Below are positions 1 to 64,000 of a stretch of DNA of 64,000 bases, piece by piece (position 1 is the first letter of the stretch; each line of letters opens with the position of its first letter). Origin of the DNA: Desulfobulbus sp. Lineage in GTDB: Bacteria > Desulfobacterota > Desulfobulbia > Desulfobulbales > Desulfobulbaceae. Below the pieces are notes generated by a model. The model ran no database searches. It saw nothing but the letters and a program-made list of their open reading frames with translations, and had not been told where the DNA came from. The position numbers and the translations under genes are program-made. The stretch is taken from contig NZ_JAVBXR010000033.1 of assembly GCF_030824455.1 (NCBI RefSeq), positions 1 through 64,000 of the forward strand, given 5' to 3'.

Positions 1-328
1 TTATAATTTCATTTGATATCTTGCTATACAATTTCAAATACACGCAAGATTTCCCTTGTGACAAATCTTTTTCAGAGCTCACCTGAAATAAATTAAGAAG
101 CGCCCTATTTGCAGCGACCATTTGAATGTAGGACGCTCTATATTTTTTTAAAAAAAGTTCCGCCGCCAGATACCGGTCGATATCATCGATCGCAAACCCT
201 TCGAGCTCTTTACATTTTTTGCCAACGTCGCTAACGTCGAGCAAGAGCATTGGCAAACTCGAATGTAGAAAAGCTGCCTGATAGCAAGACTCTGTATTAA
301 GCCCTTTCTGTTGTTCACTACTGTTCAT
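1..328 (-). CDS. PAS-type sensor protein, N-terminal fragment cut by window edge
   Basis: An open frame runs on the minus strand from an ATG at 328 to the left edge without a stop, giving 109 codons of an incomplete protein. It starts MNSSEQQKGL and contains the pattern LPMLLLDVSDVGKKCKELEG, then a run of about 30 charged residues, then NRALLNLFQVSS. This spacing (hydrophobic strand with an acidic 'D-F/V-S-x-V' turn, helix, then N-R/A-x-x-x-L-F) resembles the N-terminal PAS domains found in front of kinase or GGDEF modules in Desulfobacterota. That family call is from memory of the pattern, not from an alignment. The output domain would lie outside the window. It is divergent from rsmI, with about 140 bases between the starts. 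Base composition here is AT-richer than in the genes that follow. Confidence 0.6.
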   Translation of the reverse strand, partial: MNSSEQQKGLNTESCYQAAFLHSSLPMLLLDVSDVGKKCKELEGFAIDDIDRYLAAELFLKKYRASYIQMVAANRALLNLFQVSSEKDLSQGKSCVYLKLYSKISNEII

Positions 329-471
329 ACGTGTTTTTTAAATCCGTTCCGAATATATTCGCCGCACAAAGACAGGCTCACCCCAGTCGTGTCCAAATGT
401 GGTTACAGAATTTTTTAACCAATAAGCACTAACGCACCCTCATTCCCTTCACGCCTAGTCACCAACCTTCC

Positions 472-1374
472 ATGAAAAATCGTCCCGATATAAACTCCGC
501 AACTGATCACTCCGGTCGATTATATGTGGTTGCCACCCCCATCGGCCATTTAGGCGACCTCAGCCTTCGAGCCATCGAAACATTGACGACCGTTGACATT
601 ATTGCCTGCGAAGACACTCGACACACTAAAAATCTCTGCCGACACCTGAACATCACAACCCCGCTCGTCAGTTACTATCGCGAAAAAGAACAGGAGAAAG
701 CTGCACAGTTGCTCACGCTGCTCCAGGAAGGCAAACACATCGCCCTCGTTTCAGACGCCGGCACTCCAGCCATCTCTGATCCTGGCGCCGTGCTGGTCAG
801 CAAGGCCCGTCAGGCCGGCATTGAGATCGTGGCCATAGCCGGTCCTTCCGCCTTAGCCGCTGCATTGTCCGTGGCCGGGCTTTCGCAAACGCCCTTTTTC
901 TTCGGAGGCTTTCCTCCTTCCAACAAAAGCGACCGACGCAAATTCCTGCGTACCCTGGCCCCCTTCCCCTTTACCCTTGTTTTTTACGAATCTCCACATC
1001 GAATCAGCGCCTCTCTCGCTGATCTCGAGTTTTGCCTTGGCGATCGATCCGCCCAACTGTTTCGTGAGCTGACTAAAATTCACGAAGAGTGCATGGAAGG
1101 TTCGCTTTCCGGATTACGTGACCGGGTCAAGAATGGGGTCAAGGGCGAACTGGTGCTGATTGTTCAAGGGGCGACGCCCATTGCCGCCGAACAGCCCGAC
1201 AACCTTGATGAACTTCTGCTGTGGCATCGCGACCAGCTTGGCTCCAGCCTCAAGGACGCTGTCGCCAGTATTGCCGCCGACCTTGACCTTCCGCGCTCCC
1301 AAGTGTACAAACTAGCGCTTTCCGTCTGGCGGGACGCGGATTCCACGGACTCCCCAATCCCACCAATCGATTAA
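472..1374 (+). CDS. rsmI: 16S rRNA (cytidine-1402-2'-O)-methyltransferase RsmI
   Basis: This 300-residue protein is RsmI, which 2'-O-methylates C1402 of 16S rRNA in the decoding centre using S-adenosylmethionine. The N-terminal half shows the tetrapyrrole-methylase fold signatures: LYVVATPIGHLGDLSLRA near residue 17, the ACEDTRHTKNL segment near 45, LVSDAGTPAISDPG near 93, and the cofactor-side GPSALAAALSVAGL near 123. The FFFGGFPP segment is also typical. The length is slightly above the usual 280 or so, because of about 15 extra residues before the first strand. The start at 472 lacks an obvious strong ribosome-binding site, so a later start is possible. The inositol-phosphatase-family gene follows on the same strand after 25 bases. 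Confidence 0.95.
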   Translation: MKNRPDINSATDHSGRLYVVATPIGHLGDLSLRAIETLTTVDIIACEDTRHTKNLCRHLNITTPLVSYYREKEQEKAAQLLTLLQEGKHIALVSDAGTPAISDPGAVLVSKARQAGIEIVAIAGPSALAAALSVAGLSQTPFFFGGFPPSNKSDRRKFLRTLAPFPFTLVFYESPHRISASLADLEFCLGDRSAQLFRELTKIHEECMEGSLSGLRDRVKNGVKGELVLIVQGATPIAAEQPDNLDELLLWHRDQLGSSLKDAVASIAADLDLPRSQVYKLALSVWRDADSTDSPIPPID

Positions 1375-1399
1375 ACCCACCCACCAATTATTATTGCTG

Positions 1400-2215
1400 A
1401 TGCACAGAATATCTCACGCTCTTCATCATTGCACCGACGTCACGCGCGGCCAACTCCTGACAGCAGCCTGCCGTGCGGCCCTAGAAGCCGGCCAACTCAT
1501 CAAAAGCCGTTACACCCAACCTCACGACATCGCCATGAAGGGGGCCATTAATCTTGTCACCGAGACGGATCTCGCCGCCGAGGCCGCGATTTTGGCTTGT
1601 CTGGCGCAGGAAGCTCCTGGGATTCCGGTTATGGCCGAGGAATCGGCAAGCACCCATCAACTGACCGACGCCCACCCGATCTGGATTGTTGATCCCCTGG
1701 ACGGAACCACCAATTTTGCCCACGGATTTCCGCATTTTGCGGTTTCCATCGCCTTGGTCGATCAGGGCCGGCCGCTGGTTGCCGCCATCTATCAGCCGAT
1801 GCTTGACGAGCTTTTCTGCGCAAGCCTGGGGGGAGGCGCATGGCTCAACGATTGCCCCATCAGGGTCACCGAGACCGAGCAACTGATCAACGCTCTGATT
1901 GGCACTGGATTTCCTTACGAAGTAGAGCATACCCTGGCGGACGTCATGCGCCAACTCGCCGCCATGCTGCCCAAGGTCCGAGACATCCGGCGTGCAGGCG
2001 CAGCGGCCCTTGACCTCGCCTATGTGGCCTGCGGACGCCTTGACGGCTTTTATGAAATGAACCTGCAACCCTGGGACACAGCCGCAGGCTGGCTGCTGGT
2101 CGAAGAAGCGGGAGGCCGCCTCAGCGACTTCTCCGGCGCGCCGTTCTCGCCTTTTGTTCCGCAAACGCTGGCCAGCAACGGCAGGCTGCAACAGGCCCTG
2201 TTGCACTTGCTGTGA
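1400..2215 (+). CDS. inositol-1-monophosphatase family protein (SuhB-like)
   Basis: The 271-residue product belongs to the inositol monophosphatase/FIG superfamily, Mg-dependent phosphatases of inositol-1-phosphate and related sugar phosphates. Metal-binding motifs are visible: the MAEESAS region (Glu of site 1) near residue 77, then DPLDGTTNFAHGFPHF near 96-111, and the C-terminal WDTAAGWLLVEEAGG near 222 that supplies the last Asp. I chose ATG 1400; a TTG six bases earlier is in frame but less likely. Substrate cannot be told from the sequence; in some bacteria the homologue SuhB also acts in rRNA antitermination. It overlaps the start of the next gene by four bases (GTGA), which suggests translational coupling with the permease. 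Confidence 0.88.
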   Translation: MHRISHALHHCTDVTRGQLLTAACRAALEAGQLIKSRYTQPHDIAMKGAINLVTETDLAAEAAILACLAQEAPGIPVMAEESASTHQLTDAHPIWIVDPLDGTTNFAHGFPHFAVSIALVDQGRPLVAAIYQPMLDELFCASLGGGAWLNDCPIRVTETEQLINALIGTGFPYEVEHTLADVMRQLAAMLPKVRDIRRAGAAALDLAYVACGRLDGFYEMNLQPWDTAAGWLLVEEAGGRLSDFSGAPFSPFVPQTLASNGRLQQALLHLL

Positions 2216-3150
2216 GATTGCTTGCCAACGGCGCACATCGCGCCCCCTCGCTTGGGTTGCTTCACGGCGCCATGCTGTTGTCGGCCTTTCTCGTCTCCAC
2301 TTCGTTCACTGTGGGCAAGGCCATCACCCCCTTCATGGACCCGGCGGCGCTCACCTTGATCCGCTTTCTGCTGGCCACCTTGCTGTTTGCCCCCTATGTC
2401 CGCCGCACTTTCGGATTGTCTTTTCCAGGCGTTGCTGCGCTGCTGCGTTACAGCCTGATCAGCGCGGCCCTGGTCGGATTTTTCTGGCTGATGTTCCAAT
2501 CGCTGCGAATCACCAATCCGCTCAACACCGGCGTCATCTTTACCACAGTGCCGGGGATATCAGGACTCTACAGCTGGTTCCTGCTTCGGGAGCGACTCGG
2601 CGGTTATCGCATTGCCGCGTTGATCCTGGCTATGGTCGGCGCGTTGTGGGTGATTTTTGAAGGGGATATGGATCGATTGTTGCGGATGCAACTCAACAGC
2701 GGCGACCTGCTCTTTTTTGGCGGCTGCCTGTTGATGGCACTGTATATGCCGCTGGTGAAACTGCTGCACCGAGGCGAGCCCATGGCGGTGATGACCTTGT
2801 GGGTTCTGGTGACCGGCAGCGCCTGGCTGCTGCTTTTAGCGGCCGTCAAATTGCCCAGCGTGCCCTGGACAGCAATCCCCGCCAAGGTCTGGCTCGGCAT
2901 CGCCTACCTTGCCCTGTTCACCACCATTGTCACCTTTTTCATCTCCCAGTGGGCGACCTTGCACCTTGGACCGACGAGGGTCATGGCCTACTCTTACCTC
3001 TACCCGCCGCTGATCGTGTTGATCGAGTGGGTGCTGCATCGCAGCCTCCCCCACTTGGCGAGCCTCGTCGGCATCGTGATCATCCTTCCCGCGATGTTCA
3101 TTGTCCAGCGGGGCAAAACCATCTCATCGCCAACAGTGAACACTCACTAA
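2212..3150 (+). CDS. EamA/DMT-family inner-membrane permease
   Basis: A 312-residue hydrophobic protein with about ten predicted membrane segments arranged as two EamA repeats. The first repeat runs from LGLLHGAMLLSAFLVSTSFT to about residue 145, and the second from LLFFGGCLLMALYMPLVKLL to the C-terminus. The first repeat has the usual TLIRFLLATLLFAP and the second has the TRVMAYSYLYPPLIVLIEW segment, both typical of drug/metabolite transporters. Members export or import amino acids, nucleotide precursors or other metabolites; no substrate can be read from the sequence. It begins with GTG overlapping the stop of the phosphatase gene, and converges with the peptidase gene on the other strand with about 75 bases between them and no clear terminator hairpin. 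Confidence 0.85.
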   Translation: MRLLANGAHRAPSLGLLHGAMLLSAFLVSTSFTVGKAITPFMDPAALTLIRFLLATLLFAPYVRRTFGLSFPGVAALLRYSLISAALVGFFWLMFQSLRITNPLNTGVIFTTVPGISGLYSWFLLRERLGGYRIAALILAMVGALWVIFEGDMDRLLRMQLNSGDLLFFGGCLLMALYMPLVKLLHRGEPMAVMTLWVLVTGSAWLLLLAAVKLPSVPWTAIPAKVWLGIAYLALFTTIVTFFISQWATLHLGPTRVMAYSYLYPPLIVLIEWVLHRSLPHLASLVGIVIILPAMFIVQRGKTISSPTVNTH

Positions 3151-3224
3151 CCGGAAACCGATCCGTTTGGGGCTTGTCCGTCAGACCACCCAGCCTCACG
3201 CGCCCCATTGCACCACACACTCGC

Positions 3225-5000
3225 TCACAACGCAATTTCCGCCAGCATCTGATCAATCAGCTCCAGACCGCCCTGCCAGAACGCGGCGTCGTCAAGATCA
3301 ACGCCAAACGGCTGCAGCAACTCGTAGGGCGAACCATTGCCGCCGGCGCGCAACAAGCCGAGGTAGCGCTCAACAAAGGCCTCACCCTCCGCCTGGTAAC
3401 GGGCATAGAGCGCCAACACCAGCAGCTCGCCAAACGCGTAGGAATACACATACCCCGGCGTGCCAAGGAAATGGGAGATGTAGGCCCACCAAACGGCATA
3501 GTCGTCGCGCAGGGTCACCGAATCGCCAAACATCGGCTGCTGGGTCTCCATCCACAGGGCCGACAGACGCTCCGCCGACAATTCGCCGTGTTGCCGCCGC
3601 TGGTTGTGCATCGCCGCCTCGAACCGATTCATCGCCACCTGGCGAAACACGGTGGCAAAAACGGATTCCAGCTTTTGACAGATAAAGGCCCGCCGGGCCT
3701 GCGGCGTGTTCAAAAGCTGCATCTGGGCCTTGAACACCAGCAGTTCGGCGAAAACTGAAGCTGTCTCGGCCAGCACCAAGGGCGTGTCGCTGTTGTAGAA
3801 CCCCTGCCCTGCCGCCAGCACCTGATGCACGCCGTGACCCAACTCGTGGGCCACGGTGGACACGTCGCGCATGTTGCCGGTGTAGTTCACCAGGATATAT
3901 GGGTTTGCCTCGGGAACACAGGGGTGGGCAAAGGCCCCGCCCCGCTTGCCTTGCAGAATCGGGGCGTGGATCCAGTTTTCGGTGAAAAACCGCTCCGCGA
4001 TCTCGGCCATTTGCGGAGAAAAACCGGCAAAGGCGTCAAGCACGATCCACCGGCATTGCTCCCAGGGAACCGGAGCCTCATCGCCTCCGGTCACAGGCGC
4101 GTAGCGATCATAATCAAACAGCTCGTCATAGCCAAGCAGCTGTTTTTTCAGGATGTAATAGCGATGAACCAGGTCGTTGCGGGAGGTGACCGCCGCAACC
4201 AGGGTTTCGACGGTCTGGTCGCGTAACTCGTTGGCCAGGTTGATGGCGCTGTCCCAGGACGGATAGCGGCGCAACCGGTCGTCAATCATCTTTTCCGCCG
4301 CCAGAGTGTTGAAAATGTGGGTAAGGATGTGCAAATTGTCCCGCAACCCGGCGGTCAGTTCAGCAGCCCCGTTGCGCCGGACCTCCCTCTCCGGGTGGTG
4401 AAGATCGCTCAACACCTCTTCCTCGGTCCGTTGACCGGCGCCAAAGCGCATCTGCCCCAGCAGTTTTTCAAACAACAGGTTCCAGGCGCTCCGCCCCACC
4501 GGCCGAAGATCCTGTAACAACTCTTCTTCCTTGGCGCTCAGCTGATGCGGCGCAAACTGCCGCAGGGTCTGCAGATAATGGCGATAGCGATGCAACTCCG
4601 GTTGCTGCAGACGCCGCATGGCCGTTGCCTCGTCAAGCTGGTTCCATTCGAGACGGAAAAAGACAGTCAGCCTGCCGACCGCAGCTTCAAGCTCCTCCAC
4701 CTGCTGGAGCAGGGCCGACCCGCCGGCATCTCCGGTTTGGGTGATGAAATGGAGAAAGGCAAAAGCGCCCAGTCGCGCCAGCAGAGTGTCCAGGGATTCC
4801 AGGCGCTCAACCGTCTGGTTGATTGCCCCAGCGTCCAGCTCCGCCACCCGGCCCGCAAACTCGGCGGCCAACTGCTCGGCCAGGCGCCGGCAGCGCTGCA
4901 TGTCCTGCTGAATCTCCGGCGCATCCGCAGCCGGGTAAAGCGCGCGCAGATCCCACAGAACTGCGGTTGTGCCCAGGTCTTGATTGATGTCTGTTGTCAT
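3225..5000 (-). CDS. M3-family oligoendopeptidase (PepF-like)
   Basis: This 591-residue protein is a zinc metallopeptidase of family M3, closest in organisation to oligoendopeptidase F, which degrades short peptides in the cytoplasm. The zinc site is plain: VAHELGHGVHQ (HExxH type, near residue 388) followed by ETASVFAELLV about 25 residues later, which supplies the third ligand Glu. The C-terminal half also has the conserved VYSYAFGELLVLALYARY segment near 530. There is no signal peptide. It stands alone: the neighbour downstream is convergent and the neighbour upstream (thioesterase) is on the same strand but separated by about 190 bases. ATG 5000 gives a length normal for the family. Confidence 0.9.
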   Translation of the reverse strand: MTTDINQDLGTTAVLWDLRALYPAADAPEIQQDMQRCRRLAEQLAAEFAGRVAELDAGAINQTVERLESLDTLLARLGAFAFLHFITQTGDAGGSALLQQVEELEAAVGRLTVFFRLEWNQLDEATAMRRLQQPELHRYRHYLQTLRQFAPHQLSAKEEELLQDLRPVGRSAWNLLFEKLLGQMRFGAGQRTEEEVLSDLHHPEREVRRNGAAELTAGLRDNLHILTHIFNTLAAEKMIDDRLRRYPSWDSAINLANELRDQTVETLVAAVTSRNDLVHRYYILKKQLLGYDELFDYDRYAPVTGGDEAPVPWEQCRWIVLDAFAGFSPQMAEIAERFFTENWIHAPILQGKRGGAFAHPCVPEANPYILVNYTGNMRDVSTVAHELGHGVHQVLAAGQGFYNSDTPLVLAETASVFAELLVFKAQMQLLNTPQARRAFICQKLESVFATVFRQVAMNRFEAAMHNQRRQHGELSAERLSALWMETQQPMFGDSVTLRDDYAVWWAYISHFLGTPGYVYSYAFGELLVLALYARYQAEGEAFVERYLGLLRAGGNGSPYELLQPFGVDLDDAAFWQGGLELIDQMLAEIAL

Positions 5001-5188
5001 GGTTCCGGTTGCTCTTCAGTGAAAGGATGAAAGGCGAGTCTGGCCCGCACAGGAAACAGAGCGGGCAACGGTTGGGTGAAAAAGATCGTTTTCAGGAGGA
5101 TCGTTGATCGTGAACCAGAGCCTTGCCAACGGGGTCGGTGTTGACTGGCCCATGGGAATGGGCCTAGAGGCCCGGCCCCTGCTCCAAC

Positions 5189-5595
5189 TCAGACAAAGGT
5201 TTCGCGCTTAAGATAGACCGTGGCCTGACTTTTGGCGACCAGCTGTTGACTATTTTTTCGGTAACCACGATATCGTACAAGGCGGTGGCCCCGCCAAGAC
5301 GCACCTCTGTTGCTTCAGCGACAAGATGATCGCCGAGTGCCGTGGCCCGAAGAAAGTTGACCGCAACATTGAGGGCCAGCGCGGTTTGACCGTGCGAGTT
5401 GCTGGCTGCGGCAAAGGCGATGTCGCCCAGGCTGAACACCAACCCGCCATGGCCCATGCCGTGGAAGCTGAGCATCGATTCGCTGACCACCAGCGACACC
5501 CGGCTGTAGCCCGGCTCAATGGTTTCAATGGTCGCACCCAGCCAGTTGGCATAGGGATCTTTTCGAATGTGGGAAGCAATCTCAGGGTTGATCAT
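5189..5595 (-). pseudogene. PaaI-like hotdog thioesterase, apparent one-base frameshift
   Basis: From ATG 5595 the frame encodes a small hotdog-fold acyl-CoA thioesterase of the PaaI/YdiI type. It shows HGMGHGGLVFSLGDIAFAAASN, the family helix with the active-site region, then ALNVAVNFLRATALGD. After ...YDIVVTEK the continuing frame reads an atypical tail rich in Pro, Arg and Ser that runs to 5164. If one A is added to the six-A run (plus-strand T run at 5253-5258), the frame becomes EKNSQQLVAKSQATVYLKRE and ends ETFV at a TGA at 5191-5189, a textbook family ending of about 135 residues. So either the gene is broken by a single deletion, the assembly lost one base in the homopolymer, or the locus uses slippage. 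Confidence 0.75.
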
Positions 5596-5872
5596 AGCGC
5601 GAATTTGGGATGGGGCAGGTTGGTTGCGCAGGCTCAATGCGCAGCCCGAACGGCGTGGAACACAATCCGGGAAAATGCATGCCCCCGCGAAATTGACCCC
5701 GATTACATTTTGGCTTCTCCGGGCACGTCGGTGGGCCATGAGGCGACCACGGTGAAAATAGCCCAGCCGATGCATTGAATCGGCTGGCGCTGGCCATAAT
5801 TTTGGAATTCAGAAGGCTTCTTAAAAATAGAACTGGGCGGGCACTCAGCGGTGCCCGCCGCAATCAAAAACT

Positions 5873-6400
5873 TCAATAATTTGCATCCGCAAACGCCAAC
5901 CAGCCGCCGGCGCCGATCAGTTTTTTGTCAAAAGCATTCAAGCTGAAAGCGCACTCCACCGTGGCGTCGCCGCTGGTTGCGGTCAATTTCTCCGCCGCCA
6001 GATCAACCGCCACCGTCACCTGCCCCTTGAGGGCAAAAAGGCGGTCCAAATCAGCCTTGCTCAACTCCACGGCCAGGATGCCGCAGTTGAACATATTCTG
6101 GCGGAAGATGCGGGCAAAGCTCTCGCCAATAACCACGTTGATGTCGTTGACCTCAAGCGCCCAGACCGCGTGCTCGCGGGAAGAGCCGCAGCCGAAGTTG
6201 GAGCGAGTGATCAGCACCTGAGCCGCCTGCATCACCGCAGAGTGCGGATCAAACTGCTGGCCCTCCAAATGCAGGTCCTCCAGCAGGTGCGGCGCAAGGG
6301 CCTTCTTGGTGATCTCCGTCAGATACTTGGCGGGAATAATCTCGTCGGTGTTGATGTCGTTTCTATCGATAAAGGCCGCAGGGCCGCCAAACTGTTTCAT
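5873..6400 (-). CDS. leuD: 3-isopropylmalate dehydratase small subunit
   Basis: The 175-residue product is the small (swivel-domain) subunit of isopropylmalate isomerase, which with LeuC converts 2- to 3-isopropylmalate in leucine synthesis. The N-terminal DRNDINTDEIIPAKYLTE and the substrate-binding NFGCGSSREHAVWAL near residue 72 are diagnostic, as is VIGESFARIFRQNMFNCG near 93. It lies about 160 bases downstream of leuC on the same strand, and the gap holds a palindromic repeat. leuA and leuB are not in the window. Archaeal-type homoaconitases share this architecture, so a related hydro-lyase cannot be excluded, but leucine synthesis is the likeliest role. Confidence 0.9.
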   Translation of the reverse strand: MKQFGGPAAFIDRNDINTDEIIPAKYLTEITKKALAPHLLEDLHLEGQQFDPHSAVMQAAQVLITRSNFGCGSSREHAVWALEVNDINVVIGESFARIFRQNMFNCGILAVELSKADLDRLFALKGQVTVAVDLAAEKLTATSGDATVECAFSLNAFDKKLIGAGGWLAFADANY

Positions 6401-6460
6401 AGCAATTCCTTTTTCGGGTTCAAGTCAGGGCATGTTGTTCTGGGAAGACGTCGGTTTGGT

Positions 6461-6524
6461 CATTTCGAGGAGCGCAGTAACGAGAAATCTCAACCCGGAT
6501 GGAAATTTCTCGCTGTGCTCGAAA
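6461..6524. repeat. REP-like palindromic element between leuC and leuD
   Basis: An imperfect inverted repeat fills the leuC-leuD gap. The left arm begins TTTCGAGGAGCGCAGTAACG and ends GAGAAAT; the right arm reads ATTTCTCGCTGTGCTCGAAA. The right arm, reverse-complemented, matches the left except for a bulge of about six bases, with a loop of about 16 bases. The 'catttcgagg...cgagaaatct' wording is like small dispersed palindromic repeats I know from several anaerobic bacteria. On the transcript it would form a long hairpin between the two cistrons. Confidence 0.65.
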
Positions 6525-6563
6525 GGGCCGCCTGGAAACACTTGCCAGGCTAAACGTGCTGTC

Positions 6564-7850
6564 TTAATTCAGAAAACGGCGAGGATCAGTGATCTCGCCG
6601 GTGACCGCGGCCGCGGCGGCGCTGGCCGGACTCATCAGGTGGACCATGCCGCCCTTGCCCATGCGGCCGTTGAAATTACGGTTGGTGGTCGAGGCGCAGA
6701 CCTCGCCGTCCGCCAGCACGCCGCTGCTCATGCCCAGACAGGCCCCGCAGGTCGGGTTGAGCACGCAGAAGCCGCTATCCATAAAGATTTTGATCAGCCC
6801 TTCTTCCAGCGCCTGCGAATAGATGGCCGGAGTGGCCGGTACCAGGATGCCGCGCACCGATGCTGCGATGGTCTTGCCCTTGATAATGGCGGCGGCCTCG
6901 CGGATGTCCTCGATGCGGCCGTTGGTGCAGGAACCGATATACACCTGATCCACCTTGGAGCCTTCCAGCTCGCTAACGTCCTTGACGTTGTCTGGCTTAA
7001 AACCAAAGGTGACCTGCGGCGCCAGGGTGCTGACGTCAAGGGTCAAAACGCGCTCGTAGTGGGCGTCGGCGTCGGAACGCCAGCAGGCAAAAGATTCTGA
7101 GGCGGCCTCCGGGCTGGCGTACTCGTCCTTGATAAAGGGCCAGAGGTACTGGGCGGTGGTCAGATCCGGCTGACAGACGCCGGAGGTGGCGCCGGCCTCG
7201 ACCGCCATGTTGCACAGGGTCATCCGCGAGGACATGTTCATGGCGTCGATCACCGGCCCGCAAAATTCGATCACCATGTCAGTGCCGCCGTTGACGGTCA
7301 GCTGCTTGATAATATTAAGGATGATGTCCTTGGCCACCACACCCTTGGGCAGGGCGCCAACCGCCTCAATCTTCAAGGATTTTGGGGCGCGGAAGGCGCA
7401 CACCCCTTTGAGGATGCCCACTTCCAGGTCGGTGGTGCCGACGCCGGCGGCAAAGGCGCCAAAGGCCCCGTGGGTGCAGGTGTGCGAATCGCCCATGATC
7501 ACGGTGTTGCCCGGCCGAATGAATCCCTTTTCCGGAAAGAGCGCATGGCAGACGCCGTTGCGGCCGATGTCAAAAAAATCCTTGATGTTGTGCCGCCGCG
7601 CCCAGTCGCGCATGATCTTGGCCTGGGCGGCGGTCTTGGAGTCCTTGGGCGGGGTCACGTGGTCAATCACCGCCTTGATTCGGGAGGGATCGCAGACCCG
7701 GTCCATGCCCTTTTCCATGAGGTCCATGATGGCAATGGGCGTGGTGATTTCGTGGCACATGATGACGTCGATATCAAGCACCATGTTGCCCGATGTCGGG
7801 GTGTCCCGCAGGTGGGCGGCAAAGATTTTTTCAGTGATGGTCTGTCCCAT
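6564..7850 (-). CDS. leuC: 3-isopropylmalate dehydratase large subunit
   Basis: This 428-residue protein is the aconitase-type large subunit that carries the [4Fe-4S] cluster for isopropylmalate isomerisation. Cluster ligands are visible in YIGSCTNGRIEDI (residues about 300-312) and NPTCGACLGMSSG near 360; the GDSHTCTHGAFGAFAAGVGT segment near 120 is also typical. An in-frame GTG lies further upstream at about 7910, but its extra 20 residues (CRCLPVFPLF...) look non-coding, so I chose ATG 7850, which gives MGQTITEKIF, the family's normal start. A promoter-like sequence lies about 95 bases upstream. It heads a probable leuC-leuD transcript. Confidence 0.92.
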   Translation of the reverse strand: MGQTITEKIFAAHLRDTPTSGNMVLDIDVIMCHEITTPIAIMDLMEKGMDRVCDPSRIKAVIDHVTPPKDSKTAAQAKIMRDWARRHNIKDFFDIGRNGVCHALFPEKGFIRPGNTVIMGDSHTCTHGAFGAFAAGVGTTDLEVGILKGVCAFRAPKSLKIEAVGALPKGVVAKDIILNIIKQLTVNGGTDMVIEFCGPVIDAMNMSSRMTLCNMAVEAGATSGVCQPDLTTAQYLWPFIKDEYASPEAASESFACWRSDADAHYERVLTLDVSTLAPQVTFGFKPDNVKDVSELEGSKVDQVYIGSCTNGRIEDIREAAAIIKGKTIAASVRGILVPATPAIYSQALEEGLIKIFMDSGFCVLNPTCGACLGMSSGVLADGEVCASTTNRNFNGRMGKGGMVHLMSPASAAAAAVTGEITDPRRFLN

Positions 7851-7942
7851 TGAGCAACTCCAGAGTGGGTGGAAACAAAAAAGAGGAAAAACGGGCAAGC
7901 AACGGCACACGGCGACTTGCCGGTTCTGGCGATGAAATCGAT

Positions 7943-7971
7943 TTATTACACCTGCCGGCCAGGTTCGTCAA
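7943..7971 (-). promoter_or_regulatory. putative leuC promoter with palindromic operator in the spacer
   Basis: On the minus strand TTGACG (7971-7966) and TAATAA (7948-7943) are 17 bases apart. The spacer contains a perfect inverted repeat ACCTG-N5-CAGGT (7950-7964), so a regulator bound there would cover the promoter. It sits about 95 bases upstream of the leuC start. The -35 box is close to consensus; the -10 box is weak. Confidence 0.4.
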
Positions 7972-8035
7972 TTTTTTTGAGGAATCGCCACGCCGGGCGG
8001 CTGGAGGCGGCGGCCACCGGCAGGCGTGGAACAAC

Positions 8036-8064
8036 TGTACTTTATCAAATCGATTGCTTATACT
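8036..8064 (+). promoter_or_regulatory. putative promoter of the peptide-binding-protein gene
   Basis: TGTACT at 8036-8041 and TATACT at 8059-8064 are separated by 17 bases, about 75 bases before the start of the substrate-binding-protein gene. The -10 box is good and the -35 box poor. It is divergent from the putative leuC promoter about 65 bases away. Confidence 0.35.
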
Positions 8065-8138
8065 GCCGTGGTTTTCCCCGGCCGCGCGACGTGGCCGGCC
8101 GCACTGTCCTTGATCTTCCACACTCAAAGAGCGAAACC

Positions 8139-9944
8139 ATGACCTTCACTCTCCTGGCACAATGTGTCACCTTCTGTTGCCTGCTGCTTGCCGGTCTGCC
8201 AAGCTTGTCCCATGCCGCCCATGGGGTCAGCATTGACGGCTCGCTGAAATACCCCAAGGGCTTTGAACGGTTTGCCTACACCTCGCCCCAGGCCCGCAGC
8301 GGCGGGACGCTGGTGCTCCACGACCTGGGCGGCTTTGAAAAGATGAATCCGTTTACGCTCAAGGGGTCGGCCCCGCAAGGGCTTTCGCCCTATGTCTTTG
8401 AAACCCTGGCCGTGCCGAGTCTTGACGAGCCCTTTGCCGAGTACGGGTTGATCGCCGAAGACATCGAACTGGCCAAAGACAAGAAATCGGTCGATTTTAC
8501 CCTTAATCCCAAGGCCCGATTTTCCGACGGAACGCCGGTGACCGCCGAAGACGTCAAGTTTTCCCTCGACACCCTGAAAAGCGAACAGGCCCACCCCTTC
8601 TACCAGATGTATTTTCACGACATTGAACGGGCTGAAATCCTCGGCGCGTTGAAGGTCCGCTTTCATTTTTCCAAGCCAAATCGGGAACTGCACATGATCG
8701 CCACCCAGTTGCCGGTGTTGAGCAAACAATTTTACACCCGCAACCCCTTCAACCCGACCGACGGCAAAGAGGCCATGACCGTGCCTGTGGGCACCGGCCC
8801 GTATCTGGTGGCCGAGGTGCTGCCGGGCAAGTCGATCACCTATAAAAAGAATCCGAATTATTGGGCCAAGGATCTGGCGGTGCGCAAGGGGATGTTCAAT
8901 TTCGAGACCATTGTGATCAAATATTTCAAAGATCCGGTGGTCAGCATTGAGGCCTTCAAGGCCGGCGAGTTCGACTTCATGATGGTCAACATCTCCAAAC
9001 AGTGGAACCGCGACCTGACCGGCCGCCGCTTTGATTCCGGTGAACTGATCAAGCAGACCTTCCCCCACAAAAACAATGCCGGCATGCAGGGCTTTGCCTT
9101 CAACACCCGCAGACCGCTGTTCAGCGACCGACAGGTGCGCAGGGCGCTGGGCCTGGCCTTTGATTTTGAATGGACCAACAAAACCCTGTTTTTCTCCCAG
9201 TACACCCGCAACAACTCCTTCTTCTCCAACTCGGATTTTGCCGCCAAAGGCCTGCCCAACGTCGACGAACTCAAACTGCTGAAACCCCACCGCGACCAAT
9301 TGCCGCCAGAGGTGTTCACCCAGCCGTTGACGCCGCCGTCCACTAATTCGCCCTCCAGCCTGCGCGCCAACATGCAGGAGGCCAAGACGCTGCTGCAACA
9401 GGCCGGGTGGACCATCAAGGACGGCCGACTGGTCAATGCCCAGGGGGAACGATTCCACTTTGACATTCTGCTGGCCGACGGCGCCTTTGAGCGGGTCATT
9501 GCCCCGTATGCCGCCAATCTCAACAAACTCGGCATCGAGGTGAGCTATCGAACCATTGATCCGGCCCTGTACGCTGATCGGGTGAAAAATTTCGATTACG
9601 ACATGGTGGTCACCACCTACGGGCAGTCGCAGTCGCCCGGCAACGAACAGCGTGATTACTGGACCTCTGCGGCCGCCGACCGCAAGGGTTCCAAGAATGT
9701 GGCCGGCATTAAAAATCCCGCAGTGGACGCGCTGGTGGACGCCGTCATCTACGCCGACACCCAGGAAGCGCTTACCACCGCCTGCCGAGCGCTGGATCGG
9801 GCGCTCTGGCACGGGTATTACCTGACCCCGAATTGGTACCTTGCCAACCATCGCCTGGCCTATGCCGCCAAACTCAAACACCCCGAACAACTGCCGCTCT
9901 ATTACAGCTACGATCAATGGCTTGACGCCTGGTGGATCGAATGA
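8139..9944 (+). CDS. ABC transporter peptide-binding protein, family 5 (YejA-like)
   Basis: The 601-residue product is a periplasmic substrate-binding protein of the SBP_bac_5 family, the class that binds oligopeptides, microcin C or murein peptides. ATG 8139 opens a normal signal peptide (MTFTLLAQCVTFCCLLLAGL, then SLSHAA). The mature part begins HGVSIDGSLKYPKGFERFAY followed by GGTLVLHD, the wording of YejA-type proteins, and later has FSDGTPVTAEDVKFSLDTLK and VPVGTGPYLV, the family's landmark segments. No permease or ATPase genes for the same transporter are next to it, so the membrane part must be encoded elsewhere. Upstream in-frame codons back to 7869 exist, but they precede the signal peptide and look non-coding. 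Confidence 0.88.
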   Translation: MTFTLLAQCVTFCCLLLAGLPSLSHAAHGVSIDGSLKYPKGFERFAYTSPQARSGGTLVLHDLGGFEKMNPFTLKGSAPQGLSPYVFETLAVPSLDEPFAEYGLIAEDIELAKDKKSVDFTLNPKARFSDGTPVTAEDVKFSLDTLKSEQAHPFYQMYFHDIERAEILGALKVRFHFSKPNRELHMIATQLPVLSKQFYTRNPFNPTDGKEAMTVPVGTGPYLVAEVLPGKSITYKKNPNYWAKDLAVRKGMFNFETIVIKYFKDPVVSIEAFKAGEFDFMMVNISKQWNRDLTGRRFDSGELIKQTFPHKNNAGMQGFAFNTRRPLFSDRQVRRALGLAFDFEWTNKTLFFSQYTRNNSFFSNSDFAAKGLPNVDELKLLKPHRDQLPPEVFTQPLTPPSTNSPSSLRANMQEAKTLLQQAGWTIKDGRLVNAQGERFHFDILLADGAFERVIAPYAANLNKLGIEVSYRTIDPALYADRVKNFDYDMVVTTYGQSQSPGNEQRDYWTSAAADRKGSKNVAGIKNPAVDALVDAVIYADTQEALTTACRALDRALWHGYYLTPNWYLANHRLAYAAKLKHPEQLPLYYSYDQWLDAWWIE

Positions 9945-10036
9945 GCCGCGCGGTTTTCGTTGTTTTTTCCGGGCAATTCCCCTAAAGTTGACGGGTTTTC
10001 TCCCTTCGCCCCAGAACGACTTTCTTTGAACACTGC

Positions 10037-11008
10037 ATGACGACGTCCACGGAAAAAAGCAACAAAGAGCATCAATGGATCTACCTGACAGGAAAGGAGA
10101 TCTATCAATTTTACAGCCGGATCAAAGGCCGGCTGCAGGGAATGCACGTCTACGCCCTGGTGGGCAAGAGCGGCACCGGCAAGAGTTTCCGCGCCAAGCT
10201 GCTGGCCGAGAAGATCGGCGTGCCCTACATTGTCGACGACGGCCTGTTGATCCACGACAACGCCATCCTGGCCGGCAAATCGGCCAAACAGGAGAAGAAC
10301 TACATCAGCGCCATCAAAACGGCCCTGTTTGCCGACGACGAGCACCGCAAGAGCGTGGTGCAGATGATCGAGAAAAAGAAAATCAAAAAGATTCTTCTGT
10401 TGGGCACCTCTGAGAAAATGGTGACCCGACTGGCCGAGGCGCTTGAATTGCCGCCCATCACCCAGATCATCAAAATCGAAGAAATCGCCAGCCAGAAGGA
10501 TATTGAAAACGCGATCAAGTCACGCTTCGAAGAGGGCAAGCACGTCATTCCGGTGCCGGCCATCGAGGTCAAAAGGGATTACGCCCAGATCCTTTCCGAC
10601 TCGATCCGCATCTTTTTCAAGGGCGGCAAGGACAAGGACGGCGTTCGGCAATCCCGTTTTTTTGAAAAATCGGTGGTTCAACCCGAGTATCACGACAAAG
10701 GAGTGGGCGGCACCGTGACCATCTCCGAAGCGGCCCTGACCCAAATGATCCTCCACTGCATCGACGAATACGACGGCGAGATCCTGGTGCGAAAAATCAA
10801 GGTCAAGCTGAGCCGCTCCGGCTACGGCATTGATCTGTTCATTGACGTGCCCTTCGGCAAAACTCTGACCGGTGAATTGCACGAGCTGCGCAATTACATC
10901 CTCAACAACATCCAAAAGTTCACCGGCATCATCATTGACCATCTCGAAATCGCCATCGACAACATCTCGCAACGCAAACAAGAGCCCAAGAAAAAGCCCA
11001 AAAAATAG
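10037..11008 (+). CDS. P-loop ATPase fused to an Asp23/Gls24-like domain
   Basis: A 323-residue cytoplasmic protein with two recognisable parts. Residues 37-50 (HVYALVGKSGTGKS) form a Walker A loop, followed by a nucleoside-kinase-like layout; VPYIVDDGLLIHDN and KKIKKILLLGTS are possible core strands, the first with a DD pair that could act as metal ligand. From about residue 225, GGTVTISEAALTQMILHC begins a segment that matches the shape of Asp23/Gls24 (alkaline-shock) domains: GTVTIS opening, a short helix, VKVKLSRSGYGIDLFIDVPF, a helix with NNIQ, then FTGIIIDHLEIAIDNI. The tail is lysine- and proline-rich. The fold assignment rests on pattern memory. It stands alone, 92 bases after the peptide-binding gene. 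Confidence 0.65.
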   Translation: MTTSTEKSNKEHQWIYLTGKEIYQFYSRIKGRLQGMHVYALVGKSGTGKSFRAKLLAEKIGVPYIVDDGLLIHDNAILAGKSAKQEKNYISAIKTALFADDEHRKSVVQMIEKKKIKKILLLGTSEKMVTRLAEALELPPITQIIKIEEIASQKDIENAIKSRFEEGKHVIPVPAIEVKRDYAQILSDSIRIFFKGGKDKDGVRQSRFFEKSVVQPEYHDKGVGGTVTISEAALTQMILHCIDEYDGEILVRKIKVKLSRSGYGIDLFIDVPFGKTLTGELHELRNYILNNIQKFTGIIIDHLEIAIDNISQRKQEPKKKPKK

Positions 11009-11320
11009 CGCGCCGTTTTGTTGCGCGGTTGCGACTCCAGCGTTCAGAATGTGGTTGTTGCCGTCATCGCGCTCCCTGTTTTCCGCCCTCCCCTTTCCTC
11101 CCTATTTTCGCCTGCTCTACGTTTTTGTCGTCTCAAACGGCCCCGCTTCAAATTTGCAGTTGCAGAGCGGCTGAATAGCCCCTCAGCGGAACTACTGCAG
11201 GCCTTTATAACGGCTGGCATTTTTACCCTTCTTTTTCTCTGAATGCGCAATTTCCGCAGGTAGTCAACAGGTTCGACTCAACCGAGAGGTTGTGGAGCCG
11301 ACTCAGCGAATAATTATCGC

Positions 11321-11350
11321 TTGACTCTTGGCAAACTGTCTTGTTATAAG
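11321..11350 (+). promoter_or_regulatory. sigma-70-like promoter inside the gene-poor region
   Basis: TTGACT (11321-11326) and TATAAG (11345-11350) are 18 bases apart. The match is reasonable, but the nearest downstream gene, sucC, starts about 740 bases away, so it may drive a non-coding RNA or be chance. Confidence 0.3.
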
Positions 11351-11354
11351 TCCT

Positions 11355-11383
11355 GAGTTTTGAGTGGTTTTTTCGGAAGTGGC
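11355..11383. repeat. direct repeat, copy 1
   Basis: Copy 1 of a 28-29 base direct repeat whose identical core is TGAGTGGTTTTTTCGGAA (11361-11378), preceded by GAGTT and followed by GTGGC. It lies just after the promoter-like pair. Copy 2 is 232 bases downstream in the same orientation. Confidence 0.7.
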
Positions 11384-11587
11384 TGTAGTGAATGTTGTTG
11401 TCGGAATGGTTTTAGGGCGTATTTCAGGGCCTCTAGAGCGTATCTGAGGCAGATTTTTTAGCCGTAGGTACGAAATTGCCCCAATACAACTCCCTCCGCC
11501 AGACCAGCCGGAAAATCTCTTTCCTTCACTCCCCAGTCCCCTCTGAACATCGCTTGATTCACGTTCTGCCATTTTATGCAGTGGGCA

Positions 11588-11615
11588 GAGTTTGAGTGGT
11601 TTTTTCGGAAATGGC
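11588..11615. repeat. direct repeat, copy 2
   Basis: Copy 2 shares the same 18-base core (11593-11610), preceded by GAGTT with one T fewer and followed by ATGGC instead of GTGGC. No coding region surrounds either copy. Confidence 0.7.
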
Positions 11616-11991
11616 AGCGACATTCGGTGCTCACGGAAGAATCCCAAATTCACCATGCGGTTGGTAACGTATGTTGAATCAGGGAGCCGTACGTTTTCTT
11701 TGCGTACAGTCTCTCCTCCGCACCCCTTGTCCTACCTCTCCCGGAAACGTGACTGCTCGTCACTTTCTCCCTAACATGTAACTCGTATCTTGCTGGGCGT
11801 TGAACGCCATCATTTTATAAAGTTTTTTGTGGTGTGAAAGGAGTGCACATCGTTTCGGGAGGGTTCTGTAAAAGCGTTTGGAGCTCTAGAGTGCAGACCG
11901 GCATCCAGCTGGACCGGCCAGCGAATTTCTTCTTGCTTTTTGCGCAACCCATCCCCGGAAAAGAGTGCTTGTCGCTTGTAGCGCCACGCAG

Positions 11992-12004
11992 TAACAAATT
12001 GTTA
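11992..12004. promoter_or_regulatory. 13-base palindrome upstream of sucC
   Basis: TAACAA-A-TTGTTA is a perfect inverted repeat with a one-base centre, about 85 bases before the sucC start. The size suits a dimeric regulator, but no regulator family is identified. Confidence 0.3.
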
Positions 12005-12088
12005 GTAAACAGGGACTTGAATTAACATTTTACTTCTCTGGCGGATCGCGCACAACCCGTGTGAGGTTTGCCGCAAAAGGATGCGTCT

Positions 12089-13246
12089 ATGAAAATTCAT
12101 GAGTATCAGGCCAAGGAACTATTCCGAAAATACAATGTACCAACCCCTAAAGGCAAACTCGCCCTCACCTCGGACGAAGTAGCAAAAATTGCTGAAGAAT
12201 TCGGCTACCCGGTGGTTGTCAAGGCCCAGGTCCATGCAGGCGGTCGCGGCAAGGGCGGCGGCGTAAAGCTGGCAAAAACCGCAGCCGACGTGAAACCGGT
12301 TTCCGATTCAATCATCGGCATGACCTTGGTCACCAAGCAGACCGGGGCCCAGGGCAAGAAAGTAAGAAAAGTTCTGGTTGAGCAAGGCCTGAACATCAAA
12401 AAAGAGCTTTATCTCTCCGTTATTCCTGATCGTGAAACCTCTACCGTGACCTTCGTTTGCAGCCAGGACGGCGGTATGGACATCGAGGAAGTGGCCGCCA
12501 AGACTCCTGAGCGCATCATTTCCGTCAACGTCAGCCCGGTTACAGGATTCCAGCCCTTCCACGCCCGTAAAATCTGCTTTGGCCTTGAGATCGAAAAAGA
12601 CCTGCAGAAGCAAATGTCTGCGGTGGCCAAGAATCTCTACGAACTGTTTGTCGCCTACGATTGCTCCATGGTTGAGATCAACCCGTTGATCATCACCGCC
12701 GAGGGCCAGATCCTTGCTTTGGACGCCAAGATGGACATCGACGGCAACGCCATGTTCCGCCACCCCGACGTCAAAGAAATGCGGGACATCGAAGAGGAAG
12801 ATCCGGTCGAGGCAGAGGCCGCCCAGTATGGCCTGAACTACATCAACCTTGACGGCAACGTCGGCAACATCGTCAACGGCGCCGGTTTGGCTATGGCCAC
12901 CATGGACATCGTCAAGATGGCAGGCGCTTCGCCCGCCAACTTCCTTGACGTCGGAGGCGGAGCAAACGCCGAGGCCATTGAGAACGGTTTCCGTCTCATC
13001 ATGAAGGATCCGAAAGTCAAAGGCATCCTGATTAACGTGTTCGGCGGCATCCTGCGCTGCGACATTCTGGCCAAGGGCGTTGTTCAGGCCGCTACAAAAC
13101 TTAAACTCGCCGTTCCTGTTGTTGTCCGCATGGAAGGCACCAATGTCGATGAAGGCCGGAGAATCCTCGCCGAGTCCGGACTTGACCTGATCAATGCCAA
13201 AGACTTGGCTGATGCAGCTGAGAAGGTGGCCAAGATCGTTTCCTGA
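12089..13246 (+). CDS. sucC: succinyl-CoA synthetase (ADP-forming) beta subunit
   Basis: The 385-residue protein is the ATP-grasp beta subunit of succinyl-CoA synthetase, which couples succinyl-CoA hydrolysis to ATP formation. It begins MKIHEYQAKELFRKYNVPTP, the invariant family start, and shows AQVHAGGRGKGGGVKLA near residue 45, EINPLIIT near 197, DAKMDIDGNAMFRHP near 212, and NVFGGILRCD near 318. An upstream in-frame TTG at 12068 adds seven residues that the family lacks, so ATG 12089 was chosen. With sucD it forms the heterodimer. The gene pair precedes the transcarboxylase-type cluster on the same strand, which fits a role in propionate or succinate metabolism as much as the citric acid cycle. 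Confidence 0.96.
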   Translation: MKIHEYQAKELFRKYNVPTPKGKLALTSDEVAKIAEEFGYPVVVKAQVHAGGRGKGGGVKLAKTAADVKPVSDSIIGMTLVTKQTGAQGKKVRKVLVEQGLNIKKELYLSVIPDRETSTVTFVCSQDGGMDIEEVAAKTPERIISVNVSPVTGFQPFHARKICFGLEIEKDLQKQMSAVAKNLYELFVAYDCSMVEINPLIITAEGQILALDAKMDIDGNAMFRHPDVKEMRDIEEEDPVEAEAAQYGLNYINLDGNVGNIVNGAGLAMATMDIVKMAGASPANFLDVGGGANAEAIENGFRLIMKDPKVKGILINVFGGILRCDILAKGVVQAATKLKLAVPVVVRMEGTNVDEGRRILAESGLDLINAKDLADAAEKVAKIVS

Positions 13247-13278
13247 TGAAAGATGAGTTCAGATTGACAGCAATTCGT

Positions 13279-13324
13279 TTCAAGCCGTGAAACTAGGCGC
13301 GATGTGCCCGCGTCACGGCTTGAA
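13279..13324 (+). promoter_or_regulatory. intercistronic hairpin between sucC and sucD
   Basis: A perfect 12-base inverted repeat, TTCAAGCCGTGA (13279-13290) and TCACGGCTTGAA (13313-13324), encloses a 22-base loop in the 165-base gap between sucC and sucD. There is no T tract, so it is more likely an mRNA-stability or processing element than a terminator. Confidence 0.55.
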
Positions 13325-13411
13325 GCCTGCCTTGAATCGTCAGTCGCGACCACTGGATATTGAAGACTCAGATTTCAGAGGCAAAAAAACTTATACCCAA
13401 AGAGGAAGATA

Positions 13412-14287
13412 ATGAGCGTTTTCGTTAATAAAAATACTCGGTTAGTTGTACAAGGCATTACCGGCCAGGAAGGCCAGTTCCACACCCGATCCTGCATCGC
13501 CTACGGCACCAACGTTGTTGCCGGCGTTACTCCCGGCAAGGGCGGCCAGAAAATGGACGAGGTTCCGATTTTCAACAGCGTGAAGGACGCGAGAGAGAAA
13601 ACCGGCTGCAACGCCTCTATGATCCTGGTGCCGCCGCCATTTGCCGCCGACGCCATCCTGGAAGCTGCCGACGCCGGCATTGAGCTGGTTGTCTGCATCA
13701 CCGAGGGTATCCCGGTCATGGACATGATGCGGGTAAAAAATTATCTGGCCACCAAGACCACCCGTCTGATCGGCCCGAACTGCCCCGGCATCATCACCCC
13801 CGGCGAGTGCAAGATCGGCATCATGCCTGGACCGATGCACAAACCCGGCGGACCTTGGGGCGTTGTGTCCCGCTCTGGAACGCTCACCTACGAGGCTGTT
13901 CATCAGCTGACCCAGGTAGGTTTCGGCCAGACCACGGTTATCGGCATTGGCGGTGACCCGATCAACGGCACCAACTTCATTGATTGCCTCAAAGCTTTCA
14001 ACGCTGATCCGGACACCAAGGCCGTGATTATGATCGGCGAGATCGGCGGCAACGCCGAGGAAGACGCCTGCGAATGGATCAAGGCCAATATGACGAAGCC
14101 GGTTGTCGGTTTCATCGCCGGCCTGACCGCTCCTCCTGGCCGCCGCATGGGCCACGCCGGCGCCATCGTCAGCGGCGGCAAGGGTACAGCTGAAGCCAAA
14201 ATCGCCGCCATGAAGGCCAGCGGCGTGCATCACTGCCAGAACCTCGGCAAGATGGGCGAACTGTGCAAGCAAGTCTATAAAGGTTGA
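13412..14287 (+). CDS. sucD: succinyl-CoA synthetase alpha subunit
   Basis: The 291-residue alpha subunit binds CoA in its N-terminal Rossmann domain ([15 protein letters not shown] near residue 11, then [10 protein letters not shown]) and carries the phosphorylated histidine in [13 protein letters not shown]. By position the histidine is residue 248. The segment [20 protein letters not shown] near 127 is also standard. A good ribosome-binding site (GAGGAAG) precedes ATG 13412. The gap to sucC is unusually long for this pair (165 bases) and holds a hairpin, so the two genes may be expressed at different levels. Confidence 0.96.
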
Positions 14288-14298
14288 TAAGCCGCTGA

Positions 14299-14335
14299 GT
14301 GCTGCCGCCGGATGTGCTCCATCCGGCGGCAGCAC
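14299..14335 (+). terminator. strong hairpin after sucD
   Basis: GTGCTGCCGCCGGATG (14299-14314) pairs perfectly over 16 bases with CATCCGGCGGCAGCAC (14320-14335) around a five-base loop. Only a short interrupted T run follows (ggctctttc), so termination would be partial; it may separate sucCD from the carboxyltransferase cistrons. Confidence 0.55.
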
Positions 14336-14391
14336 GGCTCTTTCATAATCGAGCACGGAATTTCTACTGAATTCTGCCGCAAGGAGACAGC

Positions 14392-15942
14392 ATGAGTACA
14401 AAGGAAAAATTAGAGCAGTTGCAGCAAAAGCGGGCCAAAGCCTTGTTAGGCGGCGGTCAGGACAAAATAGACAAGATTCACGAGAAAGGCAAAAAAACGG
14501 CTCGCGAGCGCATTCATGCTCTGCTTGATCCTGGAACCTTCGAGGAATACGACGCCTTCAAACTCCATCGCTGCTACAACTTTGGCATGGAGAAAACCAA
14601 GTTTTTCGGCGACGGCATCATCACCGGCTACGGAAAGATCAATGGCCGCGGCGTGTATCTGTACGCTCAGGACTTCTCGGTACTGGCTGGATCGCTTTCC
14701 GGCACGCTTGCTGAAAAGATCTGCAAGGTGATGGACCTGGGCATGAAAAACGGCATGCCGGTCATCGGACTCAACGATTCCGGCGGCGCGCGCATCCAAG
14801 AGGGCATCGAAGCCCTTGCCGGATATACCGAAATCTTTACCCGCAACGTCTTGTCTTCCGGTGTTGTTCCCCAAATTTCCGGTGTTTTCGGACCCTGCGC
14901 CGGTGGTGCCGTGTACTCCCCTGCCTTGACCGACTTTATTATCCAGGTCAAGATCCAGTCCTACATGTTCCTGACCGGTCCCAAGGTCGTTAAAACGGTG
15001 TTGAACGAGGACGTCACCACCGAGCAGTTGGGTGGCGCGTCCATGCATACCACCAAGTCCGGCGTCACCGACTATGCTGCCGAGAACGAAGACGACGCCA
15101 TTCAGTACATCAAGGATTTGATGAGCTATCTGCCGCAGAACAACATGGAGAATCCTCCTGACGCTCCCTGCGACGATCCGATTACCCGGAAATCTGCACT
15201 GCTTAATGAGATCATCCCGGATAATCCCAACGCCGCCTATGACATGAAGAAGGTCATCACCGAGACGGCAGACAACGGCGTGTTCTTTGAAATCAAGAAG
15301 AATTTCGCTCCGAACATCGTCATCGGTTTTGCCCGTTACGGTGGCAAGGCAATCGGTATTGTCGCCAACCAGCCGTCCTACTACGCCGGCGTTCTCGACA
15401 TCGATTCCTCGATCAAGGGTGCCCGCTTCATCCGCTTCTGTGACTGCTTCAACATCCCGGTCCTGACTTTTGTTGATGTTCCAGGCTTCCTGCCCGGCAC
15501 CGCACAGGAATTCGGCGGCGTCATCCGCAACGGCGCCAAGATGCTGTATGCCTATGCTGAATCGACGGTGCCAAAGGTAACGATTATTACCCGTAAATCC
15601 TACGGCGGCGCCTACTGCGCTATGTCGTCCAAGCACCTGCGAACTGATATCAACTACTCCTGGCCGACCGGTGAAATCGCGGTTATGGGGTCCAAGGGCG
15701 CGGTCGAAGTCCTGCACGCCAGAGGCGCCAAAGCCTCCGATGATCCCAAGGCCTTTCTGGTGGAAAAAGAGAAGGAGTACAATGAACAATTCTCCAATCC
15801 CTATTGCGCTGCAGAACGCGGTTATATCGACGACGTCATCGAACCTGCTGAAACTCGTTACCGCATCATCAACGCGTTTGAGTCGATTCAAGGGAAACGC
15901 GACACCATCCCGATGAAGAAACACGGCAATATCCCGCTGTAA
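14392..15942 (+). CDS. acyl-CoA carboxyltransferase (transcarboxylase 12S / MmdA / PccB type)
   Basis: The 516-residue product is a carboxyltransferase of the propionyl-CoA carboxylase beta family, handling propionyl-CoA and methylmalonyl-CoA. Both crotonase-like halves are visible: the N-terminal one with KGKKTARERIHALLDPGTFEE, DFSVLAGSLSG and LNDSGGARIQEG (about 125-136), FGPCAGGAVYSPAL (about 165), and the C-terminal one with FCDCFNIPVLTFVDVPGFLPG and KSYGGAYCAMSSKHL. A clear AGGAG site precedes ATG 14392. It is followed by a small 64-residue gene and a carboxyltransferase/biotin-carrier fusion, with no biotin carboxylase, so a transcarboxylase (oxaloacetate to methylmalonyl-CoA) or decarboxylase role fits better than an ATP-dependent carboxylase. 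No membrane beta subunit of a sodium pump is adjacent. Confidence 0.85.
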   Translation: MSTKEKLEQLQQKRAKALLGGGQDKIDKIHEKGKKTARERIHALLDPGTFEEYDAFKLHRCYNFGMEKTKFFGDGIITGYGKINGRGVYLYAQDFSVLAGSLSGTLAEKICKVMDLGMKNGMPVIGLNDSGGARIQEGIEALAGYTEIFTRNVLSSGVVPQISGVFGPCAGGAVYSPALTDFIIQVKIQSYMFLTGPKVVKTVLNEDVTTEQLGGASMHTTKSGVTDYAAENEDDAIQYIKDLMSYLPQNNMENPPDAPCDDPITRKSALLNEIIPDNPNAAYDMKKVITETADNGVFFEIKKNFAPNIVIGFARYGGKAIGIVANQPSYYAGVLDIDSSIKGARFIRFCDCFNIPVLTFVDVPGFLPGTAQEFGGVIRNGAKMLYAYAESTVPKVTIITRKSYGGAYCAMSSKHLRTDINYSWPTGEIAVMGSKGAVEVLHARGAKASDDPKAFLVEKEKEYNEQFSNPYCAAERGYIDDVIEPAETRYRIINAFESIQGKRDTIPMKKHGNIPL

Positions 15943-16002
15943 GCATTTTCATAATGGCCGGAAACCGTTTGGTCCCGACTAATAGACGAAGAGGACGACA
16001 TA

Positions 16003-16197
16003 ATGGCAGATGTGAAAAAAAAGATGGCTGCGGCCCTTGCAGCTGTTAATGCCTATATGCAGCAGGAAGAGGAAGCCGCTTATCAGGCGCAGCTGGCTGC
16101 CGCCAAGCCCGCCGCGACCGGGCCGAGTTTATGGGCAATCGCCGGCCGTCAGGACATCATGAATTTCCGCCGGCTGATTCAGCTGAAAGCATTCTAA
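16003..16197 (+). CDS. small accessory subunit candidate of the carboxyltransferase complex
   Basis: A 64-residue protein, MADVKKKMAAALAAVNAYMQ..., with an alanine- and glutamate-rich helical N-terminal half, a Pro-Ala hinge, and a C-terminus GPSLWAIAGRQDIMNFRR followed by a short hydrophobic end. The C-terminal 'W-x-x-x-G/A-R' tail resembles the ends of small subunits in sodium-pump decarboxylases (MmdD/MmdE-like) and acyl-CoA carboxylase epsilon subunits, which dock the carboxyltransferase. There is no membrane segment, unlike OadG. GAGGAC precedes ATG 16003 at normal distance, and the gene lies in the middle of the carboxyltransferase cluster with short gaps on both sides. The role is inferred from position and the tail pattern only. 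Confidence 0.6.
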   Translation: MADVKKKMAAALAAVNAYMQQEEEAAYQAQLAAAKPAATGPSLWAIAGRQDIMNFRRLIQLKAF

Positions 16198-16251
16198 GGC
16201 TTTTCCTACCAATAGACGTTTAACGACAACGTACAACAGGAGATATTGACA

Positions 16252-18237
16252 ATGAGCGACCAAGTAAAGATGACCGCCATGAATTACGCAAACGACCGGC
16301 CTGCAGCTGAAAATCCGGTCAAGATTATGGACTTGAGCCTTCGTGACGGCCATCAGTCTCTTTTCGCCACCCGCGGGCGGACCGAGGACATGATTCCTGT
16401 AGCTGAAATGATGGACGAAGTCGGCTTCTGGGCCATTGAGACCTGGGGCGGCGCCACCTTTGACACCATGCACCGCTTCCTCAATGAGGATCCGTGGGAG
16501 CGCCTGCGCACCCTGAAACGCTACATCAAGAAGACCCCTTTCTCCATGTTGCTGCGTGCGCAGAATCTGGTTGGCTACCGCAACTACGCCGACGATTTGG
16601 CCACCGCCTTTGTTGATCGCGCCGCCGAGAACGGCATGGACGTTTTCCGTACCTTTGACGCGCTCAACGACTACCGCAACTTCGAGACCGTTGTTAAGCA
16701 GATCAAGAAGAGCGGCAAGCATTTCCAGGGTTGTATCTGCTACTCTCTGACCGAACCGCGTCTGGGCGGCGACGTATATGATCTGAAGTACTATGTCGAC
16801 AGAGCCAAAGCCCTTGACGACATGGGTGCCGATTCCATTTGTATTAAGGATATGGCCGGCTTGATTGCTCCTTATGACGCCTACGCGATTGTCAAGGCCA
16901 TCAAGGAAGTCACCAAGACCCCGATCCATCTTCACAGCCACTTCACCTCCGGCATGGCGCCGATGAGTCACCTCAAGGCCATTGAGGCTGGTTGCGACAT
17001 CATCGACACCTGCATGACCCCGTATGCTTACCGCACCGCGCATCCGGCCGTTGAGCCGTTGGTCATGTCGCTGCTTGGCACCAATCGCGACACTGGCTTC
17101 GACATCAAGAAGCTGTTCGCGATCAACGAGGTTCTGGAAAAAGAAGTTATGCCGAAGTACAAGCACCTTATGGATGACTCCAAGTGCTCGATCATCGACA
17201 TCAACGTTCTGCTTCACCAGACCCCGGGCGGCATGCTTTCCAACTTGGTCAACCAGTTGCGCGAGATGGACGCTCTTGACAAGATCGATCAGGTCTACAA
17301 AGAGCTGCCCAAAGTGCGTAAAGACCTTGGCCAGATTCCGTTGGTCACCCCGACCAGCCAGATCGTCGGCATCCAGACCGTCAACAACGTATTGTTCGAC
17401 ACCCCGGATGAGCGCTACAAGATGATCACCGCTCAGGTAAAAGATCTGTGCTACGGCCTCTACGGCAAAACCGCTGTACCGATCAACGCCGAAGTGCAGA
17501 AGAAGGCTTTGAAGGGCTATGCCCGCGGCGAAACCCCGATCACCTGCCGTCCGGCAGAGGTTCTTGAGCCGGAAATGGAGAAGGCAAAGAAAGAGATTGG
17601 CGATTTGGCCAAAGACATCGACGATCTCGTACTCTATGCCATCTACCCGGTCACCGGTAAGAAGTTCCTCGAGTGGAAGTACGGCAAGACCCCGGCTCCG
17701 CCTGAAGTTATGCCCATCACCCTCGACGACGTTAAGAAACGCGACGAATTGGTGGCCAAAGCCAAAGCCGGCAAGCTCTTTGAACGGAAATCCGAAGCTC
17801 CGGAGAAATCCGCCAATGTCCGTACCTTCAACGTCTTTGTTGACAACGAGTACTTCAACGTTGAGGTTGATCCGACCGGCGACTTCCAGCCTATGGTGTC
17901 TGCCGCGCCTCGCGCTGCAGCGCCTGCCGCCGCCGCTGCTCCTAAGGCCGCTGCCGCCCCTGCCGCCCCTGCCGCTCCTAAAGCCGCTGCTGCAGCTGCT
18001 GCTCCTGCTCCGGTTGTCGAAGGCGGCACCCCGCTGCTGGCGCCTATGCCTGGCATGATCGTCAAAAACGTCGTCAATGTTGGCGACAGTGTTAAAGCTG
18101 GCGACGCAGTGGTCATCCTTGAAGCCATGAAGATGGAAAACTCCTTGGGCGCGCCGTGCGACGGCACCGTCAAGGCGCTTTGCTTCGGATCCGGTGATTC
18201 GGTAGCCAAAGACACCGTCCTTGCAGTAATCGGTTAA
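16252..18237 (+). CDS. pyruvate/oxaloacetate carboxyltransferase fused to biotin carrier domain
   Basis: The 661-residue protein joins a transcarboxylase 5S-type domain to a biotin carrier domain (1.3S). The TIM barrel starts IMDLSLRDGHQSLFATRGRT near residue 25 and has the metal-binding HLHSHFTSGMA near 225; these bind the divalent metal and oxaloacetate/pyruvate. A conserved helical PYC_OADA domain follows (to about 520). Then comes an Ala-Pro linker of about 40 residues (17910-18015) and a lipoyl-like carrier with VLEAMKMENSLGAP near the end; the biotinylated lysine is residue 627. A site AGGAG lies before ATG 16252; a TTG six bases earlier is less likely. The fusion replaces two separate subunits of the propionibacterial enzyme. 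Confidence 0.88.
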   Translation: MSDQVKMTAMNYANDRPAAENPVKIMDLSLRDGHQSLFATRGRTEDMIPVAEMMDEVGFWAIETWGGATFDTMHRFLNEDPWERLRTLKRYIKKTPFSMLLRAQNLVGYRNYADDLATAFVDRAAENGMDVFRTFDALNDYRNFETVVKQIKKSGKHFQGCICYSLTEPRLGGDVYDLKYYVDRAKALDDMGADSICIKDMAGLIAPYDAYAIVKAIKEVTKTPIHLHSHFTSGMAPMSHLKAIEAGCDIIDTCMTPYAYRTAHPAVEPLVMSLLGTNRDTGFDIKKLFAINEVLEKEVMPKYKHLMDDSKCSIIDINVLLHQTPGGMLSNLVNQLREMDALDKIDQVYKELPKVRKDLGQIPLVTPTSQIVGIQTVNNVLFDTPDERYKMITAQVKDLCYGLYGKTAVPINAEVQKKALKGYARGETPITCRPAEVLEPEMEKAKKEIGDLAKDIDDLVLYAIYPVTGKKFLEWKYGKTPAPPEVMPITLDDVKKRDELVAKAKAGKLFERKSEAPEKSANVRTFNVFVDNEYFNVEVDPTGDFQPMVSAAPRAAAPAAAAAPKAAAAPAAPAAPKAAAAAAAPAPVVEGGTPLLAPMPGMIVKNVVNVGDSVKAGDAVVILEAMKMENSLGAPCDGTVKALCFGSGDSVAKDTVLAVIG

Positions 18238-18262
18238 TCTTCTCGTAACCGTTAAGCACTAA

Positions 18263-18296
18263 GGGGCGCGCCACTGTTGTGGCGCGCCCCTTTTTT
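18263..18296 (+). terminator. rho-independent terminator of the carboxyltransferase cluster
   Basis: GGGGCGCGCCAC (18263-18274) pairs perfectly with GTGGCGCGCCCC (18279-18290) around TGTT and is followed by six Ts. It begins 25 bases after the stop codon of the fusion gene. Confidence 0.93.
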
Positions 18297-18343
18297 ATGC
18301 GCTAACTAGCGCGGAGAAGATCGTTACAGTAGCCCTATCTGTT

Positions 18344-19258
18344 TCACACCAATTGCAGATATTTGGCTTGCTCCCAGAGTTTGGAGGCCAGGCGCACCGT
18401 CGCTTGATCAACCATCCGGCCTTCAACGGCGATGGCGCCTTTGCCTTCGCTTTTGGCTTGGTTGTTTGCCTCAATAACCTTGGCCGCCAGGGCAATGTCC
18501 TCTTTAGAGGGAGTAAACACCTCGTTAATAACCTCGATCTGGGAAGGATGAATAGCCCATTTGCCGTCGCAGCCAAGGGCGCACGCCATCACGGCGAAGC
18601 GACGCAATCCGTCTAAATCTTTAAAATTCCCGTAAGGCGCGTCAATGGCCAGCGCGCCGCCTGCTTTGGCGTGCATTACCATGTTGCTGATGGCAAAGTG
18701 CCAACGGTGACCAGGATACAACTCCTCTTCTTTTTCACCATGCCCGGAAATGGAAACCAGACGCGCGCCGATGGAGGCAGAATAATCGGCGATGCCGAAC
18801 ACTAGGGTTTTCACCCGATCACTGGCCTGGACAATCTCCGTGGCGCGCAGCAACCCCTCGGCGGTCTCAATCGAGGCCTCAATGCCAATTGCGCTGGATG
18901 TCCCAACCTGCATTTCAATCCCGCTTAACATCCGATCCGCAAAATAGACGTCGCCGGGGTGATTCACCTTGGGGATGACAACGGCGTCAATCACATGGCC
19001 CGCACGTTCCGCCACTTCAAGGAGATCGCGATGGGCAAAGGGCGTGTCGAGCGAGTTGATGCGGACGGTTACAGTTTTTCGACGCCAATCCAGCGAAAGG
19101 AGTGAATCAATGACCTGTTCACGAGCCTTGATCTTCTCTTCAACCGGAACGCTGTCTTCAAGGTCGAGCATGATCACATCAGCTTGGCTTTCGCAGGCCT
19201 TGTCGTGCATCTTCTTGAGATGACCGGGAACGGACAAATTGGATCGTCGTGGTTTCAT
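18344..19258 (-). CDS. HpcH/HpaI aldolase / citrate lyase beta-type (malyl-CoA lyase-like) protein
   Basis: The 304-residue product is a CitE-superfamily TIM-barrel lyase acting on acyl-CoA esters such as malyl-, methylmalyl- or citramalyl-CoA. Landmarks are KPRRSNLSVPGHL at the start, VIMLDLEDSV near residue 28, the arginine in VTVRINSLDT near 67, and GIEASIETAEGL, which supplies the metal-binding Glu, near 140. Near the C-terminus IHPSQIEVINEVF is also typical. AGGAGG stands four bases before ATG 19258, so a longer start is unlikely. Its substrate cannot be decided; a C4/C5 hydroxyacyl-CoA would fit the neighbouring propionate-type genes. It converges with the transcarboxylase cluster across the terminator. 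Confidence 0.8.
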   Translation of the reverse strand: MKPRRSNLSVPGHLKKMHDKACESQADVIMLDLEDSVPVEEKIKAREQVIDSLLSLDWRRKTVTVRINSLDTPFAHRDLLEVAERAGHVIDAVVIPKVNHPGDVYFADRMLSGIEMQVGTSSAIGIEASIETAEGLLRATEIVQASDRVKTLVFGIADYSASIGARLVSISGHGEKEEELYPGHRWHFAISNMVMHAKAGGALAIDAPYGNFKDLDGLRRFAVMACALGCDGKWAIHPSQIEVINEVFTPSKEDIALAAKVIEANNQAKSEGKGAIAVEGRMVDQATVRLASKLWEQAKYLQLV

Positions 19259-19753
19259 GCAACCTCCTGGGGCAAAGGGTGTGTGGTTGTTAGTGAGCAA
19301 TGCTTGCTTGAGCAAAACGAGAGACATGCACTCTATCGGCATATCAGCTGCTCAGCCGTCTTTGTTTACCGTATTTTTGGACAAAAGCGAAAAAAATAGA
19401 TGAGCGCAGCTGCCAGAGGCTGCAACGCCCTTTGGCACGTTACAACCGTGCCATTTTCTCGAGTTGACGGGCTTATGACAGAGAAGCAAATCGAGGAGAA
19501 ATTACAATCCGGGAGCAAAAGAAGGGAGCCAAACAACCACTGTCATGCTTTTTGGCAAACGTTGTACAATGCCCTGAGAGGGGCCCCCGAGATGCTTGCA
19601 GATTGCAAAAAGAGAAGGAAGAATGAGTCCAGAGGTTAGCCGAGCCTTATGCACCGAAGCATAACCACGGAAATTGGGCAATGCGAACAGTCGGGACGGA
19701 CAACCGTTGGCAAACAGGAAACGCAACAATGGCGGCGCCGTTGACAGGGGCGC
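19259..19753. other. 495-base intergenic region upstream of the CitE-like gene
   Basis: This gap should hold the promoter of the CitE-like gene and the 3' end of the HDOD-GGDEF transcript. The open frame on the plus strand at 19400 has no ribosome-binding site or recognisable product. The one clear element is the inverted repeat at 19433. Confidence 0.4.
19433..19453. promoter_or_regulatory. inverted repeat, possible operator
   Basis: TGGCACG and CGTGCCA form a perfect 7-base inverted repeat with a 7-base spacer. The layout is that of a dimeric regulator site, about 175 bases upstream of the CitE-like gene start. It does not fit a sigma-54 promoter, because no GC stands at the required distance from the GG. 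Confidence 0.35.
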
Positions 19754-21337
19754 TTAAAAGGCGAACCATTTCTTTTTCTTCTTAGAGGAACAAAGCGCCA
19801 CGCGATTTCTGCCGCCGTTCTTCGCTTCATACAGGGCCGCATCGGCCAACCCGATAAAATCATTCTTTTGAAATTCACTGGCCGCCGGATGCGCACTGGC
19901 CACGCCGATGCTGATAGTGACGTGGTAGGTGTTGGCGCCGTCGTCAAAGGGGTACTCTTCGATGGTTTTGCGCAATTTTTCAGCCACGGCCAAGGCCTCG
20001 TCCTGTCCAGTTTCAGGGAGGACAAAAACAAACTCCTCGCCGCCATAGCGGGCTATGAGATCGTACTCCCTGATCACCTCTTTCGTCACCCGGCAAAACT
20101 CCTTCAGTATAAAATCTCCGGTTTGGTGGCCATATGCATCATTAAATTTTTTAAAGTAATCAATGTCCGCTAATAATAATGAAAGGGTGCGATTGTTGCG
20201 GATTGAGCGGTTGATTTCAGCTTCAAGAAAATTTTGAAAAAATCGATGATTGTTGATTTCTGTTAGACCGTCAATATTGGCAAGATTTTCGAGAAGCCGA
20301 TTCTTTTGCGCCAACTCTTCGGTCAACTTCTCCAACTCCATCTTGGATTTAATCAATTCACGATTCATTTCCTCATACGAGAGGTTGATCAGACTGAGAC
20401 GAAGATTTGCTTCTTGCAGAATTTCAGCCACCGATTTGACGGGATTGATTTTAAGACCAAAAAATCGCGCCGACTGATCAATAACAACGTCGATCATTTT
20501 CAAGACCGTGTTGACGCCTAGCACCTTGAGGCCAAGGAGTTGCTTGGCCTCGTTGCGAAATTGTTTGTGATATCGCTCAGGCGTGTCCGAATAAAAAATA
20601 TTGGCGAGCAAACCAGCGAGGTAGGCGGCTCGAATATTCTGTTTGAGACGAATGTTCGAGCCCTGATAGGCCTGCGGTTGATGGTGGTACTTGATCGGCA
20701 GCAGCAAATTTTCCGGAAGCCCCCACACCTTGGCCACCTCATACCCAATATCGGTGTGGGTGAGGCCAAGCATCTCCTGCTCCAACCGATTTTCCCTTTC
20801 CTCCCGGTCGATGCCGGCATCGCCTGGATTGGAGTCCAAGGAGCGCAAAACCTGATCGTACTCATTGTGCAGCGTGGCGGCAAAGACCAGTTGACCAATG
20901 TTTTGCAAAAGGCCGCAGGTGAAGGCCTCTTCCGTATCGCTGCTGGACACCTGCTCAAGGATCAATTTAGCGCCGGCCGCTTCCACTAAAGAACGTTCCC
21001 AGAACAGCTCAAAATTAAACAGAGAATTTTTTTGTTTCTTCCCCAACGAGAGGAATGAAAAGCTGAGCACCAGACTGCGCACCGCGTTGATTCCGAGAAT
21101 AGAAACCGCCTGATTGATCGAGGATATCTGTTGGGGAAAACTATAAAAAGAGGAATTGGCCACGCGAAGGACTTTAATCGACAAGGCCATGTCCTGGGAG
21201 ATGAGTCCAGCGATGTCGTTGAGGGTGGTCTCTTCCCGGGCGGTCAACGCCAGTAATTTGCTCGCAATGACGGGCAAGGTCGGCAGCTCTTTGGAAGCAA
21301 GTACGTCCTGTAGGACGATTTCCGGGGACTTGGTCAT
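19754..21337 (-). CDS. HDOD domain diguanylate cyclase
   Basis: The 527-residue cytoplasmic protein has an N-terminal HDOD domain (about residues 15-215; LASKELPTLPVIASKLL, then ISQDMALSIKVLRVANSSFYS) and a C-terminal GGDEF domain (about 365-520). Between them lies a coiled-coil-like stretch rich in Glu, Lys and Leu. The GGDEF signature reads RYGGEEFVFV, an accepted active variant, and the substrate-binding DGLTEINNHRFF is present, so cyclic di-GMP synthesis is likely. A possible product-inhibition RxxD is not evident directly before the motif. The C-terminus is unusually lysine-rich. ATG 21337 has GAGG eight bases before it; a GTG seven codons earlier is in frame. The signal sensed is unknown. 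Confidence 0.88.
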   Translation of the reverse strand: MTKSPEIVLQDVLASKELPTLPVIASKLLALTAREETTLNDIAGLISQDMALSIKVLRVANSSFYSFPQQISSINQAVSILGINAVRSLVLSFSFLSLGKKQKNSLFNFELFWERSLVEAAGAKLILEQVSSSDTEEAFTCGLLQNIGQLVFAATLHNEYDQVLRSLDSNPGDAGIDREERENRLEQEMLGLTHTDIGYEVAKVWGLPENLLLPIKYHHQPQAYQGSNIRLKQNIRAAYLAGLLANIFYSDTPERYHKQFRNEAKQLLGLKVLGVNTVLKMIDVVIDQSARFFGLKINPVKSVAEILQEANLRLSLINLSYEEMNRELIKSKMELEKLTEELAQKNRLLENLANIDGLTEINNHRFFQNFLEAEINRSIRNNRTLSLLLADIDYFKKFNDAYGHQTGDFILKEFCRVTKEVIREYDLIARYGGEEFVFVLPETGQDEALAVAEKLRKTIEEYPFDDGANTYHVTISIGVASAHPAASEFQKNDFIGLADAALYEAKNGGRNRVALCSSKKKKKWFAF

Positions 21338-21503
21338 TGCGAACACCTCGACGTGCACTTCATGGGGTTTGATGCTTTGGCTGGAGCGGGAGGAAGAACA
21401 AGTCGGCGTGCAAAATCACGCATGCCTCGATAACTACGATATGCAGCAGTATATAATGTTTTCTTGGTTCATCCAAGGGCGGAGCGGAAAAAAGACTCAC
21501 GGG

Positions 21504-22535
21504 TCACGGGAGGATGGTGTTGGGATAGGAGCACGGCAGTTGCTTGTAGGTAGAGAAGTCCAAAGTTTCTCCCAACTTGGCAATATAGTTGGGGGTCAGA
21601 GGAATTTTCCCGCCGCCGCCAGGGGCGTCGAGCGCATAGGTGGGCACGGCCATGCCGGAAATATGTCCAATAAGGCTTCGCATAATCGCGACGCCGGTGT
21701 CGACGGTGGTCCTGAAATGGCCGGCGCCGCGCGTCAAATCGGCTTGAAAAAGATAGTAAGGTTTTACCCGAATCTGCACCAGACGATACATTAATTGCCG
21801 CATGATTTCCGGGGAGTCGTTGACGCCGCGCAACAGCACCGTCTGACAACCCAAAGGAATGCCGGCGTCAGCCAGTCGCGCGCAGGCCCGTTCCGCTTCC
21901 GGGGTAATTTCAGCGGGATGATTGAAATGGGTATTGATGTATAAAGGGTGATGCTTCTTTAGCATTGCAGCCAACCGGGCAGTTACGCGGCTGGGCAGGG
22001 TGCAGGGGACCCTGGTGCCGATGCGAATCGTGGCGATGGAGGGGATAGCCCGCAAGGACGTTAAAATTTGATCCAGGCGTGCAATCGGCAGCATGAATGG
22101 ATCGCCGCCGGACAACAACACGTCGGAAATGGTCGGGGTGCGTTGCAGATAGGCTAGGCCGGCGGCAATGGTGGCGTCGTTGACGACCATGTCCGCTTTG
22201 CCGACCTTGCGCTTGCGAGTGCAAAACCGGCAGTACATCGCGCATTCGCTGCAAACGAGAAACAGAGCGCGGTCCGGATACTTATGCACCAAACAGGGTA
22301 CGGGGCTAAGATTTTCTTCGTCAAGGGGATCAACCAATCCACTTTCATCTTCCAGTTCTAGGACGTCGGGGACCGCTTGCTTCCACAGTGGCAGCCCTGT
22401 TTTCTTGATCAAATCAAGATAGTAGCGGCTGATTCTCAGGGGATAAACGGCATGCACCGCCTCAAGCGGTTCACGGGGGATGCCCAAGGCCTCGGCAAGT
22501 TGCTTGGGCGTTGCAACAAAGGTGTTAGACGGCAT
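21504..22535 (-). CDS. lysine 2,3-aminomutase family radical SAM enzyme
   Basis: The 343-residue protein is a radical SAM, PLP-dependent aminomutase. The cluster motif CAMYCRFCTRKR (near residue 99) and the PLP-lysine segment PGGGGKIPLTPNY near 308 are both present, as are LLSGGDPFML and GTRVPCTLPSRVT. The CRFCTRKR wording is nearer to KamA than to EpmB (usually CRYCFRR), although the length is closer to EpmB, so the product could be beta-lysine for osmoprotection or something related. No acetyltransferase (AblB) is adjacent. It starts about 95 bases downstream of dctM, beyond that gene's terminator, so it is probably transcribed separately. Confidence 0.8.
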   Translation of the reverse strand: MPSNTFVATPKQLAEALGIPREPLEAVHAVYPLRISRYYLDLIKKTGLPLWKQAVPDVLELEDESGLVDPLDEENLSPVPCLVHKYPDRALFLVCSECAMYCRFCTRKRKVGKADMVVNDATIAAGLAYLQRTPTISDVLLSGGDPFMLPIARLDQILTSLRAIPSIATIRIGTRVPCTLPSRVTARLAAMLKKHHPLYINTHFNHPAEITPEAERACARLADAGIPLGCQTVLLRGVNDSPEIMRQLMYRLVQIRVKPYYLFQADLTRGAGHFRTTVDTGVAIMRSLIGHISGMAVPTYALDAPGGGGKIPLTPNYIAKLGETLDFSTYKQLPCSYPNTILP

Positions 22536-22565
22536 GACGGCACTCCACGGATAGCGGACACGGTG

Positions 22566-22608
22566 AAAAAAAACCGGGCGTCGTCACTCGCTGAATGACG
22601 ACGCCCGG
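22566..22608 (-). terminator. rho-independent terminator after dctM
   Basis: On the minus strand a perfect 13-base stem (plus-strand arms 22574-22586 and 22596-22608, CCGGGCGTCGTCA and its complement) is followed by eight Ts (22573-22566). It lies 22 bases past the dctM stop and would isolate kamA from the transporter operon. Confidence 0.9.
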
Positions 22609-22630
22609 AGAACTGCCAACGAACAACAGG

Positions 22631-23914
22631 CTACATCATCCCTAACATGCGCGGCAGCCAAATCGACAGAGTCGGCCAGTAGGTAACCACCGCCAAAAAG
22701 ACCAGCATGGTCAGCAACCAGGGCCAGACCGCCACCGTGAGTTCGGTGATGCCCATCTTGGTGATGCCCGAAGCCACGTACAGATTCAGGCCCACCGGCG
22801 GATGGCACATGCCCACCTCCATATTGACCGTCATCATGATGCCGAAATGCACCGGATCAATGCCGAGCTGCATCGCCACCGGGAACAGAATCGGCGCGAA
22901 AATCAGCATGATGGACGAGGGTTCCATGAAGTTGCCGGCAGCCAGCAACAGGATGTTGACCGCCAACAAAAAGGCGATTTCGCCAAATCCTTTGGCAAGC
23001 ATCCAACTGGCCAGGACTTGCGGGATGTTCTCATTGGTGAGAATGAAAGAAAACATAACCGCATTGGTAATGATGTACAGCAACATCGCCGACATGTTGG
23101 CCGAGTTGAGCAACACCCTGGGAATGTCCTTGACGCCCAGATCCTTATAGACGAACACGGCCACAAAACAGGCATAGACCGCGCTCATGGCGGCGGCTTC
23201 AGTGGGCGTGAAGGTTCCGGTATAGATGCCGCCCATGACAACGACAATCAGGAACAGTCCCCAAAAGGATTCGCGAAAGGTCCGTAATCGCGTTACCCAG
23301 GAGGCCTTGGGCTGGCGAGGATAGTTGTATTTGCGGGCGCGATACCAGGTGACGCCGCCGAGCATGGTGGCCAGCATCAGGCCGGGAACAACGCCGGCCA
23401 TGAACAGGGCCCCCACCGAGGTGTTGGTGGCCACGGAATACATCACCATGACGATCGAAGGCGGAATCAAAATGCCCAGGGCCCCGGAGGTGGTGATGAC
23501 GCCGGCGCCGAATCGCATGGGGAATCCGGCCTTGACCATGCCGGGGAGCAAAATGGAGCCGATGGCGACAACCGTGGCCGGCGAGGAGCCGGAAACTGCG
23601 GCAAAAAGGGCGCAAGCCATAACGCCGGACAAGGCGAGCCCACCGTACCAATGGCCGACCATGGAGGTGGCGAAATTGATCATTCGCCGGGCCACACCCC
23701 CGTGGGTGAGAAAATTGCCGGCAAGAATGAAAAAGGGGATGGCCATGATCTCGAACTTTTCAATGCCGGTGAACAGCTTCAGGGCCACAGATTCCAGCGG
23801 CACCTGGGTCATGGTAAAGAGAAAGGAGAGAACGGTTAAACCCAACGAAATGGAAATCGGCATCCCGGTCAGCATTAACGCCAGAAGGATACCAAAGATG
23901 ACTGCTGCACTCAT
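22631..23914 (-). CDS. dctM: TRAP transporter large permease DctM
   Basis: The 427-residue membrane protein is the large subunit of a tripartite ATP-independent periplasmic transporter, the sodium- or proton-coupled channel that works with a periplasmic binding protein. It has the expected dozen or so hydrophobic segments, SMVGHWYGGLALSGVMACALFA, SGSSPATVVAIGSI near residue 110, the ALGILIPPSIVMVMYS segment near 145, and PTEAAAMSAVYA near 230. Its start ATG (23914) overlaps the dctQ stop as ATGA, and a terminator follows. Confidence 0.95.
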   Translation of the reverse strand: MSAAVIFGILLALMLTGMPISISLGLTVLSFLFTMTQVPLESVALKLFTGIEKFEIMAIPFFILAGNFLTHGGVARRMINFATSMVGHWYGGLALSGVMACALFAAVSGSSPATVVAIGSILLPGMVKAGFPMRFGAGVITTSGALGILIPPSIVMVMYSVATNTSVGALFMAGVVPGLMLATMLGGVTWYRARKYNYPRQPKASWVTRLRTFRESFWGLFLIVVVMGGIYTGTFTPTEAAAMSAVYACFVAVFVYKDLGVKDIPRVLLNSANMSAMLLYIITNAVMFSFILTNENIPQVLASWMLAKGFGEIAFLLAVNILLLAAGNFMEPSSIMLIFAPILFPVAMQLGIDPVHFGIMMTVNMEVGMCHPPVGLNLYVASGITKMGITELTVAVWPWLLTMLVFLAVVTYWPTLSIWLPRMLGMM

Positions 23915-24555
23915 GCTTGGGCCTCCTTGCGATTGCCTGCGGTTGGGCCGCCGTCAGTCGGCAGTTTTTCTTCCACCACACCGTCGACATGGCCGTGATC
24001 ATGGTGCGGCAGGTCGCCGGTTTTGATGAATTGCACCGTTACTTGCAAAAATCGAAAACACATCAACGACGAACCAAGGGGCACGGCGCTGTAGACGATC
24101 CAGGTCGGCCATTCAAGGTCAGGGGTGGTCGGCCCTTGATACAGATCGCCCATGGTCAGCCCGAGCAAGGAAAACACAGAATAGTGCATGCCGTTTTCCC
24201 AAACGAACCGCGCGCCCAAAGTGCCGACAATGGCGGTGAACAGGGCTCCGGCGAGCAGGCCGAAGACGACAAATTTGAAGCGGGTGCGTTTGTTGAGGCT
24301 GTTGATCAGGACGTCAACGCCCACATGAATGCCGGTGCGAACGCCATAGGCGGCGCCGAATTTGGCCATCCAGACAAACATGATAATGCACAATTCCTGC
24401 GCCCAACTAAAATTAAGGCCCAACAACCAGTCCTGAACAAGAGGAATGGGCAGACCGGCTGCATAGCGGTGAACAACGGCCAGAAAGATAATGCCGGTTG
24501 CCCCCCCCATGAGGAATGTAATGAACCATTCCTCAAGATGATTAAGAAATTTCAT
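23911..24555 (-). CDS. dctQ: TRAP transporter small permease DctQ
   Basis: A 214-residue membrane protein with four hydrophobic segments, the small subunit that joins DctM and the binding protein. The segment LLGLNFSWAQELCIIMFVWM near residue 44 holds the usual W-x-x-E/D-E, and GVRTGIHVGVDVLI has the family's R-x-x-x-H-x-x-V/A-D. I chose ATG 24555 because GGAGG stands 11-12 bases upstream; a TTG at 24573 would place that site inside the gene. The C-terminal tail (HDHGHVDGVVEE) is His- and Glu-rich and longer than usual. Confidence 0.9.
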   Translation of the reverse strand: MKFLNHLEEWFITFLMGGATGIIFLAVVHRYAAGLPIPLVQDWLLGLNFSWAQELCIIMFVWMAKFGAAYGVRTGIHVGVDVLINSLNKRTRFKFVVFGLLAGALFTAIVGTLGARFVWENGMHYSVFSLLGLTMGDLYQGPTTPDLEWPTWIVYSAVPLGSSLMCFRFLQVTVQFIKTGDLPHHDHGHVDGVVEEKLPTDGGPTAGNRKEAQA

Positions 24556-24571
24556 TGGTACCGTATCCTCC

Positions 24572-24609
24572 AAACAAAAAAGGGGGCGGATTATTGGTAA
24601 ATCCGCCCC
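24572..24609 (-). terminator. intra-operon terminator between dctP and dctQ
   Basis: On the minus strand GGGGCGGATT pairs with AATCCGCCCC (plus-strand arms 24600-24609 and 24583-24592) with a seven-base loop and is followed by TTTTTTGTTT. It lies between dctP and dctQ, and its T tract ends at the dctQ ribosome-binding site. Such attenuators raise the binding-protein to permease ratio in solute-binding-protein operons. Confidence 0.85.
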
Positions 24610-24633
24610 TCGTGACGCTGCTGCCGGTTGCTC

Positions 24634-25641
24634 TTATTTGGTAAAGCCGGTGGCCTTGTAGGTGGCCTCAAGGATGTCTTTACCGATCCGGCTTTCCATC
24701 TCTTCATGTACCGGAACCAATGCTTTTTTGAATTCGGCACGTTCGGCCGCGTTTAACACCGTAACTTCGGTCTTGCCCGATTTGCGAACCGCCTCGAGAT
24801 CTTGATCGTTTTTCTCTTTTGCAATTTTGTTGGCGTAATCAGTGGCCTCGATCATGGCAGTCTCAAGCTGACCGCGAAGCTCAGCCGGCAGGCCGTCCCA
24901 GAATTTTTTATTGACGATAACGGCGTAGCCCAGGTAGCCATGATCGGAAACCGCCAGATATTTCTGCACTTCGTGCATTTTCTGGGTGTAGAAATTGGAA
25001 ATGGGGTTCTCTGTGCCGTCAACAACGCCCGTCTGCAAGGCTTGGTATACTTCTGAGAAGGCCATGGTCTGGGGAATGGCTTTCAAGGCTTTCATTTGCG
25101 CTTCCAACACTTTGGAGGATTGGATGCGAAGCTTTTTCCCCTTCAGATCAGCAGGGGTTTTGATGGGAGTGTTTGCGGAAAAAGATTTAAATCCATTGTC
25201 CCAATAGGCAAGCCCCTTGATGCCCTTGGGCTCAAGCTTGGCGAACAGCTGCTGGCCGACTGCGCCTTTGGTGACGGTGTGTAGCGCTGCATAGTCGTTG
25301 AAGATATAGGGCAGGTCAAACAATTCAAATTCCTTGACGCCTAGCGGGCCGAACTTGGCCAATGACGGAGCGAGCATCTGGACAGCGCCAAGCTGCAGGG
25401 CCTCCATCTCTTCCTTGTCCTTGTAGAGTTGGCTGTTGGGGTACACTTCCACCTTCACCTGGCCCTTGGTCAACTCCTCGGCGCGCTTCTTGAAAAAGTC
25501 GGCCGCTAAGCCCTTGGGCGTGTCGACTGCCACCACATGGCTGAATTTGATCACGATGGGCTCCGCCAGCGCAGCGCCGGCAAAAAAGAGTGAAGCAACC
25601 GCCAGCGTAGCCAATGTCTTGGTCATCTTTCCTAACATCAT
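24634..25641 (-). CDS. dctP: TRAP transporter C4-dicarboxylate-type binding protein DctP
   Basis: The 335-residue periplasmic protein captures the transported anion and hands it to DctQM. ATG 25641 opens a signal peptide ending AGAALAEP. The mature part has IKFSHVVAVDTPKGLAADFF, FPHSQ-like 'YPNSQLYKDKEEMEALQLG', and the selectivity-helix region KLRIQSSKVLEAQMKALKA near residue 160, which carries the conserved arginine that binds the carboxylate. TAENPISNF-like 'GTENPISNFYTQK' is also typical. It is closest to DctP for succinate, fumarate or malate, though other carboxylates are possible. Confidence 0.92.
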   Translation of the reverse strand: MMLGKMTKTLATLAVASLFFAGAALAEPIVIKFSHVVAVDTPKGLAADFFKKRAEELTKGQVKVEVYPNSQLYKDKEEMEALQLGAVQMLAPSLAKFGPLGVKEFELFDLPYIFNDYAALHTVTKGAVGQQLFAKLEPKGIKGLAYWDNGFKSFSANTPIKTPADLKGKKLRIQSSKVLEAQMKALKAIPQTMAFSEVYQALQTGVVDGTENPISNFYTQKMHEVQKYLAVSDHGYLGYAVIVNKKFWDGLPAELRGQLETAMIEATDYANKIAKEKNDQDLEAVRKSGKTEVTVLNAAERAEFKKALVPVHEEMESRIGKDILEATYKATGFTK

Positions 25642-25975
25642 ACATCCCCCTTGCGTTAATGGATTAACCTTGCCCCCGTACGCATCTGCAGCTTGAACCC
25701 ATGCCACGGAAACAACGACTTGAAACCGGCACACTTTAAACTATCGCAAAATAAAGACCAAGCAGAAATGCTCGCGACCAAATGCAAATCGTTGCGAGAC
25801 AAGCTATTTCGGGAGGGTTTCCGTTATTGGAAGAAAAACAAAGGCGCCACGATGTATGACCATGCAACATTGCGCCAATACTGCAGGAATGAAAAACCAA
25901 CGCCAGCAACCATGCAAAAAAACAATGCGGCGACAAGGCCTCTGCAAAAATTATCCGACGAAACAACAGCCGGTT
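25642..25975. other. intergenic region upstream of dctP
   Basis: This stretch between the dctP start and the sdhB terminator should contain the dctP promoter. No recognisable gene is present; an open frame at 25693 on the plus strand has no ribosome-binding site and no family pattern. No convincing sigma-70 or sigma-54 promoter was seen. Confidence 0.4.
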
Positions 25976-26020
25976 AAAATAAAAAAAGGACTGTCGCCAA
26001 ATTTCAAGGCGACAGTCCTT
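25976..26020 (-). terminator. rho-independent terminator of the sdhCAB operon
   Basis: On the minus strand a 13-base stem (plus arms 25986-25998 and 26008-26020, core GGACTGTCGCC) with a nine-base loop is followed by a T-rich tract. It begins about 40 bases after the sdhB stop. Confidence 0.92.
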
Positions 26021-26058
26021 CTAAAACAACAGATTTCGAAAAGATCAGCGATCAACCA

Positions 26059-26823
26059 TCAATGATCAATGGTGAAAGACGCCTTCAGGAATTCTCTGTT
26101 CAAACGAGCAATGTTGCGGATGGTAATGCCCTTCGGACATACATTCTCACACTCGCGCTCGTTGCCGCAGTTGCCGAACCCTTCCTTGTCCATCTGCAGG
26201 ACCATGGAAATGGCCCGTTTCTTGGCTTCCGGTTCCCCCTGGGGCAGCAGTGCAAACTGCGACACTTTAGCGCCAAGGAACAACATCGGGGTGCCGTTCG
26301 GGCAGGCTGCCGCGCAAGCGCCGCAACCGATGCACGCCGCAGCGTCCATGGCCTGCTCGGCCACATGCTGCGGAATCAGGATGTTGTTGCCGTCCTGCGG
26401 GGAACCCGTGTTGACGGAAACATACCCACCGGCCGCAATGATGCGGTCAAGGGCAGAGCGGTCAACAATCAGGTCTTTGACGACCGGGAATCCTTGAGAG
26501 CGGAACGGTTCGATCACGATGGTGTCGCCGTTTTTGAAGCGACGCATGTGCAGCTGGCACAGGGTTGTTTCCTTGTCCGGCCCATGAGCCGTTCCATTAA
26601 CAACTGCGCCGCACATACCGCAGATGCCTTCGCGGCAATCGTGGTCAAACGCAACGGGCTCCTGCCCTTTGATGGTGAGCCATTCATTCAACACGTCAAT
26701 CATTTCCAGGAAGGAACTGTCGGTGCTGATGTCCTTGAGAGCATGCTCCTCAAAAGCGCCTTTAGCCAGAGGACCATTCTGTCGCCAGATTTTTACTATT
26801 ATATTTATCGATTTCGATGACAT
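26059..26823 (-). CDS. sdhB: succinate dehydrogenase / fumarate reductase iron-sulfur subunit
   Basis: The 254-residue subunit relays electrons from the FAD subunit to quinone through three iron-sulfur clusters. The [2Fe-2S] site is [10 protein letters not shown] (near residue 63), followed by a cysteine in CQLH; the [4Fe-4S] and [3Fe-4S] sites are [14 protein letters not shown] near 151 and [14 protein letters not shown] near 209. The first helix of the C-terminal domain and the spacing are normal for complex-II subunits of the epsilon/delta type. It ends 40 bases before a terminator and is last of the operon. Confidence 0.95.
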
Positions 26824-26891
26824 AAGCTTTCTTCTGCGTTGTATTTTAAACTTCAGTGATGAATCAGTTTATACAAGAGTACAGATGTGCG

Positions 26892-28817
26892 TTACTTATA
26901 ACTGCGCTGCGAAGGTGTAACGTTTTCAAAGACCAGCTGCTCTTTGTGCAACTCAGGGGCAGTGCCCAGGCCCTTGTACTCCCAAACCGCAGAGTAGCAG
27001 AAATTCGCATCGTCACGCTTGGCTTCATTTTCCTCTGTCTGGCTTTCTTCTCTGAAGTGACCACCGCAGGATTCAGCACGATTGAGGGCGTCAAGCGCCA
27101 GCAACTCGCCAAATTCAAGGAAGTCAGCAACACGTCCGGCCCGCTCCAGCGACTGGTTGAGTTCCTGGCCAGAACCGGGCACCACAACATTCTCCCAAAA
27201 CTCGGCGCGAATTTCAGGAATCCGCTTGAGAGCCAACTCGAGACCGGCCTTATTACGGGCCATACCGCAGTTGTCCCACATGACCTTGCCAAGTTCTTTG
27301 TGGAAGTGATCGACGGTCTGTCCGCCCTTGCCGCTCTTGGTGTTTTTCAACAGTTTGGCGGTTTGCTCGCGAACCTCATTGGCGGCAGCCTCAAAGGCCG
27401 GATGATCGGTGCTGGTCGGCACCGGTGGAACCGTGGCCAGGTAATTGCCGATGGTGTAGGGCAGAACAAAATAGCCGTCGGCCAAGCCCTGCATCAACGC
27501 CGAAGCGCCCAGACGGTTAGCGCCGTGATCAGAGAAGTTGCACTCGCCGGTAGCGTACAGACCAGGGACGGTGGTCATCAGATTATAATCAACCCACAAT
27601 CCACCCATGGTGTAATGGATGGCAGGATAGATCATCATCGGCTCTTTGGTCGGATCGCTGTCAGTGATCTTCTGGTACATGTGAAAGAGGTTGCCGTACT
27701 TCCGCATGATCACATCCAGACCGTCGCGCTTGATGGCGTCGGAGAAGTCAAGGTAGACGCCGAGTTTGGTCTCGCCGACGCCCCTGCCCTCGTCGCAGGC
27801 TTCTTTAGCGTTGCGGGAGGCAACGTCGCGGGGCACCAAGTTGCCGAACGACGGATATTTGCGCTCAAGATAGTAATCGCGCTCTTCGATTGGGATGTCG
27901 GCGGCCTTTCTGGTGTCGCCGACTTTCTTCGGAACCCAGACGCGACCGTCGTTGCGCAGGCTCTCGCTCATGAGGGTCAGTTTGGATTGGAAGTCGCCGT
28001 GCACAGGAATGCAGGTCGGGTGAATCTGAACAAAACACGGGTTGGCAAAACCAGCGCCGCGCTTGTAGGCGCGCCATGCTGCGGTGACGTTGGAAGCCAT
28101 GGCGTTGGTGGACAAGAAGTACACGTTGCCGTAACCGCCTGTCGCAAGCACAACCGCATGCGCAGAGTATTTTTCGATCTCGCCGGTCACCAGATTGCGA
28201 CAGATGATGCCCTTGGCAACGCCGTCAGCCACAACCAGATCCATCATCTCACGGCGGGTGTACATTTTCACCTTGCCGGCGCCGACCTGGCGCATCATGG
28301 CGGTATAGGCGCCAAGCAGAAGCTGCTGACCCGTCTGGCCGCGCGCATAAAAAGTACGCGAAACCTGGGCGCCGCCGAACGAACGGTTGGCCAGGGTTCC
28401 GCCGTACTCACGGGCAAAAGGCACGCCCTGAGCTACACATTGATCGATAATGTTGTTGGCAACCTGGGCCAAGCGATAGACGTTGGCCTCACGGGCGCGG
28501 AAGTCGCCGCCTTTGACGGTGTCGTAGAACAGGCGGAATATGGAGTCGCCGTCGTTCTGGTAATTTTTAGCGGCGTTGATGCCGCCCTGGGCTGCGATGG
28601 AGTGCGCGCGGCGTGGGCTGTCCTGGATGCAGAACGATTTGACGTTGTATCCCAGCTCTCCCAAGGTAGCGGCTGCGGAAGCGCCCGCCAAACCGGTGCC
28701 TACGATAATGACTTCGTATTTCCGTTTGTTAGCAGGGTTGACGAGTTTGTTGGAAAAACGGCACTTATCCCATTTTTCTGCCAGAGGTCCTTCAGGTATT
28801 TTTGAGTCAAGCTGCAT
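26892..28817 (-). CDS. sdhA: succinate dehydrogenase / fumarate reductase flavoprotein subunit
   Basis: The 641-residue subunit oxidises succinate or reduces fumarate at covalent FAD. The Rossmann motif [19 protein letters not shown] (about 39-57) and the flavin-linked histidine in [11 protein letters not shown] (His72) are visible. Catalytic-site segments include [16 protein letters not shown], and the [17 protein letters not shown] segment near residue 430. The C-terminal cap domain is helix-rich and charged. The long N-terminal lead before the Rossmann fold (about 33 residues) is longer than in E. coli. Whether it works as dehydrogenase or reductase cannot be told; the propionate-type genes nearby favour succinate oxidation. 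Confidence 0.95.
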
Positions 28818-28929
28818 AGTCTTTTCTTTTCGCTGTAGGTGAATAGGAATAAAGCTTGTTAAGAAGATCCGTCATAAGCGCAATATCTTTGAAGAATCTT
28901 CTAGCGTCTCTTGTCGAACTGTACTGTAA

Positions 28930-29586
28930 TTAGAGCAATTGATTCTGAGAGATGACCATAAGGAACGTAATCAGCAGGAACACCCCGCCCATGAGACCCG
29001 CAAGCGCCCAGGTCACAATGCGCAACGGGTTGTCATATTTGGGATGGCTGATTCCATAGGTCTGAAGCAACGACCAAAAGCCATGGCTTACATGGACGAA
29101 AAGGAGACACATACCTGCTCCGTAAATAAGGGTAAAGAAGGGGTTGTTCAGAACCTCGGTGACGAAATCAGAAATCGTCTTAACCTCGGTTTTTTCAACA
29201 AAATGAAAATTGGCAAGGTGGATCAGGATGAATACAAAAATTGCAATGCCAGTGTAGGGCATGGTTTTGGAGCCCAAGGTGCGGCCGCCGGCGCTGGTTT
29301 CAACAGCGTATTTGCTGCCTCTTGCTTTACGGTTTTCAAGGAACAGGATAATTCCGGTGATAACGTGCAAGAAAAAGATGGAATACAGACCGATTTCAAA
29401 GATAGGTACAAAAATGCCTAGAGAGTGAAGATGATGCGCGTAGGCATTAAACGCGCTTCTCCCCCAGAAAATTGTACTGTTGCCTATGGTGTGCACGAGC
29501 AAGAACCCGCCCAACATAAACCCAGTAAAAGCCATGATGTACTTTTTGCCCAACGATGATCGACAAGTTTGAATGAACCACGACAT
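28930..29586 (-). CDS. sdhC: succinate dehydrogenase / fumarate reductase cytochrome b subunit
   Basis: The 218-residue membrane anchor has five hydrophobic segments and a histidine pattern fitting the diheme (type B) anchors of Wolinella-type enzymes: H32 (FLLVHTIGN), H74 (FFLHVITG), H123/H128 (LIHLANFHF), and H165/H168 (VHVSHGFW). The glutamate in PIFEIGLY (E64) sits where the Wolinella FrdC quinone-site Glu66 is expected. AGGA stands nine bases before ATG 29586; an ATG nine bases earlier would lie inside this site. The usual second E-pathway glutamate two residues before the helix-V heme ligand is not seen. Confidence 0.88.
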   Translation of the reverse strand: MSWFIQTCRSSLGKKYIMAFTGFMLGGFLLVHTIGNSTIFWGRSAFNAYAHHLHSLGIFVPIFEIGLYSIFFLHVITGIILFLENRKARGSKYAVETSAGGRTLGSKTMPYTGIAIFVFILIHLANFHFVEKTEVKTISDFVTEVLNNPFFTLIYGAGMCLLFVHVSHGFWSLLQTYGISHPKYDNPLRIVTWALAGLMGGVFLLITFLMVISQNQLL

Positions 29587-30171
29587 AATTACCATTCCTG
29601 AATGAGAGTTAAAAAGAGTAAAACCGTTGATACGCCAATGAAACCATATTCAGATTTGAAAAAATCAAACTGAACGGTCATTCATTACCAGCCTGCCGTC
29701 TTTTCTGTCAAGAAAAAAAAGGGCCTTGTAATTCCAAGCATTTTCGGTAGGTCGCAGTAACGCCCACCTGAAAAAAATAGGCGAATTGTGCAAAATATAT
29801 TCGGGTCAAAACAACCCTTAGAGGAAAAAGAGCGGGACTTTTTGAAACGCTGTGGAATTATGATCGGCAGATGCGACAATGGGCGCAAAATACAAGTCGC
29901 ATAGCCGCAACACGCACACTTTGCATAAACATATTGTGCATTTCAGGGGTGACTTATGCCTTCTCGTGCAGGGCGCTCAAGCAACGCCGCCCTTGGCCCC
30001 CTGCGGAACCGGAGGGGCAATCCTGGGCTTCACCGTTTTAGCTCAACCCAAATCCATCACTTGGCGCCAAACGCAACCGCGCTAAAAATAATCTCAACAA
30101 ACCGTGGAAATGCAGCCGCCGGCATAGCTTAGCCGACAGAGCTGCAGCCGATAGAGCGGGAGAAAACCTGG
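29587..30171. other. 585-base intergenic region upstream of sdhC
   Basis: No gene is supported here. The stretch close to sdhC (29630-29930) is AT-rich and should hold the sdhC promoter on the minus strand, but no promoter with good boxes and spacing was seen. The part near 30000 has a small hairpin (CCCCT and AGGGG). Confidence 0.4.
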
Positions 30172-31266
30172 TCAGTTGACAAGGGGCGTCGGCCGCTCGT
30201 CAATGCGCTGCAGCCCTTCCATGAGCAGTTTCATGAAATAGCCGATTTCAGGGACGTCGAAATCTTCAGGAGGAAGACCTGGGGTGAATTTGAACCGGCC
30301 GTGTTTCTCGCGCAACACTTCGTAGAAGGCGGCCTCGTTCTTGGCACCGGCGTAGGTGGCCTTGATCAGGGCGCCCTGTCGCAGAGAAAATCTGGCGGTT
30401 CCTTTTAGCAGCTGGGTAATGGTGAGAATGCCGGTCTTATGGTTGGCGTTCAGAGTTTGAAACAGCGCCTCCGGGGGAATTTCCTCGAGTTTGCCGATCA
30501 TGCCCGAGGCGTAATCATCGGACCGCACTCGGTTTGAATCGGTCAGGCGCTTGGCCAGCAAGCGAGTGAAATAGTTCTGTAGGGCCGGATGCTTCTGCAA
30601 AATTGCCTTGAGGTGATTGTGGCCGATGTAGAGCAGTTGGCATTCGCAATTGGCCTGCACCGTAGCGCCGACGTTTTCTTCGCAAATCAGGCTCATTTCG
30701 CCGAAGACCTCGCCGGCTTTCAAGCTGGAAATGGGAATGCCGGCGTCGTTCAAAATATCGACTTGGCCCGAGACAACGACGTAGAAAAAACCGCCAGCGT
30801 CGCCCTTGCGAAGGATAAACTCATTTTTCTTGCACGTCCGCACTTTGAAATACTTGACCACGCTGTTCAGGTTGTGGTGGTCGATGCTCTTGAAAAAAGA
30901 AAAATTGCCCAACAAATGGAGGATGCCGCCCAATTGATCGTCAACCCCGTCAAATTCCGGCGCGGCAACCATGTGGCGAAAATGTTCCAAACGGATTGAA
31001 CCCGTGCAGCCGCTGCACGAAATCATGCAGTCGGGAATCTGATCGGCCCGTTCGTATTCGATAATGATTTTGGTCAGATCCGCGTTGAGAATTTTGCAGG
31101 CGCCGCGGTGGGGCGGCGAGTGCACCATGGTGGTGTTGATGAAGGAATTTTCCCCATTGCTCTCCATATTGATGGCAATGCCGGAAATCTGAAACACGTC
31201 GCCGTAACGGAAGAGCGGGCAGTGCCTGGTCTCGCAAACACGGAAACTGATTTTGGGGAAGCCCAT
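30172..31266 (-). CDS. TIGR04076-like / cNMP-binding / DUF4388 regulatory protein
   Basis: The 364-residue protein starts GFPKISFRVCETRHCPLFRY and continues through GDVFQISGIAIN and CMISCSGC, a cysteine-containing module of about 110 residues like TIGR04076. A cyclic-nucleotide-binding domain follows (about 130-250): FFKSIDHHNLNSVVKYFKV, ILRKGDAGGFFYVVVSGQVD and AGEVFGEMSLI. The C-terminal part (about 265-355) fits DUF4388/PATAN: LFQTLNANHKTGILTITQL and GTARFSLRQGALIKATYAGA. There is no DNA-binding HTH, so this is a signal-responsive scaffold rather than a Crp-type activator. The phosphate-binding arginine of true cAMP sites (R-T-A) is not seen: the loop reads FGEMSLICEENVGATV. AGGAG lies ten bases before ATG 31266; it is divergent from the next gene. 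Confidence 0.75.
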   Translation of the reverse strand: MGFPKISFRVCETRHCPLFRYGDVFQISGIAINMESNGENSFINTTMVHSPPHRGACKILNADLTKIIIEYERADQIPDCMISCSGCTGSIRLEHFRHMVAAPEFDGVDDQLGGILHLLGNFSFFKSIDHHNLNSVVKYFKVRTCKKNEFILRKGDAGGFFYVVVSGQVDILNDAGIPISSLKAGEVFGEMSLICEENVGATVQANCECQLLYIGHNHLKAILQKHPALQNYFTRLLAKRLTDSNRVRSDDYASGMIGKLEEIPPEALFQTLNANHKTGILTITQLLKGTARFSLRQGALIKATYAGAKNEAAFYEVLREKHGRFKFTPGLPPEDFDVPEIGYFMKLLMEGLQRIDERPTPLVN

Positions 31267-31428
31267 GGAAAACTCCTGGAACAATTTACAAAAAGCGACG
31301 CGAGTGCTATTTTCCTTTCTCGACTGCTCTGTATTATGCTCGAAATGGACCATGGAAACAAGCGAATCCTGGAGCCGGCCACTATCCCGCCGCCAACGCT
31401 TGCCGCGTTTTCCACAGGAGAAAATCGT

Positions 31429-33021
31429 ATGCTGCACACCTCAGTAACCCCGGAAGGCCGTTTCCGGGTCGGTAAACATGCGCCGTCCTATCAAGTGACT
31501 AATTTGCGCGCCCAGGACCATCGCTGCACGCTTGGTTTCCTGCCCAACGACGCCGCCGTCGACAATCAAACCAATTTTCCCGATCACGACATAACCGTAG
31601 CCCAGGCGCGCCCCATTTACGAGATTCGTAACCCCCTGCCCTTTCGCGGTTGCACCTATATTGATTCCGGATGGGCCAGCGCCCGCGCCGCCGATCCGGG
31701 ACTGATTGCCATACCCGCTCCCGAGGCCGTCAGTCTGCGGTCGCTGCTCGGCGCACAGGGGCAAGGCGCCGCAGTTCAGGCGATCATCACCCAGTTGCCC
31801 ATGCCCCTGCGTTATGCATTGGCGGCGACCTCGACCGATCCAGAAGAGCTGGTCTGGCTGGCCCAGTCCTGCTGCAGCATGCTCTATGACGACCTAGGCG
31901 CGCCCGTGGGCTTGCGTTACCGCGAACACAACGGCCGCCGCCAGGCAATAATTGATGATTTTGAACTGTTCGAGACCATTGCCAACAATCCCCATCTGCC
32001 CGACCCGTATAAAATCGTGATGGTGCTTCGGCCCGGCGTGCAAGGCGACAGCGAGATCGTCGGCGATTATCGCCAGGACGGCGCTGAAATTTTCGAATAT
32101 CTGCGCGGCAACTCCTACATCCCCTGGGGGCATTTTGCCGCTAATTTCGCCCACACCTGCATCCGCTACCGCATTGCCGATCTCACCCCGGCCGACATGA
32201 CCGGGTTGCGGCATCTCTATTATCAACGAATGTATTGCACCGTGGCCGCAAAACTTGGCATAGCCCCGGACATTCGCAGGCGACAGTTGACGCCGGAGGA
32301 ACTGGAAGACCTCCGATTGCGCATTCACGCAGCACTGACGCGCCAGGACAGGCCCGTGGAAGCGTTGGCCACTCTCTGGGGCTGGAATTTTGGCTACGAT
32401 TTTTCCGGTTCTGGATACCGACTGCACGCCTCGCATCAAATGATCCATCAGCAGTACGCCATGGCCCCGCAATGGGTGGACGACACAACCGGCGGCAGGA
32501 CTCCCGCCTACTGCTGCGGCGATCTGGCGGCGGATGTGGCCGAGCGCTATCGGCAGGACTATCACTCGGATTTTTTTGACGATTACCTGAGAGCCATCGT
32601 GAGCAATACCCGTACCGACGGAGGACCGGGCGAACAGTCGCTGATTGTCTGGCAGGACGCCAACGCGCTGCTCTTTGTACCCAAGGCGCAGACGTCGCAG
32701 TGGGAACTGCAGCTGATGGCCACCGCCAACTGCGGCGACGCGCCGGTGGGCAACGTGTTTGAGGCGGACGCGGCGGTCCGGCGCTCGCTCGACGCCGGCA
32801 TCCTCAAGGCCCAACAGGTTCTGGCCGGGTTGGGCGCCGCGATGGTGACCTCGATCGAATATTCCAAACGGATCGGAGTGAACAACGGCCAACGGCTTCT
32901 CTACGCCTTTCTGCCCAAACTTCCCTGGTCCATGGGCGGCTTCAGCGAGGCGCAGGAGCGCTCCATCCTGGGCCACTATCCCGAAGATTTTGCCGTCGCC
33001 TGCCGCCGCCAATTAAAGTGA
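31429..33021 (+). CDS. unrecognised conserved-looking 530-residue protein
   Basis: I do not recognise this protein with certainty. It has a good ribosome-binding site (CAGGAG) eight bases before ATG 31429, no signal peptide and no membrane segments, so it is cytoplasmic. The C-terminal third has features that recall GalT/HIT-superfamily nucleotidyl transferases: RLHASHQMIHQQYA near residue 343 (a His-rich turn), QWELQLMATANCGDAPVGN near 427, and ending with RSLDAGILKAQQVLAGLGA and HYPEDFAVACR. The N-terminal part has FGCTYIDSG-like 'FRGCTYIDSGWAS'. These resemblances are weak. Its divergent pairing with the cNMP-domain protein and the position before the trp genes do not reveal a role. Confidence 0.6.
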   Translation: MLHTSVTPEGRFRVGKHAPSYQVTNLRAQDHRCTLGFLPNDAAVDNQTNFPDHDITVAQARPIYEIRNPLPFRGCTYIDSGWASARAADPGLIAIPAPEAVSLRSLLGAQGQGAAVQAIITQLPMPLRYALAATSTDPEELVWLAQSCCSMLYDDLGAPVGLRYREHNGRRQAIIDDFELFETIANNPHLPDPYKIVMVLRPGVQGDSEIVGDYRQDGAEIFEYLRGNSYIPWGHFAANFAHTCIRYRIADLTPADMTGLRHLYYQRMYCTVAAKLGIAPDIRRRQLTPEELEDLRLRIHAALTRQDRPVEALATLWGWNFGYDFSGSGYRLHASHQMIHQQYAMAPQWVDDTTGGRTPAYCCGDLAADVAERYRQDYHSDFFDDYLRAIVSNTRTDGGPGEQSLIVWQDANALLFVPKAQTSQWELQLMATANCGDAPVGNVFEADAAVRRSLDAGILKAQQVLAGLGAAMVTSIEYSKRIGVNNGQRLLYAFLPKLPWSMGGFSEAQERSILGHYPEDFAVACRRQLK

Positions 33022-33168
33022 GCGGAATTTTCCCGGCCGGTCCGCAGAAAAGGACTGAAGAATGGCCGACGACGTGCTACAACATGCGGGTTGGCCTACC
33101 GCAGCAAGACCAACCATCAGGCGCGGACAGATCGGCCGCGTCAGGATTAACCTACGGACAGAACAGCA

Positions 33169-34395
33169 ATGAAAAAAGGATATTACGGACAGTGGGGCGG
33201 GGCTTTCATACCGGAAGTCCTCCAGGCGACCTTTGCCGATTTGAACCGGGCCTATGAAGCGGCCCGCGCCGACGCCTCCTTCTGGCAGGAGTACGTCGAG
33301 CTGATGGGCAACTATTCCTGCAGGCCCACCCCGCTGACCTACGCGGAGAACCTCACCCGTCATCTCGGCGGGGCCAAAATTTATATCAAGCGCGAAGACC
33401 TCAACCACACCGGGGCCCACAAGGCCAACAACGTCATGGGCCAGGGCCTCTTGGTCAGACGCATGGGCAAGAAGCGGGTGATCGCCGAAACCGGCGCCGG
33501 CCAGCACGGCGTTGCCACCGCCACCATGGCGGCCCGATTTGGCTTGAGCTGCACCATCTACATGGGCGAGGAAGATGTAGCCCGCCAGCGGCCCAACGTC
33601 TTCTGGATGGAGAAGCTCGGAGCAACAGTGGTTCCGGTGACCGACGGCTCCCGCACCCTCAAGGACGCCATGAACGAGGCCTTCCGCGATTGGGTGAGTT
33701 CCATGGACGACACCCACTACGTCATAGGCACGGTCTGCGGTCCGCACCCCTTTCCAGAGATGGTGGCCTGGTTTCAATCGATTATCGGCATCGAGGCGCA
33801 CCGCCAGATCCTGGCCCAGCATGGCCGCATGCCCGACCGGGTGTACGCCTGCGTTGGCGGCGGCTCCAACGCCATGGGCATCTTTCAGGGTTTCCTGGAC
33901 GAACCGGGCGTGGAGTTGATAGGCGTGGAGGCCGGAGGGCTGGGAATCGACACCGGCAAGCACGCCTCGCGCATGGTTGAAGGCAGCGGTGCCACCCCCG
34001 GCGTGGCCCAGGGATACAAAACCAGATTCCTGCAGAGCGCCGAAGGGCAGATGCTCGACACCCATTCCATCGCCGCCGGGTTGGATTACGTCGGCGTCTC
34101 GCCGATCCTGGCTGATCTCGGCGAAAAAGGCCGGGTGCGCTTTGCATCCGCCACCGACCGCGAAGTGATTGAGGCCCTGAGTCTGGCCATGCGCACCGAG
34201 GGACTGATTCCGGCCATGGAGTCCTCGCACGCCTTTGTCCAGGCCATCAAGGAAGCCCCGACCATGCGCCAGGACCAGGCGATCATCATCAATATGTCCG
34301 GACGCGGCGACAAGGACATCTTCACCATCGCCCACGCCTTTGACGATCCCTCCTGGAAAGAATTCATCGTCAAACGGGCGGAAGCATACAGATAA
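33169..34395 (+). CDS. trpB: tryptophan synthase beta subunit
   Basis: The 408-residue protein is a canonical TrpB (TrpB1), which joins indole and serine with PLP. The segment REDLNHTGAHKANN (PLP lysine at about residue 86), AETGAGQHGVATA, GEEDVARQRPNV and CVGGGSNAMG (phosphate loop) are all present, as is the C-terminal INMSGRGDKD. It is followed by trpA. The typical trpCF or trpEDG genes are not adjacent, so the indole-glycerol phosphate must come from genes elsewhere. Confidence 0.95.
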   Translation: MKKGYYGQWGGAFIPEVLQATFADLNRAYEAARADASFWQEYVELMGNYSCRPTPLTYAENLTRHLGGAKIYIKREDLNHTGAHKANNVMGQGLLVRRMGKKRVIAETGAGQHGVATATMAARFGLSCTIYMGEEDVARQRPNVFWMEKLGATVVPVTDGSRTLKDAMNEAFRDWVSSMDDTHYVIGTVCGPHPFPEMVAWFQSIIGIEAHRQILAQHGRMPDRVYACVGGGSNAMGIFQGFLDEPGVELIGVEAGGLGIDTGKHASRMVEGSGATPGVAQGYKTRFLQSAEGQMLDTHSIAAGLDYVGVSPILADLGEKGRVRFASATDREVIEALSLAMRTEGLIPAMESSHAFVQAIKEAPTMRQDQAIIINMSGRGDKDIFTIAHAFDDPSWKEFIVKRAEAYR

Positions 34396-34449
34396 GCATG
34401 TCGGCAGGCCCGCTGTTGCGAGCCGGACCGTGTGGAACAGAGGTGTGAC

Positions 34450-35220
34450 GTGAGCAGCAATCTGGAACAAGAACTGAAAAATCGACTGAACAGCAAACCC
34501 ATCCTGCTGATGACCCATCTGGTGCTGGGCTACCCCTCGCTTGCGGTCAACCGCGAGGTGATCCGGCAGATGGCGGCCAACGGCGTGGACTGCATTGAAC
34601 TGCAAATTCCCTTCTCCGAGCCCATTGCCGACGGCCCGGTGATCCTCAAGGCCAGCCAAGAGAGCCTAAAAAACGGCATCAGCGTGGAGGAATGCTTTAC
34701 GTTTGGCCAGGAAATGGCGGCGCACTACCCGGCGGTCCGCTTTCTTTTCATGACCTATTACAACATCGTTTTCAAATACGGCGAGGAAGCTTTTCTCCGC
34801 CGGACCAAGGACATTGGTTTTTGCGGAACCATCGTGCCCGACCTGCCTCCCGAAGAAGGGCAGACCTATCTGGCAACCAGCAAGGCTCTAGGCTTGGCGC
34901 CGGTGCAGTTTTTCACCCCCACCTCGTCCGAGGAACGGATGCGGGAGGTGGCGGCCCAAGGCGCGGGCTTTGTTTACTGCGTGGCCCGACGCGGGGTCAC
35001 CGGCCAGCAGACCACCTTTGACGACAACCTCGATCACTACCTGGCCCGCTGTCGCAGAGCCACCGACCTGCCGCTGGCGGTGGGATTTGGCATCAGCAAC
35101 CGCGCCGATGTGGCCCTGTTGGTCGGCAAGGCCGATATGGCGGTGATCGGCACCGCCACGATCAAACTGGTCGACGCCCAAGGGCCAGAAGCGGTGGGAC
35201 CGTTTATCGCCGGGCTGTAG
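34450..35220 (+). CDS. trpA: tryptophan synthase alpha subunit
   Basis: The 256-residue protein makes indole from indole-3-glycerol phosphate. The catalytic glutamate and aspartate are in CIELQIPFSEPIADGP (IEL for Glu49, ADGP for Asp60 of the Salmonella enzyme). PDLPPEE and the phosphate-gripping GFGISNRADV near 206 follow. I chose GTG 34450 because AGAGG precedes it at good spacing; earlier in-frame starts would add residues without family match. The start region (ILLMTHLVLGYPS) is somewhat unlike the common YLMAGYPD wording. It is 54 bases after trpB. Confidence 0.92.
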   Translation: MSSNLEQELKNRLNSKPILLMTHLVLGYPSLAVNREVIRQMAANGVDCIELQIPFSEPIADGPVILKASQESLKNGISVEECFTFGQEMAAHYPAVRFLFMTYYNIVFKYGEEAFLRRTKDIGFCGTIVPDLPPEEGQTYLATSKALGLAPVQFFTPTSSEERMREVAAQGAGFVYCVARRGVTGQQTTFDDNLDHYLARCRRATDLPLAVGFGISNRADVALLVGKADMAVIGTATIKLVDAQGPEAVGPFIAGL

Positions 35221-35334
35221 ACGCCGGCGCAACCTTCTTTGCGGCGCGCCTTGCTATCCTTCGAGGCCGCGCCCTTCGCTCGTCTTGTTCAACCCATCGA
35301 CGCAACCTCTTCCCGAGGTCCAAGAGACAATCCC

Positions 35335-36513
35335 ATGGAAAACGCATTCTCCGACAGAATCACCGACGTGCCCAAGTCCTTTATCCGGGAAATCCTCAAA
35401 GTCACCATCGATTCCTCGATCATCTCCTTTGCCGGCGGCCTGCCCAATCGGCTTTTCTTCCCGGTCAAGGCCCTGCAAAAGGCCGCCTTTGACGTCTTTG
35501 AAGAGGCTGGCGCCGAGATTCTCCAGTACGCCAACTCCGAGGGGTACCTGGGCCTGCGGCAGTTCATCGCCGACCGGTACCGCAAACAGGAAGGACTGGA
35601 GATTCCGGTGGAGGACATCCTGATCACCACCGGTTCGCAGCAGGGGCTGGATTTGCTGGGCAAAACCTTTCTCAACGAGGGCGACGACCTGATCATCGAG
35701 GAACCCGGCTACCTCGGGGCGATTCAGGCCTTTGCCATGTATCGGCCCCGCTTTCATCCGGTTCCGGTGAGCGAGGGCGGCATGGACACGGCCGCGCTTG
35801 GTCGGGTGCTGAGCGAGCGGCAGCCGAAACTGCTCTACACGGTTACCAACTTTCAAAATCCCAGCGGCGTCAGCTACAGCGACGACAACCGGCGGGCGGT
35901 GGCTGATCTGCTGCGCGGCAGTTCCTGCCTGATCATTCAAGACGATCCCTACGGCGATTTGCGTTTTTCCGGGAGCCGCAAGATTTCCTTCAAACACCTT
36001 CTACCGGCCAACACGGTCCTGCTCGGTTCGTTCTCCAAAACCGTGGCCCCGGCAATGCGGCTGGGCTGGCTGGTTGCGCCGCCGCTGATCATGGACAAAC
36101 TGGTGATCGCCAAGCAGGCGTCGGATCTGCACACCGATTATCTGGCCCAGCGCATCCTCCACCGATACCTCTGCGACAACGATCTCGACGCGCACATCGC
36201 CGCCATCATCCGCCAGTACGGCAAACAGAAAGAGGCCATGATCGGCGCCATCAAGGATTTTTTCCCGGCCGGCGTGCAACACACTAACCCGGAGGGCGGC
36301 ATGTTTTTGTGGGTGACCCTGCCCGAAGGGACCTCGTCCATGGCGCTCTTTGAGGCGGCCATCAAAAAGAAGGTGGCCTTTGTGCCGGGCACGCCATTTT
36401 ACGTGGACCGCAAGGACAGCAACACCCTGCGCCTCAATTTCTCCTGCTCGGACGAACCGACCATTGTCGAGGGCATCAGGCGTTTGGGCGATTCCATCAA
36501 AGCACTATTTTAA
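35335..36513 (+). CDS. PLP-dependent aminotransferase, class I/II (2-aminoadipate/MocR-like type)
   Basis: The 392-residue fold-type I aminotransferase shows LQYANSEGYLGLRQFIADRY near residue 64, TTGSQQGLDLLGKTFLNEGD near 97, TVTNFQNPSGVSY near 175, DDPYGDLRF near 201, and the Schiff-base lysine in GSFSKTVAPAMRLGW near 226. This wording matches LysN/2-aminoadipate and aromatic aminotransferases (the stand-alone relatives of MocR regulators); there is no HTH domain. It lies 114 bases after trpA. Aromatic, branched-chain or 2-aminoadipate substrates are all possible. The short lipoprotein gene follows in 20 bases. Confidence 0.88.
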   Translation: MENAFSDRITDVPKSFIREILKVTIDSSIISFAGGLPNRLFFPVKALQKAAFDVFEEAGAEILQYANSEGYLGLRQFIADRYRKQEGLEIPVEDILITTGSQQGLDLLGKTFLNEGDDLIIEEPGYLGAIQAFAMYRPRFHPVPVSEGGMDTAALGRVLSERQPKLLYTVTNFQNPSGVSYSDDNRRAVADLLRGSSCLIIQDDPYGDLRFSGSRKISFKHLLPANTVLLGSFSKTVAPAMRLGWLVAPPLIMDKLVIAKQASDLHTDYLAQRILHRYLCDNDLDAHIAAIIRQYGKQKEAMIGAIKDFFPAGVQHTNPEGGMFLWVTLPEGTSSMALFEAAIKKKVAFVPGTPFYVDRKDSNTLRLNFSCSDEPTIVEGIRRLGDSIKALF

Positions 36514-36533
36514 CCACAGGAGACACACAGGAT

Positions 36534-36824
36534 ATGCGCGCAAAAAAACTCGTCGTTGCCTTCGCGGGCTTGGCCCTCTGCTTACTGACGCTTTGGGGAT
36601 GTTCGGGAGATCAAGAGAAAAAACAGGAGAAAAAAACACCGACCGTGCAACAGCAACTCGGTCAAGATGCGGCGCAGTCGGTGCAGAAACCGCTTGCAGA
36701 GGCTCGCAAGGCGGCTCAGGCGGAGACAGGGGCAAACCAGGCCACCAAGGATGCGGCCGGCGCCTTGCAGCCAGCGGCCCCGGAAGCCGGCGGCAAGGAA
36801 AAAAAGAGACTGGAAGGATGTTGA
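36534..36824 (+). CDS. small lipoprotein
   Basis: The 96-residue product begins MRAKKLVVAFAGLALCLLTL and has a lipobox LTLWGCSG, so it should be lipid-anchored. The mature part is only about 70 residues, low-complexity and charged (Lys, Glu, Gln, Ala), with no cysteines apart from the lipidated one and the last residue. It follows the aminotransferase by 20 bases with AGGAGA before its start. No function can be inferred. Confidence 0.7.
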   Translation: MRAKKLVVAFAGLALCLLTLWGCSGDQEKKQEKKTPTVQQQLGQDAAQSVQKPLAEARKAAQAETGANQATKDAAGALQPAAPEAGGKEKKRLEGC

Positions 36825-36838
36825 TTGCCGAAAACACC

Positions 36839-36874
36839 AACGAAGAAACGCGCTGCACGGCGCGTTTCTTCGTT
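36839..36874. terminator. perfect hairpin between convergent genes
   Basis: AACGAAGAAACGCGC (36839-36853) pairs with GCGCGTTTCTTCGTT (36860-36874), a 15-base stem with a six-base loop. It stands between the convergent lipoprotein and dnaJ-like genes. There is no T run on either side, so it may be a stability hairpin or a weak terminator. Confidence 0.6.
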
Positions 36875-36957
36875 GCACACCACCTGCTGTAAAAGCGTCT
36901 GCGCGACGCGTTCTCAACCCTGGGGCAGCGTCCGCGACGCGCCCATCAGGCCCGCTT

Positions 36958-37899
36958 TCACAAACCCACCTCTGCCAATGCCTTGACCGCCTCTTCCTGC
37001 TCAGGAGTGAGGGTTTTGGGGATTCGGACCGCAATCTTCACCAACAAATCGCCGCGATGCCCGATGGGACCCGCCGGCAGCCCGTGTCCCTTGATGCGGA
37101 GCTTGGCCTCCTGCTGGACGCCTGCGGGCACCTTGACGTTGAATTTTTTGCCGTCCAAGGTGGCGACTTCAATGGCGGCGCCAAGACAGGTTTCGCTGAA
37201 AGGAATGCGGTGCTCCACCACCAGATCGTCCTCTTCCCGCTGAAACACCGGGTGCTCGGCAACATGCACCTTCAGATAGAGATCGCCCGCCGGGCCGCCG
37301 GAGGACGAAGGCGCTCCTTTGCCGCTCAAACGCAGCCGCTTGCCGTCCTCGATGCCTTTGGGAATCTTCACCGAGACGTTCTGGGTCTGCCCGTTCTGGC
37401 GCAGGCTGACGGTCTTCTCTGTTCCATGCAGGACATCCTCCAGGGTGACGGTCATCTCATAGGTCAGATCGTTGCCTGGCGTCGGTTGCGGTCCGCACCC
37501 GCCGCCGCAACCGCCGCGCGCCCCTGTCTGTCCAAAAATATTGTCAAAAGATCCGCCGCCGGTTGAACGGAAGTTGCCGGCGTTAAATCCCCCCGCATTA
37601 CGAAACCCGCCGCCAAAACCGAACTGACGGAGGATGTCGTTAAGATCGAAGTTGCGGAAGATGTCCTCCTGGGAATAACGCTGGCGAAAGCCCGCCGACC
37701 CGTAGGCGTCGTACTGCTGCCGTTTTTCCTGGTCGGAGAGCACGGCGTAGGCCTCGCTGATCTCTTTGAATTTTTCCTCCGCCGCCTTGTCGCCCTGGTT
37801 TTTGTCCGGATGATATTTAAGGGCCAGTTTGCGATAAGCCTTTTTTATCTCGTCGGCGGTGGCGGTCTTGGCGACGCCAAGAATCTGGTAGTACTCCAT
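36958..37899 (-). CDS. DnaJ-type cochaperone (CbpA-like)
   Basis: The 313-residue protein has an N-terminal J domain with the HPD motif (YHPDKNQGD, near residue 30), a Gly/Phe-rich segment (about 85-140) including [10 protein letters not shown], and two C-terminal beta domains (from about 145). The zinc-finger domain with four CxxCxGxG repeats of DnaJ is absent, so it is of the CbpA type that works with DnaK. The four cysteines in the G/F segment are unlike the usual CbpA. It lies about 100 bases downstream of the carboxypeptidase gene. Confidence 0.9.
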
Positions 37900-38003
37900 A
37901 ACGCTCTTGTGTACGAAAAAGTGGTTAGTTGAGAAACAGTCCCTGATGTGGGACTACTATAAGATCAAAGCGCGCATTGTCTATTGAGCCTGAGCCGTGC
38001 AGG

Positions 38004-39314
38004 TCATTTTTCCGTCCCAAGGCGGGAGCGGACACTGACGGTTTGCCGACTTGGCGCCGGCGAAGAGGCACCGAACTGTCGGCTGAGCCGATCCAACACT
38101 GCGGCGCGGTTATTGACCTGCTGGTTGAGGAGGACGACAAAGGCCTGGCCGCCCGGGAGGTAGCCGGCAAGATTGTACACCCCGGTCAGGGTGCCGGTTT
38201 TGACGGCCGCGCCGCGCTCCTTTTTCAGCAGCTCGAGCTGGGGACGGAAGCGGGTCAGCAACTGGAGCATGGCCCGCGCGGTGACGCGGTTGTCCCGCGA
38301 CAGGCCGGCCCCTTCCACCTGGACAATCGCATCGGCGGTCGCCTCGCCCAACTGGCTCGCCAACTCCCGGTGCACGGCCTGTTCGGCCTTCTTCCAGGTG
38401 GCGGGATAGCCAAATTCCTTGGCCCCGCAGGCCAGAAACATCAGGTTGGCCATGAAATTGGAAGAATACTGCAGGGTGGAACGGCTGACCTCGGTCAGGG
38501 TCTGGCGGCTCTGGTGGGTGTAAAACAGGCGAGCCCCCTGCGCCGGAACCGAACGGACTCCGCCCAGCGCCGCCACCGGCGTTCCGCCCTGTTGCAGCAG
38601 GGCGCGAAAGAGTTCGCCGGCGTGTTGCGCCATGCGGACATCGGGGTTGCACCCCTGGGCGCAGATGTTGACCCGAAACCGACCCGCCGGGCGACGTTGA
38701 CCCAACTCAATCATGATCGGCAGGGTCGGCGTCAGGGCTTCGCCGGAGACGATTCGTCCTGCCGCGTCCTTGTCGATCGGCACAGAGTTGAAATTGACCG
38801 ACAGCGGCCCGACCGGGGCGTCGTAGGGATTGTCGCTGTCTTCCTGCCCTGGGACCTGCGTGGTCAGGGCAAAGGCGGACGGATCGACGTACAGGGTCTG
38901 CACCCGGCGCAGCCCCTTCAGGCGCAGTTGCTCGCCAATGGCAATGATCTCCTCGGAAACGAGGGTGGGATCGCCAAATCCCTTGAGATAGAGGTTGTCG
39001 CGGTCGTCGAGGTAAAATTCGGTGCGGAAGCGGTGGTCCGGGCCAAGGATGGCCAAGGCCGCCGAGACGGTGGCAATCTTGAGCACGCTGGCCGGAACCA
39101 GGGAACGGTCAACATTGCAGGAATCGACGATCTGGCCGCCGGGGTCGGCAACCCCGTAGGCCCCCTGGGCGGACAGATCGGCAATGGAGCGGCAGGTCGC
39201 ATACCCGACCTGCCGCTCCATGGAACACAACATCGGCAAGAGCGCCAGCAGCCAGAGGAGGATGCGTCCCGCCCCCGGCGTCTGTCGCGCCCTTGCCGCG
39301 ACCGGCTCAGCCAA
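38004..39314 (-). CDS. dacB: D-alanyl-D-alanine carboxypeptidase, PBP4/DacB family (S13)
   Basis: The 436-residue penicillin-binding protein trims or cross-cuts peptidoglycan stems in the periplasm. The serine motif SVLK ([13 protein letters not shown], near residue 76), the [10 protein letters not shown] segment (SxN box, near 285) and VKTGTLTG (KTG box, near 375) are all present, and the intervening domain is of S13 size. The start is a TTG at 39314 that overlaps the end of trpB2 by eight bases; no better start precedes the hydrophobic [13 protein letters not shown] segment. The overlap suggests translational coupling with trpB2, an odd pair functionally. Confidence 0.85.
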
Positions 39315-40650
39315 TCTTGGGCAGACGGGCCAGCGAGGCGTCTATCTGCTCCTGCGGATAGGCGTAATCGCTTAACTTGCCGCTCAGATAGTTGTCGTAG
39401 GACGGCATGTCGATCAAACCGGTGCCGGAGAAATTGAAAAGGATGGTCTTCGGCTCGTTGGGATCCTTCATGGCCTCGATGATCGCGCCGCGGATGGCGT
39501 GGGTGGTCTCGGGGGCGGGGATGATGCCCTCGGTCCGGGCGAAGAGGATGCCGGCCTCGAAACACTCCATCTGATGCACCGATTTGGGGGTGACAATGCC
39601 GTCGCGGACCAGGGCCGAGATGATCGGCGCCATGCCGTGGTAGCGCAGGCCGCCGGCGTGAATGCCGGGCGGCACAAAGTCGTGCCCCAGGGTGTACATG
39701 TAGAGCAGCGGGGTCATCATGGCCACGTCGCCGCAGTCGTAGGCCAGCTTGCCGCCGGTCATCGACGGGCAGGAGGCCGGCTCGTAGCCGATAAATTCAA
39801 TTTTCTTGCCGTCAAGATAATCGGGGACAAAAGGCGCAATCAAGCCGGCAAAGTTGGAGCCGCCGCCGCAACAGCCAATCACCACGTCGGGGTACTCGCC
39901 GGCGATCTCCATCTGCTTTTTGGCTTCCAGGCCAATGATCGACTGGTGCAGGACCACATGGTTGAGCACCGAGCCCAAGGCGTAGTTGGTGTCCTTGCGG
40001 CTGGACGCGTCTTCCAGGGCCTCGGAAATGGCCATGCCGAGCGCGCCTGGGGTGTTGGGGTCGCGGGCCAGGATCTCGCGGCCGGTTTTAGTGTCCATGC
40101 TGGGGCTGGCGACAACCGAACCGCCGTAGGCCTGCATGATGAATTTGCGGTAGGGCTTCTGGTCATAGGAAATCCGGACCATGTAGACCTTGCACTCCAG
40201 GCCGAACTTCGAGGTGGCCAAGGACAGGGCCGAGCCCCACTGGCCGGCGCCGGTTTCGGTGGTCAACCGTTTGACCCCTTCCCGCTTGTTGTAATAGGCC
40301 TGCGGCACGGCGGAGTTGGGTTTGTGGCTGCCCACCGGGCTGACGCCCTCGTTTTTGAAGAAGATCTTGGCCTTGGTGCCCAGCGCCTCTTCCAGTTTGT
40401 TGGCGCGAACCAAAGGCGAAGGCCGCCAGATTTTGTAGACCTCCATGACCTCCTGCGGGATTTCAATGAACCGCTCCTGGCTCATCTCCTGCTCCAGCAG
40501 GGCCATGGGAAACACCGCAGCCAGTTTTTCCGGCCCCATCGGCTGGTGAGTTACGGGATCAAGCGGCGGCTGCAGCCCCCCTGGGATGTCGGGAACAACA
40601 TTGTACCAGCTGGTCGGCATCTGATCTTCGCGCAGAACGATCTTCTTCAT
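39307..40650 (-). CDS. trpB2: tryptophan synthase beta-like protein, TrpB2 type
   Basis: The 447-residue protein belongs to the TrpB2 branch, longer than canonical TrpB and without the TrpA-contact features. It shows [21 protein letters not shown] near the start, [17 protein letters not shown] near 75, the PLP lysine in GSHKPNSA near 108, [22 protein letters not shown] near 240 and [10 protein letters not shown] near the end. TrpB2 enzymes make tryptophan from indole and serine, perhaps salvaging indole. A canonical trpB lies about 6 kb away on the other strand. The dacB start overlaps its stop. Confidence 0.92.
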
Positions 40651-40803
40651 GATTACTCCTTTGTTGGCAAATGGTTAAAGGCGTGGCCGCGTTTGTCGGG
40701 ACAAACGCCGGACTCCTTGGTTTGGTCGCATCCTGATCGTTCCGGGACTTTTTTCGCCGGACAAGGATCAGTCGGCATTATCTACAGCACTCCTGCAAAA
40801 TTC

Positions 40804-43356
40804 TCAAGATAGGGACGTCATTTCCTCGACCCCGGTCTTCATTATCCTGACCTGCAGGGCCTCGCGTTCGGAAAAACCCAGCACCTTTTCCAGCATCTCT
40901 CGGGGATTGGTTGCCGGTTGGCCCTGGTGACCGAGCAGATCGAGCAGCAGCAGATTGTCCGTGAACTCCAGACGGCTGACCAAGGGCCGCAGATCCAGGT
41001 CTTTGTGCCGGTTCTTACGAAAACGATCAATGACGAACGTCTCCTGGCTGAGGAAATGCTTGATCCGCTGGCGCAGGTCGTCCGGGTAGACCTGCGAACT
41101 GATGGTGTACTTGAGGACGCTGCTTCTGGCCACGGCGCGCGGCGCAAAGCTGACCCCAGTCACCCGGATGGTTTCCGGCAACTGACTGTTGAGCAGGGCC
41201 ACGGTCTCTTCCATGGAGGCCAACGGCTGGGCCAAATCCATGTCAAAGGATTCGGCCAGACTTTCGACGCCCACTGGCAGGGCCTGGCTGAAGGAGACCC
41301 GGGGCGTGGGGTTGAAGCCGCTGGAAAAGAGCACCGGCAGGCCAGCCCGCTGCAGAACGCGGAACACCATCTGCAATAACTCCAAATGGCCGTAAAATCG
41401 GCTGTCGCCCAGGCGCGAATAGGAGACGCGGTAGCTGTGGCCCGGCTGGGGCTGTTTCTGTTCCTCTCGGTCCGACCGGGGCGACGGGACGGCGGGCGGC
41501 GGCGCGGAGGACGCGGGACGCGCATGGATCACCGGCTGCACGGTCTTGAAATCGCAGAGTCCGCATCCCTGACAGCCGTGGTTGCGGCAATCCGGGGTGT
41601 ACTCCCGCTGCAGGGCCTTGGCGTATTCGGCCTCCAGAAAGGCGCGCTCCACCCCGCTGCGCAGATGCTCCCAGGGCAGGGTCTCGCCGACTTCCCGCCG
41701 TCGCAGGTAGCCTTCCAGGTCAAGCTCGCATGCGGTTGCGGCCCGCCGCCACTGCTCCAGGCTGAAGTGTTCGGACCAGCTGTCGAGCCGGGCGCCGTCC
41801 TTCCAGGCGGTTTCCAGCAACCGCGACAAGCGGCGATCTCCCCGGGAAAACACGCCTTCCAGCAGCGATTGCTCAGGATCGTGCCATTTGAGCTTAAAGC
41901 CCTGGCGAGGCAGGAGTTGTTTCAACCGGTTGATCCGTCGTTTCGATTCCTCAAGGCTGATCTGCGGCTCCCATTGAAACGGGGTGTGCGGCTTGGGGAT
42001 GAAGGTGGCCACGCCAAGATTGACCTGGACCGGCCGCCCTCTGCCCTGCCCGGCCTGATAGCGAGCCTTTTTCGCCAGATGGACAATGCCTTCGACGTCC
42101 TCTTCGGTTTCGGTCGGCAGTCCCACCATGAAATAGAGCTTGATCAGCTTCCAGCCCAGGGAAAAGGCGTCGCGGCAGGTGGCCAGCAGGGCCTCCTCGG
42201 TGATGCCCTTGTTGATCACTTCGCGCAACCGGTCGGTGCCGGCCTCGGGGGCCACGGTGAAGCCGGTTTTTCTGACGCGTTTGATCTGCTCCATGATCTC
42301 TGGTGTCAAAGTTCCGACCCGCATCGACGGCATGGACACGGAAACAAAGTTGTCGGCAAAGCGGTCCATCAGGGCGCCCATCAACTCACCCAGACAGGAA
42401 AAATCGCCGGTGGACAGCGACAGCAGGGCCAGTTCCTCGAAACCGCTTGAGGCAATGCCCTGGTTGGCCAACTCCATAATCTCTTCCAGGGTCCGCTCCC
42501 GCACCGGGCGGTAGGTGATGCCGGCCTGGCAGAAACGGCAGCCGCGGGTGCAGCCGCGGGCAATCTCCAACCCAAGCCGGTCGTGCACCGGACTGACCAC
42601 CGGAACCAGAGGCTGATGCAGATAGGGCGCGGCGGACAACTGCGGCAGCACCCGTTTGCGGACCCAAGGATAGTCGGGGCGCAGGGGTTCAATGGCGGTC
42701 AGGCGGCCCTGTTGATAATGCGGGCGGAAAAAGGCGGGCACATAAACGCCGGCAATCTGGGCCAGCCGTTCGAGCACAAGGTTCCGGTTCCACTGCTCCA
42801 CCTTGGCCTGCAGCAGCAGGTCGGCGATTTCAATAATAATTTCCTCGCCGTCGCCGAGCACAATGGCGTCAAAAAAATCAGCGACCGGTTCCGGGTTCAG
42901 CGAGCAGGAACCGCCGCCCAGCACCAAGGGATGCTCCTCGCTGCGGGCTGCGGCGCGCAGGGGCAGCCCGCCCAGATTCAGCACGGTGAGAATGTTGGTG
43001 TAGCAAAGTTCGTAGGGCAGGGTAATGCCGAGAACGTCGTAGGCCGAAAGCGCGACCTTGGCCTCCAGGGAAAAGAGCGGCAATCCCTGGGCGCGCAGCT
43101 CCTGCTCCATGTCCACGTCAGGGGCATAGGCGCGATGGGCGGCGACGTGATCCTGCCCGTTGAGGATATGATAAAGAATCTGCAGCCCCTGGTGGGACAT
43201 GCCGATCTCATAGAGATCAGGAAAAACTAGGCAGAAATTGAGGCTGTCGGCGTCCATGCGGCCGCTGACCGCATGGAGTTCGCCGCCGACATATTGACCC
43301 GGCTTGCGCACCAGAGGAAGAATCGGACCAAGATCAAGGGGTGTAGGTGTGACCAT
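40804..43356 (-). CDS. TIGR03960 family radical SAM protein with C-terminal DUF2344 domain
   Basis: The 850-residue protein combines a radical SAM module (cluster motif GCTRGCRFCQAG near residue 270) with a C-terminal TIGR03936/DUF2344 domain (from about 640; YRVSYSRLGDSRFYGHLELL). This pair is common beside ribosome-maturation genes in anaerobes, with a guessed role in RNA modification. An N-terminal B12-binding-like region is present (LGGGSCSLNPEPVADFFDAI near 150). The cysteine-rich segment CRNHGCQGCGLCDF near 600 may hold another cluster. It lies about 150 bases upstream of trpB2 on the same strand. Confidence 0.88.
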   Translation of the reverse strand: MVTPTPLDLGPILPLVRKPGQYVGGELHAVSGRMDADSLNFCLVFPDLYEIGMSHQGLQILYHILNGQDHVAAHRAYAPDVDMEQELRAQGLPLFSLEAKVALSAYDVLGITLPYELCYTNILTVLNLGGLPLRAAARSEEHPLVLGGGSCSLNPEPVADFFDAIVLGDGEEIIIEIADLLLQAKVEQWNRNLVLERLAQIAGVYVPAFFRPHYQQGRLTAIEPLRPDYPWVRKRVLPQLSAAPYLHQPLVPVVSPVHDRLGLEIARGCTRGCRFCQAGITYRPVRERTLEEIMELANQGIASSGFEELALLSLSTGDFSCLGELMGALMDRFADNFVSVSMPSMRVGTLTPEIMEQIKRVRKTGFTVAPEAGTDRLREVINKGITEEALLATCRDAFSLGWKLIKLYFMVGLPTETEEDVEGIVHLAKKARYQAGQGRGRPVQVNLGVATFIPKPHTPFQWEPQISLEESKRRINRLKQLLPRQGFKLKWHDPEQSLLEGVFSRGDRRLSRLLETAWKDGARLDSWSEHFSLEQWRRAATACELDLEGYLRRREVGETLPWEHLRSGVERAFLEAEYAKALQREYTPDCRNHGCQGCGLCDFKTVQPVIHARPASSAPPPAVPSPRSDREEQKQPQPGHSYRVSYSRLGDSRFYGHLELLQMVFRVLQRAGLPVLFSSGFNPTPRVSFSQALPVGVESLAESFDMDLAQPLASMEETVALLNSQLPETIRVTGVSFAPRAVARSSVLKYTISSQVYPDDLRQRIKHFLSQETFVIDRFRKNRHKDLDLRPLVSRLEFTDNLLLLDLLGHQGQPATNPREMLEKVLGFSEREALQVRIMKTGVEEMTSLS

Positions 43357-43598
43357 AGGTGTTTTGGGGAGAAGAGGAAAAGAAGAGAAAAAAAAGGATC
43401 AATTATAACCGATTAAAATAGCAAGAAAAGCCCGGTAGTACATCTCGCTTGGCCCCCCTTGTTGCACCAGGGAACGCAGTGCGTTACTTTTTATGCAGAC
43501 CGCATGGAATATCGGTTCGACTCTTGCATCATTTTAAAAAACTGTGCAGGAACGCTTGCACGCCCTTTCCCTCTCTCACCGAAACACCGGAAAGAAAC

Positions 43599-44987
43599 AT
43601 GAAGAAGCATACCATTGCCTTGATCTCACGCTCGCTGCTTGCCCTGCTGTTCGCCTACGGAATTGCCGCCGCCGAAGAAACGCCTCAACTGGAGAAGCTC
43701 AAGTACACGGCGGTCTCGTCTGGCGCCGAGGAGGTGACCCTGCAGCTCAACGGCTCCTATAGTCCAAAAATATTCACATTGAAAGGCGAATCACCCCGGG
43801 TGATTTTGGATTTTGCCGACATGACCCACAGCAGGGAGATCAAAAGCATCACCACCACCAACGGCTCAATCATCAAACGGGTGCGGGTGGGCATGCACGC
43901 CGACGATTCGCCGAAAACACGGGTTGTCTTTGACCTCGCCACCCTGAAGAACGTCGATTACACCCAAAGCTTTGACGAGAAAACCTCAACCCTGACCCTG
44001 CGGTTCACCGGACCGGGCAAGACGGCTGAAACCAAGAAAACCGTAGCCCAACGCAAACAACAAGACAAAGCGGCGGAGCAAGCTGTCACCGCAGAGACCC
44101 AAGCCGAAGCCGTCCAGGAAACCCCGGCGACAAGCGCGCCCACGGTTCCAGAAGCACCTGCGGCCACCCAGCCTGAGACAACAACGACCGAACCAGCGGC
44201 AAAAACAAGTGCGCAGGAAGAGGCTGTTGCCGCTGCATCCGAGAAGCCCGCCCAACAACAACCCGCCGCGCCGGCGCAGCCCACGACGCCTGCTATCGAG
44301 CCGCCGGCCCCAACGCCACCGGCGCCGGCGCCCCAGGCCGAACAAGCCAAACCGCAAACAACGGCTGCTGAAAAGAAGGCGGAGGTCCCGCCGCAACCGG
44401 CTGTCCCGGCTCCCAAGGAAACCGCGACCGTTGCCGCCAAGCCGGAGGCCCCAAGCACGCCGCCCCCAGTCGTTGACGCCGCCAAGGAAGGCAAAACAGC
44501 ACCGACCGCGCCGGCCGTTGCCGACGCGAAGCAGGAAGAAAAAAAGGCTGACAAGACCGCCAAGACTCCGCCGCCGGCAGAGGCGAGCAAAGCCGACGCC
44601 AAGGCTGAAAAAGCAAAATCCGAAACGCCTGCAAAAGGCGAAGAAGGGCCGCAGCTGGAATACGTCAAATTTGACCCCAATTCACCCAAGGGCGAGATGG
44701 TGCTGTTCAAGCTCAACGGGTTCCATCCGCCTGCGGTTCACGGGGTTGAGGAAGGCATCCCGCGAGTGGTGTGCGACTTTAACAACACCAAGCTGCTTGA
44801 TTCGGGCAAAAACACCATCAAGGCGAACGGGAAATTCGTCAAGATGATTCGCACCTCAAAAACCAAGAAACCGGAGAAGGTGCGGGTGGTGATCGACCTG
44901 GAGCCAAACCGCAGCTACGATCTGCAGCAGGTGTTCTTCAAGGACGACAACCTGTTTGTGATCATCGTCAACACGGTGAAAAAATAG
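43599..44987 (+). CDS. exported protein with two AMIN domains joined by an Ala/Pro-rich linker
   Basis: The 462-residue protein has a signal peptide (MKKHTIALISRSLLALLFAY, cut near AAAEE). An AMIN-like domain follows (about 32-140): LKYTAVSSGAEEVTLQLNGS and PRVILDFADMTHSREIKSI. A low-complexity linker rich in Ala, Pro, Lys, Glu and Gln covers about 200 residues (150-345). A second AMIN-like domain ends the protein (about 350-462), with PQLEYVKFDPNSPKGEMVLF and RVVCDFNNTKLLDSGKNTIK. AMIN domains usually localise amidases or secretins to peptidoglycan at the division site, and no catalytic domain is present here. The linker may span the periplasm. It converges with the LolB-like gene, three bases away. 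Confidence 0.8.
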   Translation: MKKHTIALISRSLLALLFAYGIAAAEETPQLEKLKYTAVSSGAEEVTLQLNGSYSPKIFTLKGESPRVILDFADMTHSREIKSITTTNGSIIKRVRVGMHADDSPKTRVVFDLATLKNVDYTQSFDEKTSTLTLRFTGPGKTAETKKTVAQRKQQDKAAEQAVTAETQAEAVQETPATSAPTVPEAPAATQPETTTTEPAAKTSAQEEAVAAASEKPAQQQPAAPAQPTTPAIEPPAPTPPAPAPQAEQAKPQTTAAEKKAEVPPQPAVPAPKETATVAAKPEAPSTPPPVVDAAKEGKTAPTAPAVADAKQEEKKADKTAKTPPPAEASKADAKAEKAKSETPAKGEEGPQLEYVKFDPNSPKGEMVLFKLNGFHPPAVHGVEEGIPRVVCDFNNTKLLDSGKNTIKANGKFVKMIRTSKTKKPEKVRVVIDLEPNRSYDLQQVFFKDDNLFVIIVNTVKK

Positions 44988-44990
44988 CCT

Positions 44991-45800
44991 TCAGGGGACT
45001 TGCTCGACGGTGAAGTGAGCGGGCGGCGTCAGCCGATACACTGCCGCGCCCTGGGGCGCGTGCGAATACATCTGTTCCACCTGGATGGCGAGGTCGCCAG
45101 TGACGGCCTCGCCGCTGATCTGCAGACGCCTGGGCCAGACCACCCCGCTCTTGGCGTCCCTTTGATAGTCGGCATAGCGCAGATCAAGGACCTGCGCTCC
45201 CTGCAGGTCGACCAGCAGATGCCGCCGCATCTCGCCGCTTTTCCTCTCCACCAGCACATGGTGGCTGATCGACCGCGCGTCCCGCCAGACGTACCAGAAC
45301 CCCCCGCTATCCTCATCCTGCGCCGGTTTGACGCCCAGTGCCTCGCCTTCGCGGAGAAAACCGCCGAGAAACGGCAGCAGGTCCTCGGACTCGACCGTTT
45401 CCGGCACATAGGATCGCCAATATTCTGAATCGGTGCGCCCCTGGTAGACGTGGCCGCTGCGGTTGTCCACCAGGGTAAAGGTGCGGCCGTCGGAAACGGC
45501 CAGAATGAGCGAGCGGCCCAAGGGGTCGGTGGCGGCAAAACGGAGCAGGGCCGGTCGCTGAGCCTGGAGTGTTCCGCCTATGCCGCCCTTGCTGCCGAGC
45601 ACGTCCCAGCTCAGGCGGATGTCGGCGTCCACAGCGGTCGGTCGTTTATTCTTGAGAAACGCGGACCACAACTGGCTCGCCTCCTGCGTTTCGAGCGGGG
45701 AAAGCGGCAGGGTTTTCGGCAGTTTGCCGGCGCATCCGGCGAAAAACAACAGGCAGCAGACTGCGGAGGCCAGCAGCCCACAGAAACTTTGTCGCCGCAT
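44991..45800 (-). CDS. LolB/DUF4292-like outer-membrane lipoprotein
   Basis: The 269-residue product has a lipoprotein signal (RRQSFCGLLASAVCCLLFFAGCAG; lipobox FAGC). The mature domain has an eleven-strand LolB-like pattern: DADIRLSWDVLGSKGGIGG, PALLRFAATDPLGRSLILAV and TFTLVDNRSGHVYQGRTDS. In the tail are LQISGEAVTGDLAIQVEQMY and LTPPAHF. The start ATG 45800 shares its A with the stop of the TPR gene (TGATG), so the two are coupled. LolB-type proteins accept lipoproteins at the outer membrane; DUF4292 proteins are common in Bacteroidetes and delta-group bacteria. It ends the long minus-strand block. Confidence 0.75.
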   Translation of the reverse strand: MRRQSFCGLLASAVCCLLFFAGCAGKLPKTLPLSPLETQEASQLWSAFLKNKRPTAVDADIRLSWDVLGSKGGIGGTLQAQRPALLRFAATDPLGRSLILAVSDGRTFTLVDNRSGHVYQGRTDSEYWRSYVPETVESEDLLPFLGGFLREGEALGVKPAQDEDSGGFWYVWRDARSISHHVLVERKSGEMRRHLLVDLQGAQVLDLRYADYQRDAKSGVVWPRRLQISGEAVTGDLAIQVEQMYSHAPQGAAVYRLTPPAHFTVEQVP

Positions 45801-47554
45801 CAATAGGTTCCCTGTTTTTCCAGGATGCGGATTTTCTCGACAATCCGGTTCTTTTCCTGTTCGTCGTCCATCGCGTGTTTCAGCGCCTTTTTGTAGGTCT
45901 GCAGGGCTTCGCGCACCCGGCCGCTTTCCAGATAGGCGTCGCCGAGATGGTCGAGAATGGCGGGGTCGTCCGGCGACAACCGCACCGCCGCCTCCAACTC
46001 TTTGATGGCCTGATCGATCTTGCCCAAGCGGAAAAACACCCATCCCAGACTGTCACGGATAAAACCGTTGTCGGGTTTGAGCTCGATGGCCCGCTGGATG
46101 TAGTCCAAGGCCTGATCAAGATTGATCTTTTTTTCAGCCCAACTGTATCCCACAAAATTCAAGGCGGCAGCGTTGTCCGGCTTGATTTCAATGATTTTCT
46201 CCATAACCGCCAACGCCGCAGCGTGATCGCCACTGCTTTCCAGCATCAGCCCATACTCATAAAGCAGGTTTTCGTCGTCAGGAAAGGCGTCGATCCCCTG
46301 GAGCAGCACCGCCTTGCTCAGGTCGTCCCGCCCCTCCATCTGGTGCAGGGCGGCGAGGGTGACGAACAGCTCGGCGCTGCGCGTGTCAGCGGCCCCGATA
46401 TGTTCCTCCAGCAGTTGTTTGGCCTCTTCGAGCTTGTTCTGCTCACGCAGGATACGCACCTGAAGAAACAGCGCGTCGCGATATTCTGGGGCCTTGCGAT
46501 CAATTCGCCGCGCCTGTTTCAAGGCCCGAGCGTATTTTTCCTGCTGCACCAGGAGCACGGCGAGAAAATACCGGGCCTCGGGCAGATCCTCTTTTTCAAG
46601 AATTTTTTCGGTCACCGCGACCGCTTTGTCGTAGTGCTTCTGCTTGGCGTAGAGCCGGGCAATGGTCAAATCCACCCGTTGCGGCTGTTCGGCAAAGGAT
46701 TTCAGCCGGTTAAGCGCGGCCAGGGCTTGCCCGTCCTTTTTCTGCAACAAATACACATGGATCAGGGCCACCTGAGCGCCCTCATTCTGCGCGTCCCGCT
46801 CAATGACGGCTTGGTACAGGCTGGCCGCCTCTTCGTAGCGGCCCGCCTTGACGTACAATTCGCCCAGTTCCATCTGCAGCTCGCTGGACCAGTTCCGCTC
46901 CAACGCTTTGGTGTAATGCTCCGCCGCCTCGTCGGTTCGCTCCTGCACCTGACGCAGACGGGCCATGAGGATGTGGCCGGGATAGGAGGCGGGATCACGG
47001 TCGAGAATGCGGGTCAGCAGGGGTTCGGCCTTGTCGGGCTGGTTGGCGGTGAGGTACATCTCGGCCAGCAGCAGGAGAATGGCCGGATCGTCGGGATGAC
47101 GGTCGCTGATCAGCTGATACTGGCGCATGGCCTCGGTGTTTTTTTTCTGCCGCAGCAGCACCTTGGCGTAGAGCATGCGCATCCCGGTTTTGTCGGGATG
47201 GGTGAGCAGATAGTTGTGCAGCCAGATTGCCGCCTCGTCGGTCCGCTCCAGGCGGAGCAACAGGATCGGCACCTTTTCGCTGATAAAATCAGCCTTTTCG
47301 TCACAAATCAGGGCCTTCTGGTAAAACTCCAGGGCTTCGTCAAAGCGAAGCATCAATTCGGCGTGGCGTCCCCAAAGAAAATGGAAGTAGGAGCAACTGC
47401 GGTCGGCGTCGCTGTCGCCCGCAGCCGTGACCTGCCGTACCTGCTCGTCGGCGGTCGGCGACTTGTCTTTGGCCTCGCAGCCGCAGATCAGGAGCGCCAC
47501 ACAACTCAGAGCAACCAACTGTCGAAGAGCGGGGAAAAACGTCAGCCAGAGCAT
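45800..47554 (-). CDS. TPR-repeat lipoprotein
   Basis: The 584-residue protein has a hydrophobic N-terminus ending in a lipobox LLICGCEAK, then at least a dozen tetratricopeptide repeats from about residue 55 to 570. Several are textbook copies, such as AIKELEAAVRLSPDDPAILDHLG. The repeats are degenerate in the middle. It is likely to be an outer-membrane or periplasmic scaffold, in the same transcript as the LolB-like gene (TGATG junction) and tmk (13-base overlap). No enzymatic domain is seen. Confidence 0.85.
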   Translation of the reverse strand: MLWLTFFPALRQLVALSCVALLICGCEAKDKSPTADEQVRQVTAAGDSDADRSCSYFHFLWGRHAELMLRFDEALEFYQKALICDEKADFISEKVPILLLRLERTDEAAIWLHNYLLTHPDKTGMRMLYAKVLLRQKKNTEAMRQYQLISDRHPDDPAILLLLAEMYLTANQPDKAEPLLTRILDRDPASYPGHILMARLRQVQERTDEAAEHYTKALERNWSSELQMELGELYVKAGRYEEAASLYQAVIERDAQNEGAQVALIHVYLLQKKDGQALAALNRLKSFAEQPQRVDLTIARLYAKQKHYDKAVAVTEKILEKEDLPEARYFLAVLLVQQEKYARALKQARRIDRKAPEYRDALFLQVRILREQNKLEEAKQLLEEHIGAADTRSAELFVTLAALHQMEGRDDLSKAVLLQGIDAFPDDENLLYEYGLMLESSGDHAAALAVMEKIIEIKPDNAAALNFVGYSWAEKKINLDQALDYIQRAIELKPDNGFIRDSLGWVFFRLGKIDQAIKELEAAVRLSPDDPAILDHLGDAYLESGRVREALQTYKKALKHAMDDEQEKNRIVEKIRILEKQGTY

Positions 47555-48162
47555 CGCACACCTTTTTTTGCAAGCAATTGCCGAACCGCCGCGCGGATGG
47601 AGGCTTGCACCTCGGCAACCGGTCGGGCGGCCTGAATGCGCACTATACAGTCATGGGAAAAGGATGCAAAGAGAGCCGCCACTTTTTCCAGTTGCTCCTG
47701 TTGCTCAAAATCGTTGAGCGTCTCGCCGCGCAGATTTTGGATCCTGGCCACGCTCTCCGCAGGCGTCTGGACAAGCAACACCACCATATCGGGTTCCGGG
47801 GCGAAATCGTGGCAGGCAAAAATAGCCGCAGGATCGCACCCGGCCGCGCCCTGGTAGGCGGCGGTGGAAAAGTAATAGCGGTCGGTGAGCACAATCATCC
47901 CTTGACGCAGAGCGGGGTTGACGCACTGCTCGACGTGCTGGCGCCGATCGAGCAAAAACAACTCCAGTTCCTGCTCCGGCGTGACCTGACTGCGGTTGCT
48001 GTACAGGGCGCGAATCTGCCGGCCATAGGGGCCGTCGGTGGGTTCCCTGGTTTCAACAACACCATATCCCTCGCCGCGCAGGTAAGCGGCCAGCATGGGC
48101 AATTGGGTTGACTTGCCGGTGCCGTCGATGCCCTCAAAGGCGATCAAAAACCCGGGGTTCAT
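47542..48162 (-). CDS. tmk: thymidylate kinase
   Basis: The 206-residue product phosphorylates dTMP to dTDP. The P-loop FEGIDGTGKSTQ (near residue 8) is followed by TREPTDGPYGRQIRALYSN and the DR-Y motif TDRYYFSTAAYQG near 92. ATG 48162 overlaps the stop of pdxA as ATGA, so the two are coupled; an in-frame ATG four codons upstream is less likely. Confidence 0.93.
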   Translation of the reverse strand: MNPGFLIAFEGIDGTGKSTQLPMLAAYLRGEGYGVVETREPTDGPYGRQIRALYSNRSQVTPEQELELFLLDRRQHVEQCVNPALRQGMIVLTDRYYFSTAAYQGAAGCDPAAIFACHDFAPEPDMVVLLVQTPAESVARIQNLRGETLNDFEQQEQLEKVAALFASFSHDCIVRIQAARPVAEVQASIRAAVRQLLAKKGVRCSG

Positions 48163-49181
48163 GCCCCACCCCATGCGTTACGATGGCCGACGATGGCCTG
48201 CGCCATGTCCACCGCCGCCGCCAGGCTCGAAGGATCGGCCAGGTTTTGTCCGGCGATGTCGTAGGCGGTGCCGTGGTCGACCGAAGTGCGCACCAGCGGC
48301 AGCCCCAGGGTGACGTTGACCCCGTCGGCAAAATGGAGCAATTTGAAGGGGATCAACCCCTGATCATGGTACATGGCAATCACCGCGTCAAAATGGCCGG
48401 CCGCGGCCTTGTGAAAAATTGTGTCCGGGGGCCACGGGCCGCTGACTTCGCCGCAACCGACGCTTTGCTGCACGGCCGGCGCGATCAGCCGGGCTTCCTC
48501 GTCGCCAAAGAGACCGTCTTCGCCGCCGTGGGGGTTCAATCCAGCCACGGCAATTCGGGGCGCGGCCACGCCAAAATCGCGTTGCAGGGAGGTTCGCGTC
48601 GTCTCGATGCAGTCTGCAATCTCTTGTTGCGTGAGGAGTTCGCCGACTTGACGCAGGGGCACGTGAATGGTGACCAGCACCACCTTCAGACGAGGACCAG
48701 CCATCATCATCCGCACCTTGGGGGTGTGGGTGAGCGCGGCCAGCATCTCCGTGTGCCCTGGGTACGGATAGCCAGCTTGATGCAGACTCTTCTTGCTGAT
48801 CGGACAGGTGACCAGGGCGCTGCAGTGGCCGGCCGCGATCAATCCCACCGCCTCTTCAATATACCGCCCCATGGCCTTGCCCGTGGCAGCGTCGGGCCGT
48901 CCCCATGGCGCCGGCTCAGTCCAGGGGGCGCCCACTTGAACCACCGGCAGGGTTCCCGGCTTGACGGGTTTTCCAGGACGCCACGATTCGATCACGAGCG
49001 TTTGCCCAAGTCGCGCGGCGGCCTGACGCAAGACCTCGCCGTCGCCGACCACAATAATCCGCCCGGCCCCAGGCATATCGCTGCGGCGAAACAGACGACA
49101 AATAATCTCCGGACCGATGCCCGCCGGGCAGCCCATAGTGATGGCCGCCGGGGCTGGCGCCTGGTGTGGATACTGGCTCAT
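48159..49181 (-). CDS. pdxA: 4-hydroxythreonine-4-phosphate dehydrogenase
   Basis: The 340-residue enzyme works in vitamin B6 synthesis, oxidising 4-phosphohydroxy-L-threonine. It shows ITMGCPAGIGPEII near residue 14, PISKKSLHQAGYPYPGHTEML near 130, and VIAMYHDQGLIPFKLL with the third metal ligand region (near 270), followed by VRTSVDHGTAYDIAG. It overlaps tmk by four bases and follows yraN by eight. PdxA2-type homologues act on other substrates, but this position within a housekeeping block favours PdxA. Confidence 0.92.
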   Translation of the reverse strand: MSQYPHQAPAPAAITMGCPAGIGPEIICRLFRRSDMPGAGRIIVVGDGEVLRQAAARLGQTLVIESWRPGKPVKPGTLPVVQVGAPWTEPAPWGRPDAATGKAMGRYIEEAVGLIAAGHCSALVTCPISKKSLHQAGYPYPGHTEMLAALTHTPKVRMMMAGPRLKVVLVTIHVPLRQVGELLTQQEIADCIETTRTSLQRDFGVAAPRIAVAGLNPHGGEDGLFGDEEARLIAPAVQQSVGCGEVSGPWPPDTIFHKAAAGHFDAVIAMYHDQGLIPFKLLHFADGVNVTLGLPLVRTSVDHGTAYDIAGQNLADPSSLAAAVDMAQAIVGHRNAWGGA

Positions 49182-49189
49182 TGTTGACC

Positions 49190-49573
49190 CTACAGGTTAA
49201 AATCAAAGGCGTTTTTTATATGCTCAATGGTCGCCGGTCGATTGTCGGGATGGAGAAGCACCGCAATAACGTCAAACCGGGCCGATGCCTCGCCCAGTTG
49301 ATGGGTGTGCAGATATTCGTGGGCTATGCGCGAGAGCTGTCGCTGTTTGCGGGCGTCCACCGCTTCGAAAGGCGTGCCGAACGCCTTTGAGGTACGGCTT
49401 TTGACCTCGACAAAGACCAGGGTGTCGCGGTCCTTGGCGATAATGTCGACCTCGCCGCAGGCCTTTCGATAATTTTTTTCGACAATGGCGTACTGCTGTC
49501 CGAGCAAATAGGCGAGTGCCAGGGCTTCCCCCTGATGTCCGGTCGCGGCGGTAGCTTTCTTTTTAAACAACAT
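49190..49573 (-). CDS. yraN: YraN/UPF0102 family nuclease-like protein
   Basis: The 127-residue protein is of the UPF0102 family, a restriction-endonuclease-like fold with no fixed function. The core is visible: GHQGEALALAYLLGQQYAIVEKNYR, CGEVDIIAKDRDTLVFVEVKSR (PD-(D/E)xK-like D and E-x-K), and QRQLSRIAHEYL. I chose ATG 49573; a TTG ten codons earlier (49603) is in frame. Its normal place beside rnhB is conserved. Confidence 0.9.
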   Translation of the reverse strand: MLFKKKATAATGHQGEALALAYLLGQQYAIVEKNYRKACGEVDIIAKDRDTLVFVEVKSRTSKAFGTPFEAVDARKQRQLSRIAHEYLHTHQLGEASARFDVIAVLLHPDNRPATIEHIKNAFDFNL

Positions 49574-49609
49574 ACTGTGCCGTAAGAAGAGCCGAGGTTG
49601 CAAGGATGA

Positions 49610-50320
49610 TCATGGCGTTTCGTCTGCCTTGAAGGCGGCCAGCAAGGCGTCATTGGCAAGATGTTCGCGTACGCCGCGAAACGTGCGGCGATGAAGCACA
49701 CAGGGACCGTGACGTTGAATCGCTTCACGGTGGCTTTGGGTGGGATAGCCTTGATGACGCGCGAACCCGTATTGGGGAAAACGGATATGCGCTTCGGCCA
49801 TGATCCGATCACGGGTCACCTTGGCGATAATGGAGGCAGCGGCAATGGAGGCGCTCTTGGATTCGCCCTTGATCAGCGTCCACTGCTCAACAGGAGCCGG
49901 CACTTGAAATTTGCCGTCCACCAGAAGGAAATCAGGCGATAGGCCGCCGTGATGCGGAACGCAGGCATCCATAGCCCGATTCATGGCCAACAATGAGGCC
50001 TGGAGAATATTGAGCTGCTCAATTTCCTCCGGCCCGGCCATGCCCACGCCAATCACCGCCCCATTTGCAGCAAGAATATCAAACAAGGCTTGGCGACGGC
50101 GAGCCGTCAATTTTTTGGAATCTTGAAAGACCGCAAAGTCGCAATCAGGCGGCAGCACCACGCAGGCGGCCACCACCGGCCCGGCAAGGGGGCCGCGACC
50201 AGCTTCGTCGACGCCGGCCACCCTGGCGTACCCCTGGATGGTCAGATGACGCTCCAGCGCAAAGGTGTCGGGCAAACGGTCAGGAGCAAGAGGAAGAACA
50301 GAAGCGGAGCTATGCTTCAT
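49610..50320 (-). CDS. rnhB: ribonuclease HII
   Basis: The 236-residue protein removes ribonucleotides from RNA-DNA hybrids. The first catalytic Asp is in AGVDEAGRGPLAGPVV (near residue 36), and the second in FLLVDGKFQVP; KGESKSASIAAASIIAKVTRD near 160 and the C-terminal HQGYPTQSHREAI are also typical. The first 28 residues are an extension not usual in RNase HII, so a later start might be used. Confidence 0.95.
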   Translation of the reverse strand: MKHSSASVLPLAPDRLPDTFALERHLTIQGYARVAGVDEAGRGPLAGPVVAACVVLPPDCDFAVFQDSKKLTARRRQALFDILAANGAVIGVGMAGPEEIEQLNILQASLLAMNRAMDACVPHHGGLSPDFLLVDGKFQVPAPVEQWTLIKGESKSASIAAASIIAKVTRDRIMAEAHIRFPQYGFARHQGYPTQSHREAIQRHGPCVLHRRTFRGVREHLANDALLAAFKADETP

Positions 50321-50391
50321 GGCGCCAGTCCATGCAGTCCGGCGAGAATCGGAGAGAACGAGAAAAAAAAGCGGCAGGCAGACGGTGAAAC

Positions 50392-50426
50392 AGACGCCCA
50401 GTCATTGTCGCAATGACTGGGCGTCT
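50392..50426 (-). terminator. hairpin after rplS
   Basis: AGACGCCCAGTCATTG and its complement form a perfect 16-base stem with a three-base loop, 65 bases past the rplS stop. On the minus strand only a short TGTTTC follows, so termination may be partial before rnhB. Confidence 0.65.
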
Positions 50427-50491
50427 CCATCCGATCAGAGGTCGAACCTCGCCCTGACGGCAGCAACCGTCCACAGGCGTCGACTCTCGCC

Positions 50492-50851
50492 TTAGATGAT
50501 GCCCCGCTCACGGATACGGGCGGCTTTGCCGCGACGCTCGCGCAGGTAGTACAGACGGGACCGGCGAACCCGACCAAGGGTGACCACTTCGATCTTCTCG
50601 ATTTTCGGCGAGTGCAAGGCAAAGGTTTTTTCAACGCCAACGCCGTGGGAAATCTTGCGAACAGAGAAGGTGGCGTTCATGGTGCCGCGCTTCCGTTTGA
50701 TGACCACGCCTTGATACACCTGAATCCGCTCTTTGTTGCCCTCGACGATCCGGATATGGACTTTGACGGTGTCGCCCGAACGAAACTCCGGGATGTCGAA
50801 ACGCATCTGCTCCAGATCGATTTTATCTAAAATATTCATAGCCATATTCAT
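50492..50851 (-). CDS. rplS: large ribosomal subunit protein bL19
   Basis: The 119-residue protein is ribosomal protein bL19, at the 30S-50S interface. It shows [51 protein letters not shown] and [20 protein letters not shown]. Three in-frame ATGs (50851, 50845 and 50836) could start it, and the middle or last of these would give the most common N-terminus; none has a strong ribosome-binding site. Confidence 0.97.
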
Positions 50852-50936
50852 TGCTTTACGGCGGGCTTCCGCTGTTCATGTCGCCCTGCCGAAGGATGCC
50901 TCCAAATCATCCGGGAAATAATGTCTAACGCTCAAT

Positions 50937-51551
50937 TTATCGAAGACAGGAGTCCGTTGCCGAGCCCCTGTTCATTGCATTGCCAAGCACAACTTCATCT
51001 GGCGCGGCAAGCAGCCGATCCAGGATGATTGAGGCCGCCGAACGCACCGAAAGATGGTTAAATCCGGATGCGCCGCACAGAGGGGGCAACACCCCGTCCG
51101 CCATCGCCAATACCTCGGGGCACAGTCCCCAAGCGGTGCCGAACATCAACAACACCGGCTGGTCTCGCCGTATCCGTTCCCGGATTTCGGCGTATCCCAG
51201 AGTGTTGGCTTGCCACCTGGCGCAGGTGGCCAACACCAACGGCTTTTCGCCAAATTTCTCAGCGGCTCCGGCCACCGCCTCCTCAACCGTTGAACAGATC
51301 GAGACAATCGACAAGGCGTTGCCCCGGTCCGGGTTGACGCTGCCGCCGTAGCCGTCCGTCCAGTGACCAACGATCTGCCCGGCCAACTGTTGCTGCTCGC
51401 TGAAGGGCGTGACCACCCAGTAGGTGGAGACGCCGTAGGTCTTGCCGGCCCGGGCGATGTCGTGCAGATCGAGATTGGTGACTGCCGACCCGATGGTCTC
51501 GCCAATCCGGTTGACCACAGGATGATGCACCAGCGCTACGTCAACCTTCAT
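50937..51551 (-). CDS. SPOUT-type RNA methyltransferase (PF09936-like)
   Basis: The 204-residue protein begins VDVALVHHPVVNRIGETIGSAVTNLDLHDIARAG, typical of a small SPOUT-fold RNA methyltransferase family (Methyltrn_RNA_4) found next to trmD in anaerobes. PVLLMFGTAWGLCPEVL near residue 145 forms the knotted SAM site, followed by GFNHLSVRSAASIILDRLL. I chose ATG 51551, which overlaps the trmD end by 11 bases; a longer frame reaches back to 51653 without family residues. The target RNA is unknown. Confidence 0.85.
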   Translation of the reverse strand: MKVDVALVHHPVVNRIGETIGSAVTNLDLHDIARAGKTYGVSTYWVVTPFSEQQQLAGQIVGHWTDGYGGSVNPDRGNALSIVSICSTVEEAVAGAAEKFGEKPLVLATCARWQANTLGYAEIRERIRRDQPVLLMFGTAWGLCPEVLAMADGVLPPLCGASGFNHLSVRSAASIILDRLLAAPDEVVLGNAMNRGSATDSCLR

Positions 51552-52323
51552 GGCGGCTATCATTCCTCTGGCTGTTGACCAGGGTTTCAATGCGGCCAAG
51601 CAACCCCGACTTTCGTAAAATTTTTCGTTCATCCGGTGTAAATTGGACGTCATGCAACAGATCGGGGCGGCGCTCCAGGGTCAATTCCACCGATTCAACA
51701 AATCGATGGCGGGCGATGGCGGCGTGATCCCCGGACAACAACACCTCCGGGGCCGCCGTTCCTTCAAAAACCCGCGGCCGGGTGTACTGCTTGTGCTTCA
51801 GCAAACCGCAACTAAAACTGTCGTTGGGGGCGGAATGTTCGCATCCAAGCACCCCAGGAAGCAGGCGACTGATCGCGTCCAACGCCACAAGGGCCGCCAG
51901 TTCGCCGCCGGTGAGCACATAGTCGCCGATGGACAGCTCTTCATCGACGTACTTATCGCGAAAACGCTCGTCCACCCCTTCGTAACGCCCACAAATAAAA
52001 ATCAACTGTTCAAATTCCGCCAACCGCTGCGCTGCCTGTTGGTTGAATCGTTCCCCCTTGGGCGACAATAAAATCACCCGGGAGGCGGCAGGCCGATTGC
52101 CCAAGGCTTTCAAGCAGGCCGCCAAGGGTTCGGGTTTCATCACCATGCCCTCGCCGCCGCCAAAGGGACGGTCATCGGTCATCTGGTGACGATCCACGGC
52201 AAAAGCGCGAATGTTGTGAACCCCGACTTTTATTTTTCCCTCCATCAATGCCCGGCGAATGACGCCTTCCTGCAAAGGCGAGGCGAAGAATTCGGGAAAA
52301 ATCGTCAGAATGTCAAAAATCAT
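51541..52323 (-). CDS. trmD: tRNA (guanine-37-N1)-methyltransferase
   Basis: The 260-residue enzyme methylates G37 of tRNAs to prevent frameshifting. ATG 52323 gives MIFDILTIFPEFFASPLQEG, the family start. The deep-trefoil knot region is visible in LIFICGRYEGVDERF, SIGDYVLTGGELAALVALDA and then RLLPGVLG. The frame extends upstream to 52620 but the extra residues are non-coding. It lies 16 bases downstream of rimM. Confidence 0.96.
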   Translation of the reverse strand: MIFDILTIFPEFFASPLQEGVIRRALMEGKIKVGVHNIRAFAVDRHQMTDDRPFGGGEGMVMKPEPLAACLKALGNRPAASRVILLSPKGERFNQQAAQRLAEFEQLIFICGRYEGVDERFRDKYVDEELSIGDYVLTGGELAALVALDAISRLLPGVLGCEHSAPNDSFSCGLLKHKQYTRPRVFEGTAAPEVLLSGDHAAIARHRFVESVELTLERRPDLLHDVQFTPDERKILRKSGLLGRIETLVNSQRNDSRHEG

Positions 52324-52339
52324 CAACCGCCTGCTGGAT

Positions 52340-52879
52340 TTACCGGTTAATGTCAAGCAATCCGGGCGGCAGATCGAGTGTGATTTCAGCCTCATTAATG
52401 GCAACGACAAACTCCGGCGCCATGGGCACGAGATATTCTTCCTCGCCATCGCGGATAACCAGAATGTCCTGCCCGCCGCCAGCCAGCAGAGCCGTGACCG
52501 TGCCAAGGAACTGTCCGGCCTGTGTCCTAGCTCGTTTGCCGACCAAACTGTGAAGGTAAAACTCTCCCTCGGCCAGGGGCGGCAATTCGCTGGCGGGCAA
52601 CCAGATGCCCATTCCGGCAAGCTGCTCGGCCCGACTTCGATCCGTGCACTCTTTGAGTTTGAGAATAACCGTGTTGCCGTTGGTCCGGACCTGTTCGTTA
52701 GTGAACTCGACCTTTGTTAAATCCCCTTCGGCAGCCAGATACAACCGCCGATACAGCCTGAGATTTTCGGGATGTTCAGTAAAAGGCCGGACCTTTAACT
52801 CGCCCCGGATGCCATGTGGTCGACTGACCACGCCAAGCAGGACAAAGTTTTTATCCGGCGTCGCTTCAGACGGATTCAC
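52340..52879 (-). CDS. rimM: 16S rRNA processing protein RimM
   Basis: The 179-residue maturation factor binds ribosomal protein S19 and helps 30S head assembly. It shows LGVVSRPHGIRGELKVRPFTEHPE near residue 14 and, in the PRC-barrel half, EGEFYLHSLVGKRARTQAGQF and YLVPMAPEFV. It starts with GTG at 52879, whose G is the last base of the khpA stop (TAGTG), so the two are coupled. Confidence 0.95.
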   Translation of the reverse strand: MNPSEATPDKNFVLLGVVSRPHGIRGELKVRPFTEHPENLRLYRRLYLAAEGDLTKVEFTNEQVRTNGNTVILKLKECTDRSRAEQLAGMGIWLPASELPPLAEGEFYLHSLVGKRARTQAGQFLGTVTALLAGGGQDILVIRDGEEEYLVPMAPEFVVAINEAEITLDLPPGLLDINR

Positions 52880-53109
52880 TATTCGACGATTTCAAGCCGG
52901 GTGCGCCTGTTGTCCCCGGTCAATGAAACGGCAAGCACCGCACGCATCGCCCTGGCCGTCCGCCCCTGTTTGCCGATCACTTTGCCCAGATCCTCTTGGG
53001 CGACCCGCAACTCAATGGTGAGGTTCTCCTCATCCTCCTGTTGCGACACAGTGATAAGCTCGGGCTGATCCACCAGTTTGCCGGCGATGAACTCAATCAG
53101 CTCTTTCAT
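52879..53109 (-). CDS. khpA: KH-domain RNA-binding protein KhpA
   Basis: The 76-residue protein is a single KH type-II domain with the GxxG loop in LGKVIGKQGRTARAMRAVL. Such proteins bind RNA and in other bacteria affect cell division and ribosome maturation. The ATG directly follows the rpsP stop, as is usual for the rpsP-khpA-rimM-trmD-rplS cluster. Confidence 0.93.
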   Translation of the reverse strand: MKELIEFIAGKLVDQPELITVSQQEDEENLTIELRVAQEDLGKVIGKQGRTARAMRAVLAVSLTGDNRRTRLEIVE

Positions 53110-53367
53110 TTACGCCGCTACAACCACTCCTGGAACACACTTCTTAATCAGGCTCTCAACGGTTTCCGTCGGTTTGGCGCCCTTTTTCATCCAGGTTTCG
53201 AGTTTTTCGTTGTCAATGCTGATCGCCGCAGGATTTTGCATCGGATCATAGGTGCCAACGATGTCAAGAAACTTGCCGTCGCGCGGGGCTTGGCTGTCGG
53301 CAACGATGATCCGGTAAAACGGTTGTTTTTTCCGGCCCTTTCTGGTCAAACGAATATGAACTGCCAT
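53110..53367 (-). CDS. rpsP: small ribosomal subunit protein bS16
   Basis: The 85-residue protein is bS16, beginning AVHIRLTRKGRKKQPFYRII, with ADSQAPRDGKFLDIVGTYDP following. It is first in the rpsP-rplS set and lies 75 bases after ffh. Confidence 0.97.
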   Translation of the reverse strand: MAVHIRLTRKGRKKQPFYRIIVADSQAPRDGKFLDIVGTYDPMQNPAAISIDNEKLETWMKKGAKPTETVESLIKKCVPGVVVAA

Positions 53368-53442
53368 TATTTTCTATCCTCCGGTGGATATTGCCCCACA
53401 GTGCAGACTGCCGGGCCTTGCTTAGTAATAAATTGGGGTTGT

Positions 53443-54792
<1,350 letters not shown>

Positions 54793-54937
54793 GATATACG
54801 GTGCTCAATAGGCAATGAATGCAGGCAAACGCCGAAATACGCCCGTCTCTGATTATGCGTTCAGGAAAATTGCGATTAATACCCGACATGCCCCTTCTTG
54901 TCAAGCGAGAAGAAAAACATGGTGGTCCGGGCTCTTA

Positions 54938-55885
54938 TCACGCAATCAGCGCCTCGGCGACCTTGGCCAGGGACTCGGGGCTGTCGGCCTGCAGACAGGT
55001 AATCGCTGAATTTTTCGGCAAAATTTTCTTCATCATGCCGCTCAGGACATTCTTTGGCCCCAACTCGACAATCACCTCGACCCCTTCGGCGATCATTTGT
55101 TCGACAATGGTCAACCAGCGCACCCTGGAGGCAATCTGCCGGGCCATGATCGCCTTCATCTCGGCCGGGCCCTGTTCGTAGCCGCCGGTAACGTTGAACA
55201 ACACCGGAATCCGGGGCGGGTTGAAAGCGATGCCGTCCATATAGGCGGCAAAGTCGTCGACTGCGCCGGCAACCAACGGACTGTGATTGGCCACGCTGAC
55301 CTTCAGCGGGATCACCTTGGCGCCTTTGGCGGCGCATTGGGCGCCGACCGCGTCGAGCCCTGCCGCATCTCCAGAAAGCACAATCTGGGAAGCGGTGTTG
55401 TGGTTGGCCACGACCGCAACGCCTGGGCCGGAAAACCCCTGCAGCACTGCCTCAACCTCTTCAACGCCCAATCCCACCACCGCCCGCATGCCGCCGGGAT
55501 GCAAGGCCCCTTCGCGCTCCATCAACTCGCCGCGCTTGGTGACCAAGGACAAGGTGTCCTCCAGGGTCAATACGCCCGCGCCGTGGAGGGCCGAGTACTC
55601 GCCTAGGCTGTGCCCCGCCAGAAAAGAGGGTTGAAAGCCGGGCACAAGCTTGAGCAACTGCTGCCAGCAGATCAGATTGATCACCGTCAACGCCGGCTGC
55701 AGGTACAGCACCCGGGTAAGGTCTTCCATCGGCCCTTCAAAACAGAGCGCGCGCAGGGGAAAACCGGAAATTTTTTCGGCCAGATCCATCAGGGCCGAGG
55801 CGTCCGGATCCTGATCGACGAATTCCTGGCCCATGCCAATAAACTGGGACCCTTGTCCCGGAAAGAGAATTGCTGTTTTTTTCAT
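54938..55885 (-). CDS. fabD: malonyl-CoA:ACP transacylase
   Basis: The 315-residue enzyme loads malonyl groups on acyl carrier protein for fatty-acid synthesis. It starts KKTAILFPGQGSQFIGMGQ, has the nucleophile serine in LAGHSLGEYSALHGAG (near residue 93), and the catalytic histidine in VSVANHSPLVAGA (near 200). The rest of the fab cluster is not adjacent; it sits between lspA and ffh. Confidence 0.95.
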   Translation of the reverse strand: MKKTAILFPGQGSQFIGMGQEFVDQDPDASALMDLAEKISGFPLRALCFEGPMEDLTRVLYLQPALTVINLICWQQLLKLVPGFQPSFLAGHSLGEYSALHGAGVLTLEDTLSLVTKRGELMEREGALHPGGMRAVVGLGVEEVEAVLQGFSGPGVAVVANHNTASQIVLSGDAAGLDAVGAQCAAKGAKVIPLKVSVANHSPLVAGAVDDFAAYMDGIAFNPPRIPVLFNVTGGYEQGPAEMKAIMARQIASRVRWLTIVEQMIAEGVEVIVELGPKNVLSGMMKKILPKNSAITCLQADSPESLAKVAEALIA

Positions 55886-55905
55886 ATTTCGACTGCGAAA
55901 GGTTG

Positions 55906-56406
55906 TTACGCCTGCGCCGGCTGTTGCCGTTCAAACAGGAGATTTTTGATGATAAAAAGAATGACGCCAATGGTGATTGCGGAATCGGCGATGTTAAACG
56001 CCGGCCAGTGATGGGCGCCAACGTAAACATCGAGAAAATCGACCACAAATCCGTACCGAATCCGATCAATAAGGTTGCCGATGGCCCCGCCGGCGATCAA
56101 GGCCAAGGACAAACTGTACACAACGCTGTTGCGGCCAAAACTCCGCTGTGCGATCCAGATGAACACCAGGGCTGCGCCGGCGGCCCCGATAAAAAAAAGC
56201 TGCCGCCACACCGCCGGTTGCCCGGCCAGGATGCTGAACGCGGCGCCGTTGTTGGTCAGGTAGGTGAGATTGAACAGATCGGCAATCACCACCTTGCTCT
56301 CATACAGGGAAAAATGGCGCATGATCCATACCTTGGTTGCCTGATCGATAGCGACAACCGCAAGGATCACCGGGAAAAAAGCCGACATCAGGAGGCGGCG
56401 ACTCAT
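55906..56406 (-). CDS. lspA: lipoprotein signal peptidase
   Basis: The 166-residue aspartic protease has four membrane segments and removes signal peptides from prolipoproteins. It shows VVAIDQATKVWIM, TYLTNNGAAFSIL, and the two catalytic aspartates in GGAIGNLIDRIRYGFVVDFL and WPAFNIADSAITIGV. ATG 56406 overlaps the ileS stop as ATGA, and upstream frame in the ileS coding region is ignored. The ileS-lspA order is widespread. Confidence 0.96.
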   Translation of the reverse strand: MSRRLLMSAFFPVILAVVAIDQATKVWIMRHFSLYESKVVIADLFNLTYLTNNGAAFSILAGQPAVWRQLFFIGAAGAALVFIWIAQRSFGRNSVVYSLSLALIAGGAIGNLIDRIRYGFVVDFLDVYVGAHHWPAFNIADSAITIGVILFIIKNLLFERQQPAQA

Positions 56407-59213
56407 GCCGTCAGCTGCCGAACCACCGCAGCGCAACGGGCGCAGAGCGCGGGGTGCTCCTGATCGTCGCCAACCGAGGTGGCAATGGTCCAACACCGCT
56501 CGCACTTGACGCCCGGCGCGGGCCCGACCGCAATCTCCACGCCCGGCAGGGCTTCGGCCTCGACAAAGGCGAGGTTCCCGTCCTCTCCATCTCGGGTCAG
56601 ACGCAGACCGGAAACGATGCAGAGTTCGCGCAACTGTTCCAGGCTGCCAGAGAGAAAATCGGCCCATTCGCCGTTGACCTTGATCACCACCTCCGCATCC
56701 AGGGACAAACCAATGACCTTGTCGCGACGCGCGCCTTCGAGCACGCGGGTAATGGCGGAGCGCAGGATCAGCAGTTTGTCCCAGCGGCCCTGAAACGCCT
56801 CGTCTTCAACAATGTCGGCCACAGGCGCGAAATCGGCAAAGAAGATGGATCGTTCCAGGGGCGCGTCCTGGGGCAGGTCATGGAGATGCTCCCAGGCCTC
56901 GGCGGTGGTGAAACAGAGGATCGGCGACATCAGGCGCAACAGTCCGTCAAGAATCCGGTAAATCACGGTCTGGGCGGCGCGGCGCTCCGGCCCGGCTGGG
57001 GCAGAGCAGTAGAGCCGATCCTTGAGCACGTCCATGTATAAGCTGGAGATGGTGGCCCCGCAGAAATTGTGCAGGCCATGATAGACCGCGTGGAATTCGT
57101 AGCGCTCGTAGGCGCTGGTGATGCGCCCGCTCAGTTCGGCAAACTTGGTCAGGGCCCAACGATCCATCTCCTGCAGGGCAGAAGGGGCAACGCTGTCCTT
57201 GGCCGGATCAAAATCATAGAGATTGCTCAGCAGAAACCGCAGGGTGTTGCGCATCTTGCGGTAGGCGTCGGAGACGTGCCTGAGAATCTCGTCCGAGACC
57301 TTGACGTCGTCCTGGTAATTTTCGCTGGCCACCCACAGACGCAGCACCTCGGCCCCGTACTGATCAATCACCTCCTGCGGCGCAACAACGTTGCCCACGG
57401 ATTTGGACATCTTCTTGCCCTGGCCGTCGACCACGTAGCCGTGGGTGAGCACGCCCTGATACGGCGCACGCCCTCTGGCGCCCACTGAAGTGAGCAGCGA
57501 GGACTGGAACCAGCCGCGGTGCTGATCGCTGCCTTCCAGATAGAGATCCGCCGGCGAGCGCAATTCCGCGCGCTGTTCGAGAACTGCGGCATGGCTGGTT
57601 CCGGAATCGAACCAGACGTCAAGGATGTCGGACTCCTTCTTGAACTCATGGCCGCCGCAACCGCAGGTCACGCCCTCGGGAATAAAGTCAGCGGCCTCGT
57701 GCTTGAACCAGGCGTCAGCCCCTTCCTTGCCAAAAAATTCGTCAATCCGGCTGCACACCGCCTCGTTTTTTAAAATCTCACCGCAGGCAACGCAGGTCAG
57801 CACCGTGATCGGCACGCCCCAGGAGCGCTGGCGGGACAGACACCAATCCGGCCGGGCCTCGACCATGCCGTAAATCCGCTGCTGGCCCCAGGCTGGCGTC
57901 CAGCTCACTTCCTTGATTGCCTGCAAGGCCTTTTCGCGCAACTGCAGTTTGTCCATGGAGATGAACCACTGGGCCGTGGCCCGGTACATCACCGGTTTTT
58001 TGCAGCGCCAGCAGTGCGGGTAGCTGTGATTGATGGCCATTTCCTTGACCAGCGAACCCTCGGCAGCCATATCGGCCACGATCTGCCGATTGACCTGCGG
58101 GACCTGCGCCCCCTCGTACCGGCCGGCGTCCGCCGTGTAACGGCCCTGATCGTCCACCGGCGACAACACCTCCAGGCCGTAGCGCAGGCCGGTGAGATAG
58201 TCGTCTGCGCCGTGGCCGGGCGCGGTGTGAACGCAGCCGGTGCCCGAATCGGCGGTGACGTAATCAGCCAGGACCATCAGGGAATCGCGCTCCATGAAGG
58301 GGTGGCGGCAATGCTTGCCTTCCAGTCCCGCAGCGGAGAAAACAGCCAGGATCGAATAGTCCTCCAGGCCGAACAACTTCATGCACGAATCGACCAGTTC
58401 CTTGGCCAGAATCCATATCTCGCCCTGGACGGCAACGGCGGCGTATTCAAAATCCGGATGAAAGGCGATGGCCAGGTTGGCCGGCAGGGTCCAGGGCGTG
58501 GTGGTCCAGATGAGCACCGAGACCTGTTTGCCCGCCAGCTCCGGCGCAACCGCGCCGAGATCGTCCTTCACCGGAAACTTGACGTACACCGACGGCGAGG
58601 TGTGATCGGCGTAGTCAACCTCGGCCTCGGCCAGGGCGGTGCCGCAGTCGGCGCACCAGTAGACCGGCTTTTTGGAGCGAACCACGGCACCGGAAAGAAG
58701 AAAGGTGTTAAACTCCCGGGCAATGACCGCCTCGTAGCCAAAGTTCATGGTCAGATAGGGATTGCCCCAATCGCCGAGCACGCCGAGCCGCTTGAACTGC
58801 TCGCGCTGGGTCTTGATCCACTTTTCGGCGTAGCTGCGGCAGGCGGCGCGCTTGCCCAGGATGGAGATGGTCTGTTTTTTAGCGCCCAGCTCCACATCGA
58901 CATTGTGCTCGATGGGCAGGCCGTGGCAGTCCCAACCGGGGATGTACGGGGCGTTGAAGCCGGCCATCCGCTTGGAACGAAGGATGATGTCTTTCAGCAC
59001 CTTGTTGAAGGCGGTGCCCAGGTGAATGTTGCCGTTGGCGTAGGGAGGGCCGTCGTGGAGGACAAACAGCGGCCGGTCAGCCGCCGCCTGCTGCAACTGC
59101 GCGTAGAGGTTTTCCTTTTCCCAGCGTTTGAGCGCCATGGGCTCGCGCTGGGTCAGGTTGGCCTTCATTTTAAACTTGGTCTGCGGCAGGTTGAGTGTTT
59201 CCCTGTAATCCAT
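56403..59213 (-). CDS. ileS: isoleucyl-tRNA synthetase
   Basis: The 936-residue class I synthetase charges tRNA-Ile. The HIGH motif appears as NGNIHLGTAFNKVLKD (near residue 63), and KMSKS as KKMSKSVGNVV near 605. The editing domain (about 190-390) and the C-terminal zinc site (CERCWTIATSV, then CARC) are intact, as in the bacterial IleS1 type. ATG 59213 is the natural start. Upstream is a 225-base gap shared with a divergent gene; no T-box leader was seen. Confidence 0.97.
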   Translation of the reverse strand: MDYRETLNLPQTKFKMKANLTQREPMALKRWEKENLYAQLQQAAADRPLFVLHDGPPYANGNIHLGTAFNKVLKDIILRSKRMAGFNAPYIPGWDCHGLPIEHNVDVELGAKKQTISILGKRAACRSYAEKWIKTQREQFKRLGVLGDWGNPYLTMNFGYEAVIAREFNTFLLSGAVVRSKKPVYWCADCGTALAEAEVDYADHTSPSVYVKFPVKDDLGAVAPELAGKQVSVLIWTTTPWTLPANLAIAFHPDFEYAAVAVQGEIWILAKELVDSCMKLFGLEDYSILAVFSAAGLEGKHCRHPFMERDSLMVLADYVTADSGTGCVHTAPGHGADDYLTGLRYGLEVLSPVDDQGRYTADAGRYEGAQVPQVNRQIVADMAAEGSLVKEMAINHSYPHCWRCKKPVMYRATAQWFISMDKLQLREKALQAIKEVSWTPAWGQQRIYGMVEARPDWCLSRQRSWGVPITVLTCVACGEILKNEAVCSRIDEFFGKEGADAWFKHEAADFIPEGVTCGCGGHEFKKESDILDVWFDSGTSHAAVLEQRAELRSPADLYLEGSDQHRGWFQSSLLTSVGARGRAPYQGVLTHGYVVDGQGKKMSKSVGNVVAPQEVIDQYGAEVLRLWVASENYQDDVKVSDEILRHVSDAYRKMRNTLRFLLSNLYDFDPAKDSVAPSALQEMDRWALTKFAELSGRITSAYERYEFHAVYHGLHNFCGATISSLYMDVLKDRLYCSAPAGPERRAAQTVIYRILDGLLRLMSPILCFTTAEAWEHLHDLPQDAPLERSIFFADFAPVADIVEDEAFQGRWDKLLILRSAITRVLEGARRDKVIGLSLDAEVVIKVNGEWADFLSGSLEQLRELCIVSGLRLTRDGEDGNLAFVEAEALPGVEIAVGPAPGVKCERCWTIATSVGDDQEHPALCARCAAVVRQLTA

Positions 59214-59438
59214 CGTTTTTCCTGGTTAAGCAAATGAGAAAGAGACACGGCTGGGCTGTCCACGAAGTGGCAGATTTTACCAAGCCAGCTTGAATGTGCA
59301 AGGGAAAAGGCGGAAAAACCGGGTGACTGGAGCCGTGCGCCGCAACCAGGCGACGGCGGGAGGGGAACAACTTCCCGGCTTGTTCTTTTGCCGGCGTCGT
59401 TGTATTTTGACGCTGAATAGTGACCGGTTCAGCCTACA

Positions 59439-60020
59439 ATGATTCTTCGTCTATGGAGCAACAGCTTGAAATCCGAGAACAATCCTTCCACCTGCGCGAT
59501 CTGCGGCCAAAAAAGCGACCACCCTCTGCCGCAGGACGGCCTGTGCCCCGCCTGCGAGGCCCTTGCCAGGGCGGTGCAGGAGCAACCGGAGACGGTGCGG
59601 CGGTTATGGCTGCGCTGTCGGAACGAACCGATCCTGCCTGCGGCAACGCCCCGCTCCATCGAAAGCGAGGCGGAACTGCCGGAGGTGCTCGACGGCAAGC
59701 GCTACCGGGCCATCGACCGCGACCGCAACAAGTGGTATCTGTCGGTGAGCGAGGTCAACGGCAAGCCGGTGGAGGTGTTTGCTTCAACCGCCTTTGACCG
59801 CGACCACGAACTGCAGTCGCGCATTTCCAATTTAACCACCATCACCCGCCTGATCTCGCTGATCCTTCGCCACATTTTCCTCGGCGAGACGCTCACCTTT
59901 GACAAATGCCTCAAGCAGATCCAGCGCAGTTCCCGGCAAAAAAACGACCTGCCCGACATGCTCTACGGGGTGCTGAGCCGCTACAACACCCCGGCGCAAA
60001 CCACGGAAAAGCAACTGTAG
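59439..60020 (+). CDS. free-standing TSCPD-like domain protein with N-terminal zinc ribbon
   Basis: The 193-residue protein has two parts. The first 45 residues hold CAICGQKSDHPLPQDGLCPACEA, a C-x2-C...C-x2-C zinc ribbon. Residues from about 88 onward read YRAIDRDRNKWYLSVSEVNG, then VEVFASTAFDRDHELQSRIS, TITRLISLILRH and IFLGETLTFDKC, matching the shape of the TSCPD domain found at the C-terminus of class II ribonucleotide reductases (NrdJ). Standing alone it might assist a reductase or bind nucleotides. ATG 59439 lacks a good ribosome-binding site; a TTG at 59466 with GGAG seven bases before it is an alternative. The family call rests on pattern memory. Confidence 0.65.
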   Translation: MILRLWSNSLKSENNPSTCAICGQKSDHPLPQDGLCPACEALARAVQEQPETVRRLWLRCRNEPILPAATPRSIESEAELPEVLDGKRYRAIDRDRNKWYLSVSEVNGKPVEVFASTAFDRDHELQSRISNLTTITRLISLILRHIFLGETLTFDKCLKQIQRSSRQKNDLPDMLYGVLSRYNTPAQTTEKQL

Positions 60021-60106
60021 ACTTAAAGGCACTGTAGACCGACGCGGCGCGATTGCGCCCAACCCGACCGCGCAGGCCGCTCCGGCGACAACGCGTGCAA
60101 TCAAGC

Positions 60107-60487
60107 CTATAACTTTTCCATGAATTTTTGGGTGTTGATAACGAAGCGCTCGTGCCGGCCCCGCCCGATCTCGCCCTTTTCATCAAAGGCCAGCAGCTCA
60201 AACACCAGCCGCCGGCGATCAACTTCCAGCAGGGTCGATTCACATGTCACCTTCATCCCCACCGGGGTGGCCTTGCTGTGGACGATGTCGACCTTGACGC
60301 CCACGGTGCCGTGCCCCTCGGGCAAATACGGCAGCACCGAATTGAGACAGGTTTTCTCCATCAGCGCCACCATTGCCGGCGTGGCGTAGACCTCAACCAA
60401 ACCGCTGCCGTATTTGGCGGCAGTGTCTTCAAAGGCGACCACCAACTCTTCCCTGCCCTTGACTCCTGCGGGAATCTGGATCTCCAT
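60107..60487 (-). CDS. FlK-like hotdog thioesterase
   Basis: The 126-residue protein is a hotdog-fold thioesterase of the fluoroacetyl-CoA thioesterase-like group. The conserved order is visible: TPAMVALMEKTC (Thr and Glu positions of the FlK active site), then VDIVHSKATPVGMKVTCES with the likely catalytic histidine, and ending GRGRHERFVINTQKF. It has AGGAGA upstream of ATG 60487; the frame extends further with non-family residues. The natural acyl-CoA is unknown. It converges with the TSCPD gene. Confidence 0.82.
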   Translation of the reverse strand: MEIQIPAGVKGREELVVAFEDTAAKYGSGLVEVYATPAMVALMEKTCLNSVLPYLPEGHGTVGVKVDIVHSKATPVGMKVTCESTLLEVDRRRLVFELLAFDEKGEIGRGRHERFVINTQKFMEKL

Positions 60488-60698
60488 CTCGCGTCTCCTT
60501 GCAGGCTCACTATCGGCCCTTGGCTTTTTAATTTTCTGGCGCGCCTCAAGCGGCGCCACACCCAAAAAAACAAGCAAAACGTCTGTTAATCTGGGGTTGT
60601 AACAGCATCACCCCTGCCCGTCAAGCGGCAAGGAAACGCGACCGTCATGCCACTGCGTCGGGCCCGCAAATGCGACGCCGAACCTCAGGCAACCAGGT

Positions 60699-61808
60699 TC
60701 AGGCGACTAGGTCCAACTGCTGCATGGTTCCGACGCCGCCCTGTTCAAAGAGAAAAAGCCCGGTGGCGCGCACCTGTCCCTGCAATTCGTTGTTGCCGTC
60801 CTTGACGCTGAACGGGGTCTCGACCCGGCCAAGATAAATTGCGCCGACGCCTTTTGCCCCCAGCGCCAGCAACTGGTCTTCGCCGGCGGCAGTTTTGGTC
60901 CAGATCCGCAGTTGAGAATAGATGTCGTCGCCCTCGTCGATCCAGCCGTTGCCGTCGCCGTCATAGGCGGCCAGATCGGCAAATCCGTCGCCGCTCTGCG
61001 CGCCAAACAACTCGCTGCCGTCGTTCACCAAGCCGTCGTTGTTGGCGTCTAGGGCAATAAAACCGGATCCGGGCCCGACAAAGGCAATCTGATCCTCGCT
61101 GCCGTCGGCGTCGATGTCAAAGCTGAAGGTGTCCTGGGTCAGTTGGGCTGCGACTCCGTCAAAATTGATCACCAAGGGATCCTTGAGGCGCGCGTCGCCC
61201 ATCAGCAGGCTTTCATCCAGAGTGCTGGTGAAGCTGCGGCTCATGTTCAACTCGACTCCGATTTGAATTTCCTGGCCGTCGGCGGTCCGCACCACCCCTT
61301 GGGCGGCGAACTGGGTGCTTTCGGATTCGTGATACACTTCGTGGCGTTCATAACGCAATCCCCAGCCGGCGTTGGTTGGGGTCGCTTGCGCCTGCATGGC
61401 GTCAGCCGAAGTTGTTGACGGCGCAGCAACCGCCGACTGTTGAGAGGCGGCAAGGTTGTACGTTTTGAATTTCCGGCCGGTGAGTTTTTCAAACAAGGCC
61501 TTGAGGATACGCATGTTCAGATCGGTCAGCAGGTCCCCGTCTTCTCCGAGGGCCGCGACTTCGGCTGATTCCGCAGATTCGACGACGCTCGCCGCCTTTT
61601 GCTGAGCCTCGGCGGACAAACTGACCTTGGCGGCCTCTTTGGCAAGTTTTTCCGCCTGCTTTTGCAGCGCGTCGTCCTGGCTGTTCTTCTTTTCGGCGCG
61701 GACCGATTCTCTCCCCTGACGCCAGACAACGAGCGACTCCCGGCGCTCGGAATATTCGACGGCGGTGTGAGAACTGGCAAGTTGGATGTTCGATTCGGCA
61801 ATTTTCAT
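60699..61808 (-). CDS. protein with EF-hand-like calcium-binding repeats
   Basis: The 369-residue product starts KIAESNIQLASSHTAVEYSE. Its N-terminal half is helical and charged. The C-terminal half carries calcium-loop-like stretches: DIDADGSED, DANNDGLVNDGSELFG and DGDGNGWIDEGDD (residues about 230-310), then LRIWTKTAAGEDQLLALGAKGVGAIYL, wording seen in RTX/VCBS-type exported proteins. No signal peptide is visible, so a type I or other signal-independent secretion route, or a cytoplasmic role, is possible. ATG 61808 has AAGGGA upstream. No transporter is adjacent. Confidence 0.7.
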   Translation of the reverse strand: MKIAESNIQLASSHTAVEYSERRESLVVWRQGRESVRAEKKNSQDDALQKQAEKLAKEAAKVSLSAEAQQKAASVVESAESAEVAALGEDGDLLTDLNMRILKALFEKLTGRKFKTYNLAASQQSAVAAPSTTSADAMQAQATPTNAGWGLRYERHEVYHESESTQFAAQGVVRTADGQEIQIGVELNMSRSFTSTLDESLLMGDARLKDPLVINFDGVAAQLTQDTFSFDIDADGSEDQIAFVGPGSGFIALDANNDGLVNDGSELFGAQSGDGFADLAAYDGDGNGWIDEGDDIYSQLRIWTKTAAGEDQLLALGAKGVGAIYLGRVETPFSVKDGNNELQGQVRATGLFLFEQGGVGTMQQLDLVA

Positions 61809-61865
61809 GATGTCCCTTCCCTGGTTGTCATTATGGATTTGAAAACAAAGAGTTGCCGCCTTCAT

Positions 61866-62130
61866 CCGTGAGCCGGCATTTCTCCCTTATCGTCTTGTCG
61901 GCCAAAGCCGAGGAAACCTTTAGGGCCAAGTAGAGGCATCTTGTGGAATACAAGATTCTATGCTACAGTGTGACCGGTTTTTTCAGAAAAGCAGGCGGCA
62001 ATCCGGTCGACGGAAGAACAACAATATTTCGGCATTATTCACAATCCTCATAATTGCCTATCATCGATCTTCTCGCAACCCGCAAACAGTCACCCCAGAT
62101 TCCCGTCACCGATTCCCCAGATAGAGTCTC
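61866..62130. other. intergenic region between EF-hand-like gene and torD
   Basis: The divergent region holds the promoters of the EF-hand-like gene and the torD operon. AT-rich parts near 61960-62060 are likely sites, but no clear box pair was seen. The open frame on the minus strand is the shadow of torD. Confidence 0.4.
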
Positions 62131-62733
62131 ATGGCAGCGAACAGCACCCCCATTGACCAGGAAGACGCCTCGGCGGCCGAAGCCGCCACCCTCAGTTCCC
62201 TCTATTCTTTTCTCGCGCTGACCATGCGCTACCCAGACCCCGCCTTCTGCAACGACCAATTCCTCGACGCCATGGATTCCCTGCTGGCGTCCCTTGAATG
62301 GCAGACGGAACTCGACGAATTTCGCGTCTGGCGCGGGGCAACCATCGACTACCTCGACGATCTGCGGACCGAATACACCCGGCTGTTCATCACCGCCGCG
62401 CTCCGGGCGACCATTCCGCCCTACGCCTCGGTCTACATGGACGGCGACGGCACCCTGTGCGGCCGAACCACCGAGCGCACCAGGGATTTTTACCGCGAAC
62501 GTGGTTATGATCTCACGGATGAGACCGAGCCTGCCGATCACATTCGTTTCGAGCTTGATTTTTTGGCTGCATTGGCCGGTGAAGCCAGGCTTGACGATGA
62601 AGAACTTTTTCTGCGAACCCTTTTTCGGCCGTGGTTTGAACGGTTTCAGGAAAAATGTATGAAAGAAGCTCGACATCCTTTCTACAAGGCGTCGATACAG
62701 TTAATTGATTTTTTCACCAAGGAGGAACAGTAA
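62131..62733 (+). CDS. torD: TorD-family molybdoenzyme chaperone
   Basis: The 200-residue helical chaperone binds the Tat signal peptide of the next gene's product and holds it for cofactor insertion. Typical features are SLYSFLALTMRYPD near the start, EYTRLFITAALRATIPPYASVYMDG (near residue 85), EPADHIRFELDFLAALA near 130, and FERFQEKCMKEARHPFYKASI near the end. It ends three bases before the oxidoreductase start. Confidence 0.88.
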   Translation: MAANSTPIDQEDASAAEAATLSSLYSFLALTMRYPDPAFCNDQFLDAMDSLLASLEWQTELDEFRVWRGATIDYLDDLRTEYTRLFITAALRATIPPYASVYMDGDGTLCGRTTERTRDFYRERGYDLTDETEPADHIRFELDFLAALAGEARLDDEELFLRTLFRPWFERFQEKCMKEARHPFYKASIQLIDFFTKEEQ

Positions 62734-64000
62734 ATGGCAATGAACCTTACCAGGCGGAATTTCCTCAAAACCGCCTCGATTGCCGCTGCGTCCGTGCCGC
62801 TGTCCAAGGTGGCGGCTCAAGCAGAATCAGGAGTCGTCAAAACGCCCCTGGCTGCTCCGGGGACTTTTAAAAATACCCAGACAGCGGTCGGCGGCGTGTG
62901 CGAGATGTGTTTCTGGCGGTGTCAGCTGATTGGAAAAATCCGCGACGGTCGTTTGATCAAGCTGGAAGGCAATCCGAAATCAATCGACAACGGCGTCTCC
63001 ATCTGCGCCCGCGGCAACGCCGGCGTCAAACTGCTCTACGATCCGGACCGGCTCAAATACCCGCTCAAAAACGTCGGCAAACGCGGCGCGCCCAAATGGC
63101 AGCGCATCTCCTGGGAGGAAGCGCTCGACACCTGCGGCAGCAAGCTGAAGGAAATTCAAGAAAAGCACGGCGCCAAGGGCATCGCCATGTTTCCCCACGG
63201 CTCCACCGCCACCTACCCGATGGGCTTTCTTGAAAACGTCGTGGGCACTCACAACGTCTCCGAGGCCTCGTTCTTCCAATGCCGCGGCATCCGCGACACC
63301 GCCTACATGGCCACCATCGGCCTGCCGCCCAATGAAGACGTGGACATGGCCAACGCCAAGGTCATCTTTTTCATCGGCAACCATCTGGGCGAGAACGTCC
63401 ACGTGTCCCATCTCAAGCGCTATCTCAAGGGCTTGGAGAACGGCGCCAAACTGATCGTGGTCGATCCCCGCTACTCAGCCTCGGCGGCCAAGTCGGACAT
63501 CTGGGTGCAAATCCGGCCCGGCACCGACACCGCCTTCATGCTCGCGATCATGAACTATCTGATCCAGAACAAGAAGTACAACGCCGAATTCATTGAAGCC
63601 CACGGCGAGGGTTTTGACAAGATGGCCGAGGGCATCAAGGAATGGACCCTCGAAAAAGCGGCCAAGGAATGCGACGTGCCCGCCGAGCAGATCAAGGAAG
63701 TGGCCGAACTGCTGGCCGCCAACATGCCCAATGTCGCCATTCACCCCGGCCGTCACGTGTCCTGGAACGGCAACGACTTCCAGCGCCAACGCGCCCTGGC
63801 CTGCCTCACCGGCGTGCTCGGCGCCTTCGGCGTCAAGGGCGGCTTTGTCCAACCCAAAGGGCCCAAGGGCCTGGGCAAGGTTGGCTGGCCAAAAGGTGAG
63901 AAACATGAGGAGAGCCTGCGGGAAATGGCGGATGTCCATCATTATTCGCCGCCCGGCACCCCCACCGATCTGATCCGCGACACCGCCATCACCGGCAAGC
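62734..64000 (+). CDS. molybdopterin oxidoreductase catalytic subunit, incomplete at right edge
   Basis: The first 422 residues of a Tat-exported molybdoenzyme are present; the stop lies past the window. AAGGAGG stands eight bases before ATG 62734. The Tat motif is LTRRNFLKTAS (Arg 7-8). A [4Fe-4S] site follows as C-x2-C-x3-C-x27-C (residues 56, 59, 63, 91: VCEMCFWRCQL then ICARG), a spacing of PsrA/PhsA/ArrA/TtrA-type enzymes. Cysteine 183 (SFFQCRGIRDTAY) is placed where the molybdenum ligand cysteine sits in this group. Substrate (polysulfide, thiosulfate, tetrathionate, arsenate or another) cannot be decided from this part. It is preceded by its TorD partner with a two-base gap. Confidence 0.88.
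   Translation, partial: MAMNLTRRNFLKTASIAAASVPLSKVAAQAESGVVKTPLAAPGTFKNTQTAVGGVCEMCFWRCQLIGKIRDGRLIKLEGNPKSIDNGVSICARGNAGVKLLYDPDRLKYPLKNVGKRGAPKWQRISWEEALDTCGSKLKEIQEKHGAKGIAMFPHGSTATYPMGFLENVVGTHNVSEASFFQCRGIRDTAYMATIGLPPNEDVDMANAKVIFFIGNHLGENVHVSHLKRYLKGLENGAKLIVVDPRYSASAAKSDIWVQIRPGTDTAFMLAIMNYLIQNKKYNAEFIEAHGEGFDKMAEGIKEWTLEKAAKECDVPAEQIKEVAELLAANMPNVAIHPGRHVSWNGNDFQRQRALACLTGVLGAFGVKGGFVQPKGPKGLGKVGWPKGEKHEESLREMADVHHYSPPGTPTDLIRDTAITGK

Follow-up and report, generated by a model that had tools for sequence, protein, structure and literature searches.

A 64-residue open reading frame at positions 16003..16197 (+ strand) of the window, meaning the whole 64,000-nucleotide stretch of Desulfobulbus sp. 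DNA analysed here, probably encodes a soluble docking (scaffold) subunit of the biotin-dependent methylmalonyl-CoA:pyruvate carboxyltransferase (transcarboxylase) of the propionate pathway. We place the probability of this reading, which draws on sequence comparisons, at about 0.78, and consider it highly probable from the same comparisons that the small protein is at least tied to the 12S/5S enzyme, either as a dedicated subunit or as an obligate partner. In the arrangement we propose, its N-terminal helix would pack on an association hairpin beside the 5S biotin carrier, its W-x3-GRQ tail would dock on the 12S hexamer, and a flexible Ala/Pro linker would join helix and tail. Both active sites would then be kept within reach of one swinging biotin, and the carboxyl group would move from methylmalonyl-CoA on 12S to pyruvate on 5S with no CO2 set free on the way. 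We infer both physical binding and a need for the protein in activity.

The gene sits in a cluster of the order sucC-sucD-12S-small-5S, all on the + strand. The pathway context is given by sucC (ADP-forming succinate-CoA ligase beta, 12089..13246; NCBIfam NF001913, 565 bits, cut-off 370) and sucD (succinate-CoA ligase alpha, 13412..14287; NF004230, 470 bits, cut-off 336). A 516-residue 12S-type carboxyltransferase, which acts on the CoA-ester side, follows at 14392..15942 (Pfam Carboxyl_trans, 637 bits); it is homologous to P. shermanii 12S (PDB 1on3) and scores 768 bits against TIGR01117 (mmdA), under the 999 cut-off of that model. Downstream of the small gene, 16252..18237 encodes a 661-residue fusion of 5S, the pyruvate-side carboxyltransferase, with a biotin carrier (HMGL-like, PYC_OADA and Biotin_lipoyl domains). 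The closest structures to this 5S are the two-subunit pyruvate carboxylase 5ks8 and P. shermanii 5S (1rqb/1rqh), also in a Foldseek search with the 5S construct described below. The carrier domain with its EAMKM motif occupies 18037..18231 (Pfam Biotin_lipoyl, 62.7 bits), and an intrinsic terminator-like hairpin of 14 pairs followed by a T run lies 3' of the gene at 18261..18292 (+). Thus 12S, 5S and biotin carrier occur together, with no biotin carboxylase or pump subunit adjoining them; the OAD_beta gene of the same genome sits on another contig, C67. Methylmalonyl-CoA mutase homologues are present elsewhere in the genome, and together with the cluster they make up the gene set of a propionate pathway that runs through methylmalonyl-CoA. 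Methylmalonyl-CoA:pyruvate transcarboxylase activity is known from Desulfobulbus propionicus, where it was measured on cells and not on these genes (PMC3072085). Two further features of the region were noted in passing: a long GC-rich inverted repeat (GTGCTGCCGCCGGATG ... CATCCGGCGGCAGCAC) seen by eye at 14299-14336 in the gap between sucD and 12S, which has no T run, and a CitE/HpcH-like lyase gene at 18347-19342 (-), convergent to the 5S gene, that scores 184 bits against the citE cut-off of 443.

The small gene starts with ATG, preceded at a distance of 7 bases by a Shine-Dalgarno-like AGAGGA (15990..15995, +), and its translation is MADVKKKMAAALAAVNAYMQQEEEAAYQAQLAAAKPAATGPSLWAIAGRQDIMNFRRLIQLKAF. 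A preliminary description made from this DNA alone had pointed to an Ala/Glu-rich start and to GPSLWAIAGRQDIM, and the translation contains both. That description had ended the tail at ...RQDIM, which is wrong, as 11 further conserved residues (NFRRLIQLKAF) come after it. The Ala-rich helix spans residues 5-33 (KKKMAAALAAVNAYMQQEEEAAYQ..., 16015..16101, +) and the tail, W-x3-GRQ-x2-M-x2-R, residues 42-64 (16126..16194, +). The start is rich in Ala, Lys and Glu, and a reading of the sequence finds no hydrophobic or membrane segment, in keeping with the soluble protein first suggested.

Clear orthologues (E < 1e-5) were found in 20 of 56 near genomes, the source genome counted, and among these loci 12S lies upstream in 20/20 and 5S was detected downstream in 19/20. 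Positions invariant in the near orthologues include W44, R49, Q50, M53, R56, Q60 and F64; the invariant positions are concentrated in the helix and tail, and the tail W, G, R, M, R and Q remain invariant or almost so across 35 diverse homologues. Against eight orthologues of the same length, dS is 0.53-1.15 and dN 0.04-0.13; dN lies far below dS, which indicates purifying selection on a real gene. A chance open reading frame or misread feature might be suspected from the short length and from the absence of any covering entry in Pfam, NCBIfam or PDB, and this suspicion is refuted by the orthologues, synteny, invariant residues and dN/dS, which leave it a negligible probability. The small gene is therefore real, conserved and unannotated. 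Several database matches were set aside: those of the small protein to Pfam DUF6507 and AP1AR and to PDB capsid and cytochrome entries reflect low complexity or chance, the profile match L096 is due to chance, and weak tail matches in open reading frames of about 475 residues belong to undecaprenyl-phosphate sugar transferases that carry PGLTGLWQVSGRN, a chance resemblance.

The layout of the small protein recurs in the MmdD-type subunits of sodium-pump decarboxylases (PF04277, TIGR01195). The cytoplasmic end of these membrane-anchored proteins consists of an Ala-rich helix, a flexible linker and a W-x3-G[RW] tail in the same order, and their genes likewise lie beside a 12S-type carboxyltransferase. 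A profile comparison of the small family with MmdD tails gave an hhalign probability of 97.8 over 54 columns (E 1e-12; score 59.6, where 100 column shuffles reached at most 21.9), and five tails picked by their position beside 12S gave a probability of 94.0 (score 37.6, shuffle maximum 13.4). This homology bears out the likeness to decarboxylase small-subunit tails drawn in the preliminary description. Having helix, linker and W-x3-GR motif alike, the small protein is, as judged by these comparisons, a membrane-free version of the MmdD-type cytoplasmic tail module. Unlike OadG, MmdD and GcdD, it lacks an N-terminal transmembrane helix and its cluster lacks an OadB/MmdB/OAD_beta pump subunit. 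The OAD_gamma and oadG models do not match the window protein at their cut-offs, and the best of 35 relatives reaches E 0.07 to OAD_gamma.

A soluble peptide is also part of one such pump. MmdE (epsilon) belongs to the methylmalonyl-CoA decarboxylase sodium pump, in addition to MmdD; as reported by Huder and Dimroth, the Veillonella MmdE is said to be a soluble peptide of about 55 residues that resembles the MmdD C-terminus and stabilises the complex. By this description, the window protein is like MmdE in being soluble and homologous to MmdD-type tails, and unlike it in not being part of a sodium-pump cluster. The clear homology to MmdD tails, together with the co-occurrence of a soluble gene and a pump-type subunit in some clusters (L097), could also be read as a functionless vestige of an MmdD tail left behind after loss of the pump. 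Strong purifying selection and the retention of its position across phyla make this very improbable. Separately, OadG-like membrane proteins adjoining OAD_beta in the source genome (C67, L098:1469-1951) and in L100, L103, L153, L159, L164, L169, L170 and L176 carry at their C-terminus a winged-helix-looking domain of about 60 residues (FxLxxLxExAxKxGIxxPHxxLxxLxxxGxI...) and no docking helix.

The proposed split of roles within the module derives from three lines of evidence: the proposed docking of OadG tails on OadA, the GcdD linker and the correlation of the W tail with 12S. In oxaloacetate decarboxylase, the OadG tail has been proposed to dock on the association domain of OadA, and far less OadA co-purifies once the tail is truncated (PMC7274780). 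The linker that leads to GcdA in glutaconyl-CoA decarboxylase is built in part from the C-terminus of GcdD (PMC7145394). Among OadG-type proteins, the W tail is present in 5/8 clusters with 12S or a 12S-like subunit vs 0/7 with OadA (p 0.026), and OadA-partnered OadG ends after the helix. Three of the eight proteins in 12S or 12S-like clusters have no W tail, which speaks against docking. The helix-to-hairpin half of the proposal follows the oxaloacetate decarboxylase literature and a weak direct match (probability 5.5) between the small family and OadA-partnered OadG helices, the homology on which the proposed polarity rests; the W-tail-to-12S half is proposed from the correlation with 12S. 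By analogy with OadA and OadG, the likely docking site of the helix is a beta-hairpin before the carrier, the putative association domain, at 5S residues 524-539 (17821..17868, +), which falls within the match to NF047903 (MmdC, residues 524-660). On balance, we favour somewhat the polarity that takes the helix to this hairpin and the W tail to 12S.

We also ran AF2 on two stop-read-through constructs, 12S-small and small-5S, in which in-frame stops were read as residues; these are artificial tethers standing in for the complex and not natural proteins. The hairpin was predicted as strands 607-613 and 616-622 of the construct. In the small protein, helices were predicted with modest confidence at residues 2-33 and from residue 44 onward (block mean pLDDT 64-72 for residues 1-30), and the linker with low confidence. 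The amphipathicity of the helix in the window protein is not above that of shuffled sequences; this result and the modest confidence of the predicted helices count against the docking model.

A family profile search found the small gene in 58 of 297 genomes of the phylum. The preliminary description had proposed looking for it in other Desulfobulbales clusters; it is present there, syntenic in many genomes as that description required, and the family reaches far beyond this order. In all 24 loci first examined 5S adjoins the small gene, and the gene orders are 12S-small-5S, small-5S-12S or small-5S without a nearby 12S. When 15 genomes with the small gene were checked, most of them with no 12S seen beside it, 14 had 12S somewhere in the genome, and the single one without it is 82% complete. 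We further gathered 80 named loci by 5S similarity, the closest to the window being from Desulfobulbaceae and a Desulfobulbus propionicus MAG. The small gene occurs in 34 of these loci, 33 of which also hold 12S, and is found in named Desulfobacterales, Bacteroidales, Cloacimonadota and Chloroflexi loci; the versions in Bacteroidales, Cloacimonadota and Chloroflexi MAGs are more diverged in sequence and some of the matches are weak. It is absent from the stand-alone PycB-type loci (methylotrophs, clostridia, archaea) among the named loci.

The dependence on both partners is clearest in a table of 198 phylum genomes scored for small gene, 5S and 12S, in which 5S was called carrier-fused when its open frame reached at least 570 residues. 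The small gene is present in 40/59 genomes with a 5S-carrier fusion vs 0/56 with an unfused 5S. Among fused-5S genomes, it is present in 38/43 with 12S vs 2/16 without (Fisher p 1e-16 and 8e-8 for the two comparisons, values that are overstated since related genomes are not independent). The two small-gene genomes without 12S are 82-85% complete and one of them has 12S fragments, and none of the 29 genomes with 12S and no 5S has the small gene. The small gene thus accompanies both partners, 12S and the 5S-carrier fusion, in a sharp pattern, and the idea that it tracks 5S alone was dropped on this table. Against docking stand five genomes that have fused 5S and 12S and no small gene; of these, at least G147 encodes a W-tailed MmdD-type protein in the same operon.

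These distributions bear on a different placement of the same subunit, in which the polarity is reversed (helix on 12S, W-x3-GRQ tail on 5S or the biotin carrier) or the protein binds a single partner, the 5S-carrier dimer, and brings it to a tetramer as an isolated OadG tail does with OadA. The small gene adjoins 5S even when 12S lies elsewhere in the genome, the fusions of the module seen here involve 5S and none involves 12S (see below), and tetramers of the alpha subunit are favoured by the OadG tail (PMC7274780). Its general absence where the 5S-carrier fusion lacks 12S, its absence from stand-alone PycB-type loci and the restriction of the OadG-type W tail to 12S clusters argue against such a placement, which we regard as rather unlikely.

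Some loci differ in detail around the cluster. In L028 (G050), 12S and the small gene are separated by an open reading frame of about 97 residues, at about 4149-4441, that resembles ABM/monooxygenase proteins. In some loci, namely L056, L063, L065, L097 and L258-L260, genes for a regulator of the IclR type and for a small protein resembling cupins precede the 5S cluster, and in L258-L260 the cupin occupies the expected position of the small gene. A stand-alone relative of 53 residues (MAAAISAVISYIKAEKRQ...WGVSGRQFQMQTRNQMQ) in L064/L265 (G124:C9) comes after two large open reading frames resembling methylmalonyl-CoA mutase and a MeaB-type protein, and 12S and 5S of G124 lie on other contigs.

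The classical transcarboxylase has been described with three subunits. The P. freudenreichii genome paper reports a transcarboxylase operon of four coding sequences, the fourth of which, PFREUD_18850, was taken for a C-terminal portion of 12S and not treated as a subunit (PMC2909200). The 12S crystal chain has 523 residues, and its C-terminal end coincides with that of the window 12S. We therefore inspected Propionibacterium-type operons. L300 and L301 have the order 5S-12S-small-carrier; the 5S of L301 scores above the NCBIfam cut-off for methylmalonyl-CoA carboxytransferase 5S, and the nearest PDB match of the L300 12S is P. shermanii 12S. In 25 of 25 further L300-family loci with 12S and a downstream carrier (L306-L330, e.g. 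L307, L310, L321), a small protein is encoded between the two. These proteins have 86-122 residues (72 in L301), a SAAVAAYLG-type helix and a W-x3-[GA][RL] tail, in which Y replaces W once, and belong to no Pfam family. They match the window family with a probability of 75 (score 29.7 vs a shuffle maximum of 14.7) and MmdD tails with a probability of 86 (32.3 vs 20.7). The module is the same as in the window, and PFREUD_18850, from an operon of like make-up, is the presumed counterpart of these proteins. Unlike the window protein, the Propionibacterium-type protein has an extra N-terminal coiled-coil-like stretch, and the biotin carrier of its operon is a separate 1.3S protein.

The module also occurs in other mountings. 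In two of 43 examined 5S open reading frames without an AMKM-type carrier it forms the C-terminus, namely in L241 (a Bathyarchaeota MAG, ending ...SPWVLVGRQNLAEYGA) and L299 (actinobacterial, ending ...PAWAAAGRAELVGAR). Both loci have an adjoining 12S and a separate carrier, and the two modules score above 500/500 shuffles with a joint profile. In L334 and L335 of the L300 family, a membrane-anchored protein encoded after a second 12S bears the module. These arrangements help to weigh a role limited to assembly, in which the small protein would aid assembly or solubility of 12S and 5S and not be stoichiometric in the finished enzyme. The three-subunit description of the classical enzyme, the small size of the protein and the low predicted confidence of its linker would suit such a factor; the decarboxylase proteins related to it are integral subunits, and fusion to 5S in two lineages favours a permanent place, so we hold a pure assembly role to be improbable.

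A true acyl-CoA carboxylase (ACC) epsilon subunit (AccE/PccE, PF13822) lies directly after a 12S-type subunit in L331 and L332, also of the L300 family. It resembles the window protein in position, in an E-E-V-A-A-I helix and in a W-x3-A-R motif. Unlike the window protein, it has a biotin carboxylase-carrier subunit as its partner in place of 5S, and in Streptomyces AccE/PccE is associated with the beta and alpha subunits (PMC13118682). A search of 35 small-protein relatives with Pfam ACC_epsilon gave one match (E 0.4), and kinship is unsupported by hhalign (probability 0.5 to two true epsilon proteins, with 4/60 shuffles reaching the score). A distant shared origin of ACC epsilon and the docking module is possible on these sequence likenesses.

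The preferred reading, a soluble docking subunit, agrees with the preliminary description in part: the proposal of a soluble linker not described for transcarboxylases stands in so far as the literature searched gave no description of such a subunit, and the interpretation as a whole is partly supported. The PDB matches found here show 12S and 5S only as separate structures. The evidence leans slightly towards the wider view that a fourth, structural subunit has been overlooked in transcarboxylases at large, the textbook Propionibacterium enzyme among them. A single module of helix and W-x3-GR tail may be free in these enzymes, membrane-anchored in sodium-pump decarboxylases and, in some archaea and actinobacteria, joined to 5S, and its mounting may set whether pyruvate or a membrane pump receives the carboxyl-biotin. 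For annotation of the propionate pathway, the small gene would flag 12S+5S transcarboxylases as against stand-alone pyruvate carboxylase subunit B. If confirmed, the docking subunit would be a missing part of what joins 12S, 5S and the biotin carrier in transcarboxylase, would explain the odd fourth gene of a much-studied operon, and would link soluble transcarboxylases with sodium-pump decarboxylases through one small module.
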